Notes: generated from the letters alone by a model not told the origin. Positions 1 to 64,000 are shown, counted from the first letter of the stretch. The stretch: 64,000 nt of DNA from Sandaracinus amylolyticus (GCF_000737325.1 NZ_CP011125.1:5704001-5768000); one strand, 5' to 3'. Made by a program: numbers and translations.

Positions 1-94
1 CCGGCGGGCCGGAGTCGTCACCACACGCTGCGAGAAGGATCGAGGGAGCGACGACCAAGAGGAGGCAAGCGACGAACAGCCGAAGACGAGACAT
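1..94 (-). CDS. Lipoprotein, N-terminal fragment (runs off the left edge)
   Basis: Reading from an ATG at 94 towards position 1, the first 31 codons encode a classical lipoprotein signal: a short basic n-region (MSRLRLF), a hydrophobic core and the lipobox LLAAC with the lipidated Cys at residue 24, followed by GDDSGPP. A GAGG element lies 5 bases upstream of the start. The rest of the gene is outside the window, so no function can be given. It is divergent from the kinase gene at 259, leaving about 164 bases of shared upstream DNA. Confidence 0.72.
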   Translation of the reverse strand, partial: MSRLRLFVACLLLVVAPSILLAACGDDSGPP

Positions 95-258
95 TCGGCC
101 TCAGGCTCCCACGCCCCACGCGCCCCATCAATCGTGAGCACGAGCAGGGTCTTCGTGCGTCCTACCCGTTTTCTCGGTGCGCCCTTCTCGCTCGCTCTCG
201 CCCAAACCCGCCTATACACTCGCGGTCGAAACGACCGCCGCACGCCTGGGGAGGCCAC

Positions 259-2205
<1,947 letters not shown>

Positions 2206-2712
2206 TCTCGCGGGTTCGTCACGTTTCCGGCGCGTTCCTTGCCGCGCCACCGGCCAGTGACTTGGGAGCAGCCCACGCGTGACGGGGTGTGCACTGAGCA
2301 CTTGCACGGGGCCCGACCCTCGTGGAGACTCCGGCCATCGACCTCGGGGGTGAACCCCGGGTCCTCGAGCGCAGAGTCGGTCGCTTTCGCGACGATGCGC
2401 GGTTCGTGAAGCGGCTTCGGCCGCGGGCTTGGATCGGGGGGGTGCTTTCGAGAGTCATCGAGCTGCCGGATGGATGACGGTTCGGTGAACGAAAGGGTTC
2501 CTACTTCGGAGACAGCCAGTCCCCCACGGGAACGGGGGAGCCCGACGAAGCGAGCAGACACGAGCGGCCATGATGGAACGGGGGCCGCACACGCGACGAA
2601 GGCGAACGTCGCGTCGTGATCAGCACCGCACTGCACGCGTCCACGCGTGCGGTCCTGCCGAGGAGCGGACGACCTCGGGGGCTCGTCGGGATGAGGGAGG
2701 CGGGAGAACCGC
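2206..2712. other. Intergenic region without a convincing gene
   Basis: About 500 bases between the kinase and the next gene. Open frames on both strands lack the codon bias of the neighbours (third positions are not GC-enriched) and have no recognisable protein features. The stretch contains short hairpins, for example a TCCCCC/GGGGGA pair near 2520-2540, and a perfect palindrome at 2633-2650. No RNA gene is recognised. Confidence 0.5.
2633..2650. promoter_or_regulatory. Perfect palindrome upstream of the 2713 gene (possible operator)
   Basis: GCACGCGT and ACGCGTGC form 8-bp perfect arms around a CC centre. The site lies 63 bases before the start of the 2713 gene. The two-base centre favours a dimeric protein site over an RNA hairpin. 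The binding protein is unknown, and such palindromes can occur by chance in GC-rich DNA. Confidence 0.3.
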
Positions 2713-3066
2713 ATGGGTCTACTGTCGAGCTGGAAGCTGGTCCTGGACGGGCGCTCGCCCGACGGTTCGAACGCGGGAGGCGCGCCGGGAGACGCGCCAC
2801 TAGGCGACCCGGACGGGGACGACGACATGGGCGCCCAGAGGATGAGCTGGGATGCGATCTGCCAGTCGGACGAGTTCCGCGGGCGCTGGGTCGCCCTGGA
2901 CGAGTGCCGCTACTGCGAAGAGACGGGTCGCGCGACCGAGGGATCGGTCGTGGACGTCGACGACGATCTCGTCGAGCTCTGTGCGCGCATGCGCGAGTCG
3001 CCGCGGAAGAACTGCGCGATCCTGTTCTGCAGCGAGGACGGCGAGCAGAGCGCGCAGCGGCACTGA
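2713..3066 (+). CDS. Small conserved-looking protein with a GRWVAL motif (DUF5678-like)
   Basis: A 117-residue soluble protein. The first 40 residues are low-complexity, rich in Gly, Asp and Pro. The C-terminal part contains FRGRWVALDE followed by a helix and a strand (NCAILFC), which resembles the short GKWVAL domain catalogued as DUF5678. That assignment is from pattern memory only. It has five Cys, including CRYC. The start has GGGAGG and GGAG elements 6-18 bases upstream. An internal ATG at 2827 (MGAQRMSW) would give a 79-residue form that keeps the motif. No function is known. Confidence 0.6.
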   Translation: MGLLSSWKLVLDGRSPDGSNAGGAPGDAPLGDPDGDDDMGAQRMSWDAICQSDEFRGRWVALDECRYCEETGRATEGSVVDVDDDLVELCARMRESPRKNCAILFCSEDGEQSAQRH

Positions 3067-3148
3067 GCTCGCCCCGCCCCGTCGCGGCGAATGACGGCCG
3101 GCTCCGAGACGATGTCTCGGGCGCCGGTCGTTTCGCATTCCGGGCTCG

Positions 3149-3883
3149 TCAGCCGTCCACGAGGATCGCGGTCAGGTTCAGCACGAAGCGCTCGGCCGAG
3201 AGGTACGCCGGGCGGTCCATCCCGAGTCGTGCCTCGAGGTGCTCGGCCAGACGCGCGAAGAGCGCGTGGCGCACCCCGAGCGGGAGCTGATCGCGTCGCA
3301 GCCCGAGCGCGATCATGGCGTCGCGCTCGGACGCGCTGATGCGGCGCACCGCGAGCCGGACGGCCGGATCGTCGGCGAACGGCTGGCGCTCGGCGGGCGG
3401 GACCAGCGCCGAGGGCGCGGGGCGCGGACGCTCGCGCACGACGATCGTGCCCGCCGCGAGATCGCCGAGGCGACGACCGCGCACGTCGACGAGCGCGGAG
3501 ACGCCGCCGACCAGGTAGAGCCCGGGCAGCAGATCCGCGACGCGCACCAGGTTGCGCACGACGGCCTGCACGAACCCGATCCGGAACCCGCGCTCGTCGA
3601 GGACACGAAGACCGACGGCGCGCTTGCCGATCGTCTGCCCGCCGAGCCACCACTCGCACAGCGCGCCGTACCACCACTGGACCAGGAACACGGCGAGGAG
3701 CGCGACCGCGCTCGCGAACCCACCCGCGGCGCCGAACGCCTCGGCGATGCGCGCGGTGACCGCGATCGCGACGCCCATCACGACGACGTCGATCGCCCAC
3801 GCGACGGCGCGCGACGGGACGCCTGCGAGCTCGTGCTCGAACGGGACGTTCTCGGGCGTCGTGATGCGGACGATCGACCGCAC
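3149..3883 (-). CDS. RDD family membrane protein
   Basis: Inner-membrane protein with the RDD signature: an N-terminal ITTPENVPFEHELAG stretch, an aspartate in the first helix (AVAWAIDVVVMG), and the diagnostic LGGQTIGKRAVGLRV segment after the second helix. A third hydrophobic segment (VADLLPGLYLVGG) and a cytoplasmic tail follow. Some family members move ions, but most are uncharacterised. In many bacteria RDD genes sit beside SpoIIM-like genes, as here, though this pair is divergent. The chosen start is GTG 3883. An ATG at 3901 adds six residues and would leave only six bases to the divergent gene. Confidence 0.85.
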   Translation of the reverse strand: MRSIVRITTPENVPFEHELAGVPSRAVAWAIDVVVMGVAIAVTARIAEAFGAAGGFASAVALLAVFLVQWWYGALCEWWLGGQTIGKRAVGLRVLDERGFRIGFVQAVVRNLVRVADLLPGLYLVGGVSALVDVRGRRLGDLAAGTIVVRERPRPAPSALVPPAERQPFADDPAVRLAVRRISASERDAMIALGLRRDQLPLGVRHALFARLAEHLEARLGMDRPAYLSAERFVLNLTAILVDG

Positions 3884-3907
3884 GCGGGCGCAGCGTACCA
3901 TCGCGTC

Positions 3908-4888
3908 GTGAGCGACGCGTTTCGCTTCGTCCGCGAGCGGACGCCGGCGTGGGAAGAGCTCGAGCGGCTCCTCGTCACGATCGAGTCGCGCGGTGCGCGC
4001 GCGCTCGACGTCGCGGGCGCGCGCCGGTTCGGGAAGCTGTATCGCGCGGTCTCGGCGGATCTCGTCCGAGCGCGCGCGGAGGGGGTCGATCCCGCGGTGG
4101 TCGATCACCTGAACGAGTTGGTCGCGCGCTCGTACGCGCAGGTGCACTCGGGGAGCGGTGCGCCGAGGACGTCGATGTTCGCGTTCTTCGCGCTCGAGCT
4201 GCCGCGGCTCGTGCGCGCGGAGTGGCGCGCGATGGCGCTGTCGGCGGCGCTGCTCTTCGGCGGCGTGCTGATGGGCGCGGGCGCGGTGCTGATCGACCCG
4301 AGCGTGACGGGCGTGCTGATCCCCGAAGCGCACGCGGAGACGACGCCCGACGAGCGCGTCGCGCGCGACGAAGGACGGGCACCGCGTCGAGGCGACGAGG
4401 CCGCGCAATTCTCGACGTTCCTCTTCACGCACAACATCCAGGTCACGTTCCTGGTGTTCGCGCTCGGGATCACGCTCGGCGTGGGGACGGCGGCGGTGCT
4501 CGTGACGAACGGCATCCCGCTCGGCGCGCTCGCGGTGCAGTACCACCTCGCGGGCCACGGGCTGTTCTTCTGGGCGTGGATCCTCCCGCACGGGATCCCG
4601 GAGCTCACGCAGATCGTCGTCGCGGGCGCGGCGGGCCTCGTGATCGCGCGCGGTGTGGTGCTGCCCGGTCGTCGCACGCGCGGCGACGCGCTGCGGAGCG
4701 AGGCACGTCGCGCGGCGCGCCTCGTGATCGGAGGCATGCCGATCCTCGTGCTCGCCGGTGTGATCGAAGGGACGATCAGCCAGATGCACGAGCCGGCGAT
4801 GCCCTACGCGGCGAAGCTCGTCTTCGCCGCGGTCGTGGGCATCGCGCTCTTCGCGTGGCTGCTGCGCGCGGGACGTGATCGCGCGTGA
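3908..4888 (+). CDS. SpoIIM-like (stage II sporulation protein M family) membrane protein
   Basis: About 326 residues. A cytosolic helical region of roughly 110 residues is followed by several membrane segments with family hallmarks: a helix near MALSAALLFGGVLMGAG, the HNIQVTFLVFALG stretch, NGIPLGALA, and the FFWAWILPHGIPEL motif. Homologues outside endospore formers usually pair with an RDD protein and are linked by context to envelope functions. The GTG at 3908 begins SDAFRFVRER. The gene is immediately divergent from the RDD gene, so promoter elements of each must lie in or near the other's 5' end. Confidence 0.87.
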   Translation: MSDAFRFVRERTPAWEELERLLVTIESRGARALDVAGARRFGKLYRAVSADLVRARAEGVDPAVVDHLNELVARSYAQVHSGSGAPRTSMFAFFALELPRLVRAEWRAMALSAALLFGGVLMGAGAVLIDPSVTGVLIPEAHAETTPDERVARDEGRAPRRGDEAAQFSTFLFTHNIQVTFLVFALGITLGVGTAAVLVTNGIPLGALAVQYHLAGHGLFFWAWILPHGIPELTQIVVAGAAGLVIARGVVLPGRRTRGDALRSEARRAARLVIGGMPILVLAGVIEGTISQMHEPAMPYAAKLVFAAVVGIALFAWLLRAGRDRA

Positions 4889-4902
4889 TGCGTCCGACGG
4901 CC

Positions 4903-4919
4903 CAGGGGGCGAACCCCTG
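4903..4919. terminator. Short hairpin between convergent genes
   Basis: CAGGGG and CCCCTG form a 6-bp stem with a GCGAA loop in the 36-base gap between the SpoIIM-like gene and the convergent lipoprotein gene. There is no T-run on either strand, so this is only a weak terminator candidate. Confidence 0.35.
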
Positions 4920-4924
4920 AAGAA

Positions 4925-5506
4925 TCAGAGGCCGCCGAGGTCGTCGCCGCCGCCGCTGTCGCTCGAGCTCGAGTCGAACGAGTCGCCGCCACCGCTCGAC
5001 TCGAACGAGTCACCCTGCGGCTGCTCGTCGCCGGTCGTCGCGGCGCCACACGTGTCGGGGTCGGGGCGGCGCGTGCGACGGCGATCGCGCACCGCGTTCC
5101 ACTCGCCGCCGCCGGTCTCGTCGGCGTCGTGGCCCCACTCGCCCGTCGCGTACGAGTCGCCGTCGTCGCCCACGCGGTACTGGAAGTAGCCGTGGCCGCG
5201 CGTCGTGACCGGACGGCCCGAGACGAGCTCGCGGCGCTCCGACCACTCGAAGCGCATCAGGTTGCCCTGCACCGTTCCCTGGACGCGCCCGCGGCGCTCG
5301 TCCTTCGTGTAGCAGCCGACGACCTGCGTGCCGGTCTGCGAGAAGTGCATCTCGCCGTACTGCGGCGAGTGCCAGATCCCGGTGAAGGTGCCGCCTTCCG
5401 GCATCGGCCCCGGCGACACGTTCGCGCGGCGACCACCGCCGCCGCAGCCTGCCGCTGCGATCGCGAGCGAGACCGAGAGACCGACGATCAGGGACGAGCG
5501 AAGCAT
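4925..5506 (-). CDS. Lipoprotein of unknown function
   Basis: 193 residues. The start at 5506 follows a clear GGAGGA ribosome binding site. The signal peptide ends in AAAGC, giving a lipid-anchored Cys at residue 20. A central region of about 120 residues (GTFTGIWHSPQYGEM, VVGCYTKDERRGRVQGTV) looks like a small beta-barrel of the kind that reports a clean-background or excretion-type domain, but no family is claimed. The C-terminus is a Ser/Gly/Asp-rich linker. The neighbouring sppA gene is on the same strand upstream, 59 bases away, so cotranscription is possible. Confidence 0.82.
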   Translation of the reverse strand: MLRSSLIVGLSVSLAIAAAGCGGGGRRANVSPGPMPEGGTFTGIWHSPQYGEMHFSQTGTQVVGCYTKDERRGRVQGTVQGNLMRFEWSERRELVSGRPVTTRGHGYFQYRVGDDGDSYATGEWGHDADETGGGEWNAVRDRRRTRRPDPDTCGAATTGDEQPQGDSFESSGGGDSFDSSSSDSGGGDDLGGL

Positions 5507-5565
5507 TCTTCTTCCTCCGCGCGCGACCATAGACGACGTGCGCGGAGCGACGCAACGCCGGGCGG

Positions 5566-7332
5566 TCAATCGATGCGCGGAAGGCCCGTCGCGTAGAAGA
5601 GCACGCGCTCGCGGCCGCTCACGAGCGAGAGGATCTCGGCGACCGACGGATCGAGGCGCTCGAGCAGCGTGCTCGCCGGGGAACCGAGCATCGCGCCCGC
5701 CGCGGCGAGCGGGATCGGCGGCGCATCGCCGGGGCGCGGCCACACCACGCGCGGCTCGATGATCCCGCGAAGGGCGCTCGGCAGGAACGTGATGCGCGAG
5801 CGGACCTCGTCGATCGCGACGTCGAGCCCGCCGAGCTTGTCGACGAGCCCACGCGCATGCGCGTCGGCGCCCGACCACACGCGACCGCGCGCGAGCGGCT
5901 CCACGTCGGCGTCCGACTTGTTGCGGCCCTTCGCGACGATGCCGACGAACGTGCGGTAGAAGTTGTCGATCTCGCGCTCGAAGATCGCGTGCTCGTCGGC
6001 GTCCATCGGGCGCGGGTTCGCGAGCAGATCGGCGTGCGGCGCGCGACGCACGACCTCGGTGTGCACGCCCATGCCCTCGAGCAGATCGCGCGCGACGAGG
6101 CGCGCCGACACGACGCCGATCGATCCGGTGATCGCCAGCGGCTGCGCGATGATCGCGTGGGCGGGCGCCGCGATGTAGTAGCCGCCGCTCGCCGCGACCT
6201 CGCCGAAGCACGCGATGACGGGCTTCTTCTCGCGCAGCAGCTCGACCTCGCGGTGGATCAGATCGCTCGCGTGCGCCGAGCCGCCCGGCGAGTTCACGTG
6301 GAGCACCGCGCCGAGGCAGCGCGGATCGCGACCGACCATGCGGATCGCGCCGATCACCGCCTCCTGCGTCGCCGGCGGTCCGCCCACCGCGGGGCCTCCG
6401 CCGCCCGACGTGATCGCGCCGTGCACCGGGACGATCGCGATGTACGGGCGCGGCCCGACCGGACGGAAGAAGCGCGAGCGATGGAAGCTGAAGTACCGCG
6501 ACGCGCGCACCACCTTCGGCGGCTTGCCCTCGCCCTCGGCGAGCGCTTGCGGCAGGCCGTCCTCGTAGCAGAGGCCGTCGATCAGCCCCGCGTCGAGCGC
6601 CGCGCGCGCGGAGACGAGCGCGTCGTCGAAGAGCGTGCGGACCTTCGCCTCGCGCGCCTCGGGCGTCGGGCCGAGCTTGACGCGCGACGCGAGCGCGGAG
6701 ACCAGCGCGCGATCGATGGTGTCGAGGAGCGCGCCGAGCTGCTCGCGCTGCGCCTCGCTCATCGTCTCGCTGACGGTGGTCTCGGCGGCGGTCTTGAACT
6801 CCGCGCGGCGATGCACCTCGACCTGCACGCCGAAGCGATCGAGCAGGCCCTTCACGTAGCTGCTCGACGCGGCGATGCCGAGCGGCGAGAGCGTCGCGTT
6901 CGGCGAGGTGAGCACGCGCGTCGCGGCGGACGCGAGGAACAGCTCGCGGTTGCCTCCCCCGTCGGGCAGCCATGCGACGACCTTCTTGCCGCCCGCGCAG
7001 AGCTTCTGCACCAGCTCGCGCACCGCGTCGACCGAGCTCCATCCTGCGTGCAGCGACGGGATCTCGAGGACCACGCCCTCGACGTTCGCGTCGCGCAGGA
7101 TGTGGTCGGTCAGCTCACGCAGCGCGAGCAGCGAGGTCGGCCGGCGCGTCGCGAGCCCCGGCACGAACCGAGCGAGCGTGTGCAGCGGACGATCGACCTC
7201 GACGAGGCGGCTCCGCAGCTTGACGTGCACCCAGCGCTCACGCGGCATCCTCACCCTCCGGAGCAGCCACCAGACCGGCAGGAATGGTAGCCGCAGGAGA
7301 TTGAGCGCGACGTCGACGATCAGGCGCCCCAC
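5566..7332 (-). CDS. sppA: Signal peptide peptidase SppA, 67K type
   Basis: Membrane-bound serine protease that degrades cleaved signal peptides. The protein is about 588 residues with the tandem-domain layout of the long SppA class. The catalytic lysine is in AEFKTAAE (Lys180 from the chosen start) in the first domain, and the nucleophilic serine is in NSPGGSAHAS (Ser352) in the second, followed by ACFGEVAASGGYYIAA and SIGVVSAR. The N-terminus has one hydrophobic helix (LIVDVALNLLRLPFLPVWWLL). GTG 7332 is chosen because it begins this helix. An ATG at 7368 would add 12 polar residues. Divergent from mglB. Confidence 0.92.
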   Translation of the reverse strand: MGRLIVDVALNLLRLPFLPVWWLLRRVRMPRERWVHVKLRSRLVEVDRPLHTLARFVPGLATRRPTSLLALRELTDHILRDANVEGVVLEIPSLHAGWSSVDAVRELVQKLCAGGKKVVAWLPDGGGNRELFLASAATRVLTSPNATLSPLGIAASSSYVKGLLDRFGVQVEVHRRAEFKTAAETTVSETMSEAQREQLGALLDTIDRALVSALASRVKLGPTPEAREAKVRTLFDDALVSARAALDAGLIDGLCYEDGLPQALAEGEGKPPKVVRASRYFSFHRSRFFRPVGPRPYIAIVPVHGAITSGGGGPAVGGPPATQEAVIGAIRMVGRDPRCLGAVLHVNSPGGSAHASDLIHREVELLREKKPVIACFGEVAASGGYYIAAPAHAIIAQPLAITGSIGVVSARLVARDLLEGMGVHTEVVRRAPHADLLANPRPMDADEHAIFEREIDNFYRTFVGIVAKGRNKSDADVEPLARGRVWSGADAHARGLVDKLGGLDVAIDEVRSRITFLPSALRGIIEPRVVWPRPGDAPPIPLAAAGAMLGSPASTLLERLDPSVAEILSLVSGRERVLFYATGLPRID

Positions 7333-7488
7333 GCGATCGTTCTTGGGGCCCGTGCAGTGTGCGTGCAAGCGGCACAGAGCACGTCCGCGTCCAGGGCGCG
7401 AAGCCCTTTACGCTCGCTCGCGATCTCTGTTACCTACGGGTCTGCGCTGGCGGCCCCGGGAAACCGAGGCCCCGCCGAGGAGCTCTTC

Positions 7489-7971
7489 ATGACGAACCCG
7501 CAGATGGTCATGTACGAGGAGGAGTTCAACCAGATCCAGGCGATCGTCACGCGCCTGGTGAAGGAAGCGAACGCCCGCGTCGTGTTCATCATCGACAAGA
7601 ACGGCCAGCTGATCGCGGCGGCCGGTGAGACCGAGCAGCTCGATACGACCTCTCTCGCCTCGCTCACAGCCGGCAACATCGCCGCGACGGGCGGTATGGC
7701 GAAGCTCCTCCGCGAGAACGAGTTCACGACTCAGTTCCACGAGGGCGAGAAGCAGAACATCCACATCCAGCTCGTCGGCAACCGAGTCATCCTCGTCGTC
7801 ATCTTCGACAACAAGACGAGCCTCGGGCTGGTGCGGCTCCGCGTGAAGAAGGCGAGCGAAGAGCTCAACGGCATCTTCGAGGCACTGCTCCGCAAAGTGC
7901 AGGATCCGTCGCGCGAGACTCCGTTCGCAGAGATCACGGACGACGACATCGACAATCTGTTCAACGACTGA
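7489..7971 (+). CDS. mglB: MglB, Roadblock/LC7-domain GTPase-activating partner of MglA
   Basis: A 160-residue Roadblock/LC7 protein. In Myxococcus, MglB is the GAP for the small GTPase MglA and marks the lagging cell pole, setting the direction of gliding and pilus-driven movement. The sequence [19 protein letters not shown], the central [14 protein letters not shown] strand and an acidic C-terminus match that family. The ATG at 7489 begins the homologous region. An in-frame upstream ATG (7357) would add 44 residues unlike the family. It is followed after 23 bases by mglA, so the two form an operon. Third-position bias is milder here than in neighbours, as expected for a highly conserved gene. 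Confidence 0.95.
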
Positions 7972-7994
7972 TTCGCGCGGAGGGAACAGAGCTC

Positions 7995-8585
7995 ATGTCG
8001 TTCATCAACTACCTGTCGCGCGAGATCAACTGCAAGATCGTCTATTACGGACCTGGTCTCTGCGGAAAGACCACGAATCTCCAGTACATCTACAACAAGA
8101 CGAATCCCGAGGCGAAGGGCAAGATGATCAGCCTCGCCACGGAGACCGAGCGGACTCTGTTCTTCGATTTCCTCCCGCTGGCGCTCGGTGAGATTCGCGG
8201 ATTCAAGACTCGATTCCACCTCTACACGGTCCCCGGTCAGGTCTTCTACGACGCGAGCCGGAAGTTGATCCTGAAGGGCGTGGACGGAGTGGTGTTCGTC
8301 GCCGACTCGCAGATCGCGCGTATGGAGGCGAACCTCGAGTCGATGGAGAACCTGCGAACGAACCTCGCGGAGCAGGGCTATTCGCTCGATAAGCTTCCGT
8401 ACGTCGTCCAGTACAACAAGCGCGACATGCCGAGCGTCGCGCCGGTCGACGAGCTGCGCAGGCTGCTCAACCCGGGCGCGGTGCCGGACTTCGAGGCGGT
8501 CGCGTCGACGGGCGTGGGCGTGTTCGAGACGCTGAAGTCGGTCGCGAAGCTCGTGCTCACCGAGCTCAAGCGCTCCGGCGGGTGA
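7995..8585 (+). CDS. mglA: MglA, Ras-like polarity GTPase
   Basis: A 196-residue Ras-superfamily GTPase that, in its GTP form, localises to the leading pole and recruits motility machinery. The P-loop GPGLCGKTT is at residues 19-27. The typical DxxG switch II motif is replaced by the MglA-type TVPGQ. The base-recognition motif is NKRD. The sequence is nearly collinear with Myxococcus MglA from the first residue (MSFINY) to the last. A ribosome binding site (GGAGGG) precedes the start. It is the second gene of the mglBA operon and is followed by an intrinsic terminator. Confidence 0.97.
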
Positions 8586-8608
8586 GATCGCGATCGGGAA
8601 CGTCGACG

Positions 8609-8639
8609 GCGCCGCTTGCTCAGCGGCGCTTTTTCTTTT
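8609..8639 (+). terminator. Rho-independent terminator after mglA
   Basis: GCGCCGCT and AGCGGCGC pair in a perfect 8-bp stem around TGCTC, followed directly by TTTTTCTTTT. This is the only textbook U-tract terminator seen in the window. It overlaps the last codons of the convergent TPR gene: its T-run, read on the other strand, encodes the EKKKRR tail. Confidence 0.88.
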
Positions 8640-9480
8640 CCGTCTTCGTGGGTGATGTGGAGAGCGCGGACTCGACGTCGTCGCGCAGCGTCGCGTCGCC
8701 GCCCTCAATCTCGCGCAGCGCGGTGCGCGCGGCGCTCGTCCTGCCCTTGCGCGCGTCGACGTAGGCGCGCAGGAGCGCGAGCTCGGTGCGCTCGGCGTCG
8801 CTCGTCGGACGCAGGGCGTCGAGGAGCTCGTGCGCGTCGGCCGCGTCGGCGGGTGCGCCGCGACGCAGCAGCGAGTGCGCGAGGCGCGCGCGCACGCGCG
8901 GGAGGCTCTCGTCGGTCGCGAGCACGCGACGGTATGCGCCGATCGCCTCGGCGTCCTCGCGCGCGGCGTACGCGGCGTGTGCGAGGCCGAGGAACATCGG
9001 CAGCGTCGGGGTCGCGCCCGCGGTCTCGATCGCACGCTGGTACGCGCGACGCGCGCCTTGATGATCTCCGGTCTCGCGGAGCACGCCGCCGAGCCGCTCG
9101 GCGCTGCTCGACGGAGCCGCGAAGAGGCGCATGCCGATCGCACGATCGAAGCGCGCACGGAGCTCGCTCGCGCGGCCCGCAGCACGCAGGCGCAGCGCGT
9201 CGCGATCGAACGCGCGCATCGACGACGAGGCCCACGACGGCGCGAGCACGAAGAGCGCGATCAGCGGGCTCACCGCGAGCACGGCGAGCGCGAGCGGGAT
9301 GCGCACCCAGTAGACGAGCGCGAACGTCGTCACCAGCGAGATGGGCACGAGCACGTTGCGCAGGATCGGCGGAGCGGGCTCGGCGGGGCGCGGTGCCATC
9401 GGGGGCCGCGGATCGTACTCGTGCGGGCTGCGCACCACCAGAGACGCCGCGGGGTCGGGCTTGATATCCTGCACGGGCAT
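8620..9480 (-). CDS. TPR-containing membrane protein
   Basis: 286 residues. A Pro-rich N-terminus is followed by two adjacent transmembrane helices (about residues 42-80), and then a cytoplasmic or periplasmic run of TPR-like helices (residues 95-260) ending in a basic tail. TPR regions mediate protein contacts. The partner is unknown. The start at 9480 has GGAG 10 bases upstream. An ATG at 9399 (MAPRPAEP) would remove 27 residues but keep both helices. Convergent with mglA and sharing DNA with its terminator. Confidence 0.75.
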   Translation of the reverse strand: MPVQDIKPDPAASLVVRSPHEYDPRPPMAPRPAEPAPPILRNVLVPISLVTTFALVYWVRIPLALAVLAVSPLIALFVLAPSWASSSMRAFDRDALRLRAAGRASELRARFDRAIGMRLFAAPSSSAERLGGVLRETGDHQGARRAYQRAIETAGATPTLPMFLGLAHAAYAAREDAEAIGAYRRVLATDESLPRVRARLAHSLLRRGAPADAADAHELLDALRPTSDAERTELALLRAYVDARKGRTSAARTALREIEGGDATLRDDVESALSTSPTKTEKKKRR

Positions 9481-9838
9481 GATCGGACAGCTCCGCCCTG
9501 CACTGGTTCCCGCGCTCTTCGTGTTGCTCGCGGCGAGCGCGTGCGCCGAGGAGACGAACGCGAGCGCGTACGATCTCTCGGGGATCGTCACCGTCGAGCG
9601 CGACGACGGGTCGTCGGCGGGCGTCGGCGGCGCGCGCGTGACGTTCACCTCGGACACCGGGCTCGTCGCCGAGACCACGACCAGCGACGACGGGCGCTAC
9701 GAGATGCAGGTGCTGAGCGACGTCGACTTCGGTCAGGTGCGCGCGGAGAAGAGCGGGTTCACGAGCTCGGAGCGCACGGTCTACTTCGATCGCGCCGAGC
9801 GCCGGATCGATCTCGAGCTGCGCGAAGCGAGTGAGTGA
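9479..9838 (+). CDS. Lipoprotein with carboxypeptidase-regulatory-like domain
   Basis: 119 residues. The signal peptide ends in the lipobox ASAC (Cys22). It is followed by one beta-sandwich of the carboxypeptidase regulatory-like type: a YDLSGIVTVE strand, GGARVTFTSDTG and TTTSDDGRYEM, the pattern that gives the fold its name. Such domains decorate surface proteins and bind peptides or glycans. The start codon overlaps that of the divergent TPR gene within one CATG, and no ribosome binding site is visible, so a leaderless transcript is plausible. Confidence 0.8.
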   Translation: MIGQLRPALVPALFVLLAASACAEETNASAYDLSGIVTVERDDGSSAGVGGARVTFTSDTGLVAETTTSDDGRYEMQVLSDVDFGQVRAEKSGFTSSERTVYFDRAERRIDLELREASE

Positions 9839-9940
9839 ACGCAAATCGAGCGAGCGGGCGCGCGTTCGCGCGTGATGTCGCGAGGATCGCCGATGACGCG
9901 TGCGTTCCGGGCGGTTGATCCCGCGGGTACCCTGGGCGCC

Positions 9941-12172
9941 ATGCGTCGCCTCGCTTCGCTCTTCGTCGTGTGCTCGCTCGTGCTCGTCGCGCCCTCGGCA
10001 GAGGCGCAGCGCGTCGATCCCGGTCGTGATCCCTCGGGCACCGGCGAGGACGCGCTGCTCGCGCTCGCGGGGCCACGGGCGCGGGTGCGTCGCGACGACG
10101 AGGGCCGGGTGCGCTTGCTGTTCGGCGCTCGCGTGCGGCCGTGGTCGGGCGATCCCGCGCGCGATGCGCTCGCGCTGACGCAGCGTTTCGGTGATGCGTT
10201 CGGCATCCCGCAGGGCGAGGAGCTGCGCGTGGAGAGCACGCAGCGCCATCACGGCTTCACGATCGTGCGGCTGCGCCGCTACGCCGACGGACGCCCGGTG
10301 CTCGGCGCGATGGTCGTGGTGCGCTCGCTCGCCGACGGCGCGATCGACATGGTGCTCGCCGACGCGGGCCCGGCGCGCGTCGAGCGCGGCGCCTCGATCG
10401 ACGCGACGCGCGCGACCGAGATCGCGCGCGCGCTCGACGTCGGCTGGGGCATCGCGCGCACGACGTCGCCGGCGGCGATCGCCATCGATCTCGTCGACAC
10501 GATCGTGCCGGCGTGGGCGGTCGATCTGCACGGTGCGGCCCCTTCGCAGCGGATGCGCGCGCTCTTGGACGCGCGCGACGGGACGGTGCTCGCGATCGTG
10601 CCGCTGCTCACGCACGCGATGGCGCGCGTCTACGAGACGAACCCGACGACGAGCGATGGCGCGACGAGCGACGTCGAGCTCGCCGATCTCGCCGCGGGCG
10701 CGCAGCGCCTCACGAGCGACTCGTTCCACGTCGCGCAGTGCGACGTGCAGGCGGGAGGCGGATGCGCCGGCACGCAGCGCGCGATGGCGGACGCGGAGGG
10801 CAACTTCCTCTACGACGCGGCCCCGGGCTCGCACGACGACGAGTTCGCCGAGGTGAACGCCTTCTATCACCTGAGCCGCGCGGCCGCGTGGCACCGCGAG
10901 CGCCACGGGTTCACGTGGGCGTGCTCGGGCGCGAGCGCGATGCGCGTGTTCGTGAACTACGGCGAGGTGCCGGACATCGCGTACGACAACGCGGCGTTCA
11001 GCCCCGCGTCCGGAGGTCAGTGCGGATATCTCCTGTTCGGACAGGGCCGCAGCGGCGACTACGCGTACGACGCGGACGTCGTCTATCACGAGTTCGGACA
11101 CGCGGTGACCGATCAGGTCGCGACGATGACGGGCTTCGCGGTCGATCCGCTCGGCGTGTCGTACGAGCCGCTCGCGGTGAACGAGGGCACGAGCGACTAC
11201 TACGCGGGCACGCTCCAGGGCAACGCGGAGATCGCGGAGTCGTTCGCCGGCGTCGGCGGTGATCTCGGGGCGCACGGCAGCCTGCGCGTCATCGACAACG
11301 ACCTCACGTGCCCGTCCGGGCTGTTCGGAGAAGGGCACTTCGACGGGACGATCTGGGCGGCGGCCGCGTGGGATCTCCGCGAGCGGATTGGCGTCGAGGC
11401 CGCGGACGCGCTCGTCTTCACGACGGTGTCGAGCATCACCGAGGATCCGTCGCTCGCGGACGCGGGCGATCTGATGATCGCGACCGCCGAGGGGATGCTC
11501 GCGAGCGGCACGCTGAGCGCCGAGCAGGCGAGCGCGGTCGAGGAGGTCGTGAACGCGCGCGGGCTGCCCGGATGTCAGCGCATCGTCGCGCTCGACGACG
11601 GCGCGGAGCGTCGCGGCTGGAGCGGCAACGAGTTCCTCACGGGCGGCGTGGGGCGCGGCGTCGCGCCGGTGCACTACCGGATCGACGTGCCGGTGGACGC
11701 GACGTCGCTGCGCATCGAGATGACATCGTTGACCCGCAACGGGCAGTACACGCTGCACCTGCTCGAGGGGAGCCCGGTGCGCGTGAACGCGGTGCGCGTG
11801 AGCGCGCAGGCCGCGGTGGCGGTCGAGGGTGGCGCGGTGGTGCTCGACGAGCGCAGCGAGTACGCGCTGCCGCGCTGCAAGACGCTGTACTTCGCGATCG
11901 AGTCGGTCGATCTGCGACGGCGCGGACAGAACCTCTACACCGTGCGCGCGACGCTCGAGCGGAGCGGCGATCCGAGCGCGGAGTGCCCCGTCGTCGAGAT
12001 GCCGGACGCGAGCGTCGTCGCCGCGGACGCCGGCGCGGACGCGGGAACGACGCCGTCGAGCGGCGGGAGCGGCTGTGGGTGTCGCGTCGCCGCGCGCGGC
12101 AGCGCGTCGGGCGCGATGATCGCGATCGCGGGCGTGGCGATCGGGCTCGTCGCGCGTCGCCGGCGACGCTGA
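9941..12172 (+). CDS. Secreted M4/M36-like zinc metallopeptidase with MYXO-CTERM-like tail
   Basis: 743 residues. The signal peptide (MRRLASLFVVCSLVLV to SAEA) is followed by an FTP/PepSY-like propeptide region (about 60-240) and a gluzincin domain. The zinc site is visible as YHEFGHAV (His383, Glu384, His387) with the third ligand in NEGTSDYY (Glu415). The C-terminus has GSGCGC, a hydrophobic helix and RRRRR, typical of MYXO-CTERM sorting signals that retain or process proteins at the surface. The ATG at 9941 starts the signal peptide. It ends back-to-back with the EnvC-like gene at a TGATCA palindrome. Likely an exported protease, substrate unknown. Confidence 0.9.
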   Translation: MRRLASLFVVCSLVLVAPSAEAQRVDPGRDPSGTGEDALLALAGPRARVRRDDEGRVRLLFGARVRPWSGDPARDALALTQRFGDAFGIPQGEELRVESTQRHHGFTIVRLRRYADGRPVLGAMVVVRSLADGAIDMVLADAGPARVERGASIDATRATEIARALDVGWGIARTTSPAAIAIDLVDTIVPAWAVDLHGAAPSQRMRALLDARDGTVLAIVPLLTHAMARVYETNPTTSDGATSDVELADLAAGAQRLTSDSFHVAQCDVQAGGGCAGTQRAMADAEGNFLYDAAPGSHDDEFAEVNAFYHLSRAAAWHRERHGFTWACSGASAMRVFVNYGEVPDIAYDNAAFSPASGGQCGYLLFGQGRSGDYAYDADVVYHEFGHAVTDQVATMTGFAVDPLGVSYEPLAVNEGTSDYYAGTLQGNAEIAESFAGVGGDLGAHGSLRVIDNDLTCPSGLFGEGHFDGTIWAAAAWDLRERIGVEAADALVFTTVSSITEDPSLADAGDLMIATAEGMLASGTLSAEQASAVEEVVNARGLPGCQRIVALDDGAERRGWSGNEFLTGGVGRGVAPVHYRIDVPVDATSLRIEMTSLTRNGQYTLHLLEGSPVRVNAVRVSAQAAVAVEGGAVVLDERSEYALPRCKTLYFAIESVDLRRRGQNLYTVRATLERSGDPSAECPVVEMPDASVVAADAGADAGTTPSSGGSGCGCRVAARGSASGAMIAIAGVAIGLVARRRRR

Positions 12173-13165
12173 TCAGAGGCCGAGCCAGGTGCGCGCGTCG
12201 AGCGGTCTCGTCCCGCGGCGCACCTGGAAGAAGAGCGGCTCGGTGTCGACCGCGCCGAGCGTCGCGCCACGCGTCACGGGCGCGCCGACCTGCACGTCGC
12301 TGCGCGCGAGGCCGCCGTAGATCGTGAAGTGCCCCTCGCCGTGATCGACGATGATCATGCGGCCGTACGAGGGATGACGATCGCTGAACGCGACACGACC
12401 GTCCGCGGCGCAGCGCACCGGCGCGCCGCGCACTCCGTCGAGCTCGATGCCCGCACCCTGCTCGCGCGTGGCCTCGCGGATGGCGCGCGGCGCAGCGAGT
12501 GGGAGCGCGAGCTCGCCGCGGTGCGACTCGAAGCCCAGCGCCGAGGTCGCGGGAGCATCGACGGCGCGCAGGCCGTACGCGCTGGTCGACGTCGAGGTGC
12601 CGAACGTCGCATCGGAGAACGCGCTGCCGTAGAGCATCGCGCGGCGCACGTCCTCTTCGAGCGCGCCCTTCTGCGCCTCGAGCTGCGCGACGCGCGCGCG
12701 CGTCGTGTCCATCCGCTCGGCGAGGCGCCCCGCTTCGGCGCGCAGGGCGGCGGCGCGGGCGCGCAGATCCGAGAGCGCCTCGAGATCGTGGCGCAGCATG
12801 CGCTCGAGGCGCTCCACGCGCGCGACGTGCGCGAGCATCGAGTCGAGCCCGCCGGCGAGCGGCAACACGCCTGCGCGGGTCATGCGGTACAGCGCCCGGG
12901 TCCGCTCGCGCACGCGACGATTGGCCGCGGCGCGTCCCTCCGTGAGACCTGCGATCTCGGTCTCGACGCGCGCGTGGTCGGTGCTGGCGTGCTCCGCCTC
13001 GGAGAGCGCGCTCGCGATGCGTTCCTCGAGCGCCGCGAGGCGCTGCACCGGATCGAGCGGAAGCGGCGCTTCCTCCGACGTGTCGTCCTGGCCGCGCGCG
13101 TCGCGCGGAGCGCTCCCGACCGCGAGGCCGAGCGCGAGCAGCAGCGTGAGGGCGCGTCTCCGCAT
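12173..13165 (-). CDS. EnvC-like LytM/M23 protein with degenerate active site (amidase activator)
   Basis: 330 residues: a signal peptide (to about residue 27), a long periplasmic coiled coil (about 45-190) and a C-terminal LytM domain. In the LytM domain the zinc ligands are not intact. The region reads DHGEGHFTIYGGL and ends in PLFFQVRRGTRPLDARTWLG, close to the tail of E. coli EnvC, which is non-catalytic and activates murein amidases under FtsEX control. Its gene is the third in the ftsE-ftsX operon, starting 2 bases after the ftsX stop. It probably couples FtsEX ATP hydrolysis to septal peptidoglycan splitting. Confidence 0.88.
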   Translation of the reverse strand: MRRRALTLLLALGLAVGSAPRDARGQDDTSEEAPLPLDPVQRLAALEERIASALSEAEHASTDHARVETEIAGLTEGRAAANRRVRERTRALYRMTRAGVLPLAGGLDSMLAHVARVERLERMLRHDLEALSDLRARAAALRAEAGRLAERMDTTRARVAQLEAQKGALEEDVRRAMLYGSAFSDATFGTSTSTSAYGLRAVDAPATSALGFESHRGELALPLAAPRAIREATREQGAGIELDGVRGAPVRCAADGRVAFSDRHPSYGRMIIVDHGEGHFTIYGGLARSDVQVGAPVTRGATLGAVDTEPLFFQVRRGTRPLDARTWLGL

Positions 13166-13167
13166 CG

Positions 13168-14049
13168 TCAGACCGCCAGGTAGCGGCGCAGCGAGAGCAC
13201 GCTGCCGGTCGCGCCGAGCAGCGCGCCTCCGAGCACGAGCGCGAGCGCGACGCCGGGATGGAGGAAGACGCTCTGCGTGCCCACGATGCTCGCGAGCGTG
13301 CCGTCGACGTGACCGCGCAGCGCGACGTACGCGACGAGCAGGATGAGCAGCGCGACGAGCGCGGAGACCGAGCCCTGCACCGCGCCCTCGACGATGAACG
13401 GGCCGCGCACGAAGCCGTTCGTCGCGCCGCAGAGCTTCATCACCTCGATCTCGTCGCGACGACCCGCGACCGCGAGGCGGATGGTGTTGCCGACGACGAA
13501 CACCACGCACAGCACGACGAGGAGCGCGAGGCCGCTCGCGACGCCGCGCCCCGCGACGACCAGGCTCTCGACGCGCGCGAACCAGCCGCGATAGGTCTCG
13601 ACGTCCTCGACCGATCCGAAGCGCCGCACGCGGTCGGTGATCGCGTCGACGCGCGCGCCGGTGACGCCCGCGGCGAGCTCGATCTCCAGCGACGCGGGGA
13701 ACGCGTCCGCGGGCAGCGCGGAGAGGTCGGCGCCGATCTCCGCGTCCCGCAGGAACTGCTCGCGCGCGGCCGACGACGTGAGGTGCTCGATCGCGCGCAC
13801 CTCGGGCAGCCCCTCGAGCGCGATGCGCAGCTCTTCGACGTCCTGTGCCTCCGCGCCGTCGCGCAGGTACACGCTGAGGCGCGCGGTGCGCCCCCACGAG
13901 TCCGCGAGCGCGCCGAGATTCGTGATCGCGAGCAGCGACGTCGCGAGACACAGGAACGCGATCGTGAGGCTCGAGATCGCGACGAGGTGGAGGCCCGCCT
14001 CTTCTCGCATCGCACGCGTCGCGCGCGCGAAAGCCGACTTGAGATCCAT
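13168..14049 (-). CDS. ftsX: Cell division protein FtsX
   Basis: 293 residues with the FtsX arrangement: a cytoplasmic N-terminus, a first helix at about 20-42, a periplasmic loop of some 120 residues (LSVYLRDGAE, the ECD that binds EnvC-type partners), then three helices near 165-190, 225-245 and 260-283. FtsX is the permease-like subunit that works with FtsE to regulate peptidoglycan hydrolysis at the division site. It lies 24 bases after ftsE and 2 bases before the EnvC-like gene. Short Lys/Arg stretches in cytoplasmic parts agree with positive-inside topology. Confidence 0.93.
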   Translation of the reverse strand: MDLKSAFARATRAMREEAGLHLVAISSLTIAFLCLATSLLAITNLGALADSWGRTARLSVYLRDGAEAQDVEELRIALEGLPEVRAIEHLTSSAAREQFLRDAEIGADLSALPADAFPASLEIELAAGVTGARVDAITDRVRRFGSVEDVETYRGWFARVESLVVAGRGVASGLALLVVLCVVFVVGNTIRLAVAGRRDEIEVMKLCGATNGFVRGPFIVEGAVQGSVSALVALLILLVAYVALRGHVDGTLASIVGTQSVFLHPGVALALVLGGALLGATGSVLSLRRYLAV

Positions 14050-14073
14050 GAGAGCGTCCCTTCCCTGCCGAGA

Positions 14074-14961
14074 TCAGCGTGCGCGCGCGCGCACGGCGTT
14101 CATCGAGACCACGCCCGAGCCCGCCTGGTGCCGGTCGCGGTCGTCCTGGGTCGCTTCGGTCGCGCGCAGATCACGCAGCCCGGAGCGCGCCTCGCGCACG
14201 CGGCCTTCGTCGATGTAGACGATGCGGTGCGGCCGCTGCTCGAGCAGCGTGTGGTCGTGCGTCGCGAAGAGGACCGTCGTTCCGGTCGCGTGGATCTCTT
14301 CGAAGAGCGTGAGGATGTCGAGCGCGAGGTGCGGGTCGAGGTTCCCCGTCGGCTCGTCGGCGAGGAGCAGCGCGGGCTCGGTCACGATCGCGCGCGCGAC
14401 CGCGACGCGCTGTTGCTCACCGCCCGAGAGCGCGCCCGTGAGATCCTCGCCGCGCCCCGCGAGCCCCACGCGCTCGAGCGCCTCGGACACGCGCGAGCGG
14501 ATCAGGCGCTTGCTCATCGCGAGGATCTCGAGCGCCACCGCGACGTTCTCGAAGACCGTCCAGTGCGGGATGATCTTGAAGTCCTGGAACACGATCCCGA
14601 GGTTGCGGCGCAGGTACGGGATCGAGTCGCCGGTGAGGCGCGCGATGTCGCGGCCGCAGAACAGGATTCGTCCCTCGTCGGGCGTCTGCTTGCGATAGAC
14701 GAGCTGCAGGAGCGTGCTCTTGCCCGCTCCGCTCGGGCCCGTGACGAACACGAACTCGCCGCGCTCGACGGTCAGATTGACGTCGCGCAGCGTCGGCTGG
14801 TCGGGCCGGAAGAACTTGAAGACATCCTCGAAGACGAGGATCGGGCGCTGGCTCGCCGCGGCGCTCGGGTGCGCGCCGGCGCGGAAGAACGCGAAGGGGC
14901 GCACGACCTTGCGGTCGCGCGGCTCGCCATCGCGAGGGGGCTCACCCAGCGAGAATCGCAT
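14074..14961 (-). CDS. ftsE: Cell division ATP-binding protein FtsE
   Basis: ABC ATPase with all motifs intact: Walker A GPSGAGKSTLL, Q-loop VFQDFKIIP, signature LSGGEQQRVAVARA, Walker B LLADEPTGNLD, and H-loop FATHDH. It partners FtsX. The called protein is 295 residues, about 70 longer than usual. Some 45 residues precede the ATPase core (ILVFEDVFKFF) and about 30 basic residues follow it. The ATG at 14961 is the first plausible start. The N-terminal extension may be real or may reflect a later start. First gene of the ftsEX-envC-like operon. Confidence 0.92.
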   Translation of the reverse strand: MRFSLGEPPRDGEPRDRKVVRPFAFFRAGAHPSAAASQRPILVFEDVFKFFRPDQPTLRDVNLTVERGEFVFVTGPSGAGKSTLLQLVYRKQTPDEGRILFCGRDIARLTGDSIPYLRRNLGIVFQDFKIIPHWTVFENVAVALEILAMSKRLIRSRVSEALERVGLAGRGEDLTGALSGGEQQRVAVARAIVTEPALLLADEPTGNLDPHLALDILTLFEEIHATGTTVLFATHDHTLLEQRPHRIVYIDEGRVREARSGLRDLRATEATQDDRDRHQAGSGVVSMNAVRARAR

Positions 14962-15082
14962 GTCTCGCCGCGTACCCGAGGAGCGCGCGCGCGGGCAAGA
15001 AAACGACGACCGATCGAGAGGCGCGCCGCCACGTTGGATGCGCTCGCGTGCGGCGCCATGAGCGAACTCGAAGGAGGACGCC

Positions 15083-15721
15083 ATGGCGCAGAACGAGCCG
15101 CAGAACGGCAGGAACCAGAGCGCGCGCGGAGGTGGCGCGCAGCAGCCGCAGGGACGTGAGCAGGAGCGCGAGCAGCGTGGCCTCGCGCGCGGCGGTGGCG
15201 GCGGAACGGGGCTCGGGCGTGGCGGACCGGCGATGCAGACGCCGTTCTCGTTCGTCCGCCGCATGTTCGAGGACATGGATCGGCTCTTCGGCGAGTTCGG
15301 CATGGGCGGCGGGCTCGCACCGGCGGGCGGCTACGGCCTCGCGCCGGCGATCAGCGAGTGGACGCCGCAGCTCGAGGTGTTCGAGCAGGGCGATCAGCTC
15401 GTCGTGCGCGCCGACCTGCCGGGCATGAAGAAGGAGGACGTGAAGCTCGAGCTGAAGGACGACCTGCTCGTCATCTCGGGCGAGCGGCGCGAGGAGAAGC
15501 GCGACGAGCGCGAGGGGTTCTTCCGCACCGAGCGCAGCTACGGCTGCTTCGAGCGCGCGATCCGCGTGCCCGAGGGCACCGATCCCGCGAGCTGCGAGGC
15601 GCGCTTCGACGACGGCGTGCTCGAGGTGAAGCTCAAGATGCCGGAGCAGCCGTCGCGCGCTCGCCAGATCCCGATCCAGACGAGCGGCGAGACCGTCTCC
15701 GAGAAGACGAAGAAGAGCTGA
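15083..15721 (+). CDS. Small heat-shock protein (Hsp20/alpha-crystallin)
   Basis: 212 residues. The N-terminal 55 residues are a Gly/Gln/Arg-rich disordered arm. An MFEDMDRLFGEF helix follows, then the alpha-crystallin domain (about 90-190) with PQLEVFEQGDQLVVRADLPGM, the REGFFRTERSYG loop and the conserved DDGVLEVKLK strand, ending in the IPIQ motif that docks between subunits. It prevents aggregation of unfolded proteins without ATP. The strong GAAGGAGG ribosome binding site 6 bases before the ATG supports the start. Its stop forms TGATCA with the stop of the convergent gene. No heat-shock operator is seen in the 120 bases upstream. Confidence 0.95.
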   Translation: MAQNEPQNGRNQSARGGGAQQPQGREQEREQRGLARGGGGGTGLGRGGPAMQTPFSFVRRMFEDMDRLFGEFGMGGGLAPAGGYGLAPAISEWTPQLEVFEQGDQLVVRADLPGMKKEDVKLELKDDLLVISGERREEKRDEREGFFRTERSYGCFERAIRVPEGTDPASCEARFDDGVLEVKLKMPEQPSRARQIPIQTSGETVSEKTKKS

Positions 15722-16891
15722 TCAGTCCACGACCGTCGAGCGCACGATCCCGAGCGGATCGCGCAGCACGCGCGGCACCGGAACGATCGTGTCGGCGTCG
15801 GCGCCGAACGCCGCGGCGAACGTCGCGCGAAGCACGTGCTCGGCGCGCTTGCCGTGCGGCGAGAACCCCCAGATCGCCTCCTGGCTCACGTCGTCGAGGT
15901 ACGCGTAGTAGCGCCACACCAGGAACCCCGAGAACCACTCGTGCGGCACGAACGCGCGGAAGCTCGCCTCGAGCGCCCTCGCCTGCTCGTGCTCCGAGAT
16001 CGCGACGTCGGTCATGTCGTCGGGCCAGAGCCAAGGCTCGACGGCGGCGTCGCGTCGCGTCGTGTAGCCGACCTCGACGAAGAGCACGGGCATGTCGAGC
16101 ACGCTCGCGACGCGCTCGACGCCCTCGGCCGCGCGGCGTGCGCCCTCCTCGTACTCCGCGAACGTCGCGTTCGCGTGCGAGGCGAGCGGATAGAACGCGT
16201 TGATGCCGACGAGGTCGAGGCGATCCCAGAAGAGCACGTCCTCGGCTTCGTCCCAGTTCGCGCTGTACGTGAGCAGCCCCGGGAAGACCTCGCGCACGTC
16301 GTCGATGAAGTCCCACCAGAACCCGCCGAAGCGCCCCGACCAGCTCTTGCACTCGACGCCGATCGAGAACGCGTCCGCGCCCGCCGCCGCCGCGTCGCGC
16401 GCCCACGCGAGCACGAACGCGCGGTAGTTGCGCTGGTACTCGGCCCACGCCTGAGGCGAGCCGGGATCGATCTCGCCGCGCCAACCGCCGGTCTCGACCC
16501 AGAGGTGCGGGATCACCAGCACGCGGATGCCGCGCGCGTGCGCCTGCGCGACGATGCGGCGCACGGCCTCGCGGTTCTCCTCGTAGGGCGCCTCGAAGTC
16601 CATGAGGATCTCGGTGCTCTGGAGGCTCCAGATGCGACCGAACGGCGTGATCGAGACCCAGTTCACGCCCATCGACGCGAGGTGATCGAGCAGCGCCGCG
16701 GTCGACTCCGTGCCGTACCCGCGACCGGGCTGCTGCGAGCTCTCGATCGGACCGATCGTGACCCCGCGCACCGCCTCGTACCCGGCCTCGCGGAAGCCGT
16801 CGCGACCGGGCGGGAGGCGATGCCATGCGTGCGCACCGGTCGCGGGGAACAGGAGCGAGAGCGCGACGAGCGCGCGAACGAACGTCTTCAT
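15722..16891 (-). CDS. Secreted glycoside-hydrolase-like TIM-barrel protein (GH113-like)
   Basis: 389 residues with a cleavable signal peptide (to GAHA). The body reads as a (beta/alpha)8 barrel with candidate catalytic acids in IGVECKSW (acid/base Glu) and LFVEVGY (nucleophile Glu), spaced as in GH113 beta-mannanases. It also has SITPFGRIW and IPHLWVETGGWRGEI. This suggests hydrolysis of a mannan or related polysaccharide, but the substrate is inferred. The gene starts 10 bases after the stop of the PPC lipoprotein gene, so the two are cotranscribed. Its stop shares a TGATCA with hsp20. Confidence 0.82.
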   Translation of the reverse strand: MKTFVRALVALSLLFPATGAHAWHRLPPGRDGFREAGYEAVRGVTIGPIESSQQPGRGYGTESTAALLDHLASMGVNWVSITPFGRIWSLQSTEILMDFEAPYEENREAVRRIVAQAHARGIRVLVIPHLWVETGGWRGEIDPGSPQAWAEYQRNYRAFVLAWARDAAAAGADAFSIGVECKSWSGRFGGFWWDFIDDVREVFPGLLTYSANWDEAEDVLFWDRLDLVGINAFYPLASHANATFAEYEEGARRAAEGVERVASVLDMPVLFVEVGYTTRRDAAVEPWLWPDDMTDVAISEHEQARALEASFRAFVPHEWFSGFLVWRYYAYLDDVSQEAIWGFSPHGKRAEHVLRATFAAAFGADADTIVPVPRVLRDPLGIVRSTVVD

Positions 16892-16901
16892 CGAGAACGG
16901 C

Positions 16902-19010
16902 TCACGGCGTGACGAGCACTTCCAGCGTGTACTGGCCGCGCGACACCATCCCGCGGCCATCGACGACGAGGAAGTACGTACCGGGATCGAGGCGACGATC
17001 GATCAGGCTCGACGAGCCGTCGCCGCTGTCGTCGTCGCACGCGAGCTCGCCCGTGTTGGCGCAGCTGTCGCGGTGCACGTGGAGCACGGTGTCGAACGTC
17101 GAGCCGCCGGTGTTCGCGACGACGCGGCGCGCCTCGGTGAGCTCGAGCCGGAACATCGCGTCGGTCGAGCGCGCTCCGTCGCCGCACGAGGTGCGCGTCT
17201 GGAGATCGTCGAGCATCGCGGTGGTGTCGCCGGTGAAGACGCCGCCCGTCGCGGGGATCTCGAACGCGCTCGCGCACGTCTCGTTGCCGCTGACCGCGAC
17301 CGGCGTGACCGGGTCGGAGTCCGTCACCGTGATCGCGTACGGCGCCGCGTTGAACGACTCGACGACGACGTAGTACGTGCCCGCCGCGAGATCACGGAGG
17401 CGCATCCGCACCGGCGTGCCGCGCGCGCAGCGCAGCTGCGTCGCGCCGTCAGCGCACGTGCCGCGCACCGACGCGTTGAACGACGCGGTGCCGCCGTCGA
17501 TCTCGATCGTCACGTCGCGGCGCGCGCCGAGCGTGAACGAGTGCACCGCGTCGCGGAAGTCGAAGCCGCAGCTCGTGACCAGGTCGTCCTCCTTGTCGGC
17601 GAGCGTTCCCTCGGTGCGCTCGCCGAGCACGAGCGGGATCGCGTTGCGACAGAGGTCGCCCGCGGGCGGCGGCGTCGGAGGCAGGAGCTCCACCTCGAGC
17701 GTGTAGTCGATCTCGGCCGACGAGGTGCCCTCGAGCACGATGAAGTACGTGCCTCCCGGGAGCTCGTGCACGAGCCCGTTCGCCGGCGAGTCGTTCGCGC
17801 AGCGCAGCGCGCTCGCGCTGCTCTCGCACGTCGAGCGCAGATCCCACGCGAGCCGATCGCCGCTGGGGCTCACTGCCGAGATGCGCACGTCGTGGTCGGC
17901 CGTCGTCGTGAACGAGTAGACGACGTCGGGCGCGCCGATGCTGCCGCACTCGGTCGAGAGGTCGTCGGCGACGTCGACGAGGCTACCGGTGAACGTACCG
18001 CCGCCCGACACGTCGATCGCGCTGTCGCACGCCTCGTTCGGCGCGGGCTCGGTCGGCTCCGTGAACTCGACCGTGACCGCGACGTCGCCCGGCGCGTTCG
18101 ACGACACCACGACGAAGTACGTGCCGATCCCGAGCCGCCGCGCGCGCACCTCCGCGGGGAACCCGTAGCTGCACTCGGTCGCGCTCTCGGCGACGCCGCA
18201 CTCGGTGCCCAGCGCGAGCCCGGTGAGCGTCGCGGGCCCGTCGGCGCGGATGCGCACGCCGCGCGCTTCGCCGAGCGTGAACGTCAGGATCGCGTCGCGA
18301 CGCACGGTGCCCGAGGGCGGCGTGCCGGCGCACGGGATCGTGTAGTCGCCGCCGAGGCTCGACGCGTCGACGACGAACACACCACCCGCCGAGACGTCGA
18401 GCGGGTCTTCGCAGGTGTCGTTCGGCGCGCGCCCGCAGTCGGGCTCGTCGATCGCGTCGTCGCAGTCGTTGTCGACGCGATCGCCGCACACCTCGGGGAA
18501 CTCCGAGTGACGCACCGGGTCCATGTCGTCGCAGTCGGAGCCGCCGGGGCAGAACCAGTCGGTGTCGCCGTCCTGATCGAGATCGCGCGGGAAGTGCTCG
18601 CACGTCTTGCCCGGCTCGTCGCAGCGATCGAGCGTGCACACGTCGCCGTCGTTGCACGTCTCGCGCGGGCCCGGCACGCAGCCGCGGCGCGGATCGCACT
18701 GCTCGACGCCGTTGCAGAAGATCTCGTCGTCGCAGACCGCGGGATCGACGGGGTTCCGGCAGTAACCCATCGGGTCGCACACGTCGCGCGTGCACGTGAC
18801 CTCGTCGACGCACTCCTCGTCGCTCGTGCAGTCGCGCGCTCCGTCGGGGCGTCGCGGGCCGGCGTCGAACTGCCCGGCGTCCATCGTCTGACCGCCGTCG
18901 GATTCGTCCGGTCCGTCGTCGTCACCGCATCCCGCGATGGACATCGCGACGAAGAGAGCGAACGAGGTGGCGCGCAGTCGCGACGCGAAGCAAGCGGCGG
19001 TCATCGACAA
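16902..19010 (-). CDS. Large Cys-rich lipoprotein with PPC-like beta-sandwich repeats
   Basis: 702 residues. A lipobox SIAGC near residue 28 is followed by an Asp/Gly-rich stretch and a Cys-rich region (about 55-190) with DxDxDG-type and VCGDRVDNDCDD motifs, typical of myxobacterial metal-binding lipoproteins. Four repeats of about 120 residues follow, each beginning near NxxCxxA and ending in a variant of GTYFVVV. These are pre-peptidase C-terminal (PPC)-like domains that often bind glycans or assist secreted enzymes. It is directly upstream of, and likely translated with, the secreted glycosidase-like gene. Confidence 0.83.
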   Translation of the reverse strand: MSMTAACFASRLRATSFALFVAMSIAGCGDDDGPDESDGGQTMDAGQFDAGPRRPDGARDCTSDEECVDEVTCTRDVCDPMGYCRNPVDPAVCDDEIFCNGVEQCDPRRGCVPGPRETCNDGDVCTLDRCDEPGKTCEHFPRDLDQDGDTDWFCPGGSDCDDMDPVRHSEFPEVCGDRVDNDCDDAIDEPDCGRAPNDTCEDPLDVSAGGVFVVDASSLGGDYTIPCAGTPPSGTVRRDAILTFTLGEARGVRIRADGPATLTGLALGTECGVAESATECSYGFPAEVRARRLGIGTYFVVVSSNAPGDVAVTVEFTEPTEPAPNEACDSAIDVSGGGTFTGSLVDVADDLSTECGSIGAPDVVYSFTTTADHDVRISAVSPSGDRLAWDLRSTCESSASALRCANDSPANGLVHELPGGTYFIVLEGTSSAEIDYTLEVELLPPTPPPAGDLCRNAIPLVLGERTEGTLADKEDDLVTSCGFDFRDAVHSFTLGARRDVTIEIDGGTASFNASVRGTCADGATQLRCARGTPVRMRLRDLAAGTYYVVVESFNAAPYAITVTDSDPVTPVAVSGNETCASAFEIPATGGVFTGDTTAMLDDLQTRTSCGDGARSTDAMFRLELTEARRVVANTGGSTFDTVLHVHRDSCANTGELACDDDSGDGSSSLIDRRLDPGTYFLVVDGRGMVSRGQYTLEVLVTP

Positions 19011-19116
19011 GGGCAGACTCCCCTCGAGGTCCCGAGCCTCGAGACCTCACGAATCGGGCGAGTATGACACGTGCTCGCACGCGGTCGCGGGGCGCGCGAA
19101 GTGGTACGTTCGGGCG

Positions 19117-19659
19117 ATGAGCGAACCCACCCCGGGCAAACCCGGCCCGAAGTACGCCTCGTACGACGGATTCCTGAAGACCGCGATCGAGACCTACTGG
19201 GCTCAGCGGAAGAACCAGGTGCACTTCGTCGCGCTGCTGCTCGCGTCGCGCGAGGCGTGGGAGGTCGCGTGGGGCGGAGTGACCGCGCCGGGCACCGGGA
19301 AGAAGGTGCTCACCGGCGCGGCGGGCGCGACGGCGGTCGTGGTCGCGCTGCGTCTGCTCGTCGGCGGGCCGATCGGGCTCGTGCTCACGGGCGTGTCGAT
19401 CGCGTCGCTCGGCGCGGTCTACGCGCGCAACCACCGCCGCATCTGGGCGCAGCAGGAGCGCTATCGGAAGCTGCTCGGCGAGTACCGCGTGAAGTACGAG
19501 CAGATCCGCGGGAATTGGATCGAGGGGCGCATCGAGGAGCACCAGCGCGATCTGATGATCGACGGGCTCATGAACCGCCTGCTCGACGACATCGACGAAG
19601 AGCCCGCGGGCCTCGAGGGCGACAAGAAGACGTCGCGCGAAGAGCGAGACGAGCGCTGA
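19117..19659 (+). CDS. Small membrane protein of unknown function
   Basis: 180 residues. A soluble N-terminus (YDGFLKTAIETYWAQRKNQVHF) precedes two closely spaced hydrophobic segments (about 67-105, with GPIGLVLTGVSIASLGAVYA), then a charged helical tail (RIWAQQERYRKLLGEY). No family is recognised. The stop codon overlaps the pfkA start (TGATG), which implies translational coupling with glycolysis, although nothing in the sequence shows a metabolic role. It is divergent from the PPC lipoprotein gene with a gap of about 106 bases that must hold both promoters. Confidence 0.7.
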   Translation: MSEPTPGKPGPKYASYDGFLKTAIETYWAQRKNQVHFVALLLASREAWEVAWGGVTAPGTGKKVLTGAAGATAVVVALRLLVGGPIGLVLTGVSIASLGAVYARNHRRIWAQQERYRKLLGEYRVKYEQIRGNWIEGRIEEHQRDLMIDGLMNRLLDDIDEEPAGLEGDKKTSREERDER

Positions 19660-20741
19660 TGCGTCGCGTCGGCATCCTGACGTCCGGCGGCGACGCGCCC
19701 GGCATGAACATGGCGGTGCGCGCGGCGACGTTGATCGCGGCGCAGCGCGGCATCGAGGTCGTCGGGATCGAGCGCGGGTACGAAGGGCTGCTCGATCGCA
19801 GCTGGCGCGCGCTGACGCGCAAGGCCGAGGGCGGGCTCGCGCCCACGCACGAGGTCGACGTGTGCGGCCACCTCGGCGGCAGCATCCTCGGATCGGCGCG
19901 CTGCAAGGCGTTCTACACGGCCGAGGGTCGCGCGCGCGGCGCGGAGGCGCTGCGCGAGCTCGACGGGCTCGTGGTGATCGGCGGCAACGGATCGCTCACC
20001 GGCGCGCACGCGCTCGCGACCGAGCACGGCGCGAAGGTGGTCGGGATCCCCGCGTCGATCGACAACGACATCGGGTGCACCGCGAGCGCGATCGGCGTGG
20101 ACTCGGCGCTCAACACGATCGTGGAGGCGTGTGATCGCATCAGCGACACGGCGCGCGCGCATCGTCGCGCGTTCGTCGTCGAGGTGATGGGCCGGCAGTC
20201 GGGCTATCTGTGCATGGCGAGCGCGATCGCGGCGGGCGCGGACGCGGCGCTCTACCGCGAGGACGGCCGCGACGAGGACGCGATCGTCGGGTCGGTCGCG
20301 GATCTGATCCGCCGCTCGTTCGAGGCCGATCGCGGCAAGCAGCGCGTCCTCGTGATCAAGGCCGAGGGCGTCGAGGTCCCGTGCACGCGGCTCGTGCGAC
20401 GGCTGACCGAGGTGCTCGAGCCGGAGCTCGGCGAGGTGTCGATCCGCGCGACGGTGCTCGGGCATCTCGTGCGCGGCGGGAACCCGAGCTTCCTCGATCG
20501 CATGATCGCGGGCCGCTTCGCGCTCGCGGCGATCGACGCGCTCGCGGCCGGCGCGACCGACGAGATGGTCGCGTGGCAGTCGCCGCTCCCCGGCGGGATC
20601 GCGACGCCGGATCGCAGCGTGACGCGCTGGCCGCTCGCGGCGGTGCTCGAAGAGACCGAGAAGCTGCTCGACGGCCGCAGCCCGGTGACCCAGGCGCGCG
20701 TCGCGATGATGCAGCGCGTGTCGGGCGTGCTGTCGATCTGA
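19659..20741 (+). CDS. pfkA: 6-phosphofructokinase
   Basis: Phosphorylates fructose 6-phosphate in glycolysis. 360 residues with GILTSGGDAPGMN at the N-terminus, GGNGSLTGA in the nucleotide loop, the catalytic IDNDI, and EVMGRQSGYLC. A Gly rather than Asp at the GGxGS position, and Ala rather than Lys in IPASIDND, point to ATP rather than pyrophosphate as the phosphoryl donor (rule known for the family). GVDSALNTI replaces the more common GTDTAL. The ATG overlaps the stop of the preceding membrane-protein gene by one base. Confidence 0.94.
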   Translation: MRRVGILTSGGDAPGMNMAVRAATLIAAQRGIEVVGIERGYEGLLDRSWRALTRKAEGGLAPTHEVDVCGHLGGSILGSARCKAFYTAEGRARGAEALRELDGLVVIGGNGSLTGAHALATEHGAKVVGIPASIDNDIGCTASAIGVDSALNTIVEACDRISDTARAHRRAFVVEVMGRQSGYLCMASAIAAGADAALYREDGRDEDAIVGSVADLIRRSFEADRGKQRVLVIKAEGVEVPCTRLVRRLTEVLEPELGEVSIRATVLGHLVRGGNPSFLDRMIAGRFALAAIDALAAGATDEMVAWQSPLPGGIATPDRSVTRWPLAAVLEETEKLLDGRSPVTQARVAMMQRVSGVLSI

Positions 20742-20832
20742 CCGACCGCGCGACCGCCGCGTGGAGGCTCACCGATCGCGTAGGTGCGGCGCCGAGCGAA
20801 CCCGGCGCACGGGCCGTATGATCGTGAGATCG

Positions 20833-23622
20833 ATGCCTCGCACGCGACGCGCGCTCTCGGCCCTCCTCGTCCTCGTCGCGATCTCGCTCGCGCCCCTCGG
20901 CGCCGCACAGGAGCGCCCCGCGACCCCGCTCGCGGATGCGCTCCGCGCGCTCGATCGCGGGGAGTACGGCACCGCGGAGACGGCGCTGCGCGCGATCGCG
21001 AGCCCCGAGGCCCAGCTCGCGCTCGCGCGCGTGCTCCTCGAGACCGGACGTCACGACGAAGCGCAGCGCAGCGCGGAGACCGCGGCGCGGAGCGCGTCGT
21101 CGAGGATCGCGGCGCGCACGCTCGCGGGCGAGGCGCACATGGCGCGCGGCCGTCTCGACGAGGCGCAGCGCGTGCTCGAGGAGGTCGCGAGCGAGCCCAT
21201 CGCGCATCGCGCGCGCGTGATGCTCGGACGTCTCCTCCTGCGGCGCGGCCGCGAGAGCGAGGCGCGCACGGTGCTGATGCGCTTGGTGCGCGCGTACAAC
21301 GACGGAACGATCACCTCGCGCGACGGCGAAGGTCTCACGTACGTCGGCATGGCCGCGGCGATGCTCGAGAGCCCGCACGACGCGAACGACGCGTTCCGCG
21401 AGGCCACGCGCGTCGCGCGCGATCGCGTCGAGACCCAGCTCGAGTGGGCGACGCTCTTCCTCTCGAAGTTCGATCTCGGCCACGCCGACGAGTGCGTGAG
21501 CGACGCGCTGCGCGTGAGCCCGAATCATCCACGCGCGCACCTGCTCCGCGCGCGCATCCTGCTCGAGCAGTCGTTCGACTTCGCGGGCGCCGAGCGCGAG
21601 CTGAGCGCGGCGCTCGCGGTCGATCCGAACCTCGTCGCGGCGCACGTCACCCGCGCGGGCATGGCGCTGCGCGACGTCGACATCGCGCGCGCCGACGCGC
21701 ACCTCGACGCGGCGCTCGCGATCGACCCGAACGATCTCGAGGCGCTCTCCGTGCGCGCCGCGGTGCGCTTCGTCGAAGGCAACCAGAGCGCGTTCGACGC
21801 GGCCGTGCGTGCGGTGCTCGATCGCAACCCGCGCTACGCCGAGCTCTACAGCATCGTCGCGGATCACGCGGACTGGGAGCATCGTTATCCCGACGTCGTC
21901 GAGCTCGCGCGCCGCGCGCTACGCATCGATCCCGAGGACGCGCGCGCCCACGCGACGCTCGGCCTCAACCTGCTGCGCATGGGCGAGGAAGAAGACGGCC
22001 TCGCCGCGCTGCGCGAGGCATGGCGCAGGGATCGCTTCGACGCGCGCGTGTTCAACACGCTGAACCTCTGGGACGACGTGATCACGCCGCACTACGAGCG
22101 CTTCGACGCGCGCCCGTTCGTGCTGCGCATGCATCGCGAGGAGCGCCCGCTGATCGAAGGCGCCGTGACGACGACGCTCCGCGGCGCGTGGGACGACATG
22201 CGCCGCCGGTATCGCTTCACGCCGCGACAGCCGGTGCACATCGAGATGTTCGCGAGCTCGCAGCACTTCAGCGTGCGCACCTCGGGGCTGCCGAACGCGG
22301 GCGTGCAGGGCGTGTGCTTCGGTCAGGTCGTCACCGCGCTGAGCCCGCGCGGCGGCGCGTTCGACTGGGGTCAGATCACGACGCACGAGCTCGCGCACGT
22401 CTTCCACATCCAGCTCTCGCGCAACCGCGTGCCGCGCTGGTTCACCGAGGGCCTCGCGGAGCACGAGACGGTGATGGCGCGCCCCGAGTGGCGTCGCGAG
22501 GAAGACCATCGCCTCTGGCTCGCGCTCGATCGCCTGCCGCCGGTGCGCGATCTGAACTCCGCGTTCACCCACGCGCGCAGCGCCGAGGACGTGATGACCG
22601 CGTACTACGCGAGCTCGCGGCTCGTCGGGTACATGGTCGATCGCTTCGGGTTCGATCGCGTCGTCGCGATGCTGCGCGGCTGGGGCGAGGGACGCAGCAG
22701 CGCCGACGTGGTGCAGCGCGCGCTCGGTGTGTCGATCGACGAGCTCGATCGCGAGTGGCGCGTCCACGAGCGCACCCGGCTCGCGGCGCGGGCGCGCGAT
22801 TTCGCCGTCGACTTCGGGCGTTATCTCGACGTCGAGGGCCTCCGCGCGCGCGTCCGCAGCGCGCCGCGCGACGCGATCGCGCACGCCGAGCTCGCGGCCG
22901 GTCTCGCTGCGCACGGCGACGTCGCCGGCGCGACGCAGTCGGCAATCGAGGCGATCCGGATCGATCCCCACCAGCCGATCGCGCGCTTCGTGCTCGCACG
23001 CACGTCGCTCGCGCGTCGCGACGCGGCGGAGCTCGACACGCACATCGCGGATCTGATCGCGAGCGGCCACGACGGATACGAAGTGCGCCTGCTCGCCGCG
23101 CAGTCCGCGCTCGCGCGCCGCGACACCACCGCCGCCCGCGCTGCGCTCGACGCCGCGGCGAGCATCGATCCCGAGCGGCTCGATGCATGGCACGGCCTCG
23201 CGCAGCTCGCGGAGTCGAGCCAGGACGCCGCGCTCCGCCGGCGCGCGCTCGAGCGCATCGTCGCGCTCGATCAGCACGATCGCGGCGCGCTCGCCGCGCT
23301 GATGCAGACGCTGCACGAGGCGGGCGCATGGGACGCGCTCCTCGCCGTCGGGCCGCGCGTCGTGTTCGTCGATCCCGAGAACGGGCGCGGGCGCTGGCTG
23401 CACGGCGAGGCGCTGCTGCACGCGGGGCGCGCGCGCGACGCGCTCGCGGAGCTCGATCTCGCCCTCGCCGCGGAGGTCGAGACGCCCGGCCCGGTGCACC
23501 TCGCGAGGGCGCGCGCGCTCGTCGCGCTGCGGCGTGCGCGCGAGGCGCGCGAGTCCCTCGCCGCGGCGATCGCCGCCGAGCCCGCGCTCGCCGCGCAGGC
23601 CGCCGCCGTGCTGCCCCCGTGA
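20833..23622 (+). CDS. TPR protein with an HExxH metallopeptidase-like domain
   Basis: About 929 residues. A signal peptide (MPRTRRALSALLVLVAISLAP) precedes an N-terminal TPR superhelix (about 40-420), a gluzincin-like domain with THELAHVF (His518, Glu519, His522) and WFTEGLAEHE as the downstream acid, and a second TPR region to the end. This layout resembles secreted peptidase MA-type proteins, though the active site has not been shown to work. ATG 20833 is chosen because it begins the signal peptide. An ATG at 20818 adds five residues. The stop overlaps a possible GTG start of the kinase gene that follows. Confidence 0.83.
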   Translation: MPRTRRALSALLVLVAISLAPLGAAQERPATPLADALRALDRGEYGTAETALRAIASPEAQLALARVLLETGRHDEAQRSAETAARSASSRIAARTLAGEAHMARGRLDEAQRVLEEVASEPIAHRARVMLGRLLLRRGRESEARTVLMRLVRAYNDGTITSRDGEGLTYVGMAAAMLESPHDANDAFREATRVARDRVETQLEWATLFLSKFDLGHADECVSDALRVSPNHPRAHLLRARILLEQSFDFAGAERELSAALAVDPNLVAAHVTRAGMALRDVDIARADAHLDAALAIDPNDLEALSVRAAVRFVEGNQSAFDAAVRAVLDRNPRYAELYSIVADHADWEHRYPDVVELARRALRIDPEDARAHATLGLNLLRMGEEEDGLAALREAWRRDRFDARVFNTLNLWDDVITPHYERFDARPFVLRMHREERPLIEGAVTTTLRGAWDDMRRRYRFTPRQPVHIEMFASSQHFSVRTSGLPNAGVQGVCFGQVVTALSPRGGAFDWGQITTHELAHVFHIQLSRNRVPRWFTEGLAEHETVMARPEWRREEDHRLWLALDRLPPVRDLNSAFTHARSAEDVMTAYYASSRLVGYMVDRFGFDRVVAMLRGWGEGRSSADVVQRALGVSIDELDREWRVHERTRLAARARDFAVDFGRYLDVEGLRARVRSAPRDAIAHAELAAGLAAHGDVAGATQSAIEAIRIDPHQPIARFVLARTSLARRDAAELDTHIADLIASGHDGYEVRLLAAQSALARRDTTAARAALDAAASIDPERLDAWHGLAQLAESSQDAALRRRALERIVALDQHDRGALAALMQTLHEAGAWDALLAVGPRVVFVDPENGRGRWLHGEALLHAGRARDALAELDLALAAEVETPGPVHLARARALVALRRAREARESLAAAIAAEPALAAQAAAVLPP

Positions 23623-23657
23623 ACGCGTCGCGCGATGAGGCTAGAACGGCCGTGCGG

Positions 23658-25598
23658 ATGAAGCGCGCGCGCCTGACGATCCCGACCCGGATCTTCCTCG
23701 CCTTCGCGAGCGTGCTCGTCGCGTTCGGCGTCGTCTCGGGGACCAGCCTGGTGCAGCACCAGCGCACCTCCGAGAACCTGCGCCTCCTGCACGAGGCGTA
23801 CGTCCCGCTCGTCATGCGCATCGCGGAGGCGCAGGCGAACGGCGCCGTCGTCAACAACATGCTCGAGTACGTGCTCGACGAGCGCGAGTCGCGACGCACG
23901 CGCAGCTGGATCAGCGCCGCGCGTCAGGTCGGCCCGCGTCGCCTCTCGCAAGCGCTCACCGCGGTCGAGCGCGTCGAGCGCCTCGAGGGCCCCGAGCCCG
24001 ATCGCGCGACGCTCGCTTCGGTGCGCGAGACGCTCGAGCAGATCCAGCAGGCGTACGAGCGCAGCGACTCGCTCTACGGCGAGTTCTTCGCCGCGCTCGA
24101 TCGCGGGGATCGCGCGCGCGCCGTCGAGCTGCACGCGGAGATCGTCCGTCGCGAGGCGCAGATCGCGCGGCAGCTGCTCGTCACGCGCAACCGCGTCGAG
24201 TCGCGCTTCGAGGAGACGAGCCGCAGCGCCGCCGAGCAGGAGCGCCGCTCCGTGATCGAGATCGCGGTGCTCGCGCTGCTCGCGCTGCTCGCGGGGCTCG
24301 GCGTCACGTGGTGGTCGCAGCGACTCCTCGCGCCCCTTCCGAAGCTGCAGGCGCGTGTCGTCGCCGTCGCGCGCGGTGATCTCTCGAACCGCCTCGACAC
24401 CCGGCGCGACGACGAGATCGGCCGTCTCGCCCAGGAATTCGAGCGAATGGTCGACGCGGTCGCCGCGCGCGATCGCGAGGTGCGCGAGCTGCAGCGCATC
24501 CAGGAGCGCATCGTCGCGAGCCTGCGCTCCGCGGTCGTCGTGGTGGACGCGGAGGGTCGCGTGCGCGCCGCGAACCAGTCCGCGGATCCCGTGCTCGGGA
24601 TCGGTCGCAGCGCGATCGATCGTCCGCTCGACGACACCGGCCTCGTCGAGCGGCTCGCCGGCCTCGACGACGCGATCGATCGCGTCGCGATCGGCGGCGA
24701 GCCCGTCGCGCTCCACGGCGCGACGCTCGCAGGCGAGCCCCCGCGCCACGTCGACGTGCGCGTGAGCCCCTTCGGCACCGACGCGCTCGACGGGCGCATC
24801 CCGGTGCTCGTCGTCGCCGACGACGTCACCGAGGAGCTCGCGACGAAGGCGCGCCTCATCCAGACCGAGCGCCTCGCCGCGATGGGCAAGATGGCCGCGC
24901 ACGTCACACACGAGGTGCGCAACCCGCTCTCGAGCATCGGCCTGAACGTCGAGGTGCTCGCCGACGAGCTCTCGGGCGCGGGCCCCGAGGTCGCCGCTCC
25001 GCTGCGCGCGATCCAGCGCGAGATCGATCGGCTCACCGGGATCACCGAGGAGTACCTGCGGCTCGCGCGCCTGCCTGCCCCGCTGCTCACGCACGAAGAT
25101 CTCGGCGCCGTCGCGACCGAGGTCGCGCGCTTCGTCGAGCGCGAGCTCGTCGCCGCGCAGTGCCGCATCGACGTGCGCGTCGAGCCCGATCTCCCGCTCG
25201 TCGCCGCCGACGAGGCGCAGATCCGCCAGGCGCTGCTCAACCTGATCCGCAACGCGCGCGAGGCGATGCCTCAAGGCGGGCCGGTGACGCTCGGCGTGCG
25301 ACGCGCCGACGATCGCGCGACCCTCGAGCACGGCGTCGAGATCACGATCGCCGATCGCGGCGAGGGCATCCCGCCCGAGCGGCGCGGCCGCGTGTTCGAT
25401 CTCTTCTTCTCGACGAAGGAGCGCGGCACCGGGCTCGGTCTCTCGCTCACGCAACAGATCGTCGTCGCGCACCGCGGGCACATCCGGTGCGAGGACGGCG
25501 CCGAAGGTGGCACGACGTTCGTCATGTGGTTCCCGGAAGTGCACGCGCCCGCGAACGAGCGACCCGTGCAGCCTGCGGTGATCGACGATCACGCGTGA
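23658..25598 (+). CDS. Membrane sensor histidine kinase (HAMP-PAS-HisKA-HATPase)
   Basis: 646 residues. Two transmembrane helices (about 11-30 and 199-220) flank a helical periplasmic sensor. A HAMP domain (about 220-275) and PAS-like domain (about 285-395) follow. The kinase core has the phospho-acceptor in HVTHEVRNPLSS (His418), the N box NLIRNAREAM, and ATP-lid motifs ADRGEGIP and GTGLGLS. No response regulator is adjacent. ATG 23658 is preferred. A GTG at 23619 overlapping the upstream stop would add 13 residues and couple it to the TPR metallopeptidase, which could be its functional partner. Confidence 0.92.
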   Translation: MKRARLTIPTRIFLAFASVLVAFGVVSGTSLVQHQRTSENLRLLHEAYVPLVMRIAEAQANGAVVNNMLEYVLDERESRRTRSWISAARQVGPRRLSQALTAVERVERLEGPEPDRATLASVRETLEQIQQAYERSDSLYGEFFAALDRGDRARAVELHAEIVRREAQIARQLLVTRNRVESRFEETSRSAAEQERRSVIEIAVLALLALLAGLGVTWWSQRLLAPLPKLQARVVAVARGDLSNRLDTRRDDEIGRLAQEFERMVDAVAARDREVRELQRIQERIVASLRSAVVVVDAEGRVRAANQSADPVLGIGRSAIDRPLDDTGLVERLAGLDDAIDRVAIGGEPVALHGATLAGEPPRHVDVRVSPFGTDALDGRIPVLVVADDVTEELATKARLIQTERLAAMGKMAAHVTHEVRNPLSSIGLNVEVLADELSGAGPEVAAPLRAIQREIDRLTGITEEYLRLARLPAPLLTHEDLGAVATEVARFVERELVAAQCRIDVRVEPDLPLVAADEAQIRQALLNLIRNAREAMPQGGPVTLGVRRADDRATLEHGVEITIADRGEGIPPERRGRVFDLFFSTKERGTGLGLSLTQQIVVAHRGHIRCEDGAEGGTTFVMWFPEVHAPANERPVQPAVIDDHA

Positions 25599-25655
25599 CG
25601 CGAAGGGTCCATTCGTGGTACCTCGCTCGACCGTTTCGCACGGAGCTCCCCGAAG

Positions 25656-26408
25656 ATGACGAGCCGCACCGACGGACGCAGCGCCGACGCGCTCCGGCCC
25701 GTGACCATCGAGACCGGCGTGCAGCGCAACCCCGAGGGTTCGGTGCTCTACGCGTGCGGCGGCACGCGCGTGCTGATCGCGGCGTCGATCGACGAGGGCG
25801 TCGCGGGCTGGCTGCGCGGCAGCGGCAAGGGCTGGGTCACCGCGGAGTACGCGATGCATCCGCGCGCGAACCCGCAGCGCCAGGATCGCGATGGCCGCAA
25901 GGGCCGCATCGACGGGCGCACCCAGGAGATCCAGCGCCTGATCGGCCGCTCGCTGCGCGCCGCGGTGAACCTCGAGAAGCTCGGCGAGCGCACGATCACC
26001 GTCGACTGCGACGTGCTCGACGCCGACGGCGGCACGCGCACCGCGTCGATCACCGGGGGCTTCGTCGCGCTCGCGCTCGCGCTCGATCGGCTGCGCAGCA
26101 AGGGCGTGATCGGCGCGGGCGTGCTGCGCGGTCCGGTCGCCGCGATCAGCGCGGGCATCGTGGGACCGAGCGCGCTGCTCGATCTCGCGTACGTCGAGGA
26201 CAGCAAGGCCGACGTCGACCTCAACGTCGTCGCGATGGGCGACGGCGGCATCGTCGAGGTGCAGGGCACGGCCGAGGGCGCACCGGTGCCGCGCGATCGC
26301 TGGACCGCGCTGGTCGACCTCGCGATGTCGTCGATGCCCTCGCTGTTCGCGTCGCAGAGCGAAGCGCTCGCGCGCGCCGGCACCTCGCTCGACAAGCTCG
26401 TGCGGTGA
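25656..26408 (+). CDS. rph: Ribonuclease PH
   Basis: Phosphate-dependent 3'-to-5' exoribonuclease that trims tRNA 3' ends. 250 residues spanning the whole family length, with TDGRSADALRPV at the N-terminus, the phosphate-binding GKGWVTAEY and RSLRAAVNL segments, ITVDCDVLDADGGTRTASI, and VQGTAEGAP near the end. Two tRNA genes lie about 650 bases downstream. The stop overlaps the rdgB start by one base, the common rph-rdgB arrangement. Confidence 0.97.
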   Translation: MTSRTDGRSADALRPVTIETGVQRNPEGSVLYACGGTRVLIAASIDEGVAGWLRGSGKGWVTAEYAMHPRANPQRQDRDGRKGRIDGRTQEIQRLIGRSLRAAVNLEKLGERTITVDCDVLDADGGTRTASITGGFVALALALDRLRSKGVIGAGVLRGPVAAISAGIVGPSALLDLAYVEDSKADVDLNVVAMGDGGIVEVQGTAEGAPVPRDRWTALVDLAMSSMPSLFASQSEALARAGTSLDKLVR

Positions 26409-27022
26409 TGACGACGAAGCTCCTCATCGCGACGAAGAACCGCGGCAAGCTCGAAGAGTTTCGCCGCATCTTCGGCGATCTCGGCGTGGAGCTCGTCTCC
26501 GCCGACGAGCTCGGTCTCCCCGACGTCGAAGAGACGGGCGACACGTTCGAGGCGAACGCGATCCTGAAGGCGGAGGCCCAGGCCGCCGCGTCGGGATGCA
26601 TGACGATCGCCGACGACAGCGGGCTCGAGGTCGACGCGCTCGACGGTGCACCCGGGGTCTATTCGGCCCGCTACGCGGGCGCGGGCGGCTCCGAGGCGAA
26701 CGTGCGCAAGCTGCTCGCGGCGCTCGCCGACGTGCCCGACGAGCGTCGCACCGCGCGCTTCCGCTGCGTGCTCGCCCTCGCCGATCCCCGCGGCGCGCTC
26801 GGCGCGCGCGTCGAGCTCACCGAAGGCCGCTGCGAGGGTCGCATCGCGCACCAGCCGAGCGGCAGCGGCGGGTTCGGCTACGACCCGGTGTTCGTGCCCG
26901 CGGACGGAGACGCGACGATGGCCGAGCTCTCGGCGACCGCGAAGGACGCGATCAGCCACCGTGGACGCGCGTGTGCGCGCATGCGCGAGCGCCTCGCGGC
27001 CTACCTCGGAGCAGGTCGATGA
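26408..27022 (+). CDS. rdgB: XTP/dITP diphosphatase (RdgB/HAM1)
   Basis: House-cleaning nucleotide pyrophosphatase that removes dITP, XTP and similar deaminated nucleotides. 204 residues with LIATKNRGKLEEF at the N-terminus, ETGDTFEANAILKA, the catalytic DDSGLEVDALDGAPGV stretch, GFGYDPVF and the terminal SHRG motif. Translation is coupled to rph by a one-base overlap. Only 66 bases separate its stop from tRNA-Pro. Confidence 0.97.
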   Translation: MTTKLLIATKNRGKLEEFRRIFGDLGVELVSADELGLPDVEETGDTFEANAILKAEAQAAASGCMTIADDSGLEVDALDGAPGVYSARYAGAGGSEANVRKLLAALADVPDERRTARFRCVLALADPRGALGARVELTEGRCEGRIAHQPSGSGGFGYDPVFVPADGDATMAELSATAKDAISHRGRACARMRERLAAYLGAGR

Positions 27023-27081
27023 TCGTTGGAAGCGCCGCTCGTAGCACGCGACAAGATCCATGGGAGCGGCTATCCTCCGCG

Positions 27082-27177
27082 ACCATTCCGGGGTGTCGCA
27101 CAGCCTGGTAGTGCACGAGCTTTGGGTGCTCGTCGTCGGGGGTTCGAATCCCTCCACCCCGAGTCCTCCGGAATGGT
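27082..27177. repeat. Perfect 10-bp inverted repeat bracketing tRNA-Pro
   Basis: ACCATTCCGG at 27082-27091 and CCGGAATGGT at 27168-27177 are exact inverted copies on either side of tRNA-Pro. The left copy covers the first three bases of the mature tRNA. In the primary transcript they could zip up beyond the acceptor stem. Confidence 0.8.
27089..27162 (+). tRNA. tRNA-Pro(TGG)
   Basis: 74 nt with a 7-bp acceptor stem (CGGGGTG/CACCCCG), D stem GCAC/GTGC, anticodon stem CGAGC/GCTCG with loop TTTGGGT (anticodon TGG), T loop TTCGAAT and discriminator A. The CCA end is not encoded. The C at position 1 is typical of bacterial tRNA-Pro. Confidence 0.93.
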
Positions 27178-27248
27178 GCCGAGTGGCGCCGGCCCGGAAT
27201 CGAGAACTCGCGACCCGATCCGCCACGCGGTACAGAGAGAAGACCAGA

Positions 27249-27322
27249 GCGCCCGTAGCTCAGCTGGATAGAGCAGCGGCCTTCTAAGCCGACGGTCGGA
27301 GGTTCGAGCCCTCCCGGGCGCG
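27249..27322 (+). tRNA. tRNA-Arg(TCT)
   Basis: 74 nt. Acceptor GCGCCCG/CGGGCGC, D arm with AGCTCAGCTGGATAGAGC, anticodon loop CTTCTAA (anticodon TCT), T stem GGAGG/CCTCC with loop TTCGAGC, discriminator G. CCA is not encoded. The first anticodon-stem pair (position 27-43) is a G-A mismatch. It reads rare AGA/AGG codons. Confidence 0.93.
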
Positions 27323-27398
27323 TCCGTAGTTCTCCTGCGATTCGGTCGTCGCGGGCCCGGCCCTGCACGAGATGCGATGCGCAGGGGAGGAGGACGCG

Positions 27399-28052
27399 AT
27401 GACGGGATTCCGCGCCATCGATCTCGGCACGTGGAATCGCGCCGAGCACTTCGAGCACTACATCGATCGCGTGCCGTGCACGTACAGCTTCACGGTGCAC
27501 GTCGACATCACGTCGCTCCGCAGCGCGCTCACGGGTCGCGGCCGCAAGGCCTATCCGGCGCAGCTCTGGATGCTCGCGACGACGGTGCAGCGCTTTCGCG
27601 AATTCCGGATGGGCTTCGACGCCGACGGAGCGCTCGGCGTGTGGGACGAGCTGCACCCCGCGTACACGGTGTTCAACGCGGAGGCGGAGACGTTCTCCGG
27701 CATCTGGACCCGCTACGACGCGGACTTCGGCGCCTTCGAGGACGCGGCGACGAAGGACATCGCCGAGCACGCTCGCGCGACGCGCTTCTTCCCGAAGGAG
27801 GGCCGACCGCCGAACAGCTTCGACGTGTCGAGCATCCCGTGGCTCGAGTTCTCCGCGTTCACGCTCGACATCCCGCGAGCCATCCGTCACGTCGCGCCGA
27901 TCTTCACGCTCGGCCGCTACGTCGAGCGCGACGGGCGCACGCTGCTGCCGGTCGCCATCCAGGTGCACCACGCGGTCTGCGACGGCTTCCATGCGAGCCG
28001 GTTCGTCGCCGCGCTCCAGGAGCTCGCCGCCGAGCACGAGGCGTGGCTGTAG
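27399..28052 (+). CDS. Type A chloramphenicol O-acetyltransferase (CatA-like)
   Basis: 217 residues, the normal CAT monomer length. It has the diagnostic active site HHAVCDGFHASRF with the catalytic base His191, and FTVHVDIT and FREFRMGFD near the substrate channel. CAT trimers transfer acetyl from acetyl-CoA to chloramphenicol. Chromosomal homologues may act on other alcohols. The GGGGAGGAGG ribosome binding site 6 bases upstream sets the start at 27399. An in-frame ATG at 27372 is less likely. Codon use matches the neighbours, so recent transfer is not indicated. It ends 9 bases from the convergent DUF1579-like gene. Confidence 0.92.
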   Translation: MTGFRAIDLGTWNRAEHFEHYIDRVPCTYSFTVHVDITSLRSALTGRGRKAYPAQLWMLATTVQRFREFRMGFDADGALGVWDELHPAYTVFNAEAETFSGIWTRYDADFGAFEDAATKDIAEHARATRFFPKEGRPPNSFDVSSIPWLEFSAFTLDIPRAIRHVAPIFTLGRYVERDGRTLLPVAIQVHHAVCDGFHASRFVAALQELAAEHEAWL

Positions 28053-28061
28053 CGCGCCCCG

Positions 28062-28550
28062 TCAGCCGGGCTCGAGCTCGATCTCGATCGCCGCGCTCTC
28101 CTCGCCCTCCGGGGAGATGTTCGTCATCACGATCCGCAGCGACGCGGGCGCGCGCTCGTCGTGGACCTCGGTGCGCCAGCCCCAGCGCGGATGGCCCTCG
28201 CCCGCGAAGTACGTCCCGCTCGCGCGGATCGCCTCGTCGTCGCGCGCGCCCTCCGACGCGAGGATCGCGGGGCTCGTGTGGAAGCTGTCGATCCACGACA
28301 TCAGCCAGCGGCGCTCACCGATCTCGCGCGCGATCGTGAGCTCGCCCGCGATCGGCTTGCCCATCACCCGCGACACGTAGCGCATGCGCAGGAAGCGTCC
28401 GCCGAGCAGGAGCTCGATCGTCGCGTCCCACGGCGCGACCTCGGGCGCGCTGCTGGGCTCGAAGAACGTGCGCGCGACCCCGCGCCAGCGGCCGACGAGC
28501 CGAGCGAGGCGCTGGTGGTGCGGCGTGGCGTCGAAGGGTGCGGTCTCCAT
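28062..28550 (-). CDS. DUF1579-like protein
   Basis: 162 residues, soluble. HHQRLARLVGRWRGVARTF at the N-terminus, EVAPWDATIELLLGGRFLRMRY and a C-terminal FAGEGHPRWGWRTE strand pattern fit the lipocalin-like DUF1579 family, proteins of unknown function that may bind small hydrophobic ligands. The ATG at 28550 begins the conserved region. Convergent with the cat gene and divergent from the GNAT gene (104 bases). Confidence 0.78.
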   Translation of the reverse strand: METAPFDATPHHQRLARLVGRWRGVARTFFEPSSAPEVAPWDATIELLLGGRFLRMRYVSRVMGKPIAGELTIAREIGERRWLMSWIDSFHTSPAILASEGARDDEAIRASGTYFAGEGHPRWGWRTEVHDERAPASLRIVMTNISPEGEESAAIEIELEPG

Positions 28551-28654
28551 CCGACGCGCTCTAGACGACGAACCGCGCGGAGGCGAGCGCGGCCTCTGGT
28601 CAGCGCAGCGCGACCTGCTACCCATCCGCGCGAAACTCCTCGGGTTCCCCAGCG

Positions 28655-29113
28655 ATGCGCATCACCATCCGACCCGCGGGGCCCGGCGACGCCGCAGACG
28701 CCGCCGAGCTCCTGCTCCGGGCGCGCCGCGGCGCCGGCGACGCGATCCCGCCCCCTGCGCACACCGACGACGAGGTCCGCGCGTGGATGCGCACGGTCGT
28801 GATCCCGACGCGCGAGGTGTGGCTCGCGACGGCGCTCGACGGGCGCTCGCTCGGGCTCCTCGTGCTCGACGGCGCGTGGATCGATCAGCTCTACGTCGAC
28901 GCGGATCACACGCGCAGCGGGATCGGCTCGCAGCTCGTCGCGCTCGCGAAGTCGCGACGGCCTCGAGGGCTGCAGCTCTGGACGTTCGAGAGCAACGTGC
29001 GCGCGCAGCGCTTCTACGAGCAGCACGGCTTCGTCGTCGCCGAGCGCACCGATGGCGCCGGCAACGAAGAGCGCGCGCCCGACGTGCGCTACGTGTGGCC
29101 CGCGCTCCGCTGA
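28655..29113 (+). CDS. GNAT family N-acetyltransferase
   Basis: 152 residues. IRPAGPGDAADAAEL at the N-terminus, the central WIDQLYVDADHTRSGIGSQLV (motif A, acetyl-CoA pyrophosphate loop Arg-Ser-Gly-Ile-Gly-Ser) and the motif B pattern NVRAQRFYEQHGF give a confident GNAT fold. The acceptor is unknown. Its 3' end overlaps the 3' end of the convergent kinase gene by 25 bases. Confidence 0.9.
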   Translation: MRITIRPAGPGDAADAAELLLRARRGAGDAIPPPAHTDDEVRAWMRTVVIPTREVWLATALDGRSLGLLVLDGAWIDQLYVDADHTRSGIGSQLVALAKSRRPRGLQLWTFESNVRAQRFYEQHGFVVAERTDGAGNEERAPDVRYVWPALR

Positions 29114-30009
29114 GCGGGCGCTCCGTGCTCGAGCCCGAGCGCGGTGCACAGCGCGTACAACGCGGCGCGCGGCGTCTGGAAGCGCTCCTCGGGCGAGATC
29201 GCGAGCGCTTGCTGCACCCACGCGTCGACGTCGCGCGGCAGATCGGGACGCAGCGCGTGGAGGCTCGGTCGCGGCGCGCTCGTCGCTGCGCGAACGACGG
29301 CCATGAGCCCTTCGCCCGAGAACGGCGGCTGACCCGCGAGCGTGCGGTACATGAGCGCGCCGAGCGCGTAGACGTCGACGCTCGGCGCGGGCGTGCGCTC
29401 GAGCCACGTCTCGGGCGCGATGTAGCTCGGCGAGCCCGCGACGAAGCCGTCGAGCGTGAGGCGCTTGAGGCGCTGGAACTTCGCGAACCCGAAGTCCATC
29501 AGGCGCACGCGGATGCGCCCGTCGCGCTCGTCGAGGAACACGTTCGCGGGCTTCAGATCGCGATGCACGATGTGCGCGGCGTGCGCGCGCTCGAGCGTCG
29601 TCACGAGCGGCTCGAAGAGCCACACGAGATCGCTCGCGGGAAAGGAGCGCCCCTGCTCCTCGATGCGAAGCAGCGAGTCCTCGAGGTCGCATCCCTCGAG
29701 CAGCTCGGTGACCAGGCAGAGGCGCCCATCGCTCGAGAAGCCCTGATCGAGCACCTGCACCGCGGCGGTCCCGCGCGTGACCATCAGCGCCTCGGCCTCG
29801 CGCAAGAGACGCTCGCGCGCGACGGGGTCTCGCTCGCTCTCCTCGTGCAGCACCTTCACCGCGACCTCGTCTCCCTCGAAGAGGTCGGTCGCGCGATACA
29901 CCGCGCCCTGTCCGCCCGCGCCGATGAGGGCGCTGAGGCGATAGCGACGCTTCACGAGATCTCCGATGCGGCGCTCGAGGACGGGCGTGGGAGGCACCTT
30001 CGAGAGCAC
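29089..30009 (-). CDS. Cytoplasmic Ser/Thr protein kinase
   Basis: 306 residues, kinase domain only. Glycine loop GAGGQGAV at 30-37, Lys52 in VAVKVL, catalytic HRDLKPAN with Asp151, DFG at 172-174, and SPSYIAPE as the activation-segment end. No transmembrane helix, so it acts in the cytosol. The start is uncertain. GTG 30009 has a GGAG 11 bases upstream, and GTG 29997 is an alternative. The sequence further upstream loses coding character and merges into the tandem repeats at 30194-30420, which therefore lie in or before its 5' leader. Confidence 0.87.
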   Translation of the reverse strand: MLSKVPPTPVLERRIGDLVKRRYRLSALIGAGGQGAVYRATDLFEGDEVAVKVLHEESERDPVARERLLREAEALMVTRGTAAVQVLDQGFSSDGRLCLVTELLEGCDLEDSLLRIEEQGRSFPASDLVWLFEPLVTTLERAHAAHIVHRDLKPANVFLDERDGRIRVRLMDFGFAKFQRLKRLTLDGFVAGSPSYIAPETWLERTPAPSVDVYALGALMYRTLAGQPPFSGEGLMAVVRAATSAPRPSLHALRPDLPRDVDAWVQQALAISPEERFQTPRAALYALCTALGLEHGAPAQRSAGHT

Positions 30010-30193
30010 GCGCGGGACGACTCCAATCCGTCGCCCGAGAAGGACGGCGACGGCACCAACCTTCGACGCGGAGTGGGCGAGCGCAAGCGCGCGTAGCGGA
30101 AGCGGAATTTCTGAGGAGCGCAGAAGCGCAGAGGAGGAAGGGAGGCGATCGTTCGAGTCCGCCAGCTGCGCTGATCGCCGCAGTGATGGGGGC

Positions 30194-30420
30194 GATGCTC
30201 GAAGGCGAGCCGAACAATCGGCCGCGATGCCCGAAGGGCGAGCCGTCCAATTCGGCCGCGATGCCCGAAGGGCGAGCCGTCCAATCGGCCGCGATGCCCG
30301 AAGGGCAAGCCGTCCAATCGGCCGCGATGCCCGAAGGGCGAGCCGTCCAACTCGGCCGCGATGCCCGAAGGGCGAGCCGTCCAATGCGGCCGCGATGCCC
30401 GAAGGGCGAGCCGGTCCGCG
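30194..30420. repeat. Tandem array of seven 32-34 bp units, each with a small hairpin
   Basis: Seven head-to-tail copies, the first and last degenerate, each starting GATGCCCGAAGGGCGAGCC and ending in CGGCCGC. Every full copy has the inverted repeat GCCC-GAA-GGGC. Unit length alternates between 33 and 34 because of one extra base before CGGCCGC, so no reading frame runs through at a fixed phase. The array lies 185 bases upstream of the kinase start. Confidence 0.9.
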
Positions 30421-30461
30421 TTCTCGCGCGAGCCCGCGAAGCGGACTCGCGCGAGAACGCG
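30417..30461. repeat. Perfect 16-bp inverted repeat (hairpin)
   Basis: Arms at 30417-30432 and 30446-30461, CGCGTTCTCGCGCGAG and its exact reverse complement, around a 13-base loop. It abuts the end of the tandem array. There is no T-run. Confidence 0.88.
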
Positions 30462-30517
30462 TCCATCCATCACACCGAGCGGCGTCCACCTCCGCGCGCG
30501 GCCGAAGCGCTACCAGC

Positions 30518-30702
30518 CGGGGCGCGGGGAGGGGTCCCGCGCGCAGTTCCGCAGCGCCACCCAGCCTCCGCGACGTTCCCCGAATGCGAGTCAGCGCGCG
30601 CGCAAAGCGCACGCGCTGACGAGATCCCGCTCGCCAGCCGCGACACCCGCAGCAGGTCGGATCGCGAGGACTGTCCGAGCACGGGACCCCTCCCCGCGCC
30701 CC
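30518..30702. repeat. 185-bp element bounded by perfect 21-bp inverted repeats
   Basis: The 21-base arms at 30518-30538 and 30682-30702 (beginning GGGGCGCGGGGAGGGG) are perfect inverted copies. Between them lie 143 bases with no coding capacity and an internal hairpin (9-bp arms at 30590-30598 and 30612-30620, GTCAGCGCG). The shape resembles a MITE or a large stem-loop RNA. No target-site duplication is evident. It lies 36 bases from the 3' end of the response regulator gene at 30739. Confidence 0.8.
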
Positions 30703-30738
30703 ACACCGAAGCCTCGCCCCGCGCGGAGATCGGAGATC

Positions 30739-31110
30739 CTACGCAGCCGGCCGATCAGCGAGCCGCCGCACGTGCGCCACCAGCGCCTCCGGCGCGATCG
30801 GCTTCGTCGCGTGCGCGTCGAACCCGGCCGTGATCGCCCGTCCCGCGTCGTGCACGCCGCTCCCCGACACCGCGATCGCGGGCAACGACCGCTTCTCGTC
30901 CTTGCGCGCGCGCACCGCCCGCACGACGTCGAATCCGTCCACGCGTGGCATCGACAGGTCGCAGACGAGGACGTCGATCGCTTGTGTATCGAGGAAGCGC
31001 AGCCCCGCTTCCGCGCTCGGCGCGGCGAGCACGCGCGCGCCCGCGCGCTCCAGGACGATCTCGGCGACCTCGAGGCTGTCCAGGTGATCGTCGATCACCA
31101 GGACGGTCAC
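30739..31110 (-). CDS. Single-domain response regulator (CheY-like)
   Basis: 123-residue receiver domain: acidic pocket VIDDH at 6-9, phospho-acceptor Asp51 in LVCDLSMPRVDG, AVSGSG and the conserved Lys in HATKPIAPE. No output domain, so it likely acts by protein contact within a phosphorelay. GTG 31110 is chosen because GGGAG lies 9 bases upstream and the domain starts at once. An in-frame ATG at 31203 would add 31 basic residues. Divergent from another receiver protein at 31269. Confidence 0.86.
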   Translation of the reverse strand: MTVLVIDDHLDSLEVAEIVLERAGARVLAAPSAEAGLRFLDTQAIDVLVCDLSMPRVDGFDVVRAVRARKDEKRSLPAIAVSGSGVHDAGRAITAGFDAHATKPIAPEALVAHVRRLADRPAA

Positions 31111-31197
31111 ACCGTCGAGCTCCCGTCGTTCCACGCTGGATGCACGTAAACGCCACGTTTCGCGCCACAACGCCCCATTGCGCTTTCTTTCGACGTC

Positions 31198-31221
31198 CGT
31201 CACGCGCCGACTCTTGTGACG
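31198..31221. promoter_or_regulatory. Interrupted inverted repeat between divergent response regulators
   Basis: CGTCAC at 31198-31203 and GTGACG at 31216-31221 with 12 bases between, in the relatively AT-rich 158-base gap separating the two receiver genes. The position suits a shared operator. The motif is short and could be chance. Confidence 0.25.
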
Positions 31222-31268
31222 CAGTGCGGCGGGGTCGATGCTGCGCCCGCACGGGAGGGGCCTCGAGG

Positions 31269-31733
31269 ATGAACGGGACTGGGGAGGGACCGGCGCGGCT
31301 CGCGCTGGTGGACGACGACGCGCGCGTGCTCCGCGCGATGCTCGGGCTGCTCGGTGGGCTGGGCTTCGAGATCCGCAGCTTCACGTCGCCCGAGGCCGCG
31401 CTGCAGCGCATCTGCGAAGACGGCGCCGACGTGGTGATCACCGACCTGCTCATGCCGGGCATCGACGGCATCGAGCTCTGTCGACGCGTGCGCGCGCTCC
31501 TCGGCGACGACGCGCCGCCCTTCGTGCTGCACACCGGGGATCTCGAGGCGCTCTCGCCGACCGATCGCGCGCTCTTCGCGGCGACCCTCCGCAAGCCCTG
31601 CAGCGCCGAGCAGATCCTCGGCGCGCTGGTCGCGATCTCGCGTCAGAAGAGCGTGCAGTACTCGTCCGCGAGCAGCTCGGTGATCGACGCCGCCATGTCG
31701 AGCGAGCCGCTCCGCACCGCGCGCAGATCGTAG
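31269..31733 (+). CDS. Response regulator receiver protein
   Basis: 154 residues: a receiver domain with ALVDDD at 12-16, Asp59 in VITDLLMPGIDG, the Thr in VLHTGD and Lys in LRKPCS, then about 30 residues rich in Ser. The ATG has a GAGG just upstream. The C-terminal 30 residues lie over the 3' end of the convergent VWA gene (91-base overlap), so their composition reflects that gene's opposite strand. No DNA-binding domain is present. Divergent from the receiver gene ending at 30739, with which it may form one pathway. Confidence 0.84.
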   Translation: MNGTGEGPARLALVDDDARVLRAMLGLLGGLGFEIRSFTSPEAALQRICEDGADVVITDLLMPGIDGIELCRRVRALLGDDAPPFVLHTGDLEALSPTDRALFAATLRKPCSAEQILGALVAISRQKSVQYSSASSSVIDAAMSSEPLRTARRS

Positions 31734-32575
31734 GCGCGCCCCCGCGTCTGCATCGGGAGCGACGGCATCGCGCCGAACGGCGCGTGGAAGCCGCGACCGA
31801 CGTCGGGGCTCGAGCCCGCGCCGCACGGCTCGCCCGCGCCCGGCACCGCGAACGCGCCGACGCGCAGCTCGCGCGTGACGAGCTCGCTCGCGACCTCCGC
31901 GTACGTGTGCTGCACGGTGACGGCGTCGCTGAGCCGTTGCGGGCGCTCGGCGAACGTGTCGTCGGTGACGTGCACGATCACGCGCGTCGCGCCGGCGCGC
32001 CACGGGCACGTCGTCGCCGCGAGGTGGAGCGCGTCGAGCGAGTTCTCGGTGCAGTCGGTGTTCTGCAGATCGCTCGAGGGCGAGCGATTCGACGCGCAGA
32101 AGTCGCGCCACCGCATCAGCTCGCTCTGCAGGCTCGCGATCGACGCGAACGGGCTGCACCCGTTCACCGCGACCGCGTCGTCGACGAACACCACGAGCCC
32201 GAACTGCGTGTTGCTCGTGAGGTCCTGCGCCGCGTTCCAGATCGACTCGACGCCGGTGCGCAGGCGCTCCGCCTCCTCGCGCATCGACGTGCTCACGTCG
32301 ATCACGAACACGACGTCGAGCGGCGCGTCGCACGTGATGCGCGCGTCGACGCGCGGCCCCGAGTCGCGCGGCACGCTCGCGTCGCCGCCTCCGTTGCCGC
32401 CCTCGCAGTGCGCGCCGCACGTCGTGTCGGCGCAGTCGAGGAGGCCGTCGTCGTCGTCGTCGACGCCGTTCGTGCACTCGGCGAACGTCGCCTCGCGACC
32501 CGGTGTGCCGCGCGACGTGCACGCACCGAGGATCGACGCGACGACTGTGATCACGAGGGCGCTGCGCTTCGACAT
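31643..32575 (-). CDS. Lipoprotein with von Willebrand factor A domain
   Basis: 310 residues. Signal peptide with lipobox ILGAC (Cys19), a calcium-type DDDDDGLLDC stretch and a Gly/Asp linker, then a VWA domain from about residue 85 with the MIDAS motif DVSTSM and downstream Thr and Asp (VIVHVTDDTF). VWA domains bind ligands through a metal ion. Eight Cys in the domain suggest disulfides outside the cytoplasm. Divergent from the SRAP gene (71 bases). Confidence 0.86.
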   Translation of the reverse strand: MSKRSALVITVVASILGACTSRGTPGREATFAECTNGVDDDDDGLLDCADTTCGAHCEGGNGGGDASVPRDSGPRVDARITCDAPLDVVFVIDVSTSMREEAERLRTGVESIWNAAQDLTSNTQFGLVVFVDDAVAVNGCSPFASIASLQSELMRWRDFCASNRSPSSDLQNTDCTENSLDALHLAATTCPWRAGATRVIVHVTDDTFAERPQRLSDAVTVQHTYAEVASELVTRELRVGAFAVPGAGEPCGAGSSPDVGRGFHAPFGAMPSLPMQTRGRAYDLRAVRSGSLDMAASITELLADEYCTLF

Positions 32576-32646
32576 GGTGCCCGCGATGCTACGCCGCCTC
32601 GCGGGCCCTGGGCGCGGGCCCCGCCCGGGCGCATGATCGATCGCAC

Positions 32647-33339
32647 ATGTGCGGGCGCTACACGGTCGCGATCCAGGCCCAGGAAGCTGCCGACGAGCTG
32701 CGCGCGGTGCTCACGATCGACGCGATCGAGCCGCGCTTCAACCTCGCGCCGACCGAGGACGCGCCCATCGCGATCGAGCGCGAGGAGCGGCGCATCGGGC
32801 TCGCGCGGTTCGGGCTCGTGCCGGCGGAGAGCGAGAGCCCGAAGGCCGCGGGCGCGCGCTGGATCAACCTGCGCGCCGAGGGCGTCGCGACGCAGCGTGC
32901 GTTCGCGGAGAGCGCGTCGCGCCGTCGCTGCCTCGTGATCGCCGACGGGTTCTACGAGTGGAAGCGCGAGGGCACGAAGAAGCAGCCCTACCACTTCCGC
33001 CCGGTGGGCGGCGGGCTCATCACGTTCGCCGGCATCTGGGACATCTGGCAGGGCGGGGTCGGCGACGAGACGAAGCGCATCCCGAGCTTCGCGATCCTCA
33101 CGACGAAGCCGATCGCGCCGGTCGCGGACATCCACGATCGCATGCCGATGATCGTGCCCCCTGCCCTGCGCGACCGCTGGCTGTCGCCCGACGAGCAGGA
33201 CGCGCGCGAGGTCATCCGCGCGATCCAGCGCGCCGAGCCGGTCGCGCTCGAGGCGTTCAAGGTGAGCACGAAGGTCGGCAGCGTCGCGAACGACGATCCG
33301 TCGCTGATCGTGCCGCTCGACGACGAGCGCCTGCGCTGA
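32647..33339 (+). CDS. SRAP domain protein (YedK/HMCES family)
   Basis: 230 residues. HMCES-type proteins cross-link covalently to abasic sites in single-stranded DNA through Cys2 and protect replication forks. All family residues are present: MCGRY with Cys2, Asn74 in WINLRAE, Glu104 in GFYEWK and His163 in IHDRMP. Translation must start at 32647 so that Met removal exposes Cys2. No SOS-type operator is recognised upstream. The convergent gap that follows is filled by tandem repeats. Confidence 0.95.
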   Translation: MCGRYTVAIQAQEAADELRAVLTIDAIEPRFNLAPTEDAPIAIEREERRIGLARFGLVPAESESPKAAGARWINLRAEGVATQRAFAESASRRRCLVIADGFYEWKREGTKKQPYHFRPVGGGLITFAGIWDIWQGGVGDETKRIPSFAILTTKPIAPVADIHDRMPMIVPPALRDRWLSPDEQDAREVIRAIQRAEPVALEAFKVSTKVGSVANDDPSLIVPLDDERLR

Positions 33340-33345
33340 GCGCCC

Positions 33346-33686
33346 GACGAGCTCCAGCTCGGCCCGCCATACCTCGACCCATCGCCGATCGAGCTCCAGC
33401 TCGGTCGTCGATACCGCGACCCATCGCCGATCGAGCCCCCAGCTCGGTCCCGCGATACCTCGACCCACCGCCGATCGAGCTCCAGCTCGGCCCGCGATAC
33501 CTCGACCCATGCCCGATCGAGCTCCAGCTCGGTCCGACATACCTCGACCCATCGCCCGCTCGAGCTCCAGCTCGGCCCGCGATACCTCGACCCATGCCCG
33601 ATCGAGCTCCAGCTCGGTCCGACATACCTCGACCCATGCCCGACCGAGCGCCAGCTCGATCGGGCACATCTCGACGCAGCCGGCGC
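33346..33686. repeat. Tandem array of eight roughly 42-bp units with an internal inverted repeat
   Basis: Eight contiguous copies, about 42 bases each, filling the whole gap between two convergent genes. Each has CGAGCTCCAGCTCGG (6-bp arms around CC) followed by a variable 7-9 bases, then ATACCTCGACCCAT. The first and last copies diverge most. Copies 5 and 7 are nearly identical, as are 4 and 6, which suggests duplication of a two-unit block. No spacers of unique sequence separate the copies. Confidence 0.9.
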
Positions 33687-36056
33687 TCAATCCTCGGGCG
33701 GCGCCTGGGGGCGCGACGCGCCGGCGTAGCCGAGCGCTTCGAGCTGGGCGCGCGTGGTCGCGTCGATCTCGATACGCTCCTGGCGCACCGGCGCGCTGCG
33801 ACGGCGCTCGGGCGGACGCGTCGCGCCCGAGAGACCGAGCCCCAGCAGGCCGCGCGCGTAGCGCACCGCGATCGGATGGTCCGCCGCGAGGTCGCGCGTC
33901 TCGTCGGGGTCGGCGACGAGATCGTAGAGCATGATCCGCCGCTCGGTGCGGTGGATCAGCTTGAGGCGACCGACGTTGATCGCGCGCCAGCCGTCCATGA
34001 AGCCCGTCACCGTGAAGCGCGGCGCGTCCGCGCTGGCGCCGAGCAGCTGGGGCAGGAACGACTCGCCCGAGAGATCGCTCGGGATCGGCATGCCCAGCGC
34101 GTCGAAGATCGTCGGCAGCACGTCGACGAGACCGACCGAGTCCTCGATCGTCACCGCGCCGTCGGTCACGCCGGGGATGCGCAGGATCAGCGGCACGTTG
34201 ATCAGCTCCTCGAACACGCTGTGCCCGTGGCCGACCGAGTCGTGATCCCAGAACTCCTCGCCGTGATCCGCGGTGAACACGACGATGGTCTCGTCGGCGA
34301 TCCCGCGCGCCTCGAGCGCCTGGATGATCGAGCCGAAGTGGGTGTCGTGGTACGTGATCTCGCCGTCGTAGAGCGCCTCGAGGCGCTCGCGGTCGCGCGC
34401 GTTGAGGCGGATGCGGCCGATCTTGATCCCCTCGAGCAGCTCGCGATCGCGACCGAAGTCGACGATGCCCGAGTACGGGTTCGGGTCGTACATCGCGAGC
34501 GCCTCGGCGGGCGGCATGTACGGCACGTGCGGATCGATCGTGTGCACGTACAGGAAGAACGGCTGGTCCTGCGGGCGACGATCGAGCCACTGCAGCACGT
34601 CGGCCGCGACGAACTGCGACTGCGAGCGCAGCCCCTCGCGGATGTAGTTGCGGAACGTGTTCCATCCCTGCTCGAAGCCGAAGCGATCCGAGCAGAACCC
34701 GTTCGCGACGAACGCGCCGCTGTAGTACTCGCTCTCGCGCAGGCGCTCGCTCAGCAGCTGCACGCTGCTCGGGATGATCGCGTCCTCGGTCGTCGCGTTG
34801 TGCTCCCACGGATAGAGCCCCGAGAGCAGCGTCGCGACGCTCGGCTTGGTCCAGTTCTCCTGCGAGTGACCGCGCAGCATCAGCGCCGCGTTCTGCACCC
34901 AGGCGTCGAGCGCCGGCGTGCGCACGCGCGTCTGCGCGCGATAGGGGCGCAGCTTGTCGGCGCGCAGCGTGTCCGTGAGATAGACGAGCACGTTGCGCAG
35001 CCGCGGGCGCCGCTCGTCGGAAGCAGAGCGCAGCGGGCGCGCGTCGAGCGTGACGACCGCGGGGCGCGTGAGCGTGACGTCGCCGGTCGCGCGCAGATCG
35101 AGCCGCGCGATGTTCGCGCCGACCGCGGCGAGATCGAGATCGAACGGACGACCGTCGGCGCTCGCCTCGACCGTGCCCATCGTGCGCGGCGCCTCGCCGT
35201 CGCGGTGCGCGATCACCTCGATGCGCCCGGTGCCGCGCGCGATCCCGCGCAGGCGCGCGGCCTCGGGCACCTCCATCGTCCAGCCCGCGGTCCAGCCGTC
35301 GGGGATCGCGAGCGCGCGCGCCTCGCCCTCGCCTCGCGCGAGCTGCACGGGAGGTCCTTCGCTCGCGTGCGCATCGTCGGCGGGCCCGAGGCGCATCCAG
35401 TCGAGCAGGAGGCCCGCGCTCGGGACCCCGGGGAGCGATCCCGTGCGCGACACGCGCAGCTGCACGCTGTTCTCGCCGACGCGGAGGCGCTCCGCGGGCA
35501 GCGCGACCTCGATCATCCCCCACGTGCCGTCGGTCGGCAGCGTCGCGTAGCCGATCGTCTCGCCGTCGACGTACACGGTCACGCGTCCGTCGCGCACCGC
35601 GCGCGCCCGGATGCGCAGCGTGCGCGGCCCCGCGACGTCGGAGGGCACGAGCACGAAGCCGGTCACGTTCTCGATCACGCTCGCGGTGACGTCGCCCTCG
35701 ACGCGATCACGCCCGACGCGCGTGCGCCATCCGCCGAGCGTGTACATCGAGCCCGCTGGCACGCCGAAGTCGACGACCTGCGCGTCGCCCTGCCTGAGCT
35801 CGACGCGCTCGAGGTGCGCCGCGAGGTCGTAGCGGACGCGCACCCGCTCGGGCGCCGCGGCGGCGCTCGGCGCGGTCGCGGCGGGCGCGGCGCCGGGCTC
35901 GGCCGGTGTCGCCTCGGTCTCGGCGGCGGCGGTCGGTGCGCTCGGCGTCGCCGACGACGACGAGCCTGCGCTCGACGATCCACACGAGACCACGATGGAC
36001 GACACGATCGCGGTCGAGCTCGCGATCACCAGCGCGCGCAGCGTTCGATTCGACAC
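33687..36056 (-). CDS. Sulfatase-fold lipoprotein with Thr at the nucleophile position
   Basis: About 789 residues. The GTG at 36056 starts a signal peptide with lipobox VVSC (Cys25), then a Ser/Ala/Pro-rich linker. Residues 80-340 look like beta-sandwich modules. The alkaline-phosphatase/sulfatase domain begins near VLVYLTDTLRADKL (metal Asp) and contains ENWTKPSVATLLSGLYP, where sulfatases have Cys or Ser in CxPxR, but here the residue is Thr403 and the Arg is Ala. FTADHGEEF gives the second metal pair. It may be a phospho- or sulfo-transferase or hydrolase rather than a formylglycine sulfatase. An ATG at 36092 is a possible longer start. Confidence 0.86.
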   Translation of the reverse strand: MSNRTLRALVIASSTAIVSSIVVSCGSSSAGSSSSATPSAPTAAAETEATPAEPGAAPAATAPSAAAAPERVRVRYDLAAHLERVELRQGDAQVVDFGVPAGSMYTLGGWRTRVGRDRVEGDVTASVIENVTGFVLVPSDVAGPRTLRIRARAVRDGRVTVYVDGETIGYATLPTDGTWGMIEVALPAERLRVGENSVQLRVSRTGSLPGVPSAGLLLDWMRLGPADDAHASEGPPVQLARGEGEARALAIPDGWTAGWTMEVPEAARLRGIARGTGRIEVIAHRDGEAPRTMGTVEASADGRPFDLDLAAVGANIARLDLRATGDVTLTRPAVVTLDARPLRSASDERRPRLRNVLVYLTDTLRADKLRPYRAQTRVRTPALDAWVQNAALMLRGHSQENWTKPSVATLLSGLYPWEHNATTEDAIIPSSVQLLSERLRESEYYSGAFVANGFCSDRFGFEQGWNTFRNYIREGLRSQSQFVAADVLQWLDRRPQDQPFFLYVHTIDPHVPYMPPAEALAMYDPNPYSGIVDFGRDRELLEGIKIGRIRLNARDRERLEALYDGEITYHDTHFGSIIQALEARGIADETIVVFTADHGEEFWDHDSVGHGHSVFEELINVPLILRIPGVTDGAVTIEDSVGLVDVLPTIFDALGMPIPSDLSGESFLPQLLGASADAPRFTVTGFMDGWRAINVGRLKLIHRTERRIMLYDLVADPDETRDLAADHPIAVRYARGLLGLGLSGATRPPERRRSAPVRQERIEIDATTRAQLEALGYAGASRPQAPPED

Positions 36057-36127
36057 GCGCGCGAGACTACCCCACGAGCGCGCCCGGGCCACGCCCGACG
36101 GGGCGCTCGCCGTGCTACCGATCGCGC

Positions 36128-36895
36128 GTGGCGCTCATCGAGATCCGCGGGGTCCGCAAGGCGTTCGGCGAGCACGAGGTGCTGCGCGGGATCGATCTCG
36201 ACGTGAACGCGGGCGAGCTGCTGACGATCATCGGCGGCTCGGCGACCGGCAAGAGCCTGCTGCTCAAGATCATGATGGGCCTCGTGCCGGTCGACGCGGG
36301 CACGATCACGTTCGACGGTCGCGAGGTGACGCACCTCCACGAGCGCGACTGGATCGAGGTGCGGCGGCGCATCGGGATCCAGTTCCAGGCGTCGGCGCTC
36401 TTCGACTCGCTCACCGTGTTCGACAACGTCGCGTACGGGCTGCGCGAGCAGCGCCTCCTGCCGGAGCCGGAGATCGCGCAGCGCGTGTCGGAATCGCTCG
36501 CACAGGTGAGCCTTCCCGGCATCGAGCAGATGGCGCCGGGCGATCTCAGCGGCGGCATGCGCAAGCGCGTGGGCCTGGCGCGCGCGATCGCGATGCGGCC
36601 CGACGTGCTGCTCTACGACGACCCGACCGAGGGCCTCGATCCGATCAACGTCACGCGCGTGAACCGGCTGATCCTCGCGCTGCGGGACACGCTGAAGATC
36701 ACGACGGTGATGGTCACGCACAACATGGCGAGCGCGTTCACGATCAGCGATCGGCTCGCCCTGCTGCACGAAGGGCGCATCACCGATGCCGCGCCGCCGG
36801 ACGTGCTGCGCGCGAAGCACGAGGAGCGGCTCGCGCCGTTCGTTCGCGCGGCGGAGCACGCGATGAGGAACCGGCGCGAGAGCATGGCTCCGTGA
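36128..36895 (+). CDS. ABC transporter ATP-binding protein, MlaF-like
   Basis: 255 residues with GGSATGKSLLLK (Walker A), FQASALFDSLTVFDNV, the signature LSGGMRKRVGLARAIA, LLYDDPTEGLDP (Walker B) and VTHNM (H-loop). The FQASALFDSLTV and GGMRKRV segments are characteristic of the Mla/Ttg2 lipid-transport group. Mla ATPases need an MlaE permease and an MCE-domain MlaD. Neither is in the window, so the partners must be encoded elsewhere. GTG 36128 starts ALIEIRGV. Divergent from the sulfatase-like gene (71 bases). Confidence 0.89.
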   Translation: MALIEIRGVRKAFGEHEVLRGIDLDVNAGELLTIIGGSATGKSLLLKIMMGLVPVDAGTITFDGREVTHLHERDWIEVRRRIGIQFQASALFDSLTVFDNVAYGLREQRLLPEPEIAQRVSESLAQVSLPGIEQMAPGDLSGGMRKRVGLARAIAMRPDVLLYDDPTEGLDPINVTRVNRLILALRDTLKITTVMVTHNMASAFTISDRLALLHEGRITDAAPPDVLRAKHEERLAPFVRAAEHAMRNRRESMAP

Positions 36896-36944
36896 GCCCG
36901 CTGCGGACGTGAAGGAGGTCACGTCCGCCGGTCATGGAGCCCGC

Positions 36945-38012
36945 ATGCGGAAGATCGGACTGGTCGCGATGGCGGCGCTGCTGGGGCTCGCGTCGGTCGC
37001 GCCAGGGTGCTCGAACGAAGACGGGAACGGGGACGACGGCGACGCCGGTGGTAGCGGCATCGACGCCGGCGGCGACGGAACGGACGGCGGTGGCGGCGGC
37101 GGGATGGACGCCACCGTCGACGGCGATGGCGGCACGGGGCTCGACGGCGCGATCTTCGGCGAAGCCGGGTTCGTCGAGGTCGACGGCGGGATCCTGCTGC
37201 CCGACGGCGCGATCGTCGCGTGCGTCCAGGCCGAGTGCCAGGGCCGGCTCTACCTCTGCGGCAACTGCCTCGACGACGACGGCGACGGCCTGTCGGACAG
37301 CGAAGATCCCGACTGCCTCGGGCCCTGCGACAACAGCGAGGACCGGCTCGATCCCGCGATCCCCGGCATCGGCGAGCAGTGCACGCGCGACTGCTACTTC
37401 GATCAGGACTCGGGCGACGGCAACGACGACTGCAGCTACGACCTGCCGTGCGATCCGCTGAGCCCGGGCTCGCGTCCCGCGAACCCGACGTGCCCGTACG
37501 ACGACCGCCGGACCTGCGAGACCGAGCAGTCGGCGGCGTGCCTCGACTTCTGCGGGCCGCTCGTGCCGAACGGCTGTGACTGCTTCGGCTGCTGCGACAT
37601 CGGCGGCACCGGCGACAACTGGGTGTTCATCGGCTCGGTGCCCGAGACCGGCCAGCCTGCGTGCACCGTCGAGGAAGCGCTCGACCACAACTACGGGTCG
37701 TGCCGCCGCTGCACGCCCAACATGGACTGCTTCAACGACTGCGGTCGCTGCGAGCTCTGCCTCGGCCGTGATCCCGCGACGATCCCGGCGGACTGCTTCC
37801 CGCCGCCGCCGCCGAGCGACGCGGGCGTCCCGCGCGACGACGCAGGCAACCCGATCGACGCCGGCCCGCGCGACGCGGGGACGCCGACCGACGCGGGCCC
37901 GCCGCCCCCGCCGCGCTGCGAGGACGATCGCCAGCCCTGCGGCCTGCCCACCGATCCCGCGTGCCCCGGCGGCTACTACTGCCTGACCGGCTGCTGCATC
38001 TACTTCGGCTGA
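36945..38012 (+). CDS. Cys-rich Asp/Gly-rich lipoprotein
   Basis: 355 residues. Lipobox near SVAPGC (Cys22), then about 60 residues of Gly/Asp repeats, then a region with many Cys (about 32) in short motifs such as CGNCLDDDGDGLSDSEDPDC and CDCFGCCD, likely disulfide-bonded and calcium-binding, and a Pro/Asp-rich linker before a last Cys cluster (CLTGCCIYFG). No known family. The start is at 36945 after a GGAG. An ATG at 36909 would add 12 residues ahead of the signal. It sits 49 bases after the MlaF-like gene. Confidence 0.8.
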   Translation: MRKIGLVAMAALLGLASVAPGCSNEDGNGDDGDAGGSGIDAGGDGTDGGGGGGMDATVDGDGGTGLDGAIFGEAGFVEVDGGILLPDGAIVACVQAECQGRLYLCGNCLDDDGDGLSDSEDPDCLGPCDNSEDRLDPAIPGIGEQCTRDCYFDQDSGDGNDDCSYDLPCDPLSPGSRPANPTCPYDDRRTCETEQSAACLDFCGPLVPNGCDCFGCCDIGGTGDNWVFIGSVPETGQPACTVEEALDHNYGSCRRCTPNMDCFNDCGRCELCLGRDPATIPADCFPPPPPSDAGVPRDDAGNPIDAGPRDAGTPTDAGPPPPPRCEDDRQPCGLPTDPACPGGYYCLTGCCIYFG

Positions 38013-38075
38013 GCGGCGCGATCGCGAGCTCGCACATCGTTCTGCGAGCTCGCAGCTCGGCCCGTCGGGCAAGAA

Positions 38076-38103
38076 GCAAGCGGGGCTGGGGCCCCGCGCG
38101 CAG
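38076..38103 (+). repeat. Copy 1 of a repeat shared with 58960-58987
   Basis: A 28-base sequence starting GCAAGCGGGGCTGGGG and ending CCCGCGCGCAG. An exact copy is present in inverted orientation at 58960-58987. Similarity continues for about 15 more bases with a few mismatches. It lies in a convergent intergenic gap. Confidence 0.9.
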
Positions 38104-38176
38104 TGTTCGGGGATGGGGGACCCGATCCGGCTTTGCCGGTCGGGGGAACGGGTCATCCATGACCCCTTCCGAAGGC

Positions 38177-38464
38177 TCAGTCCCGGAGCTCGGGCAGACA
38201 GTACGGCGCGGTGCTGCGATCTGTGCAGACGACCTCGCGCGCTTCGTCGCAGAACGCGAGCGTGCCTCCGATGAGCCGCACCACGCCGCCGCTGCGCTCC
38301 CAGCGCGCCGTGTCGTCCGCGTCGTCGCACACCGGCGTCTCGCTCCCTTGGCGACACAGCGCGATGCCGCGCCCGGTCGGGTCGTCGACCGAGCTGCAGT
38401 ACGGATCGACGCCGCCGCCGCACGCCGCGAGGCCGAGCACGAGCAGGCACCCGAGCGCGCGCAT
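38177..38464 (-). CDS. Small lipoprotein
   Basis: 95 residues. Signal peptide MRALGCLLVLGLAAC with lipobox LAAC (Cys15), then about 80 residues with six further Cys (YCSS, ALCRQG, PVCDD, AFCDE, VVCTD, PYCLPE), likely disulfide-paired. No function is evident. The ATG overlaps the stop of the aconitase gene by one base, so it is translated with it, which is odd for a surface protein and a cytosolic enzyme. Confidence 0.74.
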   Translation of the reverse strand: MRALGCLLVLGLAACGGGVDPYCSSVDDPTGRGIALCRQGSETPVCDDADDTARWERSGGVVRLIGGTLAFCDEAREVVCTDRSTAPYCLPELRD

Positions 38465-40431
38465 CAGCCCTCGAGGAACGCGATCGGATCGACGATGCGG
38501 CCCGCGACCGCGCTCGCCGCGACCGTCAGCGGGCTCGCGAGGTAGACCTTCCCCGGCCCGCTCCGGCCCGGGAAGTTGCGGTTGATCGCGCTGACCGTGA
38601 CCTGCTCCTTCTTCGCCGAGGAGCCCGGCCCCGCGTTGATGCACGCGCCGCACGACGGGTTGATGAGCTCGACGCCCGCCTCGCGGAACACGTCGACGTA
38701 GCCCTGCTGCTCCGCGTAGCGACGGATGTGCTGCGAGCCGAACTGGATGTAGCAGTGCACGCCGCTCGCGATCTTCTGGCCGCGCGCGAGCGCCTTGCGC
38801 AGCACGAGCGCGTACATGTCCATGTCGACCTTCTTGCCGCCGGTGCACGAGCCGCCGTACGCGATGTCGATCGCGACGTCGCCCTCGAGCTGCTGCATCG
38901 GCACGCCGTTGCGGGGATCGCCCGGCGTCGCGACCATCACCGGCACGTCGGCGAGATCGATGTCGAACGTGTCGAGGTACTCGGCGCCGGGATCGCTCGT
39001 CACGATGCGCGCGCGGATCGCGTCCTTCGAGAGGCCGCGCATCGACGCGAGGTAGTCGACCACGACCTCGCCCGGCTCGAGGATGCCGGTGAAGCCGCCG
39101 GCCTCGACCGCCATGTTCGTGAGCGTGGCCTGCTCGTCCATCGGCAGCGCCTGCAGGCCCTCGCCCGCGAACTCGAGCACCTTCCCGATGCCGCGCGACG
39201 TGCGGAAGAACGGCTGCGCGAGGATGTGCAGCATCACGTCCTTCGCGCTCACGCCGGGACGCAGCGAGCCGCGCAGCACGAAGCGCACGGTCTCGGGCAC
39301 CTTCACGCGCACGTCGCGCGTGTACCAGGCGTTGGCCATGTCGGTGCTGCCGACGCCGAACGCGAAGCAGCCGAGCGCGCCCGCCATGCAGGTGTGCGAG
39401 TCGGTGCCGGTGACGATCTGACCGGGGAGCGCGATGTCCTCGATCACCGCGTTGTGGCAGATGGCCTCCGAGCCGCCCGCGGGGACCTCGCCGTAGAGCT
39501 TGAGCGCGTGCTTCTTCGCGAAGCGCTCCTGGGTGTCGGCGAGGCCGCTCGCGCGATCGAGCAGGCCCATCGACTTCTTCTTCTCGTCCATCACGTCGCC
39601 GAGGAACGTGAGGTGATCGCGGAACGTGAAGACGCTCTCGCGCTCCGCGACCTTCGCGTCCTTGCCGAGCGCGGCGACGAAGAGCGCGTCGGCCATCGGC
39701 GTGACGTACTCGTGCGAGAAGCGCACGTCGGTGCGCACGAAGAGCGCGTCGCCGGGCTTCACCGCGGGCACGCCGAGCGTGCCGGTCTTCGCGTCGACGA
39801 CCGCGTGCGCGGCGATGATCTTCTCGACCATCGTCATCGGGCGCGGCGCGGTCGTGATCGCGGGCGGCGTGCGCTCGCCGGCCATGCGGAGCTTGTTGTA
39901 CTCGAAGAGCCCGCCCGCCCGGACGATGTCGGCGCTGATCGGATCGAGCCCGCTCGTGAACTCGTCGATCGCGATCTCCTCGCCGCGCGCGAGCCGCGGG
40001 ATCAGCGAGAAGTCGGTCGAGGTGAGCAGCCCGATGTTCTGGCAGTTCTGCCCGTAGATCTTCTCGATGCTGCGCGCGATGACGAGCTTCACGCCCGCCG
40101 CGAGCTCGCTGTACGGCGCCTGCTCGCGCGAGCTGCCGCAGCCCTTGCTCTCGCCGCTGACGATGACGTCGAACCGGCCGCTCTTCAGCGTGCTGCGATC
40201 GAAGAGCCCACCGCGGAGGCCGACGAGCGAGTACTCGCCGAGCGTCTCGTCGTAGTGGAAGCACACCCAGCCCGGCGTGATCTCGTCGGTCGAGATGTTG
40301 TCGATCAGCTTCGCCGCGAGCAGCGTGTCGAGCGGCACCGTCTCGCCCGCGAGTTGTCGTCGGAGCAGCTCGGCGTCTTCGGTGAGGAAGAGGACGCGGC
40401 CGTTGGAGCGAAAGCGGTCGGGGCGTGCCAT
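38464..40431 (-). CDS. Aconitase-family hydratase with swivel domain first
   Basis: 655 residues. Aconitases isomerise citrate to isocitrate with a 4Fe-4S cluster. Here the small swivel domain (about 1-190, with SGESKGCGSSREQAPY) precedes the catalytic domains (200-655). The cluster ligands Cys348 (TGTDSHTCMAG), Cys594 and Cys597 (NPSCGACINAG) are intact. AcnB has the same order but with an extra N-terminal HEAT domain, which is absent. Mitochondrial-type aconitases have the swivel last. It may be an aconitase, homoaconitase or isopropylmalate-type enzyme. Motifs alone do not settle the substrate. Confidence 0.88.
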   Translation of the reverse strand: MARPDRFRSNGRVLFLTEDAELLRRQLAGETVPLDTLLAAKLIDNISTDEITPGWVCFHYDETLGEYSLVGLRGGLFDRSTLKSGRFDVIVSGESKGCGSSREQAPYSELAAGVKLVIARSIEKIYGQNCQNIGLLTSTDFSLIPRLARGEEIAIDEFTSGLDPISADIVRAGGLFEYNKLRMAGERTPPAITTAPRPMTMVEKIIAAHAVVDAKTGTLGVPAVKPGDALFVRTDVRFSHEYVTPMADALFVAALGKDAKVAERESVFTFRDHLTFLGDVMDEKKKSMGLLDRASGLADTQERFAKKHALKLYGEVPAGGSEAICHNAVIEDIALPGQIVTGTDSHTCMAGALGCFAFGVGSTDMANAWYTRDVRVKVPETVRFVLRGSLRPGVSAKDVMLHILAQPFFRTSRGIGKVLEFAGEGLQALPMDEQATLTNMAVEAGGFTGILEPGEVVVDYLASMRGLSKDAIRARIVTSDPGAEYLDTFDIDLADVPVMVATPGDPRNGVPMQQLEGDVAIDIAYGGSCTGGKKVDMDMYALVLRKALARGQKIASGVHCYIQFGSQHIRRYAEQQGYVDVFREAGVELINPSCGACINAGPGSSAKKEQVTVSAINRNFPGRSGPGKVYLASPLTVAASAVAGRIVDPIAFLEG

Positions 40432-40505
40432 CGAGGCGGAATTCGTAGAGCGTTCGCGGGTCTGGCCACAAGCGAGCGCGTGCGCGGACGCACGAGGAGC
40501 GGAGC

Positions 40506-40538
40506 GCGCCGCCGCGCTCGGAGGGAGCGCGGCGGCGC
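40506..40538 (-). terminator. Perfect 14-bp hairpin downstream of the 40550 gene
   Basis: GCGCCGCCGCGCTC and GAGCGCGGCGGCGC pair around a 5-base loop, 11 bases past the stop of the minus-strand gene that ends at 40550. No T-run follows, so this is a strong hairpin of likely terminator or RNA-stabilising use. Confidence 0.6.
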
Positions 40539-40549
40539 CGAATCCTCGC

Positions 40550-41092
40550 TCACTGCGGCGCGACGACCTGGACCGGGGCGCGCCCGCAGTGACCGGGCCC
40601 GGTCACGCCCTCGTTGTAGTCCGCGAGCGCGTCGGCGATGTCGGTCGCGTCCTCGTGCGCGTCGCTGCCCGACGCGGTGCCGAACGGCAGCCGGCCGTCG
40701 CCGTCGGCGTTGTCCGCGAGCCACGCGTGCGCGTCGGCGACCTCGTCGGCGATCGACGCGTCGACGCCGTTGAGCAGCGTCGCGATGAGCTGGTGCGCGA
40801 GGATCAGGCTCGCATCGCCACGCGGCGCCGTGCGCAGCAGCGTGAGCAGCTGCGCTTGCGTGTACACCTCGCCGCCGAGCACCAGCGAGCTCACCGGCCA
40901 GTCTTCCGCGTGGTTCTTCCAGTAGCCCTGCGTCAGCGTGCACACGACCGGCGGCGGGCCCGCATCGTCGTCGACGCGACCGGCGTCGACCGCGAGGTGC
41001 GCGGCGCCGACGCGCCCGACCGCTTCGCCGGTGCAGCCGAAGAGCGCGCACACCGCGGCCATCACGAGAGCGACTTTCGTCGTTCGATTCAT
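40550..41092 (-). CDS. Lipoprotein with GYWKNH motif
   Basis: 180 residues. AAGGAG 7 bases before the ATG. Signal peptide with lipobox LFGC (Cys20). The mature part contains VCTLTQGYWKNHAEDWP and a helical C-terminus. The CxLTxGYWKNH sequence recurs in extracellular proteins of several bacterial groups, but its role is unknown to me. About 220 bases separate it from the divergent FliQ-like gene, and a strong hairpin follows its stop. Confidence 0.82.
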   Translation of the reverse strand: MNRTTKVALVMAAVCALFGCTGEAVGRVGAAHLAVDAGRVDDDAGPPPVVCTLTQGYWKNHAEDWPVSSLVLGGEVYTQAQLLTLLRTAPRGDASLILAHQLIATLLNGVDASIADEVADAHAWLADNADGDGRLPFGTASGSDAHEDATDIADALADYNEGVTGPGHCGRAPVQVVAPQ

Positions 41093-41312
41093 CCCCGAGC
41101 TCCTTGTGTCGGCGACGCCCCCGCGCCGCTGAGAGCGCATGATTGCAACGTAAGTGCCCGCTGGAGCACTCGCCGAACGTGCTCCCGCGTAGGTGGATCG
41201 CGGGCGCGCGCCCCAGGTCGGCGCGCGGCGCGATGTCTCGGTCCACTGTGCGCACGAGGCGCCGCGTGTCGTCGCGAGGTGCGGCGTTCCTCGCGGTGGT
41301 AGCCTGGCGCGC

Positions 41313-41582
41313 GTGAACGCCGCCGATCTCGCGCGCCTGACCGCGGAGACGCTCTACCTCGTGCTCCTCGTGTCCGGTCCCGCGCTCGCGGTGAGCGTCG
41401 TCGTGGGGCTCGCGATCGCGCTCCTGCAGGCGGTGACGCAGGTGCAGGAGCCGACGCTCTCGTTCGTGCCGAAGCTCGTCGCGGTCGCGCTGACGCTCGC
41501 GCTCGTCGGCGCGTGGATGAGCGGCGAGGTGGTGCGCTTCACGTCCGAGCTCTGGCTCGCGATCCCGCGCCTGGTCCACTGA
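41313..41582 (+). CDS. FliQ/SctS-type export apparatus protein
   Basis: 89 residues, exactly the family length. Two long hydrophobic helices around the conserved LLQAVTQVQEPTLSFVPKL loop identify FliQ (flagellar) or SctS (injectisome), a subunit of the export gate in the inner membrane. GTG 41313 begins NAADLARL. It precedes the FliR-like gene by 14 bases in the usual Q-R order. FliP, FlhB and FlhA partners are not in the window, so flagellar versus type III secretion origin cannot be decided here. Confidence 0.9.
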   Translation: MNAADLARLTAETLYLVLLVSGPALAVSVVVGLAIALLQAVTQVQEPTLSFVPKLVAVALTLALVGAWMSGEVVRFTSELWLAIPRLVH

Positions 41583-41596
41583 GGCGAGGTGCGGTG

Positions 41597-42385
41597 ATGC
41601 CCGAGCTTTTCGACGCGCGGGTGATCGGTGTCGCGATCCTGGTCGCGTCGCGGGTCGCGCCGCTGACGGTGGTGGTGCCGTGGCTCGCGCTGCGCGACAC
41701 GCCGCCCGCGCTGCGCGCGGCGCTGCTGCTCGTGCTCACCGTCGCGCTCACGCCGCTCGGGCTCTCGGTCGCGCCGGCGCTGCCCGAGAGCACGTTCGCG
41801 CTCGCCGCGCTCGCGCTTCGCGAAGGCGCGATCGGCCTCGTGTTCGCGATCGCGACCGCGATCCCGCTGATCGCGCTCGATCATGCAGGGCGCGTGATCG
41901 ACGCGATGCGCGCGCCGGCGATGGGCTCGGAGATCACGGGCGCGCAGGGCGAGGCGACGAGCCCGCTCGGGCAGCTCCACCTCTTGCTCGGCACCGTGAT
42001 CTTCCTCGGGCTCGGCGGGCACCGGCTGGTGATCGCCGCGCTCGGCGAGGGCCTCGTCGCGGTGCCTCCGGGCGCGGCGATCGCGTCGGTCGAGCTCGCC
42101 GAGGTCGCGCTCGGCGCGGCGCGCATCGTCACCCACGCGCTCACGCTCGCCGTCGCGTTGGCGGCGCCGGCCGCGATCGCGCTGATCGCGCTCGAGGTGC
42201 TGCTCGGCGTCGCGAGCCGGCTCGCGCCCGCGGTCTCCGCGCCGATCGCGTTCATCCCGCTGCGCGCCGCCGCGGGTCTCGCCGCGGTGCTCCTCGGGCT
42301 CGCGGTGCTCGTGCCGCACCTGCCCGAGCCGATGCGGCGCGCCATCGACGGAGCCGAGATCCTGGTGCGCGATCTCGCTCCGTGA
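41597..42385 (+). CDS. FliR/SctT-type export apparatus protein
   Basis: 262 residues and six or more membrane helices. REGAIGLVFAIATAIPLIALDHAGRVID and the MGSEITGAQGEATSPLGQL loop match the FliR/SctT family, which joins FliQ/SctS and FliP/SctR in the export gate. The tail is short. The start has a GAGGTG 7 bases upstream. It is 42 bases from the response regulator that follows on the same strand, so all three could be cotranscribed. Confidence 0.89.
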   Translation: MPELFDARVIGVAILVASRVAPLTVVVPWLALRDTPPALRAALLLVLTVALTPLGLSVAPALPESTFALAALALREGAIGLVFAIATAIPLIALDHAGRVIDAMRAPAMGSEITGAQGEATSPLGQLHLLLGTVIFLGLGGHRLVIAALGEGLVAVPPGAAIASVELAEVALGAARIVTHALTLAVALAAPAAIALIALEVLLGVASRLAPAVSAPIAFIPLRAAAGLAAVLLGLAVLVPHLPEPMRRAIDGAEILVRDLAP

Positions 42386-42427
42386 GGGATCGGCGCGCGC
42401 GCATCTTCGGTATGCTGCGCCACCTCG

Positions 42428-43855
42428 ATGTCACGCCGCGTCCTCGTCGTCGATGACAGCAGCACCGTGCGCCGCGTGGTCGAGCGGACCCTCGTGCAGG
42501 CGGGCTTCGAGGTCGTGCTCGCGGCGGACGGACGCGAAGGGCTCGAGCGCGCGAGCGCGATGGTGCCCGACCTCGTGCTCGTCGACTTCGTGATGCCGCA
42601 CATGAACGGCTTCCAGCTCTGCCAGGCGCTGCGCGGCATCGACAACCTCGCGCGCGTGCCGGTCGTGCTGATGAGCGCGAAGGCGGATCGCATCGGCGAC
42701 GGCTTCCTCGCGCAGACCGGCGCGCTCGACGCGATCACCAAGCCGTTCTCGCCCGAGGCGCTGCTCGCGGTGACCACGCACGCGATGGCGCGCGCCGCCG
42801 CGCAGAGCTCGCCACCACCACCGCTCGCCGACGACTCCGGCGAGCGCTCCACGTTGTCGCGCGAGGCGCGCGCGATCGACGACGACGAGCGCGACGCGGA
42901 GGCCGCGCGCGAGGCCGAGGATCGGCGGCGCGAGCTCGATGCCCAGGCGCGTCGCGTGGCGGCGCGCGTCGCGGAGCTCGCGATCGACGCGATCACCGCG
43001 TCGCCGGCGAGCGAGCCGCTCGCGCAGGAGGCGCTCGCCGCGCGCATCGAGGCGACCGCCTCGCCCGAGGCGCTGCTCGGCTTCGCGGGCGAGATCGCCG
43101 AGATGGTGCCGGCGCTGCGCGGCGAGGTCGGGCTCGAGGGGCGCATCGAGCACGTGCCGCTCGGCGAGGTCCTGCAGATGCTCCAGCACCTGCGGCAGAC
43201 CGGCGTGCTCGAGGTGCGCCGGAGCGGCGCCGACGAAGCGCGCACCATCTCGGTGTGCATGAGCCACGGCACGATCGATCTCGCGCTCGGGCGCGACCAG
43301 GACCAGGAGTTCCTCCTCGGCCGCTACTTGCTCGAAGAGGAGCTCCTCGATCGCGACGACCTCGAGCGACTGCTGAGCGCGCGCGCGCCCGGTCCGCGCA
43401 CGTTGCTCGGCACGCGCCTCGTGAAGCTCGGCTATCTGTCGCACGAAGAGCTGCAGCGCGCGCTCGTGCGCCAGACGAGCGAGCTCGTGTACGAGTCGCT
43501 GCGCTGGAAGAAGGGCAGCTATCGCTTCGTGCGGTTCGCGACGCGCCCCGAGGCGCTCGAAGCGCGGCTCGGACTGCCGATCGGCGCGATCCTCATGGAG
43601 GGCCTGCGGCGCGTCGACGAGTGGCGCCTCATCGAGGAGCAGATCCGCTCGTGGGACGACGTGCTCCGCCCCGATCGCGACGCGATCGCGGCGATCGATC
43701 TCGATCGGCTCGCGCCCGAGGAGCGCTCGGTGCTCGACGCGATCGACGGCGAGAAGAGCGTGCGCGCGATCGCGAGCCAGCTCGGCATGGGCAGCTTCGA
43801 GCTCGGAAAGATCCTGTTCCAGCTGCTCACGGCGCGCCTCGTGCGCGCAGCGTGA
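42428..43855 (+). CDS. Response regulator with DUF4388/PATAN output domains
   Basis: 475 residues. Receiver domain with Asp53 in LVDFVMPHMNG and Lys in ITKPFSPE. A charged Ala/Glu/Arg-rich helical linker (about 130-220). A first PATAN-like domain (GLEGRIEHVPLGEVLQMLQHLRQTGVLEVRR), then a second with LLGTRLVKLGYLSHEELQRALVRQTSELVYESLRWKKGSYRF split between helices, and a C-terminal winged-helix-like end (LDAIDGEKSVRAIAS). Such proteins are common in myxobacteria and connect signalling to polarity or gene expression. Its stop forms TGATCA with the next convergent gene. Confidence 0.9.
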   Translation: MSRRVLVVDDSSTVRRVVERTLVQAGFEVVLAADGREGLERASAMVPDLVLVDFVMPHMNGFQLCQALRGIDNLARVPVVLMSAKADRIGDGFLAQTGALDAITKPFSPEALLAVTTHAMARAAAQSSPPPPLADDSGERSTLSREARAIDDDERDAEAAREAEDRRRELDAQARRVAARVAELAIDAITASPASEPLAQEALAARIEATASPEALLGFAGEIAEMVPALRGEVGLEGRIEHVPLGEVLQMLQHLRQTGVLEVRRSGADEARTISVCMSHGTIDLALGRDQDQEFLLGRYLLEEELLDRDDLERLLSARAPGPRTLLGTRLVKLGYLSHEELQRALVRQTSELVYESLRWKKGSYRFVRFATRPEALEARLGLPIGAILMEGLRRVDEWRLIEEQIRSWDDVLRPDRDAIAAIDLDRLAPEERSVLDAIDGEKSVRAIASQLGMGSFELGKILFQLLTARLVRAA

Positions 43856-44350
43856 TCAGAGGCGCGCGACGAGCGCGCGCGCGAGCCCGGGGCGCGGCTC
43901 GGGGATCACGAGCTCGAAGCGATCGCGCATCGCGCGCAGCTGCGGATCCCACTGCACCGGCGTGCTGCCCGACGTGATCAGGACCGAGAGATCCGCGCGC
44001 GCGAGCGCGACGAAGGGCGCGCCGATCACCACTCGCAGCGCGTCGTCCGCGCCGTGCGCGATCAGCGCATCGAGCGCTCCGGGCAGCGCATCGGACGACG
44101 CGCGGAGCACACCATCGATCGTCTCCGCGCCCGCCTTCGCGCGCACTGCCGCGCGCTGCTCGATCACGGCGCGCCCGCTCGCGGCCTCGGCGATCATCGT
44201 CGCGAACGCATCCGCGTCGGCCGCGCGCACCGCCGCGACGATGGCGATCGAGGGCGCGCGCACGCGCACCCTCGCCTCGCCTTCGCGCACCGGGAGCGTC
44301 AGCGCCTCGGGCTCACCCTGCAGCCGGAGCCGGACGCGGCCCTCGCTCAC
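43856..44350 (-). CDS. Hypothetical protein
   Basis: 164 residues, soluble, no signal or membrane helix. The N-terminal half looks like small beta strands with charged turns, and the C-terminal half contains LSVLITSGSTPVQWDPQLRAMRD. No family recognised. The GTG at 44350 overlaps the stop of the thioredoxin-rhodanese gene (GTGA), so it is translationally coupled to it and may share a redox or stress role. Confidence 0.66.
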   Translation of the reverse strand: MSEGRVRLRLQGEPEALTLPVREGEARVRVRAPSIAIVAAVRAADADAFATMIAEAASGRAVIEQRAAVRAKAGAETIDGVLRASSDALPGALDALIAHGADDALRVVIGAPFVALARADLSVLITSGSTPVQWDPQLRAMRDRFELVIPEPRPGLARALVARL

Positions 44351-45000
44351 GCGGGCTTGCCTCGCTCGACCGGGAGCCCGTCGGCCTCCCAGTGCAGGAA
44401 GCCGCCCGAGAGCCAGCCCACCTGCAGGCCCTGCTTGCCGAGCGAGTCCGCGAGATCGCGCGCCTCGTCGCCGCTCCGCGCGTAGAGCACGCGCAGCCGG
44501 CCGTCGCGCGGCTGCAGCTCGGCCGCGCGCGTCGGCAGGTCCGCCGCCGGGATGTTCACCGCGCCCGGGATGCGGTAGCGCGCGTACGCCGCGGCCTCGC
44601 GCAGATCGACCGGCACCACGCGCCGCTGCTGCATCAGCATCGCGAGATCGGTGGGCTTGAGCTCGTTGCCCTGCGTCGGCAGGAAGGGCCGCACCATCTG
44701 CAGGATCTGCTGCTTGTTCGCGACCCCGCGATCGTGGTGCGCGGCGACCTGGCCCTGATCGATGACGAACAGCTGCGGGATCGACTGGACGCGGAAGCTC
44801 GCCGCGATCCTCGGGTTCTTGTCGACGTCGATCTTGACGACCTTGAGCTTGCCTTCGAGCTCGCGCGAGACCTCGTCGACGATCGGCGACTGGACCTTGC
44901 ACGGCTGGCACCAATCGGCGTGGAAATCGATCAGAACGGGGATCTCGGAGCGCAGGACCTCGCGCTCGAAGGTGGCCTCGGTGACGGCGATCGCGGGCAT
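44347..45000 (-). CDS. Thioredoxin-rhodanese fusion with an inactive-looking rhodanese
   Basis: 217 residues. Thioredoxin domain (about 1-110) with active site WCQPCK (Cys31, Cys34) and the cis-Pro in IPQLF. Rhodanese-like domain (about 112-215) with VDLREAAAYARYRIPGAVNIP, but the loop normally carrying the catalytic Cys reads VLYARSGDEA, so Ala174 replaces it. The rhodanese part is therefore probably a binding module. The ATG at 45000 starts the thioredoxin fold. Upstream in-frame codons extend to 45075 but look non-coding. Followed by a gene with a 4-base overlap. Confidence 0.9.
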   Translation of the reverse strand: MPAIAVTEATFEREVLRSEIPVLIDFHADWCQPCKVQSPIVDEVSRELEGKLKVVKIDVDKNPRIAASFRVQSIPQLFVIDQGQVAAHHDRGVANKQQILQMVRPFLPTQGNELKPTDLAMLMQQRRVVPVDLREAAAYARYRIPGAVNIPAADLPTRAAELQPRDGRLRVLYARSGDEARDLADSLGKQGLQVGWLSGGFLHWEADGLPVERGKPA

Positions 45001-45206
45001 CCAGATCCTCGGGAGAAGAGGGCCTCGGGCGAAGAGGGCAGACGAAGCCCTCGGGCGAAAGGCCGGGACGCGCAAGCCTTAGCCATCCACGATGCCGGCG
45101 ACAAGGGCGCGTCTTCGGTCCGCGAGCGATGGCGAGCTTTCCTCGGGTCGTGACCTGCTCCAGCGGGTCGGCCTCGTCGTTCGATGCGCTGCTATCCTCC
45201 GCCGCC

Positions 45207-46277
45207 GTGCGCCGACACGTCGTGGTCATCGTGGGGATCGCCCTCGCCTGCATCGGGCTCGCGTTCGGGCTCTCGCGGCTCGCGGGGCGCGGTCGTCCCG
45301 CCACCGCGCTCGCCGCCGCACCGCAAGGCGCGACCGCGGTCGTGCACGTCGACGTCCCTGCGCTGCGCGCTTCGCCGATCTGGCGCGCGCTCGCGGACGA
45401 CGACGCCGGGCTCGAGCGCATCGTCGAGGCGTGCGGCTTCGATCCGCTCTCGCGCGTCCAGAGCGTCGCGGCGTTCGTGCTCGGCACCGAGGCGCAGCCC
45501 TTCGAGCACCTCGGGTTCGTCGCGCGCGGCGATCTCCCGCGCGAGCAGCTCGTGGAGTGCGTCCAGCGCGTCGTCGAGGCGGACGGCGGCGCGATCCGAC
45601 GCGTGTCGATCGAGGGCGTTCCCGCGATCGCGAGCGCGCACGGCCCGAGCCGCGCCGCGTTCCTCGGCGGCGATGGGATCGTCGGCGGCGACGAGCTCGT
45701 CGTGCGCGAGCTGATCCGCGTCGATCAGGGCGACGCGCCCGGGGCCGACACCGATGCCGCGCTCTCGAGGCTCTGGAACCGCGTGTCGGGCCGGCGCGAG
45801 CTGATCGCGGCCGCGCACGTGCCGGCGAATTGGCGCGAGTGGCTGGGGCGCATCGGCGCGGACGTCGATCTCGACGCGCTGGAGTCGGTGCGCACCATCG
45901 CGATCGGAGCGCGCATCGAGCGCGGCCTCGGGCTCACGATCGCGGTCGAGGGTGCATCCCCCGCGGACGCCGGTGCGCTCGTCGACGAGGCGCGCGCGCG
46001 CGTCGACGCGCTCCGGGGCGACCCGCTGATCGGGCTGAGCGCGGTCGGCGCCGCGCTGCGTCGCATCGAGCTCGAAGCGCACGAGGGGATCGCGCTCGCG
46101 ACCCTCGATCTCGACGAAGGTCAGCTCTCGTCGCTGGTGCAGCTCGTGCGCGATCTGCTCGATCGGCGTCGCATGGCCGCGCAGCGCGCGCACGAAGAGC
46201 GCGTGATCCGGGCTCCGAGCGCGGACGAGTCGCTGCGCGCGAGCGACGAGGGCGCGCCGACGAGCGACGCGCCCTGA
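45207..46277 (+). CDS. Single-pass membrane protein of unknown function (DUF3352-like)
   Basis: 356 residues. A short basic N-terminus, one helix (VVVIVGIALACIGLAFGLSRL), then a large extracytoplasmic part starting ALAAAPQGATAVVHVDVPAL, a pattern found in DUF3352-type proteins, which consist of repeated beta-alpha units. The C-terminus is a charged helix and a polar tail. GTG 45207 is taken as the start because it precedes the helix. An ATG at 45129 adds 26 residues of weak coding quality. Confidence 0.72.
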   Translation: MRRHVVVIVGIALACIGLAFGLSRLAGRGRPATALAAAPQGATAVVHVDVPALRASPIWRALADDDAGLERIVEACGFDPLSRVQSVAAFVLGTEAQPFEHLGFVARGDLPREQLVECVQRVVEADGGAIRRVSIEGVPAIASAHGPSRAAFLGGDGIVGGDELVVRELIRVDQGDAPGADTDAALSRLWNRVSGRRELIAAAHVPANWREWLGRIGADVDLDALESVRTIAIGARIERGLGLTIAVEGASPADAGALVDEARARVDALRGDPLIGLSAVGAALRRIELEAHEGIALATLDLDEGQLSSLVQLVRDLLDRRRMAAQRAHEERVIRAPSADESLRASDEGAPTSDAP

Positions 46278-46284
46278 TCTCGGC

Positions 46285-46956
46285 TCAGAACGTGAGCCGC
46301 GCCGACAGCCCGCCGCTCGACTCGCTCGCGAAGGGCGTCACCGCGAGGCGCGGCGCGTCGGGCGCATCGCCCAGCGCGTACTCGTACGTGACCTCTTCCT
46401 CGGTGAGCACGGTGCCGAGGATGCAGAGCAGCAGCCCCGAGGTCTGCATGATGCCCCAGAGCAGGTGCACGCCGAAGTAGCCGTCGTACGACGTGCCCGC
46501 CCAGTACCCGGCGCCGACGAAAGGCCCGATCCACGGCACCCACTGCCAGCCGAAGTAGCGGCCCGCGTCGGGGTTCACGTCGTCGAGATCCATCTCGATC
46601 GCGCCGGGGATCGCGGTGATCCAGTTCGCGACCCAGCCGACGACCGTGAGGATGATGCCCGGCACGATCATCCCCCACCGCATGCGCGAATGACGCACCT
46701 CGCGCGGCTGCGGCTGCGGCGCGCCGTACGCAGTGACACCCGGCTGTGGCGCCGGCTGCACCGTCACGTACGCGCTCGACGGCTGGGGCTGCTGCACGAT
46801 CACCTGGCCCTGCGCGGGCGGCGGCTGTGGGACGACGACGACGCACGGCTGCCCGGGCGGGCACTGATCCGCCGTGGCCTGGGCCTCGGCGCGCGACGCG
46901 AAAGAACAGAGCGCTGCAGCGGCGAGCACGAACGCGAAGGTGACCTGACGTTGCAT
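46285..46956 (-). CDS. Exported protein with Pro/Gln-rich linker and membrane segments
   Basis: 223 residues. Signal peptide ending near SRAEA, then a Pro/Gln/Val-rich linker (residues 30-85), then two to four hydrophobic segments (MIVPGIILTVVGWVANWI, FGVHLLWGIMQTSGLLLCILGTVL) with a Trp-rich stretch between. The C-terminus is a polar beta-like tail. Related arrangements occur in myxobacterial proteins of unknown function. A GGAGG site 5 bases before the ATG supports the start. It ends 7 bases from the convergent gene at 46277. Confidence 0.76.
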   Translation of the reverse strand: MQRQVTFAFVLAAAALCSFASRAEAQATADQCPPGQPCVVVVPQPPPAQGQVIVQQPQPSSAYVTVQPAPQPGVTAYGAPQPQPREVRHSRMRWGMIVPGIILTVVGWVANWITAIPGAIEMDLDDVNPDAGRYFGWQWVPWIGPFVGAGYWAGTSYDGYFGVHLLWGIMQTSGLLLCILGTVLTEEEVTYEYALGDAPDAPRLAVTPFASESSGGLSARLTF

Positions 46957-47191
46957 GAGTCCTCCGGGAGAGGGCCACGCGCCGCGCGATCGAGCGAGCT
47001 CCGAGGGAGCACACCCACGCACGCGCAGCGCAGAGCGCGCGGGTTTCCCGTGCCCGCGAGCAGCGTCCCCCGAGCATGCCGCATGCCGCCCCACGCGGAA
47101 AAGAACTGTCGCGTCGATCGTGAACGCGCGTCGACGTGAAGCGAGGCCAATCCTTCACGCGTGCGCGCTGCGCACGCGTTCCGGTGGGCGA

Positions 47192-48442
47192 TCAGGCGCG
47201 GCGATCGCGGAGCGCGCCGAGGAAGCGATCCGCTTCGTCGAGCGGCACGCGGCCGAGGCGAAGCACGCGGCCGCGATGCACCGCGACGTCGACGGTCACG
47301 CGCCCGCGACGGCCGGGCACCAGCACGTCGAGCGCGAGGTCGAGGCCCGCGCCGCCGAGCGCGAGCGCCGCGCCGGCGAGCATGAGCGTGAGCTCGCCGC
47401 TGCGCGCGCCGTCGAAGAGCACGAGCCCGCCGAAGAGCAGCCCGAACGAGAGCGCGATCGCGCCGACCAGCAGGTGCAGCGAGGGATATCGCACCTCGCG
47501 TCCTGCCTCGAGGATCGACTGCGGCGCCACGGTGCTGCGCGTCTCGCCGACCTTGCGACCGAGCACGAAGCGCTCTTCGCGCAGCTCGATCCCGCGCGCG
47601 CCGAGCGCGAGCTCGGCCTCGCGGCGGAACCCGAGCAGCGCTCCGATCGCGCGCACCGTCCACGACGCGAGCGCCCATCCGCTCACCCAGCGCAGCACCG
47701 CGAGCGCGCCCGAGCGCCGCGGCTGCACCACGCGCCCGCGGATGCGCGCGTCGCCGCTCGTCACCGGGCCGCCGTGCAGCGTCGTCGCGAGCGCGCGCGT
47801 CGCGCCGTCGATCCCCGACGTGGACGCGACGGCCGCGAGCCCCTCGCGCGCCGCGCTCGCGCTGGAGGCCGCGAGCGCCGTGAGCCGCGCTGCGTTGCGC
47901 GCGCGCATCGACGCGCTCGATCCCGAGGGCCCGCTCGCGTCGTCGACCACCGCCTGCGCGACCTCGGCCCACACGCGCGCGGCGAGCTCGCTCGCGAGCA
48001 CCGCGTCGACGAAGGGCAGCACCGAGTACGACGTCGCGAGCTCGAGCCAGTCCGCGTGCCGCACGAAGCGCGCGACGAGGGAGCTCGCGTCCTCCGTCGA
48101 CGCGCGCGCCAGGCGCTCGCCGAGCCCGTGCACCGCGAACGCGGTGACCGTCGCGCGCTCCACGTCCGACTCGGGGCCACGCTCGAGCACGCCGAGCAGG
48201 TTGCCCGCGCCGGTCTGCGCCTGGTCGCGCACCACGCCGTGCTCCGTCGCGCGCTTCTCGACGAATTCGCGCCCCGCGAACAGCACGCGTCCTTTGGCCT
48301 GGCGCGAGAGCACGTCGAGCGCGAGCGCGCCGAGCGCATCCCGCGCCGCGTGCGCGCGCACCTCGTCGGCGATGCGACGCACCGGATCCGCGGGCGCGGG
48401 CGGAGCGGGCATCGAGGGCGTGGGCGTGGCCTTCCTGGGCAT
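47192..48442 (-). CDS. Membrane protein of unknown function
   Basis: 416 residues. The first 270 residues are Ala-rich and mostly helical without membrane segments. The C-terminal part has a paired hydrophobic helix region (SLHLLVGAIALSFGLLFGGLVLFDG and SGELTLMLAGAALALGGAGLDLAL), with a short beta segment before it (LGARGIELREERFVLGRK). No family recognised. It is transcribed towards the 46285 gene, 235 bases away, and starts 85 bases from the end of the antiporter operon, so readthrough is possible. Confidence 0.7.
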   Translation of the reverse strand: MPRKATPTPSMPAPPAPADPVRRIADEVRAHAARDALGALALDVLSRQAKGRVLFAGREFVEKRATEHGVVRDQAQTGAGNLLGVLERGPESDVERATVTAFAVHGLGERLARASTEDASSLVARFVRHADWLELATSYSVLPFVDAVLASELAARVWAEVAQAVVDDASGPSGSSASMRARNAARLTALAASSASAAREGLAAVASTSGIDGATRALATTLHGGPVTSGDARIRGRVVQPRRSGALAVLRWVSGWALASWTVRAIGALLGFRREAELALGARGIELREERFVLGRKVGETRSTVAPQSILEAGREVRYPSLHLLVGAIALSFGLLFGGLVLFDGARSGELTLMLAGAALALGGAGLDLALDVLVPGRRGRVTVDVAVHRGRVLRLGRVPLDEADRFLGALRDRRA

Positions 48443-48527
48443 GAGGGCGCGCGAGGATAGCAGCCGCTCGGCGGGGGGCTATCGGGATACCTGGCCGGGT
48501 GAGCAGCGCCCGCCGGCGCCTCCGCGG

Positions 48528-49352
48528 TCACGCGACGAGCTCGAGCGTCGCGACGCGCTGTCGCGCCTCGTCGGGGTGCGCGACGTCGCGCAGTGCGCTC
48601 GCCATGCCTCGGGCCGCGAGCCTCGCGACGTGCGCCACCCGCAGCAACGTCTCGCGGCTGCGCGTCGGGGCGACCAGCAGCACCAACACCGAGAGCGGCT
48701 CGGCGTCGGGCGCGTCGGTCGCGAGCGGCGGCGCGAGCAGCACGAGCGCGGCACGCGGCTGCGCGCCGGCGACCGCCGCGCAGAGCACGCCGACGCCCGC
48801 GCCGACGCCCGCTCCGACCTCTTCCTCGCGCGCGCGGAACGCCTCCGCGAGCACCGACGCGTCGGGCATGCGCGGCAGCGCCGCGAGGCGCGCGCTCGCG
48901 ATCTGGTAAGCGTCCTCGAGCGCGTCGCAGTGAAGCGCGAGCACCACGCGCTCCGTGTCGAGCAGCGGAGAGAGCCGATGTGCGCCCGCGCCGTCCTCCA
49001 GCGCGGCGCGCTTCGGGAACCGCCGCGCGACGTAGCGCTGCACCTCCGCGAGCTCTTCCGCGCCGAGGCCGCGCGCTGCGATCTCGAGGAACAGCGGCGC
49101 CGCCTGCGGCTCGTGCTCGAGGTAGCGCTCGACGAACGGGCTCACGCGATGTCCCACCTCGAGCAACAAGCTCGCGGGCAGGCCGAGCTCGCTCGCGATC
49201 GCCTCGAGGCGCTCGGGCGTGGGCGCGGCATCGAGACCGTGCTCCACGCGGCTCAGGTACGCGCTCGACACGCCCAGGCGGCGCGCGAGATCGCGCAGGC
49301 TCACGCCCGACTCGAGCCGCAGTCGCCGCAGCGTCGTCCCCACGTGGCTCAC
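48528..49352 (-). CDS. XRE-type transcription factor with degenerate PTS-EIIA-like domain
   Basis: 274 residues. Helix-turn-helix of the XRE/cro type (about 4-60: LRRLRLESGVSLRDLARRLGVSSAYLSRVEHG). The C-terminal domain (about 126-274) follows the EIIA-fructose/PtsN layout: LSPLLDTERVVLAL, REEEVGAGVGAGVGVL and LSVLVLLVAPTRSRETLLRVAHVARL. At the position of the phosphorylated His in GVAIPH there is a Cys (C191). The domain may therefore sense ligand or redox state rather than phosphate. The GTG start follows a GGAGG. It is the last gene of the antiporter operon, 4 bases after the second antiporter stop. Confidence 0.84.
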   Translation of the reverse strand: MSHVGTTLRRLRLESGVSLRDLARRLGVSSAYLSRVEHGLDAAPTPERLEAIASELGLPASLLLEVGHRVSPFVERYLEHEPQAAPLFLEIAARGLGAEELAEVQRYVARRFPKRAALEDGAGAHRLSPLLDTERVVLALHCDALEDAYQIASARLAALPRMPDASVLAEAFRAREEEVGAGVGAGVGVLCAAVAGAQPRAALVLLAPPLATDAPDAEPLSVLVLLVAPTRSRETLLRVAHVARLAARGMASALRDVAHPDEARQRVATLELVA

Positions 49353-49356
49353 GCTC

Positions 49357-51462
49357 TCACCTCCGCCGGCCCTTCGCGCACGGCGCCTTCGTCCTCGCCG
49401 ACACCGCGAGCGCGCGCGCGTCGTGCACCACCAGCACGGGCGCGCCCACGCGCGCAGAGAGCTCGCGCTCGGCGCGCAGTCGCCAGTGCGGCGCGAGCCC
49501 GAGCACGACCAGATCGAACGCGCGTGACGCGGTGATCGCGAGCAGCGCATCGCGCGGTGAGCTCTGCGACGCGCGCTCGCGCGACCAGCCGTCGGGGAGC
49601 GCACGAGCCGCGGCATCCGCGCCGACCGCGAGACACGTGACGCGCGTGCCCGCGCGCGCGCCGAGCCGCCGCGCGACCTCGACCGCCACGCGGTCCTCCT
49701 TCGCGCCCGCGTCGGCGACGAGGATGCGCCCGAAGCCGCCGTCCGGGACGCCGCGCTCGGTGCCGACGAGCACCGCGACCGTCGCACGCGCGCGGCGCAC
49801 CACCTGCGCGACCACGCCGTCGAGGCGCCCCTCGAAGAGCCAGGGCTCGTGGCCGCCCAGGACGATCGTCGACGCACGCTTGGCGTCCGCGATGCGCACG
49901 ATGTCGTCGGCGGGCGCGCTCGAGACGAACGCGAGCGGGCGCGCATCGACCGCGAGGGCGCGCGCCGTCGCGAGGAACGCGCTGAGCACGGGCGGCTCGT
50001 CGCGCGTCTCGCGGCGCAGCTCGGACGACGCGCGATCGCTCGGCTCGGCGAGGTGGAGCCCGAAGACGCGCGCGCCGTCGGCGCGCTCACCGACGAGCGC
50101 GTGCGCGGCGGCGGCGAGCGCGGGGCCCGAGCGCGGATCGGACACGCACGCGAGCACGACCTCCGGCGCCCTCGCGCTCGGCGCCGCGGTGCGCGCCGGC
50201 GCGTCGACGAAGCGCTCCTCGATCGCCGCGCGGTCGGGGAACACCCGGCGCAGGAGCGGCGTCGTCGCGAGCGTCGTCACCAGCGCCGTGATGACGAGCA
50301 TCGTGAACACCGTCGTCGAGATCACGCCGAGGTCGAGGCCGACGTTGAGCACGATGAGGCCCATGAGGCCGCGCGTGTTGAGGAGGATTCCGACCGCGCC
50401 CGCGTCGCGCCACGACCAGCCGCTGGCGCGCGCGACGAGCGCGCTGCCGCCGAGCTTCGAGACCGTGGCGAGGACGACGATGCCCGCGGTGACGAGCCAG
50501 TCGGCGCGCGAGTCGAGCAGCGCGAGCTCCGTGCGCAGGCCGCTGTGCGCGAAGAAGAGCGGAAGGAGGAGCCCGACCGTGATCGTCTCGAGCTTCTCGG
50601 CGAGCACCTCGGCGAGCGGGCCGTCCTTCGGGAGCACCGCGCCGAAGAGGAACGCGCCGAACAGCGCGTGCACGCCGAGCAGCTCGGAGACCGCGGCGAC
50701 GAGCAGCAGCGGGAAGAGCACGGCGGTGACCGAGCCCGCGCCGATCGCGCCCGTGCGCTCGACGCGCCGGACCACGCGCACGAGCACCGGGCGCAGCACG
50801 AAGAGCATCACCGCGACGAGCACGATGGCCACGCCGGCCACGCGGAGCCCGTCGAGCCACGCGGGGGCACGTCCGGCAGCGAGCAGGAGCGTGACGAGAC
50901 ACCACGCGCCGATGTCGTCGACCGCAGCGCACGCGATCGCGATCGCGCCGACGCGAGTCGTGAGCAGGTGACGCTCCGAGAGGATGCGCGCGAGCACCGG
51001 GAAGGCGCTGACGCTCGCAGCGGCGGAGAGGAACAGCGCGAACGGCGCGAAGGGCGAGCCCGCGCCGTAGCGCGCGTGCAGCCAGGGCGCGCAGGCGATA
51101 CCGAGCACCAGCGGGACGACGAGGCTCGCCGTGCCCACCGCGATCGAGGTGCGACCACGACCGTGCAGGAGCTTCGGATCGAGCTCGAGCCCGACGAGGA
51201 ACATGAAGAGCACGAGCCCGAGCTGGCTGAGCAGGCGCAGGCCGGAGAGCGACGCGGGCGGGAAGAGCCACGCCGAGACCGGAGGCGCGATCCACCCGAG
51301 CAGCGACGGGCCGAGCAGGATGCCCGCGACGATCTCGGCGACGACCACCGGCTGACCGAGCCGGCGCGCGATCGGCGCGAGCGCGCGCGACGCCGCCAGG
51401 ATCACGACGACCTGGAACAACACGCGCGCGAGCTCGAGGCTGGTGGGAGCGCCCATCCGCAT
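49357..51462 (-). CDS. CPA2-type cation/H+ antiporter with cytoplasmic USP-like domains
   Basis: 701 residues. Twelve or so membrane helices in the first 400 residues with the CPA2 landmarks GILLGPSLLGWI, FPVLARILSE and CAAVDDIGAWCL (ion-binding Asp pair), and HALFGAFLFGAVLP. The C-terminal 280 residues are soluble and resemble two universal-stress-protein units with a nucleotide-type loop (VVLGGHEPW, LVVLGLAPH). It probably exchanges Na+ or K+ for protons. The ion is not predictable from sequence. Paralogous to the gene at 51499. Overlap-free spacing of 36 bases to that gene. Confidence 0.9.
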   Translation of the reverse strand: MRMGAPTSLELARVLFQVVVILAASRALAPIARRLGQPVVVAEIVAGILLGPSLLGWIAPPVSAWLFPPASLSGLRLLSQLGLVLFMFLVGLELDPKLLHGRGRTSIAVGTASLVVPLVLGIACAPWLHARYGAGSPFAPFALFLSAAASVSAFPVLARILSERHLLTTRVGAIAIACAAVDDIGAWCLVTLLLAAGRAPAWLDGLRVAGVAIVLVAVMLFVLRPVLVRVVRRVERTGAIGAGSVTAVLFPLLLVAAVSELLGVHALFGAFLFGAVLPKDGPLAEVLAEKLETITVGLLLPLFFAHSGLRTELALLDSRADWLVTAGIVVLATVSKLGGSALVARASGWSWRDAGAVGILLNTRGLMGLIVLNVGLDLGVISTTVFTMLVITALVTTLATTPLLRRVFPDRAAIEERFVDAPARTAAPSARAPEVVLACVSDPRSGPALAAAAHALVGERADGARVFGLHLAEPSDRASSELRRETRDEPPVLSAFLATARALAVDARPLAFVSSAPADDIVRIADAKRASTIVLGGHEPWLFEGRLDGVVAQVVRRARATVAVLVGTERGVPDGGFGRILVADAGAKEDRVAVEVARRLGARAGTRVTCLAVGADAAARALPDGWSRERASQSSPRDALLAITASRAFDLVVLGLAPHWRLRAERELSARVGAPVLVVHDARALAVSARTKAPCAKGRRR

Positions 51463-51498
51463 GGAGAAGGTGCCGCCCCCCGCGCACGAACGGAAGCG

Positions 51499-53631
51499 CT
51501 ACTCGGCCGCCGCCTCGCGCAGCGCCGGCCGCGCGGCGGCGGCGGCTTGCTGCGCGGCGACGTCGTGGGTGCGCAGGATGAGCAACGACGCGTCGGTCTC
51601 CTCCGCGAGCCGCTCGTGGCGCACACCGAAGATCGCGGGCTCGATTCCCCACGCCTTCGAGACGCCCACGACGACGAGATCGTGATCGGCGCGCCGCACC
51701 GCGGACACGACGGCGCCGACGGGATCGTCGCTGCGCGCCTGCTCGATCGAGACCTCGGCGCGCTGGCTGTCGCTCGCGGACGACGAGACCGCGGCGCGCA
51801 GCTCGGCGTCCGTGGCCGCGCCGTCGCCGCTCGGCGGGACGATGTGCAGCACGGTCACCGGCACACCGACCGTCGCGCCGATGCGCCCCGCGGCGCGCAG
51901 CGCCGGGAGGTCGCGCGCGACGTCGCGGCACGGCACGAGGATGCGCGTCCACGGGTCGAAGCGACGCTCGAGGTAGACCGCGACGTCGGCAGGCGCGTTC
52001 GTCATCACGTCGTAGACGGCGCCGCCGAGGATGCGCCGCGAGATCACCGGCTTGTGCCAGCCGAGCAGCACCATGTCGGCGCCCTTCACGCGCGCGAGGT
52101 CCGCGATGTCCCGCCCCGGCCGCTCCGACGCGAACACGAGCGGCCGCACCTCGATCGACTGCTCCTGCGCGGCGCGCAGCATCGGCTGCAGCGCGAACTC
52201 CTGCGCGGGCAGCTCGGGCGTGCCGTCGAGATCGGTCATCGCGTGCTCGTCGCCGCGGCGCAGGTGCAGCCCGTACACGCGAGGACGACGGCCGCTCGGC
52301 ACGAGCGCGCGCGCGAGGCGCAGCAGGCCGGGGCCCGATGCCGGAAGGCTCACCGGCACGAGCACGGTGAACTCGTCGGGCTCGCTCTCGTCGCGCGCCG
52401 CCTCGCGCATCTGTCGCAGCGGGTAGAGCCACTGCAGGAACGGCGTCGTCATGAACGTCGTGGCGAGCGCCATCATCACCATCATCGCGAACAGCGCGGG
52501 CGAGATGACGCCGAGGTCGAGGCCGATCGTCAGGATGACGAGCTCCATCAGACCGCGCGTGTTCATCAGGATCCCGAGCGCGCTCGACTCGCGCCACGAG
52601 AGCCCGGTCATGCGCGCCGCGAGGGTCGATCCCCCGAACTTGCCGCCGACCGCGACGAGCATGATCAGGCCGAAGAAGATCCACATCTCGGCGCCGCTCA
52701 CGAGGCCGATCTGGGTGCGGAGGCCCGCGTTCGCGAAGAAGATCGGGAGCAGGAAGACGACGGTCACGTGCTCGAGCTTCTCGGCGAGCTCGTGCACGAG
52801 GCCTTTGTCCTTCGGCATCACCGCGCCGATGCAGAACGCGCCGAAGAGCGCGTGGATGCCGAGGTACTCGGTGGTCCACGCCGACGCGAGCGCGATGAGC
52901 AGGACGACCGCGAGCAGGTCCTGCGTGACTCGCCCGGTGTTGTGGTAGCGCTTCTCGATCAGCCCGAGCGCGGGGCGCACGAGGAAGAGCATCGCCAGCA
53001 TGTACGCGACGGTGCCGGCGAGGGTGATCCAGAGCGGCGTGTGCAGCGACTCGGCGCGCACGATCGCGATGACGACCGCGAGGATCGCCCACGCGGTCAC
53101 GTCATCCACCGCGGCGCACGCGATCGTCACCGCGCCGACCTTGGTGCGGACGAGGTTGCGCTCCTGGAGGATGCGCGCGAGCACCGGGAACGCGGTCACG
53201 CTCATCGCCGCGCCCATGAAGAGCGCGAAGCCGTCGAACGACACCGACGCGTCCGAGAGCTGCGGATAGAGGTGCAACGCGAGCAGCGCGCCGAGGAAGA
53301 ACGGCGCGATGATGCTGACGTGGCTCGTGACGAGCGCGGCGTGGCCGCGGCCGCGCATGAGCTTCGGATCGAATTCGAGCCCGACGAGGAACATGAACAG
53401 CACGAGCCCGACCTGGCTCAGCGTGTTCAGGTGCACGAGGCTCTCGCGCGGGAAGACGAACGCGGACACGTCGGGCGCGAGCCATCCGAGGAGCGAGGGG
53501 CCGAGCAGGATGCCCGCGAACATCTCGCCGACGACCTGCGGCTGCTGGATGCGTCGGAACGCGAGCGAGACGATCCGCGAGACCACGAGGATCACGCCGA
53601 TCTGGAGGATCAAGGTCAGGAGGAAGTGCAT
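51499..53631 (-). CDS. CPA2-type cation/H+ antiporter with cytoplasmic USP-like domains (paralogue)
   Basis: 710 residues, same layout as its neighbour: MFAGILLGPSLLGWLAP, FPVLARILQERNL, CAAVDDVTAWAI and HALFGAFCIGAVMPKDKG in the membrane part, then LVFASERPGRDIADLA and LVVVGVSKAWG in the soluble USP-like part. The two copies are collinear over their full length but clearly diverged, which suggests an old tandem duplication. It follows the small 53645 gene by 13 bases, in an operon of four genes. Confidence 0.9.
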   Translation of the reverse strand: MHFLLTLILQIGVILVVSRIVSLAFRRIQQPQVVGEMFAGILLGPSLLGWLAPDVSAFVFPRESLVHLNTLSQVGLVLFMFLVGLEFDPKLMRGRGHAALVTSHVSIIAPFFLGALLALHLYPQLSDASVSFDGFALFMGAAMSVTAFPVLARILQERNLVRTKVGAVTIACAAVDDVTAWAILAVVIAIVRAESLHTPLWITLAGTVAYMLAMLFLVRPALGLIEKRYHNTGRVTQDLLAVVLLIALASAWTTEYLGIHALFGAFCIGAVMPKDKGLVHELAEKLEHVTVVFLLPIFFANAGLRTQIGLVSGAEMWIFFGLIMLVAVGGKFGGSTLAARMTGLSWRESSALGILMNTRGLMELVILTIGLDLGVISPALFAMMVMMALATTFMTTPFLQWLYPLRQMREAARDESEPDEFTVLVPVSLPASGPGLLRLARALVPSGRRPRVYGLHLRRGDEHAMTDLDGTPELPAQEFALQPMLRAAQEQSIEVRPLVFASERPGRDIADLARVKGADMVLLGWHKPVISRRILGGAVYDVMTNAPADVAVYLERRFDPWTRILVPCRDVARDLPALRAAGRIGATVGVPVTVLHIVPPSGDGAATDAELRAAVSSSASDSQRAEVSIEQARSDDPVGAVVSAVRRADHDLVVVGVSKAWGIEPAIFGVRHERLAEETDASLLILRTHDVAAQQAAAAARPALREAAAE

Positions 53632-53644
53632 CGATGCCTCCGGA

Positions 53645-54130
53645 TCACTCGGTGGGCGGCGTGGTCTCGAAGGTCACGTCGCGGCACGGCTCGCAGGACG
53701 CGGCGCGGAGCGCGCCGCGGATCCCCTCGCCGTCGATCCGCGCGTCGATGGCGAGCTCGCGGCCCGCGCAGGGACCCGACGAAGGCAGCCACGACACCTG
53801 CAGCCGCGAGCCCACGATCCGGCCGTCGGCGACGGTCGTGCCCGCACGCAGGTGGAGGAAGCGGCCCGACTGCTGGACCGCGATCGCATCCTCGCTGCCG
53901 ATGCCGAGGCACGCGCGCGCTTCGTGATCGGGGAGCGGCCACGTGCCCGCGACGACCGGCGGTGCCTCGAGCGACGCACCGGCGCGCATCACGACGAAGA
54001 GGCCTGCGAACGGCAGACCGACCAGCACCAGGTACGCGGCGGCGGAGCGCCACGCCGCGGCGCGCGTGGGTGGTGTCGAAGCTCCCTTCGACGAAGTCGT
54101 GTGCTCGGGCGGGCGCTGAGGTTCGCTCAT
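53645..54130 (-). CDS. Single-pass membrane protein, first gene of the antiporter operon
   Basis: 161 residues. A polar N-terminus of about 28 residues, one transmembrane helix (AAYLVLVGLPFAGLFVVM), and an extracytoplasmic beta-rich domain with three Cys (ARACLG, GPCAGREL, CEPC). No family recognised. It heads the operon and directly follows the palindrome at 54150-54169. Such a small protein could be an accessory or regulator of the antiporters, but this is inferred from position alone. Confidence 0.74.
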   Translation of the reverse strand: MSEPQRPPEHTTSSKGASTPPTRAAAWRSAAAYLVLVGLPFAGLFVVMRAGASLEAPPVVAGTWPLPDHEARACLGIGSEDAIAVQQSGRFLHLRAGTTVADGRIVGSRLQVSWLPSSGPCAGRELAIDARIDGEGIRGALRAASCEPCRDVTFETTPPTE

Positions 54131-54149
54131 GTCCGTAGCCTCGCAAGAT

Positions 54150-54169
54150 TGATAAGGTCTCGCTTATCA
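54150..54169 (-). promoter_or_regulatory. Operator-like palindrome before the antiporter operon
   Basis: TGATAAG and CTTATCA form perfect 7-bp arms with a 6-base spacer, 19-39 bases upstream of the first gene of the operon, overlapping the likely promoter. It is strikingly AT-rich for this genome. The half-site GATAAGCG recurs at 54672-54679 upstream of the decayed gene. A likely protein-binding site. The XRE regulator encoded last in this operon is a candidate binder. Confidence 0.55.
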
Positions 54170-54264
54170 GCGTGCAGACGGGGGGTCAAGGAAGGAAATC
54201 CCCCTGCGGCCGTGGCGCGCGTCGCGTCGGCGTGGCGAGCTCCCGCAGCGCGGCGATCACGTCG

Positions 54265-54643
54265 TCACGATCGTGCTGGTGCAGTGCTGACGAGCGCGAG
54301 CGCAGCGAGCGCGATGCCGAGCGGGAGCGGGACGCTCGATGCGACATCCGCCGCGGCGAGCGCGAGCGCGAAGCGCGCCGGCCACGCGAGCTCCGCGCGC
54401 AGGACGTCGCCCGCGCGACCGCGCGACGCTGCGAGACCGGCGAGCAGCGCGACGAGGAGCGGGTCGACGAACCATCGGCCGCGACGAGGAGCGCGCTCGC
54501 GAGCGCCGCGACGCCTCCCACGACGCGAGCCACGCCGCGGCGCCGAGCGTGAGCGGGAGCGCGACGTCGGCCGACGCGCGCTGCGCACCGACCGCGAGCA
54601 CGACCGCGGCGAGCGCGCCCGCTCTGCGCGACCACGGTCCCAC
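54265..54643 (-). pseudogene. Small membrane protein gene broken by two frameshifts
   Basis: A GTG at 54643 with a GGGAGGGG ribosome binding site opens a good reading frame with two hydrophobic helices (GALAAVVLAVGAQ and VALPLTLGAAAWLAS). The membrane-like sequence then continues in a second frame (VVGGVAALASALLVAAD) and later in a third (WFVDPLLVALLAGLAAS through PLPLGIALAALALVST), ending at 54265. The hydrophobic pattern is unbroken only if two frameshifts are allowed. This is a recently decayed gene, or the sequence has indel errors. It lies directly upstream of the antiporter operon. Confidence 0.6.
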
Positions 54644-54671
54644 GTCCCCTCCCGCGGAAGCGCCAAGTGAA

Positions 54672-54679
54672 CGCTTATC
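54672..54679 (-). promoter_or_regulatory. Second GATAAGCG half-site
   Basis: The 8-base half of the operator at 54150-54169 is repeated exactly, about 28 bases upstream of the decayed gene's GTG, at the same relative distance as in the antiporter operon. Only one half is present. Confidence 0.35.
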
Positions 54680-54703
54680 GCAAAGCTAGAGACGGCGTCA
54701 ACG

Positions 54704-55783
54704 TCAGGTCTTCTCGCCGCGGATGCGCGCGCGCAGGGCCTCGAGCTCGCGCTCGATCTGCTCGTCTCGCGACGGCGCCTTCGGCGACGTGCTCGCTGCC
54801 TCGCGGCGCTCCGGGCCGATCGCCTCGAGCCCTTCGGGGAGCCCGGCGATCGCACGGCGCGACGCAGGATCGCGCACGATGCGCTGCACGCTCGCGGCGA
54901 CGCGCTCGGCGGCTCGGTCGATCTCCAGCGCGGCGAGCGCGGCGCGCGCGCGATCGATCGAGGCGCGCGAGCACGCGTCGTCGATCGCCACCGCGAGCGT
55001 CGCATCGTTCACGACCGTCGTCGCGAGCCCCTCGCTCGCGAGGGCGCGCGCGGTGAAGAGATCCGCAGGGCGCGGCGGCGCGAGGATCGGCGCGGCGCCG
55101 TGCGCGAAGGCGCGCGCGAGCTCGGGGCCGTCGAGCCGCGCGAGGACGCGATCGGCGGCAGTCCACGCGAGGGGCGCGGTCTCGCCATCGGCGAACATGT
55201 GCGCAGGGAACGAGACGCGACGGCGCAGCGCGCGCGCAGCCTCGACGTCCTCGCCGACGTCGAACGCGACGCGCACACCTTCGCGGACGAGCGCGAGCTG
55301 CAGGAGCAGCGCGGTGAGATCGTCCCCGATCACCTGCGTCGGCACGATGACGAGCGGCGCGTCCGCATCGATCCCGAGCGCGGTGCGCGCCGCGTCACGA
55401 TCGCGCTCGCCACGCGGCGCGATCCACGACGCGACCTCGACCCGCGCGCGCGGAGCGCCGAGCGCGATCACCGGATCGACGAGCGACGCGTGCGCGACCA
55501 GCACGTGATGCGCGCTCGCGATCGCGTCCTCCCAGCGCGGATCGAGCCAGCCGATCCATGCGAGGCGCAGCGGGACGTTCGCCTCGTGCGCGCGCGCCAG
55601 CGACTCGGGGTCGAGCGCGATCGCGGCGCTCGCTCCGTCGACGTCGCGGCGCGGCTCGAGCGCGGGCAGCGCGATCGGCGCGGCGCTCGGCTGCGGCGTG
55701 TCCGCCTCGGAGAGCGCATCCGCGAGCGCGTCCGCGATCGCACGCAGGAACGGTCCACGCCCCGACTCGAGCACGGCGATCAT
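54704..55783 (-). CDS. Glycosyltransferase-like protein (GT-B fold suspected)
   Basis: 359 residues, soluble. MIAVLESGRGPFLRAI at the N-terminus, LAWIGWLDPRWEDAIASAHHVLVAHASL in the middle, and a second half with VIVPTQVIGDDLTALLLQLALVRE and ADRVLARLDGPELARAFAHGAAPILAPP, a two-domain pattern like GT-B glycosyltransferases. No clear catalytic motif, so the call is tentative. A charged helical tail (RDEQIERELEALRARI) ends it. The ATG overlaps the permease stop (ATGA), so the pair is one operon. Confidence 0.55.
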   Translation of the reverse strand: MIAVLESGRGPFLRAIADALADALSEADTPQPSAAPIALPALEPRRDVDGASAAIALDPESLARAHEANVPLRLAWIGWLDPRWEDAIASAHHVLVAHASLVDPVIALGAPRARVEVASWIAPRGERDRDAARTALGIDADAPLVIVPTQVIGDDLTALLLQLALVREGVRVAFDVGEDVEAARALRRRVSFPAHMFADGETAPLAWTAADRVLARLDGPELARAFAHGAAPILAPPRPADLFTARALASEGLATTVVNDATLAVAIDDACSRASIDRARAALAALEIDRAAERVAASVQRIVRDPASRRAIAGLPEGLEAIGPERREAASTSPKAPSRDEQIERELEALRARIRGEKT

Positions 55784-57135
55784 CGTGGGCTCTCCTCGTC
55801 GTCGTCGTCTTCTTCGTCTTCGTCGCGCTCGGGAGGCACCGGCGCGTCCGGCGACGTCGGCAGCGTCGGGCCCGCGTCCTCCGCGATCGGCGCGGCGTCC
55901 GAGGGCGTCGCCGCCGCGACCGGGATCACCGGCGCGATCTCCTGCGCGATGTCGGGCACGGACGCGATCGGCGCGGGAGGCTCGCCGATCGGCGCCTCGG
56001 TGCGCTGCACGACCTCGGCGACGCGCTCCACGCCCGCGCCCTCGAGGTAGAGCGGCGACTGCTTGTACCAACGCAGCCCGCGCACGACGAAGATCTTCAC
56101 GACCGCCGCGGCGGGCACCGCGAGCAGCACGCCGAGGAAGCCGAAGAGCTCGCCGCCGACCATCAACGCGACGAGCACCCACACCGCGGGCAGCCCGACC
56201 TTGTCGCCGACGACGCGCGGCACGATCACGAAGCCCTCGAGGCCCTGGCACACGAGGTACGCGACCACGACGAGCGCGGGCTTCGTCCAGTCGGTCCAGT
56301 CGACGAGGCACATCAGGAGCGCCATGCCGAGCGCCGAGCCGCCGCCGACGTACGGGATGAACGCGAGCAGGCCCGCGACGAGCCCGATCGGCACCGCGAG
56401 CCGCACCCCGACGAGCGAGTACGCGCCCGCGTAGAGCACGCCCATCGCGAGCATCACGAGGAGCTGACCGCGCACGAACTGCCCGAGCACCGCGTCGATC
56501 TCGCTCGCGACCTCGACGACCCACGGACGGATGCGCGGCGGCACGAGCTCGCGCGCGCCGACCGTCATGCGATCGAAGTCGTAGAGCAGATAGAACGCGA
56601 GCACGGGCACGATGAGCGCGCTCGCGAGCGCGCCGAGCGCCGATGCCGTGCCCCCGAGCACGAAGCGGAGCGCGGCCTGCGCGGGCGCGGCGGCGTGGCT
56701 CGCGAGCTCGCTCGGATCGAGCTCGAACTGCGTGAGCGCCTCGTCGACGTCGTGCGGCACCGGGATGCCGCGCGCCGTGAGCCAGGGCTCGATGCGCGCG
56801 AGCAGCTCCTGCATCTCGCCCGGGAGCTCCGTCACGAAGTGGATGACCTCGCGCACCATTCCGGGCAGCACGAGCAGCGTGAACACGACCATCACCGCGG
56901 CGACGATCGCGAGCACCAGCGTGATCGCGGCGCCGCGCGGCACGCCGCGCGACTCGAAGCGATCGACGAGCGGATCGAGCAGGTACGCGATGCCGAACGA
57001 GAGCGCGATCGGCGTGAGCACGCCGCGCAGCAGGTACACCGTGCCGCCGACCGCGAGCAGACCGAGCAGCACCACGAGCCACCGCGGGAACATCGCGGTC
57101 CTCGCCGCGCGCCCGCTCCCGTCCGTCCCCGCCAT
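55780..57135 (-). CDS. AI-2E family (PerM-like) membrane permease
   Basis: 451 residues. Eight or so hydrophobic segments: LVVLLGLLAVGGTVYLL, LSFGIAYLLDPLV, ITLVLAIVAAVMVVFTLLVLP, and the family region VRGQLLVMLAMGVLYAGAY and GLLAFIPYVGGGSALGMALL, plus ELFGFLGVLLAVPAAAVVK. This family transports autoinducer-2, ions or lipids in various bacteria. The substrate here is unknown. The C-terminal 60 residues are a highly acidic disordered tail (DEDEEDDDDEE). The start ATG is at 57135, 107 bases from the divergent pilT. Confidence 0.89.
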   Translation of the reverse strand: MAGTDGSGRAARTAMFPRWLVVLLGLLAVGGTVYLLRGVLTPIALSFGIAYLLDPLVDRFESRGVPRGAAITLVLAIVAAVMVVFTLLVLPGMVREVIHFVTELPGEMQELLARIEPWLTARGIPVPHDVDEALTQFELDPSELASHAAAPAQAALRFVLGGTASALGALASALIVPVLAFYLLYDFDRMTVGARELVPPRIRPWVVEVASEIDAVLGQFVRGQLLVMLAMGVLYAGAYSLVGVRLAVPIGLVAGLLAFIPYVGGGSALGMALLMCLVDWTDWTKPALVVVAYLVCQGLEGFVIVPRVVGDKVGLPAVWVLVALMVGGELFGFLGVLLAVPAAAVVKIFVVRGLRWYKQSPLYLEGAGVERVAEVVQRTEAPIGEPPAPIASVPDIAQEIAPVIPVAAATPSDAAPIAEDAGPTLPTSPDAPVPPERDEDEEDDDDEESPR

Positions 57136-57242
57136 CGCGTCTGCTTCTACCAAATCCGCGCTCGCAAGGCGCGTGCGGGCTCGTTTACGCTCTCCACCAA
57201 CACCGGAACGTTGCAGCGGAGACTGCAACGCAGAGAGGCTCG

Positions 57243-58922
57243 ATGCTGCGTCTCGATTTCTACGTCCAGCACCTCGTCCGTCACAACGCGCGCGAGGTGA
57301 TGCTCGCGTCGGGCGAGCCTGTGCGCTTCCGGTTCGCGGAGGGCGAGCGCGCGTCGAACACCGCGATCGAGCACGCGCAGGTCGTGCAGCTGGTGCAGGA
57401 AGCGGCGCCGCCCGCATCGATCGACGAGCTGCGACGCACGCGGAGGACGTCGTTCCAGCACGCCGCGACCGGTGGGATCCTCGTGCGCGTCGAGGTCGAC
57501 GCCGCGCAGGCGGCGGAGTGGCGCGTCGTGGTGCGCCCCGAGGACGACGGGGGCGCGATCGAGCTCGACGGAGTGGGTGTGCGACCGCCGCCGCGAGGAG
57601 GCGTGGAGCGCATCACGGCGGAGCGCCCGGTCGTGGAGAAGGCGGCCGTCGTGGAGAAGGCGACGATGGCGCAGTCGCCCGCCGCGCGGATGGGCGCGCC
57701 GCGTCCGGCGCCCGTCGCGAGCGAGCCCAAGAGCGATCCGAAGAGCGGCGAGATCCGCATCGAGCCGGGGCACTCGAGGAACGCGATGAACGCGTCGGGC
57801 AAGCGCGTCGACGCGGTGCTCGGCGAGCCGAAGATCAATCACTTGCTGCGCATGATGGTCGCGTGCGGCGCGAGCGATCTGCACCTCTCGAGCGAGGTGG
57901 TGCCGATGGTGCGACGCCACGGCGAGATGACGCCGCTCTTCGATCGCGCGCCGATCGAGGACCGCGAGATGCGCGAGCTCCTGCTCGAGATCGCACCGGC
58001 GCGGAACAAGGAGGAGTTCGGCGCGAAGAACGACACCGACTTCGCGCACACGATCGAAGAGGTCGCGCGCTTCCGCGCGAACTACTTCATGGATCGCAAG
58101 GGGATGGGCGCGGTGTTCCGCCAGATCCCGTTCGACATCCTGCCGCCCGAGAAGCTCGGCCTGCCGCCGAAGGTGCTCGAGCTCTGTCATCTGTCGAAGG
58201 GCCTCGTGCTCGTCACCGGGCCGACCGGGAGCGGCAAGTCGACGACGCTCGCGACGCTGATCGACGTGATCAACAGCACGCGCAGCGATCACATCATCAC
58301 GATCGAGGATCCGATCGAGTTCGTGCACCCGAACAAGATGTGCCTCGTGAACCAGCGCGAGGTCGGCGTGCACACGGGGAGCTTCAAGAACGCGCTGCGC
58401 GCGGCGCTGCGCGAGGATCCCGACATCGTGCTGGTGGGCGAGCTGCGCGACCTCGAGACGATCTCGATCGCGATCGAGACGGCCGAGACGGGGCACCTCG
58501 TGTTCGGCACGCTGCACACGACGAGCGCGCCGAGCACGGTGGACCGCATCATCGATCAGTTCCCCGCGGACCGTCAGGCGCAGATCCGCACGATGCTCAG
58601 CGAGTCGCTGCGCGGCGTGATCGCGCAGATGCTGTGCAAGAAGAAGGGCGGCGGGCGCGTCGCGGCGTACGAGGTGATGATCGCGAACCCCGCGGTGTCG
58701 AACCTCATCCGCGAGGGCAAGACGTTCCAGCTGAAGAGCGTCATGCAGACGGGGCGCAACCTCGGCATGCAGACGATGAACGATCACCTGATCGAGCTCG
58801 TGAAGGCCGAAAAGGTCGAGCCGCTCGAGGCCTACATGAAGAGCAACGACAAGCAGGTCATCAAGGACATGCTCCTCAAGGCCGGCTTCAAGCTCGACCT
58901 CGGCGGCGTCCAGGAGCATTGA
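57243..58922 (+). CDS. pilT: PilT-type retraction ATPase with an extra N-terminal half
   Basis: Type IV pilus retraction motor. 559 residues, about 200 more than usual. The C-terminal 370 residues are a standard PilT: KINHLLRMMVACGASDLHLS, VTGPTGSGKSTTLATL (Walker A near residue 326), EDPIEFVH, ALREDPDIVLVGELRD and HLVFGTLHTTSA, and KSVMQTGRNLGMQTMNDHL. The first 100 residues (LRLDFYVQHLVRHNAREVML) look like a diverged second copy of the PilT N-terminal domain, joined by a Pro/Ala/Lys-rich linker. The start has GAGAGG upstream. Followed by a strong hairpin. Confidence 0.94.
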   Translation: MLRLDFYVQHLVRHNAREVMLASGEPVRFRFAEGERASNTAIEHAQVVQLVQEAAPPASIDELRRTRRTSFQHAATGGILVRVEVDAAQAAEWRVVVRPEDDGGAIELDGVGVRPPPRGGVERITAERPVVEKAAVVEKATMAQSPAARMGAPRPAPVASEPKSDPKSGEIRIEPGHSRNAMNASGKRVDAVLGEPKINHLLRMMVACGASDLHLSSEVVPMVRRHGEMTPLFDRAPIEDREMRELLLEIAPARNKEEFGAKNDTDFAHTIEEVARFRANYFMDRKGMGAVFRQIPFDILPPEKLGLPPKVLELCHLSKGLVLVTGPTGSGKSTTLATLIDVINSTRSDHIITIEDPIEFVHPNKMCLVNQREVGVHTGSFKNALRAALREDPDIVLVGELRDLETISIAIETAETGHLVFGTLHTTSAPSTVDRIIDQFPADRQAQIRTMLSESLRGVIAQMLCKKKGGGRVAAYEVMIANPAVSNLIREGKTFQLKSVMQTGRNLGMQTMNDHLIELVKAEKVEPLEAYMKSNDKQVIKDMLLKAGFKLDLGGVQEH

Positions 58923-58927
58923 GTTTC

Positions 58928-58953
58928 GGGAGGGGTCTTGGAAGACCCCTCCC
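58928..58953. terminator. Perfect 12-bp hairpin after pilT
   Basis: GGGAGGGGTCTT and AAGACCCCTCCC pair with a 2-base centre, 6 bases after the pilT stop. No T-run. Works symmetrically for both convergent genes. The sequence GGGAGGGGTC also occurs in the arms of the 30518-30702 element. Confidence 0.6.
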
Positions 58954-58959
58954 TGAACG

Positions 58960-58987
58960 CTGCGCGCGGGGCCCCAGCCCCGCTTGC
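58960..58987 (-). repeat. Copy 2 of the repeat shared with 38076-38103
   Basis: Exact 28-base match, in inverted orientation, to 38076-38103. It follows the hairpin after pilT, again in a gap between convergent genes. Confidence 0.9.
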
Positions 58988-59070
58988 TCTCGTTCGCAAC
59001 GCGGCGACTCGTGACGGAGCCGGCGGCGTCGGCGCGTCGGCGGCGACGCGCACGCCGTCGGCGCCTGCCG

Positions 59071-59865
59071 TCAGGGCACCTCGAACGTGACGCCGAGCGT
59101 GCCGCCGTAGGGCGCGGGCGCGCTCGCGACGTGCACGCCGACGCCGATCGCGACGCCGGCGATTAGCGCGGCGCCGCCGCCGAGGATCGCCCAGAAGACG
59201 GGATCCTCGAGCAAGCTCGTGTCGTCGTCGCGCGTCGGGGGCTCGACGTGCATCGTGGTCGCGAGCGGCGTGGTCGGTGCGGGGGGCTCGACGGGCGCGA
59301 GCTCGATCACGCGCTCCACGTCGGCGCCCGGTCGCACCGCGATCTCGTGACGCTGATCGACGTACCCCGGCGCGCTCACGACGACGACGTGATCACCGGG
59401 ATCCGCGATCGTCGTGCGCTCGGAGCCACCCGCGAGCGGAGCGCCATCGAGCGCGACGCTCGCGTCGTCGGGCTCGACGCGCAGCGTGATGCGCGCGAGG
59501 CGCGCCTCGGCGTCGACACGCAGGCGCATCGCCTCGCGCCGATCGACCTCGTCGGCGACGGGATCGCTCGTCGCGAGGTACTCGTCGATCGCGCCGATCG
59601 CCGCGCGCAGACGCCCGAGGCGATCGAGCGCGATCGCGATGTTGAAGAGCGTGCTCGGCCGCTCGACGAGCGCGCGAGAGCGGCGGAACGCGTCGAGCGC
59701 CTCCGCCCAGCGCTCCTCTCGGCTCGCGCGGACACCCTGCTCGAACAGCGTGCGCGCCTCGAGGGCGCGCAGCTCGTCCGTCGACGGCGCGGTCTCGACC
59801 GTCTGCGCGCGCGCCGACGACGCCACGGCGAGCACGAGCGCGACGGTGAGCGCGCGGATCACCAC
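59071..59865 (-). CDS. Secreted TPR/PEGA-type protein
   Basis: 264 residues. Signal peptide (ALTVALVLAVASSARA), TPR-like helices at about 35-100 (EQGVRASREERWAEALDAFRRS), a PEGA-like strand repeat at about 115-170 (ARITLRVEPDDASVALDGAPL and GDHVVVVSAPGYVDQRHEI), a Pro/Thr linker and a hydrophobic segment near 225-250 (VFWAILGGGAALIAGVAIGVGVH). Common in myxobacterial envelope proteins. The GTG start overlaps the stop of the kinase gene, so it is the last gene of a three-gene operon. Confidence 0.83.
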   Translation of the reverse strand: MVIRALTVALVLAVASSARAQTVETAPSTDELRALEARTLFEQGVRASREERWAEALDAFRRSRALVERPSTLFNIAIALDRLGRLRAAIGAIDEYLATSDPVADEVDRREAMRLRVDAEARLARITLRVEPDDASVALDGAPLAGGSERTTIADPGDHVVVVSAPGYVDQRHEIAVRPGADVERVIELAPVEPPAPTTPLATTMHVEPPTRDDDTSLLEDPVFWAILGGGAALIAGVAIGVGVHVASAPAPYGGTLGVTFEVP

Positions 59866-61328
59866 TCGGTCCTCACCGAAGGCCGCTCGGTCTCCTCCTG
59901 CGACGGCGCTGCGGGCTCGCTCGGCGTCGGATCGCTGGGCGTAGGACGGCCGCGTGCGCCGCGGGGCGGCCGCGGGGTGCTCGCGCTCTGCGGCGTCGTC
60001 GCGATCGTCGGCGTCGTCACGGCGGGCGTGACCACGGTGGGCGTGGTGACGACCGACGCGTCGCTCACGATCGCGGCGCTCGCCGCGTCGATCGCCTCGT
60101 GATCACGCGCGGACGCCGTCGCGGTGCTCGGCGCCGTCGGCTCGGTGCGCGCGGTGCGCGACGACGATGCGCCGAGCGCGTACGCGACCACCGCGAGCGC
60201 CACCACGGCCACCACGATCGCGGCGTTGAAGTAGAAGCGACGGCGCGGCGGGAGCTGCACGCTCGGCGCGGGCGTGACCGACTCGTCGTCGCGTCGCGCC
60301 GCGGGCTGCGACTCGATCGTGGGCGCGCTCTCGATCGCGGATCGATCGCCGGTGCGCTCCGACGACGCGACCTGCACCTCGATCGGCGCGAGATCGCCCG
60401 TGCGCGCCGGCGGCGGCGCGCTGGGCTCGTCGGGGACCTCGTCGGGGATCGCGATGCCGAGCTGCGTCGCGGCGTCGCGCAGCGCGTCGCGCATGACGCG
60501 CGCATCGAGGAAGCGCGCCGCGGCGTCGTTCTGCATCGCGTGCTCGATGACGCGCACGAGCGGACGCGGCACGTCCGGCGCGACGCGCGAGAGCGAGGGC
60601 GGCGTGCTCGTCATGATCTTCACGAGCACGCCGGTCGCGGTCTCCGCGTCGTACGGCAGCTTCCCGCTGAGGCACTCGAAGAGCAGCACGCCGAACGACC
60701 ACACGTCGCTCGCGGGACCGATCTCGCCGGAGCCCGACGCCTGCTCCGGGGACATGTAGTGCGGCGTGCCGACGATCGCGCCGGTGCGCGTGCCCGGGGT
60801 GCCGCTCGTGTCCTCGAGGATCTTCGCGATCCCGAAGTCGAGGAGCTTCGGCACCGAACGATCCCCGCGACCACGCGCCACGAACACGTTGTCGGGCTTC
60901 AGATCGCGGTGCACGAGACCTTTCGCGTGCACGTCGACGAGCGCATCGGCGACCGGCAGCACGATCGGCAGGAGCTCCTCGGGCGTCATCCGCTTGCGCC
61001 GCCGCAGCAGCGCGCCGAGCGACTCGCCCTCGAGCAGCTCGAGCACCATGTAGACGGCGCCGTCGTCCTCCTGGCCCATGTCGAGCACGTCGACGACGTG
61101 CGGATGACGCAGCGCGGCCGCGGCGCGCGCCTCGCGCAGGAAGCGGCGCACGATGTTCGGGTCCTCTGCGAGCGCGGGCCGGAGCAGCTTCACCGCGACC
61201 TGGCGCCCCGTCCACGCGTGCACGCCGGCGTAGACGGTGCCCATCCCGCCGCGACCGAGGATCGCGGACAGGTCGTACTTGCCCGCGAGGCGCGTCCCGA
61301 GGCGCTCGCGCTCGGTCAGGATCGGCAT
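59859..61328 (-). CDS. Membrane-anchored Ser/Thr protein kinase
   Basis: 489 residues. Kinase domain at about 17-290 with GRGGMGTVY, Lys47, HRDLKPDN (Asp142), DFG (164-166) and GTPHYMSPEQ. A Pro/Ala-rich juxtamembrane part, one helix (FNAAIVVAVVALAVVAYALG, about 378-398) and an extracytoplasmic Thr/Pro-rich tail. It starts 13 bases inside the upstream surface-protein gene and ends overlapping the PEGA gene, so the three are translated together. A signalling link between the surface proteins and the kinase is suggested by this arrangement. Confidence 0.93.
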   Translation of the reverse strand: MPILTERERLGTRLAGKYDLSAILGRGGMGTVYAGVHAWTGRQVAVKLLRPALAEDPNIVRRFLREARAAAALRHPHVVDVLDMGQEDDGAVYMVLELLEGESLGALLRRRKRMTPEELLPIVLPVADALVDVHAKGLVHRDLKPDNVFVARGRGDRSVPKLLDFGIAKILEDTSGTPGTRTGAIVGTPHYMSPEQASGSGEIGPASDVWSFGVLLFECLSGKLPYDAETATGVLVKIMTSTPPSLSRVAPDVPRPLVRVIEHAMQNDAAARFLDARVMRDALRDAATQLGIAIPDEVPDEPSAPPPARTGDLAPIEVQVASSERTGDRSAIESAPTIESQPAARRDDESVTPAPSVQLPPRRRFYFNAAIVVAVVALAVVAYALGASSSRTARTEPTAPSTATASARDHEAIDAASAAIVSDASVVTTPTVVTPAVTTPTIATTPQSASTPRPPRGARGRPTPSDPTPSEPAAPSQEETERPSVRTEW

Positions 61329-64000
61329 CGCGTCCGCCGCGCCAGCCACGTCGCGAGGGCGACGAAGACGAGCGCCGACGCGACCGGCGTCGGGCCCTTC
61401 CCTCGACCCGGCATCGCGCACGCGCATCCACCGTCGCTGCCCGCCTCGACCGTGCCGCCGGCGCCTGCATCGACGGCCGCGCCCGCGTCGCTCTCCGGCG
61501 CGCCCGCGTCCTCGTCGGTGCCTGCGTCGACGCCGCACCCGGCGATCGCGACGTGCTCGCAGCGCGACGCGGCGCACGCATCGGCGGTGCACACATCCCC
61601 GTCGTCGCAGGCCGCATCGCTCGCGCAGCAGCCCTCGATCGGCGTGTGCGTGCACCCGCCGTCGTCGGCGCACGCGTCCGCAGTGCACGCGTCCTCGTCG
61701 TCGCACTCGTCGGTCGGCGCGACCGGCGCGCACACGCCCGACGCGCACGCGTCGGCGCCGTTGCAGCTCGCTCCGTCGTCGCACGAGGTGCCGTCGTCGG
61801 CGTGCAGATCCAGCGGGCACGTCGTGGACGTTCCGCTGCATCGCTCCTCGACGTCGCACACGCCGACCGCCGCACGGCACACCGTCCCCGCGCTCGCGCG
61901 CGCGTCGCTCGGGCACACGCTCGACGTCCCGTCGCACGTCTCGGCGGCGTCGCACCCGCCGACCGCCGCGCGGCACGTACGCCCGCTCGCGACCGCCGCG
62001 CACACGCCGTCGGTCGCCGCGCCGGCCGCGACGCTGCACGCCTGACAATCGCTCGGACCGCCGCCGCAGAGGTTGTTGCAGCACACGCCGTCGACGCAGA
62101 ACGTGCTCGTGCACTGCGATCCCGCGGTGCACGCCTCGCCATCGGCGCGCGGCTCGACGAGCTCGTACACGTACACCGCGCCCTGATCGACGGCCGTCGC
62201 GCTCGCGTCCTCCTCGGGCGCGCCGATCGCGAGCGTCGTTCCGTCGAGCGCGACGGACTGCCCGAAGCTCTCGGTGCGGACCACGCCGGTCAGGTCCGCG
62301 ATCGCCGACCACGTCGTGCCCGCGCGCGTGTACGCATAGACGAAGCCCGGCGAGCGACCGAGCGACGGTCGCGTGAGCCCCGGCGCGCCGACGACCGCGA
62401 TCGTTCCTTCGAGCGCGACCGACGTGCCGAGCTCCGCGTACGTCGTCCAGTCGGTCGCGGGCACCGGCAGCAGGCGCGCCTCGGCCCTCCACGCACCGCC
62501 GCTCAGCGCGAACACGTAGGCGACACCGCGGCTCGCGATCGTGCCCTCGTCGTCGTCCGCGCCCGGCGCGCCGACGATGACACGATCGCCGTCGATCGCG
62601 ACCGACTGCCCGACGTGCTCCCACGTGCGCTCGGGATCGCTGGCGAGGCGCGCTTCCTGGACCCACGTCGCCGGTCCGCTGCGCACGAAGACGAACGCCG
62701 CGCCGACGTTCTCGCGGAGATAACCTTCGTCGTCGCGCGTGAACCCGTCGTCGTAGGGCGCGCCCACGACGATGCGCGTTCCATCGGTCGCGACCGACGT
62801 GCCGAACGAGTCGTTGCTCGACGCCGTGTCCCACTGGAGCGTCGCCTCCGGGGCCCACGTCGTGCCGGTGCGCACGTACGTGTACGCGCCGCCGCCGCCG
62901 GTGAAGAAGCTCTGGTCGTTGTACGCACCGACGACCAGCAGATCGCCGACGATCGCGACCGAGGAGCCGAAGCGCTCGCCGTAGGTCGTGGGCGCCGGGT
63001 TCACGATGCGCTGCTCGTGCGCCCACGTGCCCGCGCCGTTGCGGCGGAACACGTCGACCGCGCCGGCGTACTCGTACATCGGATGATCGTCGTTGGGCGA
63101 CGCGATCACGATCGTGTCGCCCGAGATCGCGACGGCGCGCCCCGCCTCGTCTTCCGCGCTGAGCAGGGGCGGCGTGAGGATCGTGCGCTGCAGCCACGCG
63201 CCCGCCGCGTCGCGCTCGAACACGTACGCCGCGCCACGGCCCATGCGGTACGGCGCGCCGACGACCATCACGTCGCCGTCGATCGCCACGCTGCGGCCGA
63301 GCTCGTCCTCGGGCATCGCATCGCTCGCGGTGAGCACGCCGCGCGGCGCGGCGATCACCGGATCGATCACGATCGGCAGCGTCGCGCCCGCATCGTCGAT
63401 CAGGAGGCGCACGCCGCGATCCTCGCGCTCCATCCGCGCGACGAGCTCGACGCCGCGCGCGTCCCAGGCGCGCAGCCCTTCGTACACGAGCGACTCGCGG
63501 CCCGCGCCGTCGCGCACGCGCGCGCCACGATCGTGCACGTCGAGCGCGCTCGCTCCGTCGAGCGCGACGATCACCTCCAGCGCGCCCTCGCCCTCCGGCA
63601 CCTCGTGCACCGCGATCGCGTGCTCGATGCCCGGCGCGCCGTGCACGAAGAGCTCGTCGGCAGCGCCCCGCCGCGCGTGGATGCGCGCCCCCTCGACCGC
63701 GACCAGCGCGACGGGATCGAGCGCGACGCGCGCAGCGCCGCGCGCGATCTCCACGACCCCGACCGACACCGCGACATCACCCCAGCGCACCGCGAGGCGA
63801 TCGCCCGACCAGGTCGCGTGCGCGCCCTCGCGGTCGAAGCGCCACGACGAGCCGATCGTGCGCGCGGCGAAGCGTGGCTCGGGCGACACGAACGCGGCCG
63901 CGAGGTGCGCCTCGATGACGTCGAGCGCGTCGAGGCTTCGCATCGCCGCGCCATCTCCGGTGCTGCACGCGCCGGCCGCCAGCACCACGAGCACTGCCAC
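61316..64000 (-). CDS. Cys-rich beta-propeller-like surface protein with MYXO-CTERM-like tail (5' end beyond the window)
   Basis: At least 894 residues, the start lying off the right edge. The visible N-terminal part (AVLVVLAAGACSTGDG) is the end of a lipoprotein-type signal. Residues of about 230-640 contain seven FG-GAP-like repeats with recurring GxSVAIDGD and VVGAPY motifs, predicting a beta propeller. A Cys-rich domain (about 640-830) with CTAGSQCTST-type repeats follows, then Asp/Gly-rich sequence, a CACAMPGRGKG motif, a hydrophobic helix and a basic end typical of MYXO-CTERM. It overlaps the kinase gene by 13 bases. Confidence 0.84.
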   Translation of the reverse strand: MAVLVVLAAGACSTGDGAAMRSLDALDVIEAHLAAAFVSPEPRFAARTIGSSWRFDREGAHATWSGDRLAVRWGDVAVSVGVVEIARGAARVALDPVALVAVEGARIHARRGAADELFVHGAPGIEHAIAVHEVPEGEGALEVIVALDGASALDVHDRGARVRDGAGRESLVYEGLRAWDARGVELVARMEREDRGVRLLIDDAGATLPIVIDPVIAAPRGVLTASDAMPEDELGRSVAIDGDVMVVGAPYRMGRGAAYVFERDAAGAWLQRTILTPPLLSAEDEAGRAVAISGDTIVIASPNDDHPMYEYAGAVDVFRRNGAGTWAHEQRIVNPAPTTYGERFGSSVAIVGDLLVVGAYNDQSFFTGGGGAYTYVRTGTTWAPEATLQWDTASSNDSFGTSVATDGTRIVVGAPYDDGFTRDDEGYLRENVGAAFVFVRSGPATWVQEARLASDPERTWEHVGQSVAIDGDRVIVGAPGADDDEGTIASRGVAYVFALSGGAWRAEARLLPVPATDWTTYAELGTSVALEGTIAVVGAPGLTRPSLGRSPGFVYAYTRAGTTWSAIADLTGVVRTESFGQSVALDGTTLAIGAPEEDASATAVDQGAVYVYELVEPRADGEACTAGSQCTSTFCVDGVCCNNLCGGGPSDCQACSVAAGAATDGVCAAVASGRTCRAAVGGCDAAETCDGTSSVCPSDARASAGTVCRAAVGVCDVEERCSGTSTTCPLDLHADDGTSCDDGASCNGADACASGVCAPVAPTDECDDEDACTADACADDGGCTHTPIEGCCASDAACDDGDVCTADACAASRCEHVAIAGCGVDAGTDEDAGAPESDAGAAVDAGAGGTVEAGSDGGCACAMPGRGKGPTPVASALVFVALATWLARRTRCRS

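Follow-up and report, generated by a model that had tools for sequence, protein, structure and literature searches.

Bacterial antiporters have been described mostly as being controlled at the protein level, by glutathione (Kef), PtsN (YcgO) or nucleotides (others). The locus described here is assembled from kinds of protein that are already known, namely CPA2 antiporters, PtsN and XRE autoregulators on palindromes, the last typically acting as autoregulatory dimers (PMC12565409). The E. coli K+/H+ antiporter YcgO has a cytoplasmic region through which PtsN, in its unphosphorylated form, binds and inhibits it (PMC11808508). Among the open-access papers searched, we found none that describes a CPA2-USP antiporter with its own XRE-PtsN-like repressor and a conserved operator. 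Based on comparative sequence analysis, we propose with good confidence that such a repressor governs an ion-antiporter operon that is self-contained and under negative autoregulation.

The window, the whole stretch of 64,000 nucleotides that was analysed, carries the following features, listed in the direction of transcription:

54184-54189, minus strand: putative -35 TTGACC, 17 nt before TAAG (TTGAC[ACG] spacing pattern across loci)
54161-54166, minus strand: putative -10 hexamer TAAGCG, identical with the left operator half-site (assigned from -35 spacing)
54150-54169, minus strand: putative operator TGATAAG-N6-CTTATCA with core TAAG-N6-CTTA (sequence and conservation)
53645-54130, minus strand: small membrane protein of 161 aa, operon gene 1 (ORF)
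51499-53631, minus strand: CPA2 antiporter 1 of 710 aa, Na_H_Exchanger plus USP-like C-terminus (Pfam)
49357-51462, minus strand: CPA2 antiporter 2 of 701 aa, Na_H_Exchanger plus USP-like C-terminus (Pfam)
48528-49352, minus strand: XRE regulator of 274 aa with PtsN-like domain, GTG start (Pfam/NCBIfam)
49170-49331, minus strand: XRE helix-turn-helix, regulator residues 8-61 (HTH_3)
48558-48983, minus strand: EIIANtr (PtsN)-like domain, regulator residues about 124-265 (structure-profile and phmmer matches)
48780-48782, minus strand: codon of Cys191 of the window regulator, the phospho-His column (family alignment column)

Recomputation confirmed the four tightly spaced genes behind a palindrome that the initial annotation had described: the four minus-strand ORFs are separated, in transcription order, by 13, 36 and 4 bases. 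The first gene product has one N-terminal transmembrane segment and a probable periplasmic domain, and neither Pfam nor NCBIfam assigned it a family. Both antiporters match Na_H_Exchanger (PF00999; E 9e-61 and 6e-60) plus Usp in Pfam, which bears out their earlier assignment as CPA2 antiporters with USP-like domains. They share 42% identity. The nearest solved structure to antiporter 1 is NapA (4bwz), and the ion-binding DD pair of both proteins aligns with the NapA DD motif. The AVDD motif is present in 31 of the 33 regulator-adjacent antiporters compared and was not found in those of L029 and L101. The predicted activity is NapA-like cation/H+ exchange, with ion specificity and physiology inferred from family membership. 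Assignment to the glutathione-linked families was rejected, as the best scores were 70 bits for the KefC equivalog (NCBIfam cut-off 752) and 68 bits for KefB (cut-off 804). Antiporter 2 sits on long branches of the antiporter tree, which leaves its position uncertain; it has the look of a paralogue that evolves fast, antiporter 1 being the slowly evolving copy.

The helix-turn-helix of the regulator matches HTH_3 (1.8e-13) and HTH_31 (5e-13) in Pfam; the XRE/HTH_3 domain was matched in all 16 members of A1 and is the best-conserved portion of the regulator family. At the C-terminus, Pfam gives a sub-threshold PTS_EIIA_2 match (2.6e-4, 21.4 bits, cut-off 27). Searched by phmmer against solved structures, the regulator alone matches PtsN 4gqx at 3e-10, and the family profile finds PtsN entries at 4e-17 (3urr) to 5e-13 over residues about 120-263. 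These matches uphold the EIIA-like domain named in the initial annotation and firmly predict that the C-terminal half is homologous to PtsN (EIIANtr) across the full EIIA fold. A single-sequence structure model of the regulator reached a pLDDT of 44, too poor for fold searches.

As a set, the four genes were searched for in other genomes and their order is not conserved, whereas the antiporter-regulator pair is. The gene directly upstream of the regulator encodes an antiporter in 34/34 Myxococcota loci, comprising the window with 15 further loci of the discovery set and 18 loci of the held-out set. The junction gaps range from -22 to +37 nt where measured, and overlaps of 1 or 4 nt, as seen in translationally coupled pairs, are common. 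These comparisons define a conserved unit of two genes rather than four: a CPA2-USP antiporter followed by the XRE/PtsN-like regulator. The four-gene set was rejected as the conserved unit, being confined to the window, its sister species and two genomes with rearrangement. Among the loci examined, homologues of the small protein, together with a second antiporter, are present only in the sister species (L027), L028 and L029; in L028 an opposite-strand TolC-like gene lies between the two antiporters, and in L029 (G043) the operon consists of two halves that are transcribed divergently. With a regulator call at E <= 1e-20, the phylum-wide sample of 377 genomes contains 15 with the regulator, the window's own counted, and a profile search found it in 26 of 317 genomes of the class. 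The discovery set draws on the phylum-wide sample plus one additional relative. The pair is thus patchy and restricted to a minority of Myxococcota genomes, which argues against a core homeostasis system. Beyond Myxococcota, a contig search with the regulator returned only HTH-level matches (Stappia, a Phycisphaerae MAG), none with the EIIA-like part. In one genome the module is tied to inorganic-carbon uptake: L101:2183-8278 (G430) encodes a dabB-like protein (Proton_antipo_M), DabA (PF10070, 1.6e-256), a CPA2-USP antiporter and the XRE-PtsN-like regulator. A dabA/dabB-like gene was not found at the other loci examined.

The exact palindrome TGATAAG-N6-CTTATCA occurs once in the window, where 0.07 sites are expected even if three mismatches are allowed, and the perfect palindrome is present once in the single-contig genome of 10.33 Mb. 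In the discovery set, TAAG-N6/7-CTTA occurs exactly once at the operon start in 15 of 16 loci, the window included; dinucleotide shuffles predict 0.025 core matches in all 251 kb of discovery DNA. The motif was first spotted by eye in these loci, so that the clean test is provided by 17 held-out loci, some of them close kin of discovery loci (L088, L089). L097 was left out of the operator counts because its sequence ends before the operon start. The exact core lies at the operon start in 16 of the 17, and L102 has a one-mismatch form. Altogether, 31/33 complete loci have the exact core and 2/33 one mismatch (L102, and L028 with TAAG-N6-CTTG), the 33 loci being not fully independent, as near relatives are among them (e.g. 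L090-L095, L096-L100). One-mismatch core sites number 14 in 431 kb, and whole genomes contain 0-4 core matches each. Other core matches that were inspected (L046-L057) have different, seemingly unrelated surroundings, and in most of them the outer G and C (G-N-TAAG form) are missing. In L101 the operator is found at 2071, before dabB and 4 kb from the antiporter; since this site precedes dabB-dabA, the operator marks the operon start rather than the antiporter. In L029 identical arms lie within the 80-bp divergent promoter region, and upstream of the L104 operator there is another, imperfect copy that would suit tandem binding. Antiporter homologues in regulator-less genomes (L106-L108) have no site even with one mismatch, a weak control given that they match in the membrane part only.

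Several palindromes of related appearance were noted elsewhere. Two distant genomes have a common ATAAGCATTC[GA]CTTAT before a gene start (L046:898 in G000 and L052:1037 in G207); the start that follows the G207 copy of ATAAGCATTC-CTTAT resembles that of an ArsR-type regulator, and the pair is probably the site of a different factor. In L049, L056 and L057, at positions ~1000-1065, a different ATAAG-N6-CTTAT palindrome recurs in the same place and after the same preceding stretch; the respective genomes (G360, G386, G388) are related. At L028:4078-4110 (G005) a near-match, CAAAG-TGATAA-CTTAC, lies just before the TolC-like gene.

Operator spacing can be matched to the regulator. The N7 form is confined to L036-L041, a single regulator clade with support 100/99. 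G219 (L035) and G144 (L038) belong to the same family and genus, yet the operator of G144 has N7 and that of G219 has N6, and the G219 regulator groups with L033 and L101, not with the N7 clade. Thus, spacing follows regulator phylogeny and not the host. Comparison thereby supports the earlier idea of a self-regulated antiporter operon, as 33/33 complete loci carry the site (two with one mismatch) and its spacing tracks the regulator. Of the accompanying proposal that the XRE protein binds the palindrome, the comparative side holds (conservation, near-uniqueness, position at the operon start, regulator-linked spacing), the binding itself being predicted from sequence.

Promoter geometry suggests how such binding would act. 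In 13 of 31 loci, spread over four regulator clades, TTGAC[ACG] precedes TAAG by 17-18 nt, and in these loci TAAGNN takes the -10 position, so that the operator overlaps the core promoter; the remaining 18 have no recognisable -35 box. A generic sigma-70 scan, whose -10 rule requires T at position 6, returned no promoter at the window operator. Operator and start codon are mostly no more than about 60 bp apart, in L034 they touch, and the interval often holds Shine-Dalgarno-like sequence without room for a further promoter. We infer DNA binding and repression by the regulator: since the operator covers the -10, a bound dimer would exclude RNA polymerase, which points to autorepression. In the mechanism that we propose, the regulator would be co-transcribed behind the CPA2-USP antiporter, its dimer would bind GNTAAG-N6/7-CTTANC, a palindrome that lies across the -10 region of the one obvious promoter in the operon, and with polymerase shut out, antiporter and repressor would be repressed together.

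XRE proteins are capable of activating, and 18 loci have no recognisable -35 that would fix the geometry, hence the regulator might bind the palindrome yet activate the operon. Activator sites are usually upstream of the -35, whereas here 13 loci have the left half-site at the -10 position and the site is mostly ~60 bp or less from the start codon, directly adjoining it in L034; we regard activation as unlikely. The complementary arms could also be read as an RNA hairpin or the site of another factor, with the XRE protein regulating something else. Against this speak the near-uniqueness of the site in each genome, its constant location at the antiporter-regulator operon, and a spacer whose length tracks the regulator clade and not the host. 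Moreover, several arms are incompletely complementary while TAAG/CTTA is fixed (L031, L090-L095), as would be expected of protein half-sites more than of a hairpin. This explanation is therefore highly improbable.

The remaining alternative concerns the signal and not the site: repression could be an output of the PTS-Ntr, with NPr setting it by phosphorylating the PtsN-like domain. Of 33 family members, 24 retain His in the phospho-His column, as part of a P-H motif, and the others have different residues there; several genomes with P-H encode HPr as well as a stand-alone PtsN. The term "degenerate", given initially to the domain, consequently does not fit most relatives; it does fit the window genome, where the column holds Cys191, with Cys also in the sister species. 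Phosphotransfer in its usual form is excluded for the window protein, and about three changes of state are needed on the regulator tree. Of 16 module-bearing genomes, nine (G000 among them) yielded an HPr and seven did not. These seven are 80-96% complete, some of them no more than 80-92%, so that single absences weigh little; the seven jointly are not easily explained by gaps. Four of these seven (G219, G183, G144, G322) retain the P-H motif, which argues against phosphotransfer as the general input. Overall, we consider control by NPr unlikely.

Under the preferred reading, a repressor that shuts off its own antiporter operon, the PtsN-like domain would receive the inducing signal, and this is the least certain step. 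The route would most plausibly be contact with the cytoplasmic (USP) domains of the antiporter or an ion-linked ligand, and in the window genome it would not involve His phosphorylation. The first of these, contact with the antiporter, is our leading guess. It is made plausible by the PtsN-YcgO precedent and by a natural fusion in the window's own family: L044:942-3473 (minus strand, G005) encodes a CPA2 antiporter-Usp protein with a degenerate C-terminal EIIA-like domain (839 aa scanned; PTS_EIIA_2 1.6e-5, slightly below the Pfam cut-off). Such a fusion is consistent with a physical link between PtsN-like domain and antiporter. More tentatively, the domain may be a phosphorylation-independent transporter sensor that docks on the USP domains, such that the amount or state of the antiporter titrates the repressor off the operator; we hold this version to be possible but not probable. 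With a NapA-like exchanger as its predicted product, the autoregulated operon would match exchange capacity to stress from pH or cations. Another ion transporter that bears an EIIA domain was observed at L042:1136-3538 (plus strand, G235), a ClC chloride channel that has CBS and, at its C-terminus, an EIIA domain with the P-H motif intact (PTS_EIIA_2 7.8e-21).

A dedicated, co-transcribed PtsN-based repressor would be a compact, one-gene control of ion exchange, and docking with titration, if true, would constitute a direct feedback loop from transporter to promoter. Because the predicted operator is specified base by base, the claim is directly testable. Furthermore, the family ranges from domains that bear P-H to others that lack the His, and its host genomes from those that encode HPr to those in which no HPr was found; this natural series allows the roles of EIIANtr-type domains to be tested where no phosphorelay is present.

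Compared with known systems, the regulator resembles autoregulatory XRE/Cro-CI-type repressors of the DdrO, SinR and MsrR class in its N-terminal XRE HTH, the palindrome at its own promoter and the expected dimer. However, its C-terminus is PtsN-like and not a known XRE effector domain, and its target is an antiporter operon. With PtsN/EIIANtr, the output of the PTS-Ntr that is known to contact cation transporters such as YcgO (PMC11808508), the C-terminal domain shares full-length homology; here it is fused to a DNA-binding domain, the phospho-His is lost in the window lineage and HPr was not found in some genomes. The PRD-type regulators MtlR, LevR and CelR are likewise transcription factors with an EIIA-family domain, but the present regulator has no PRD match in Pfam or NCBIfam and a different HTH, and its operon contains no sugar-PTS genes. 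Finally, the antiporters share the Na_H_Exchanger fold with NapA, KefB and KefC, CPA2 antiporters with USP-like C-termini, and their DD pair aligns to that of NapA; they differ in scoring far under the KefB/KefC equivalog cut-offs and in having what would be a dedicated, co-transcribed repressor.
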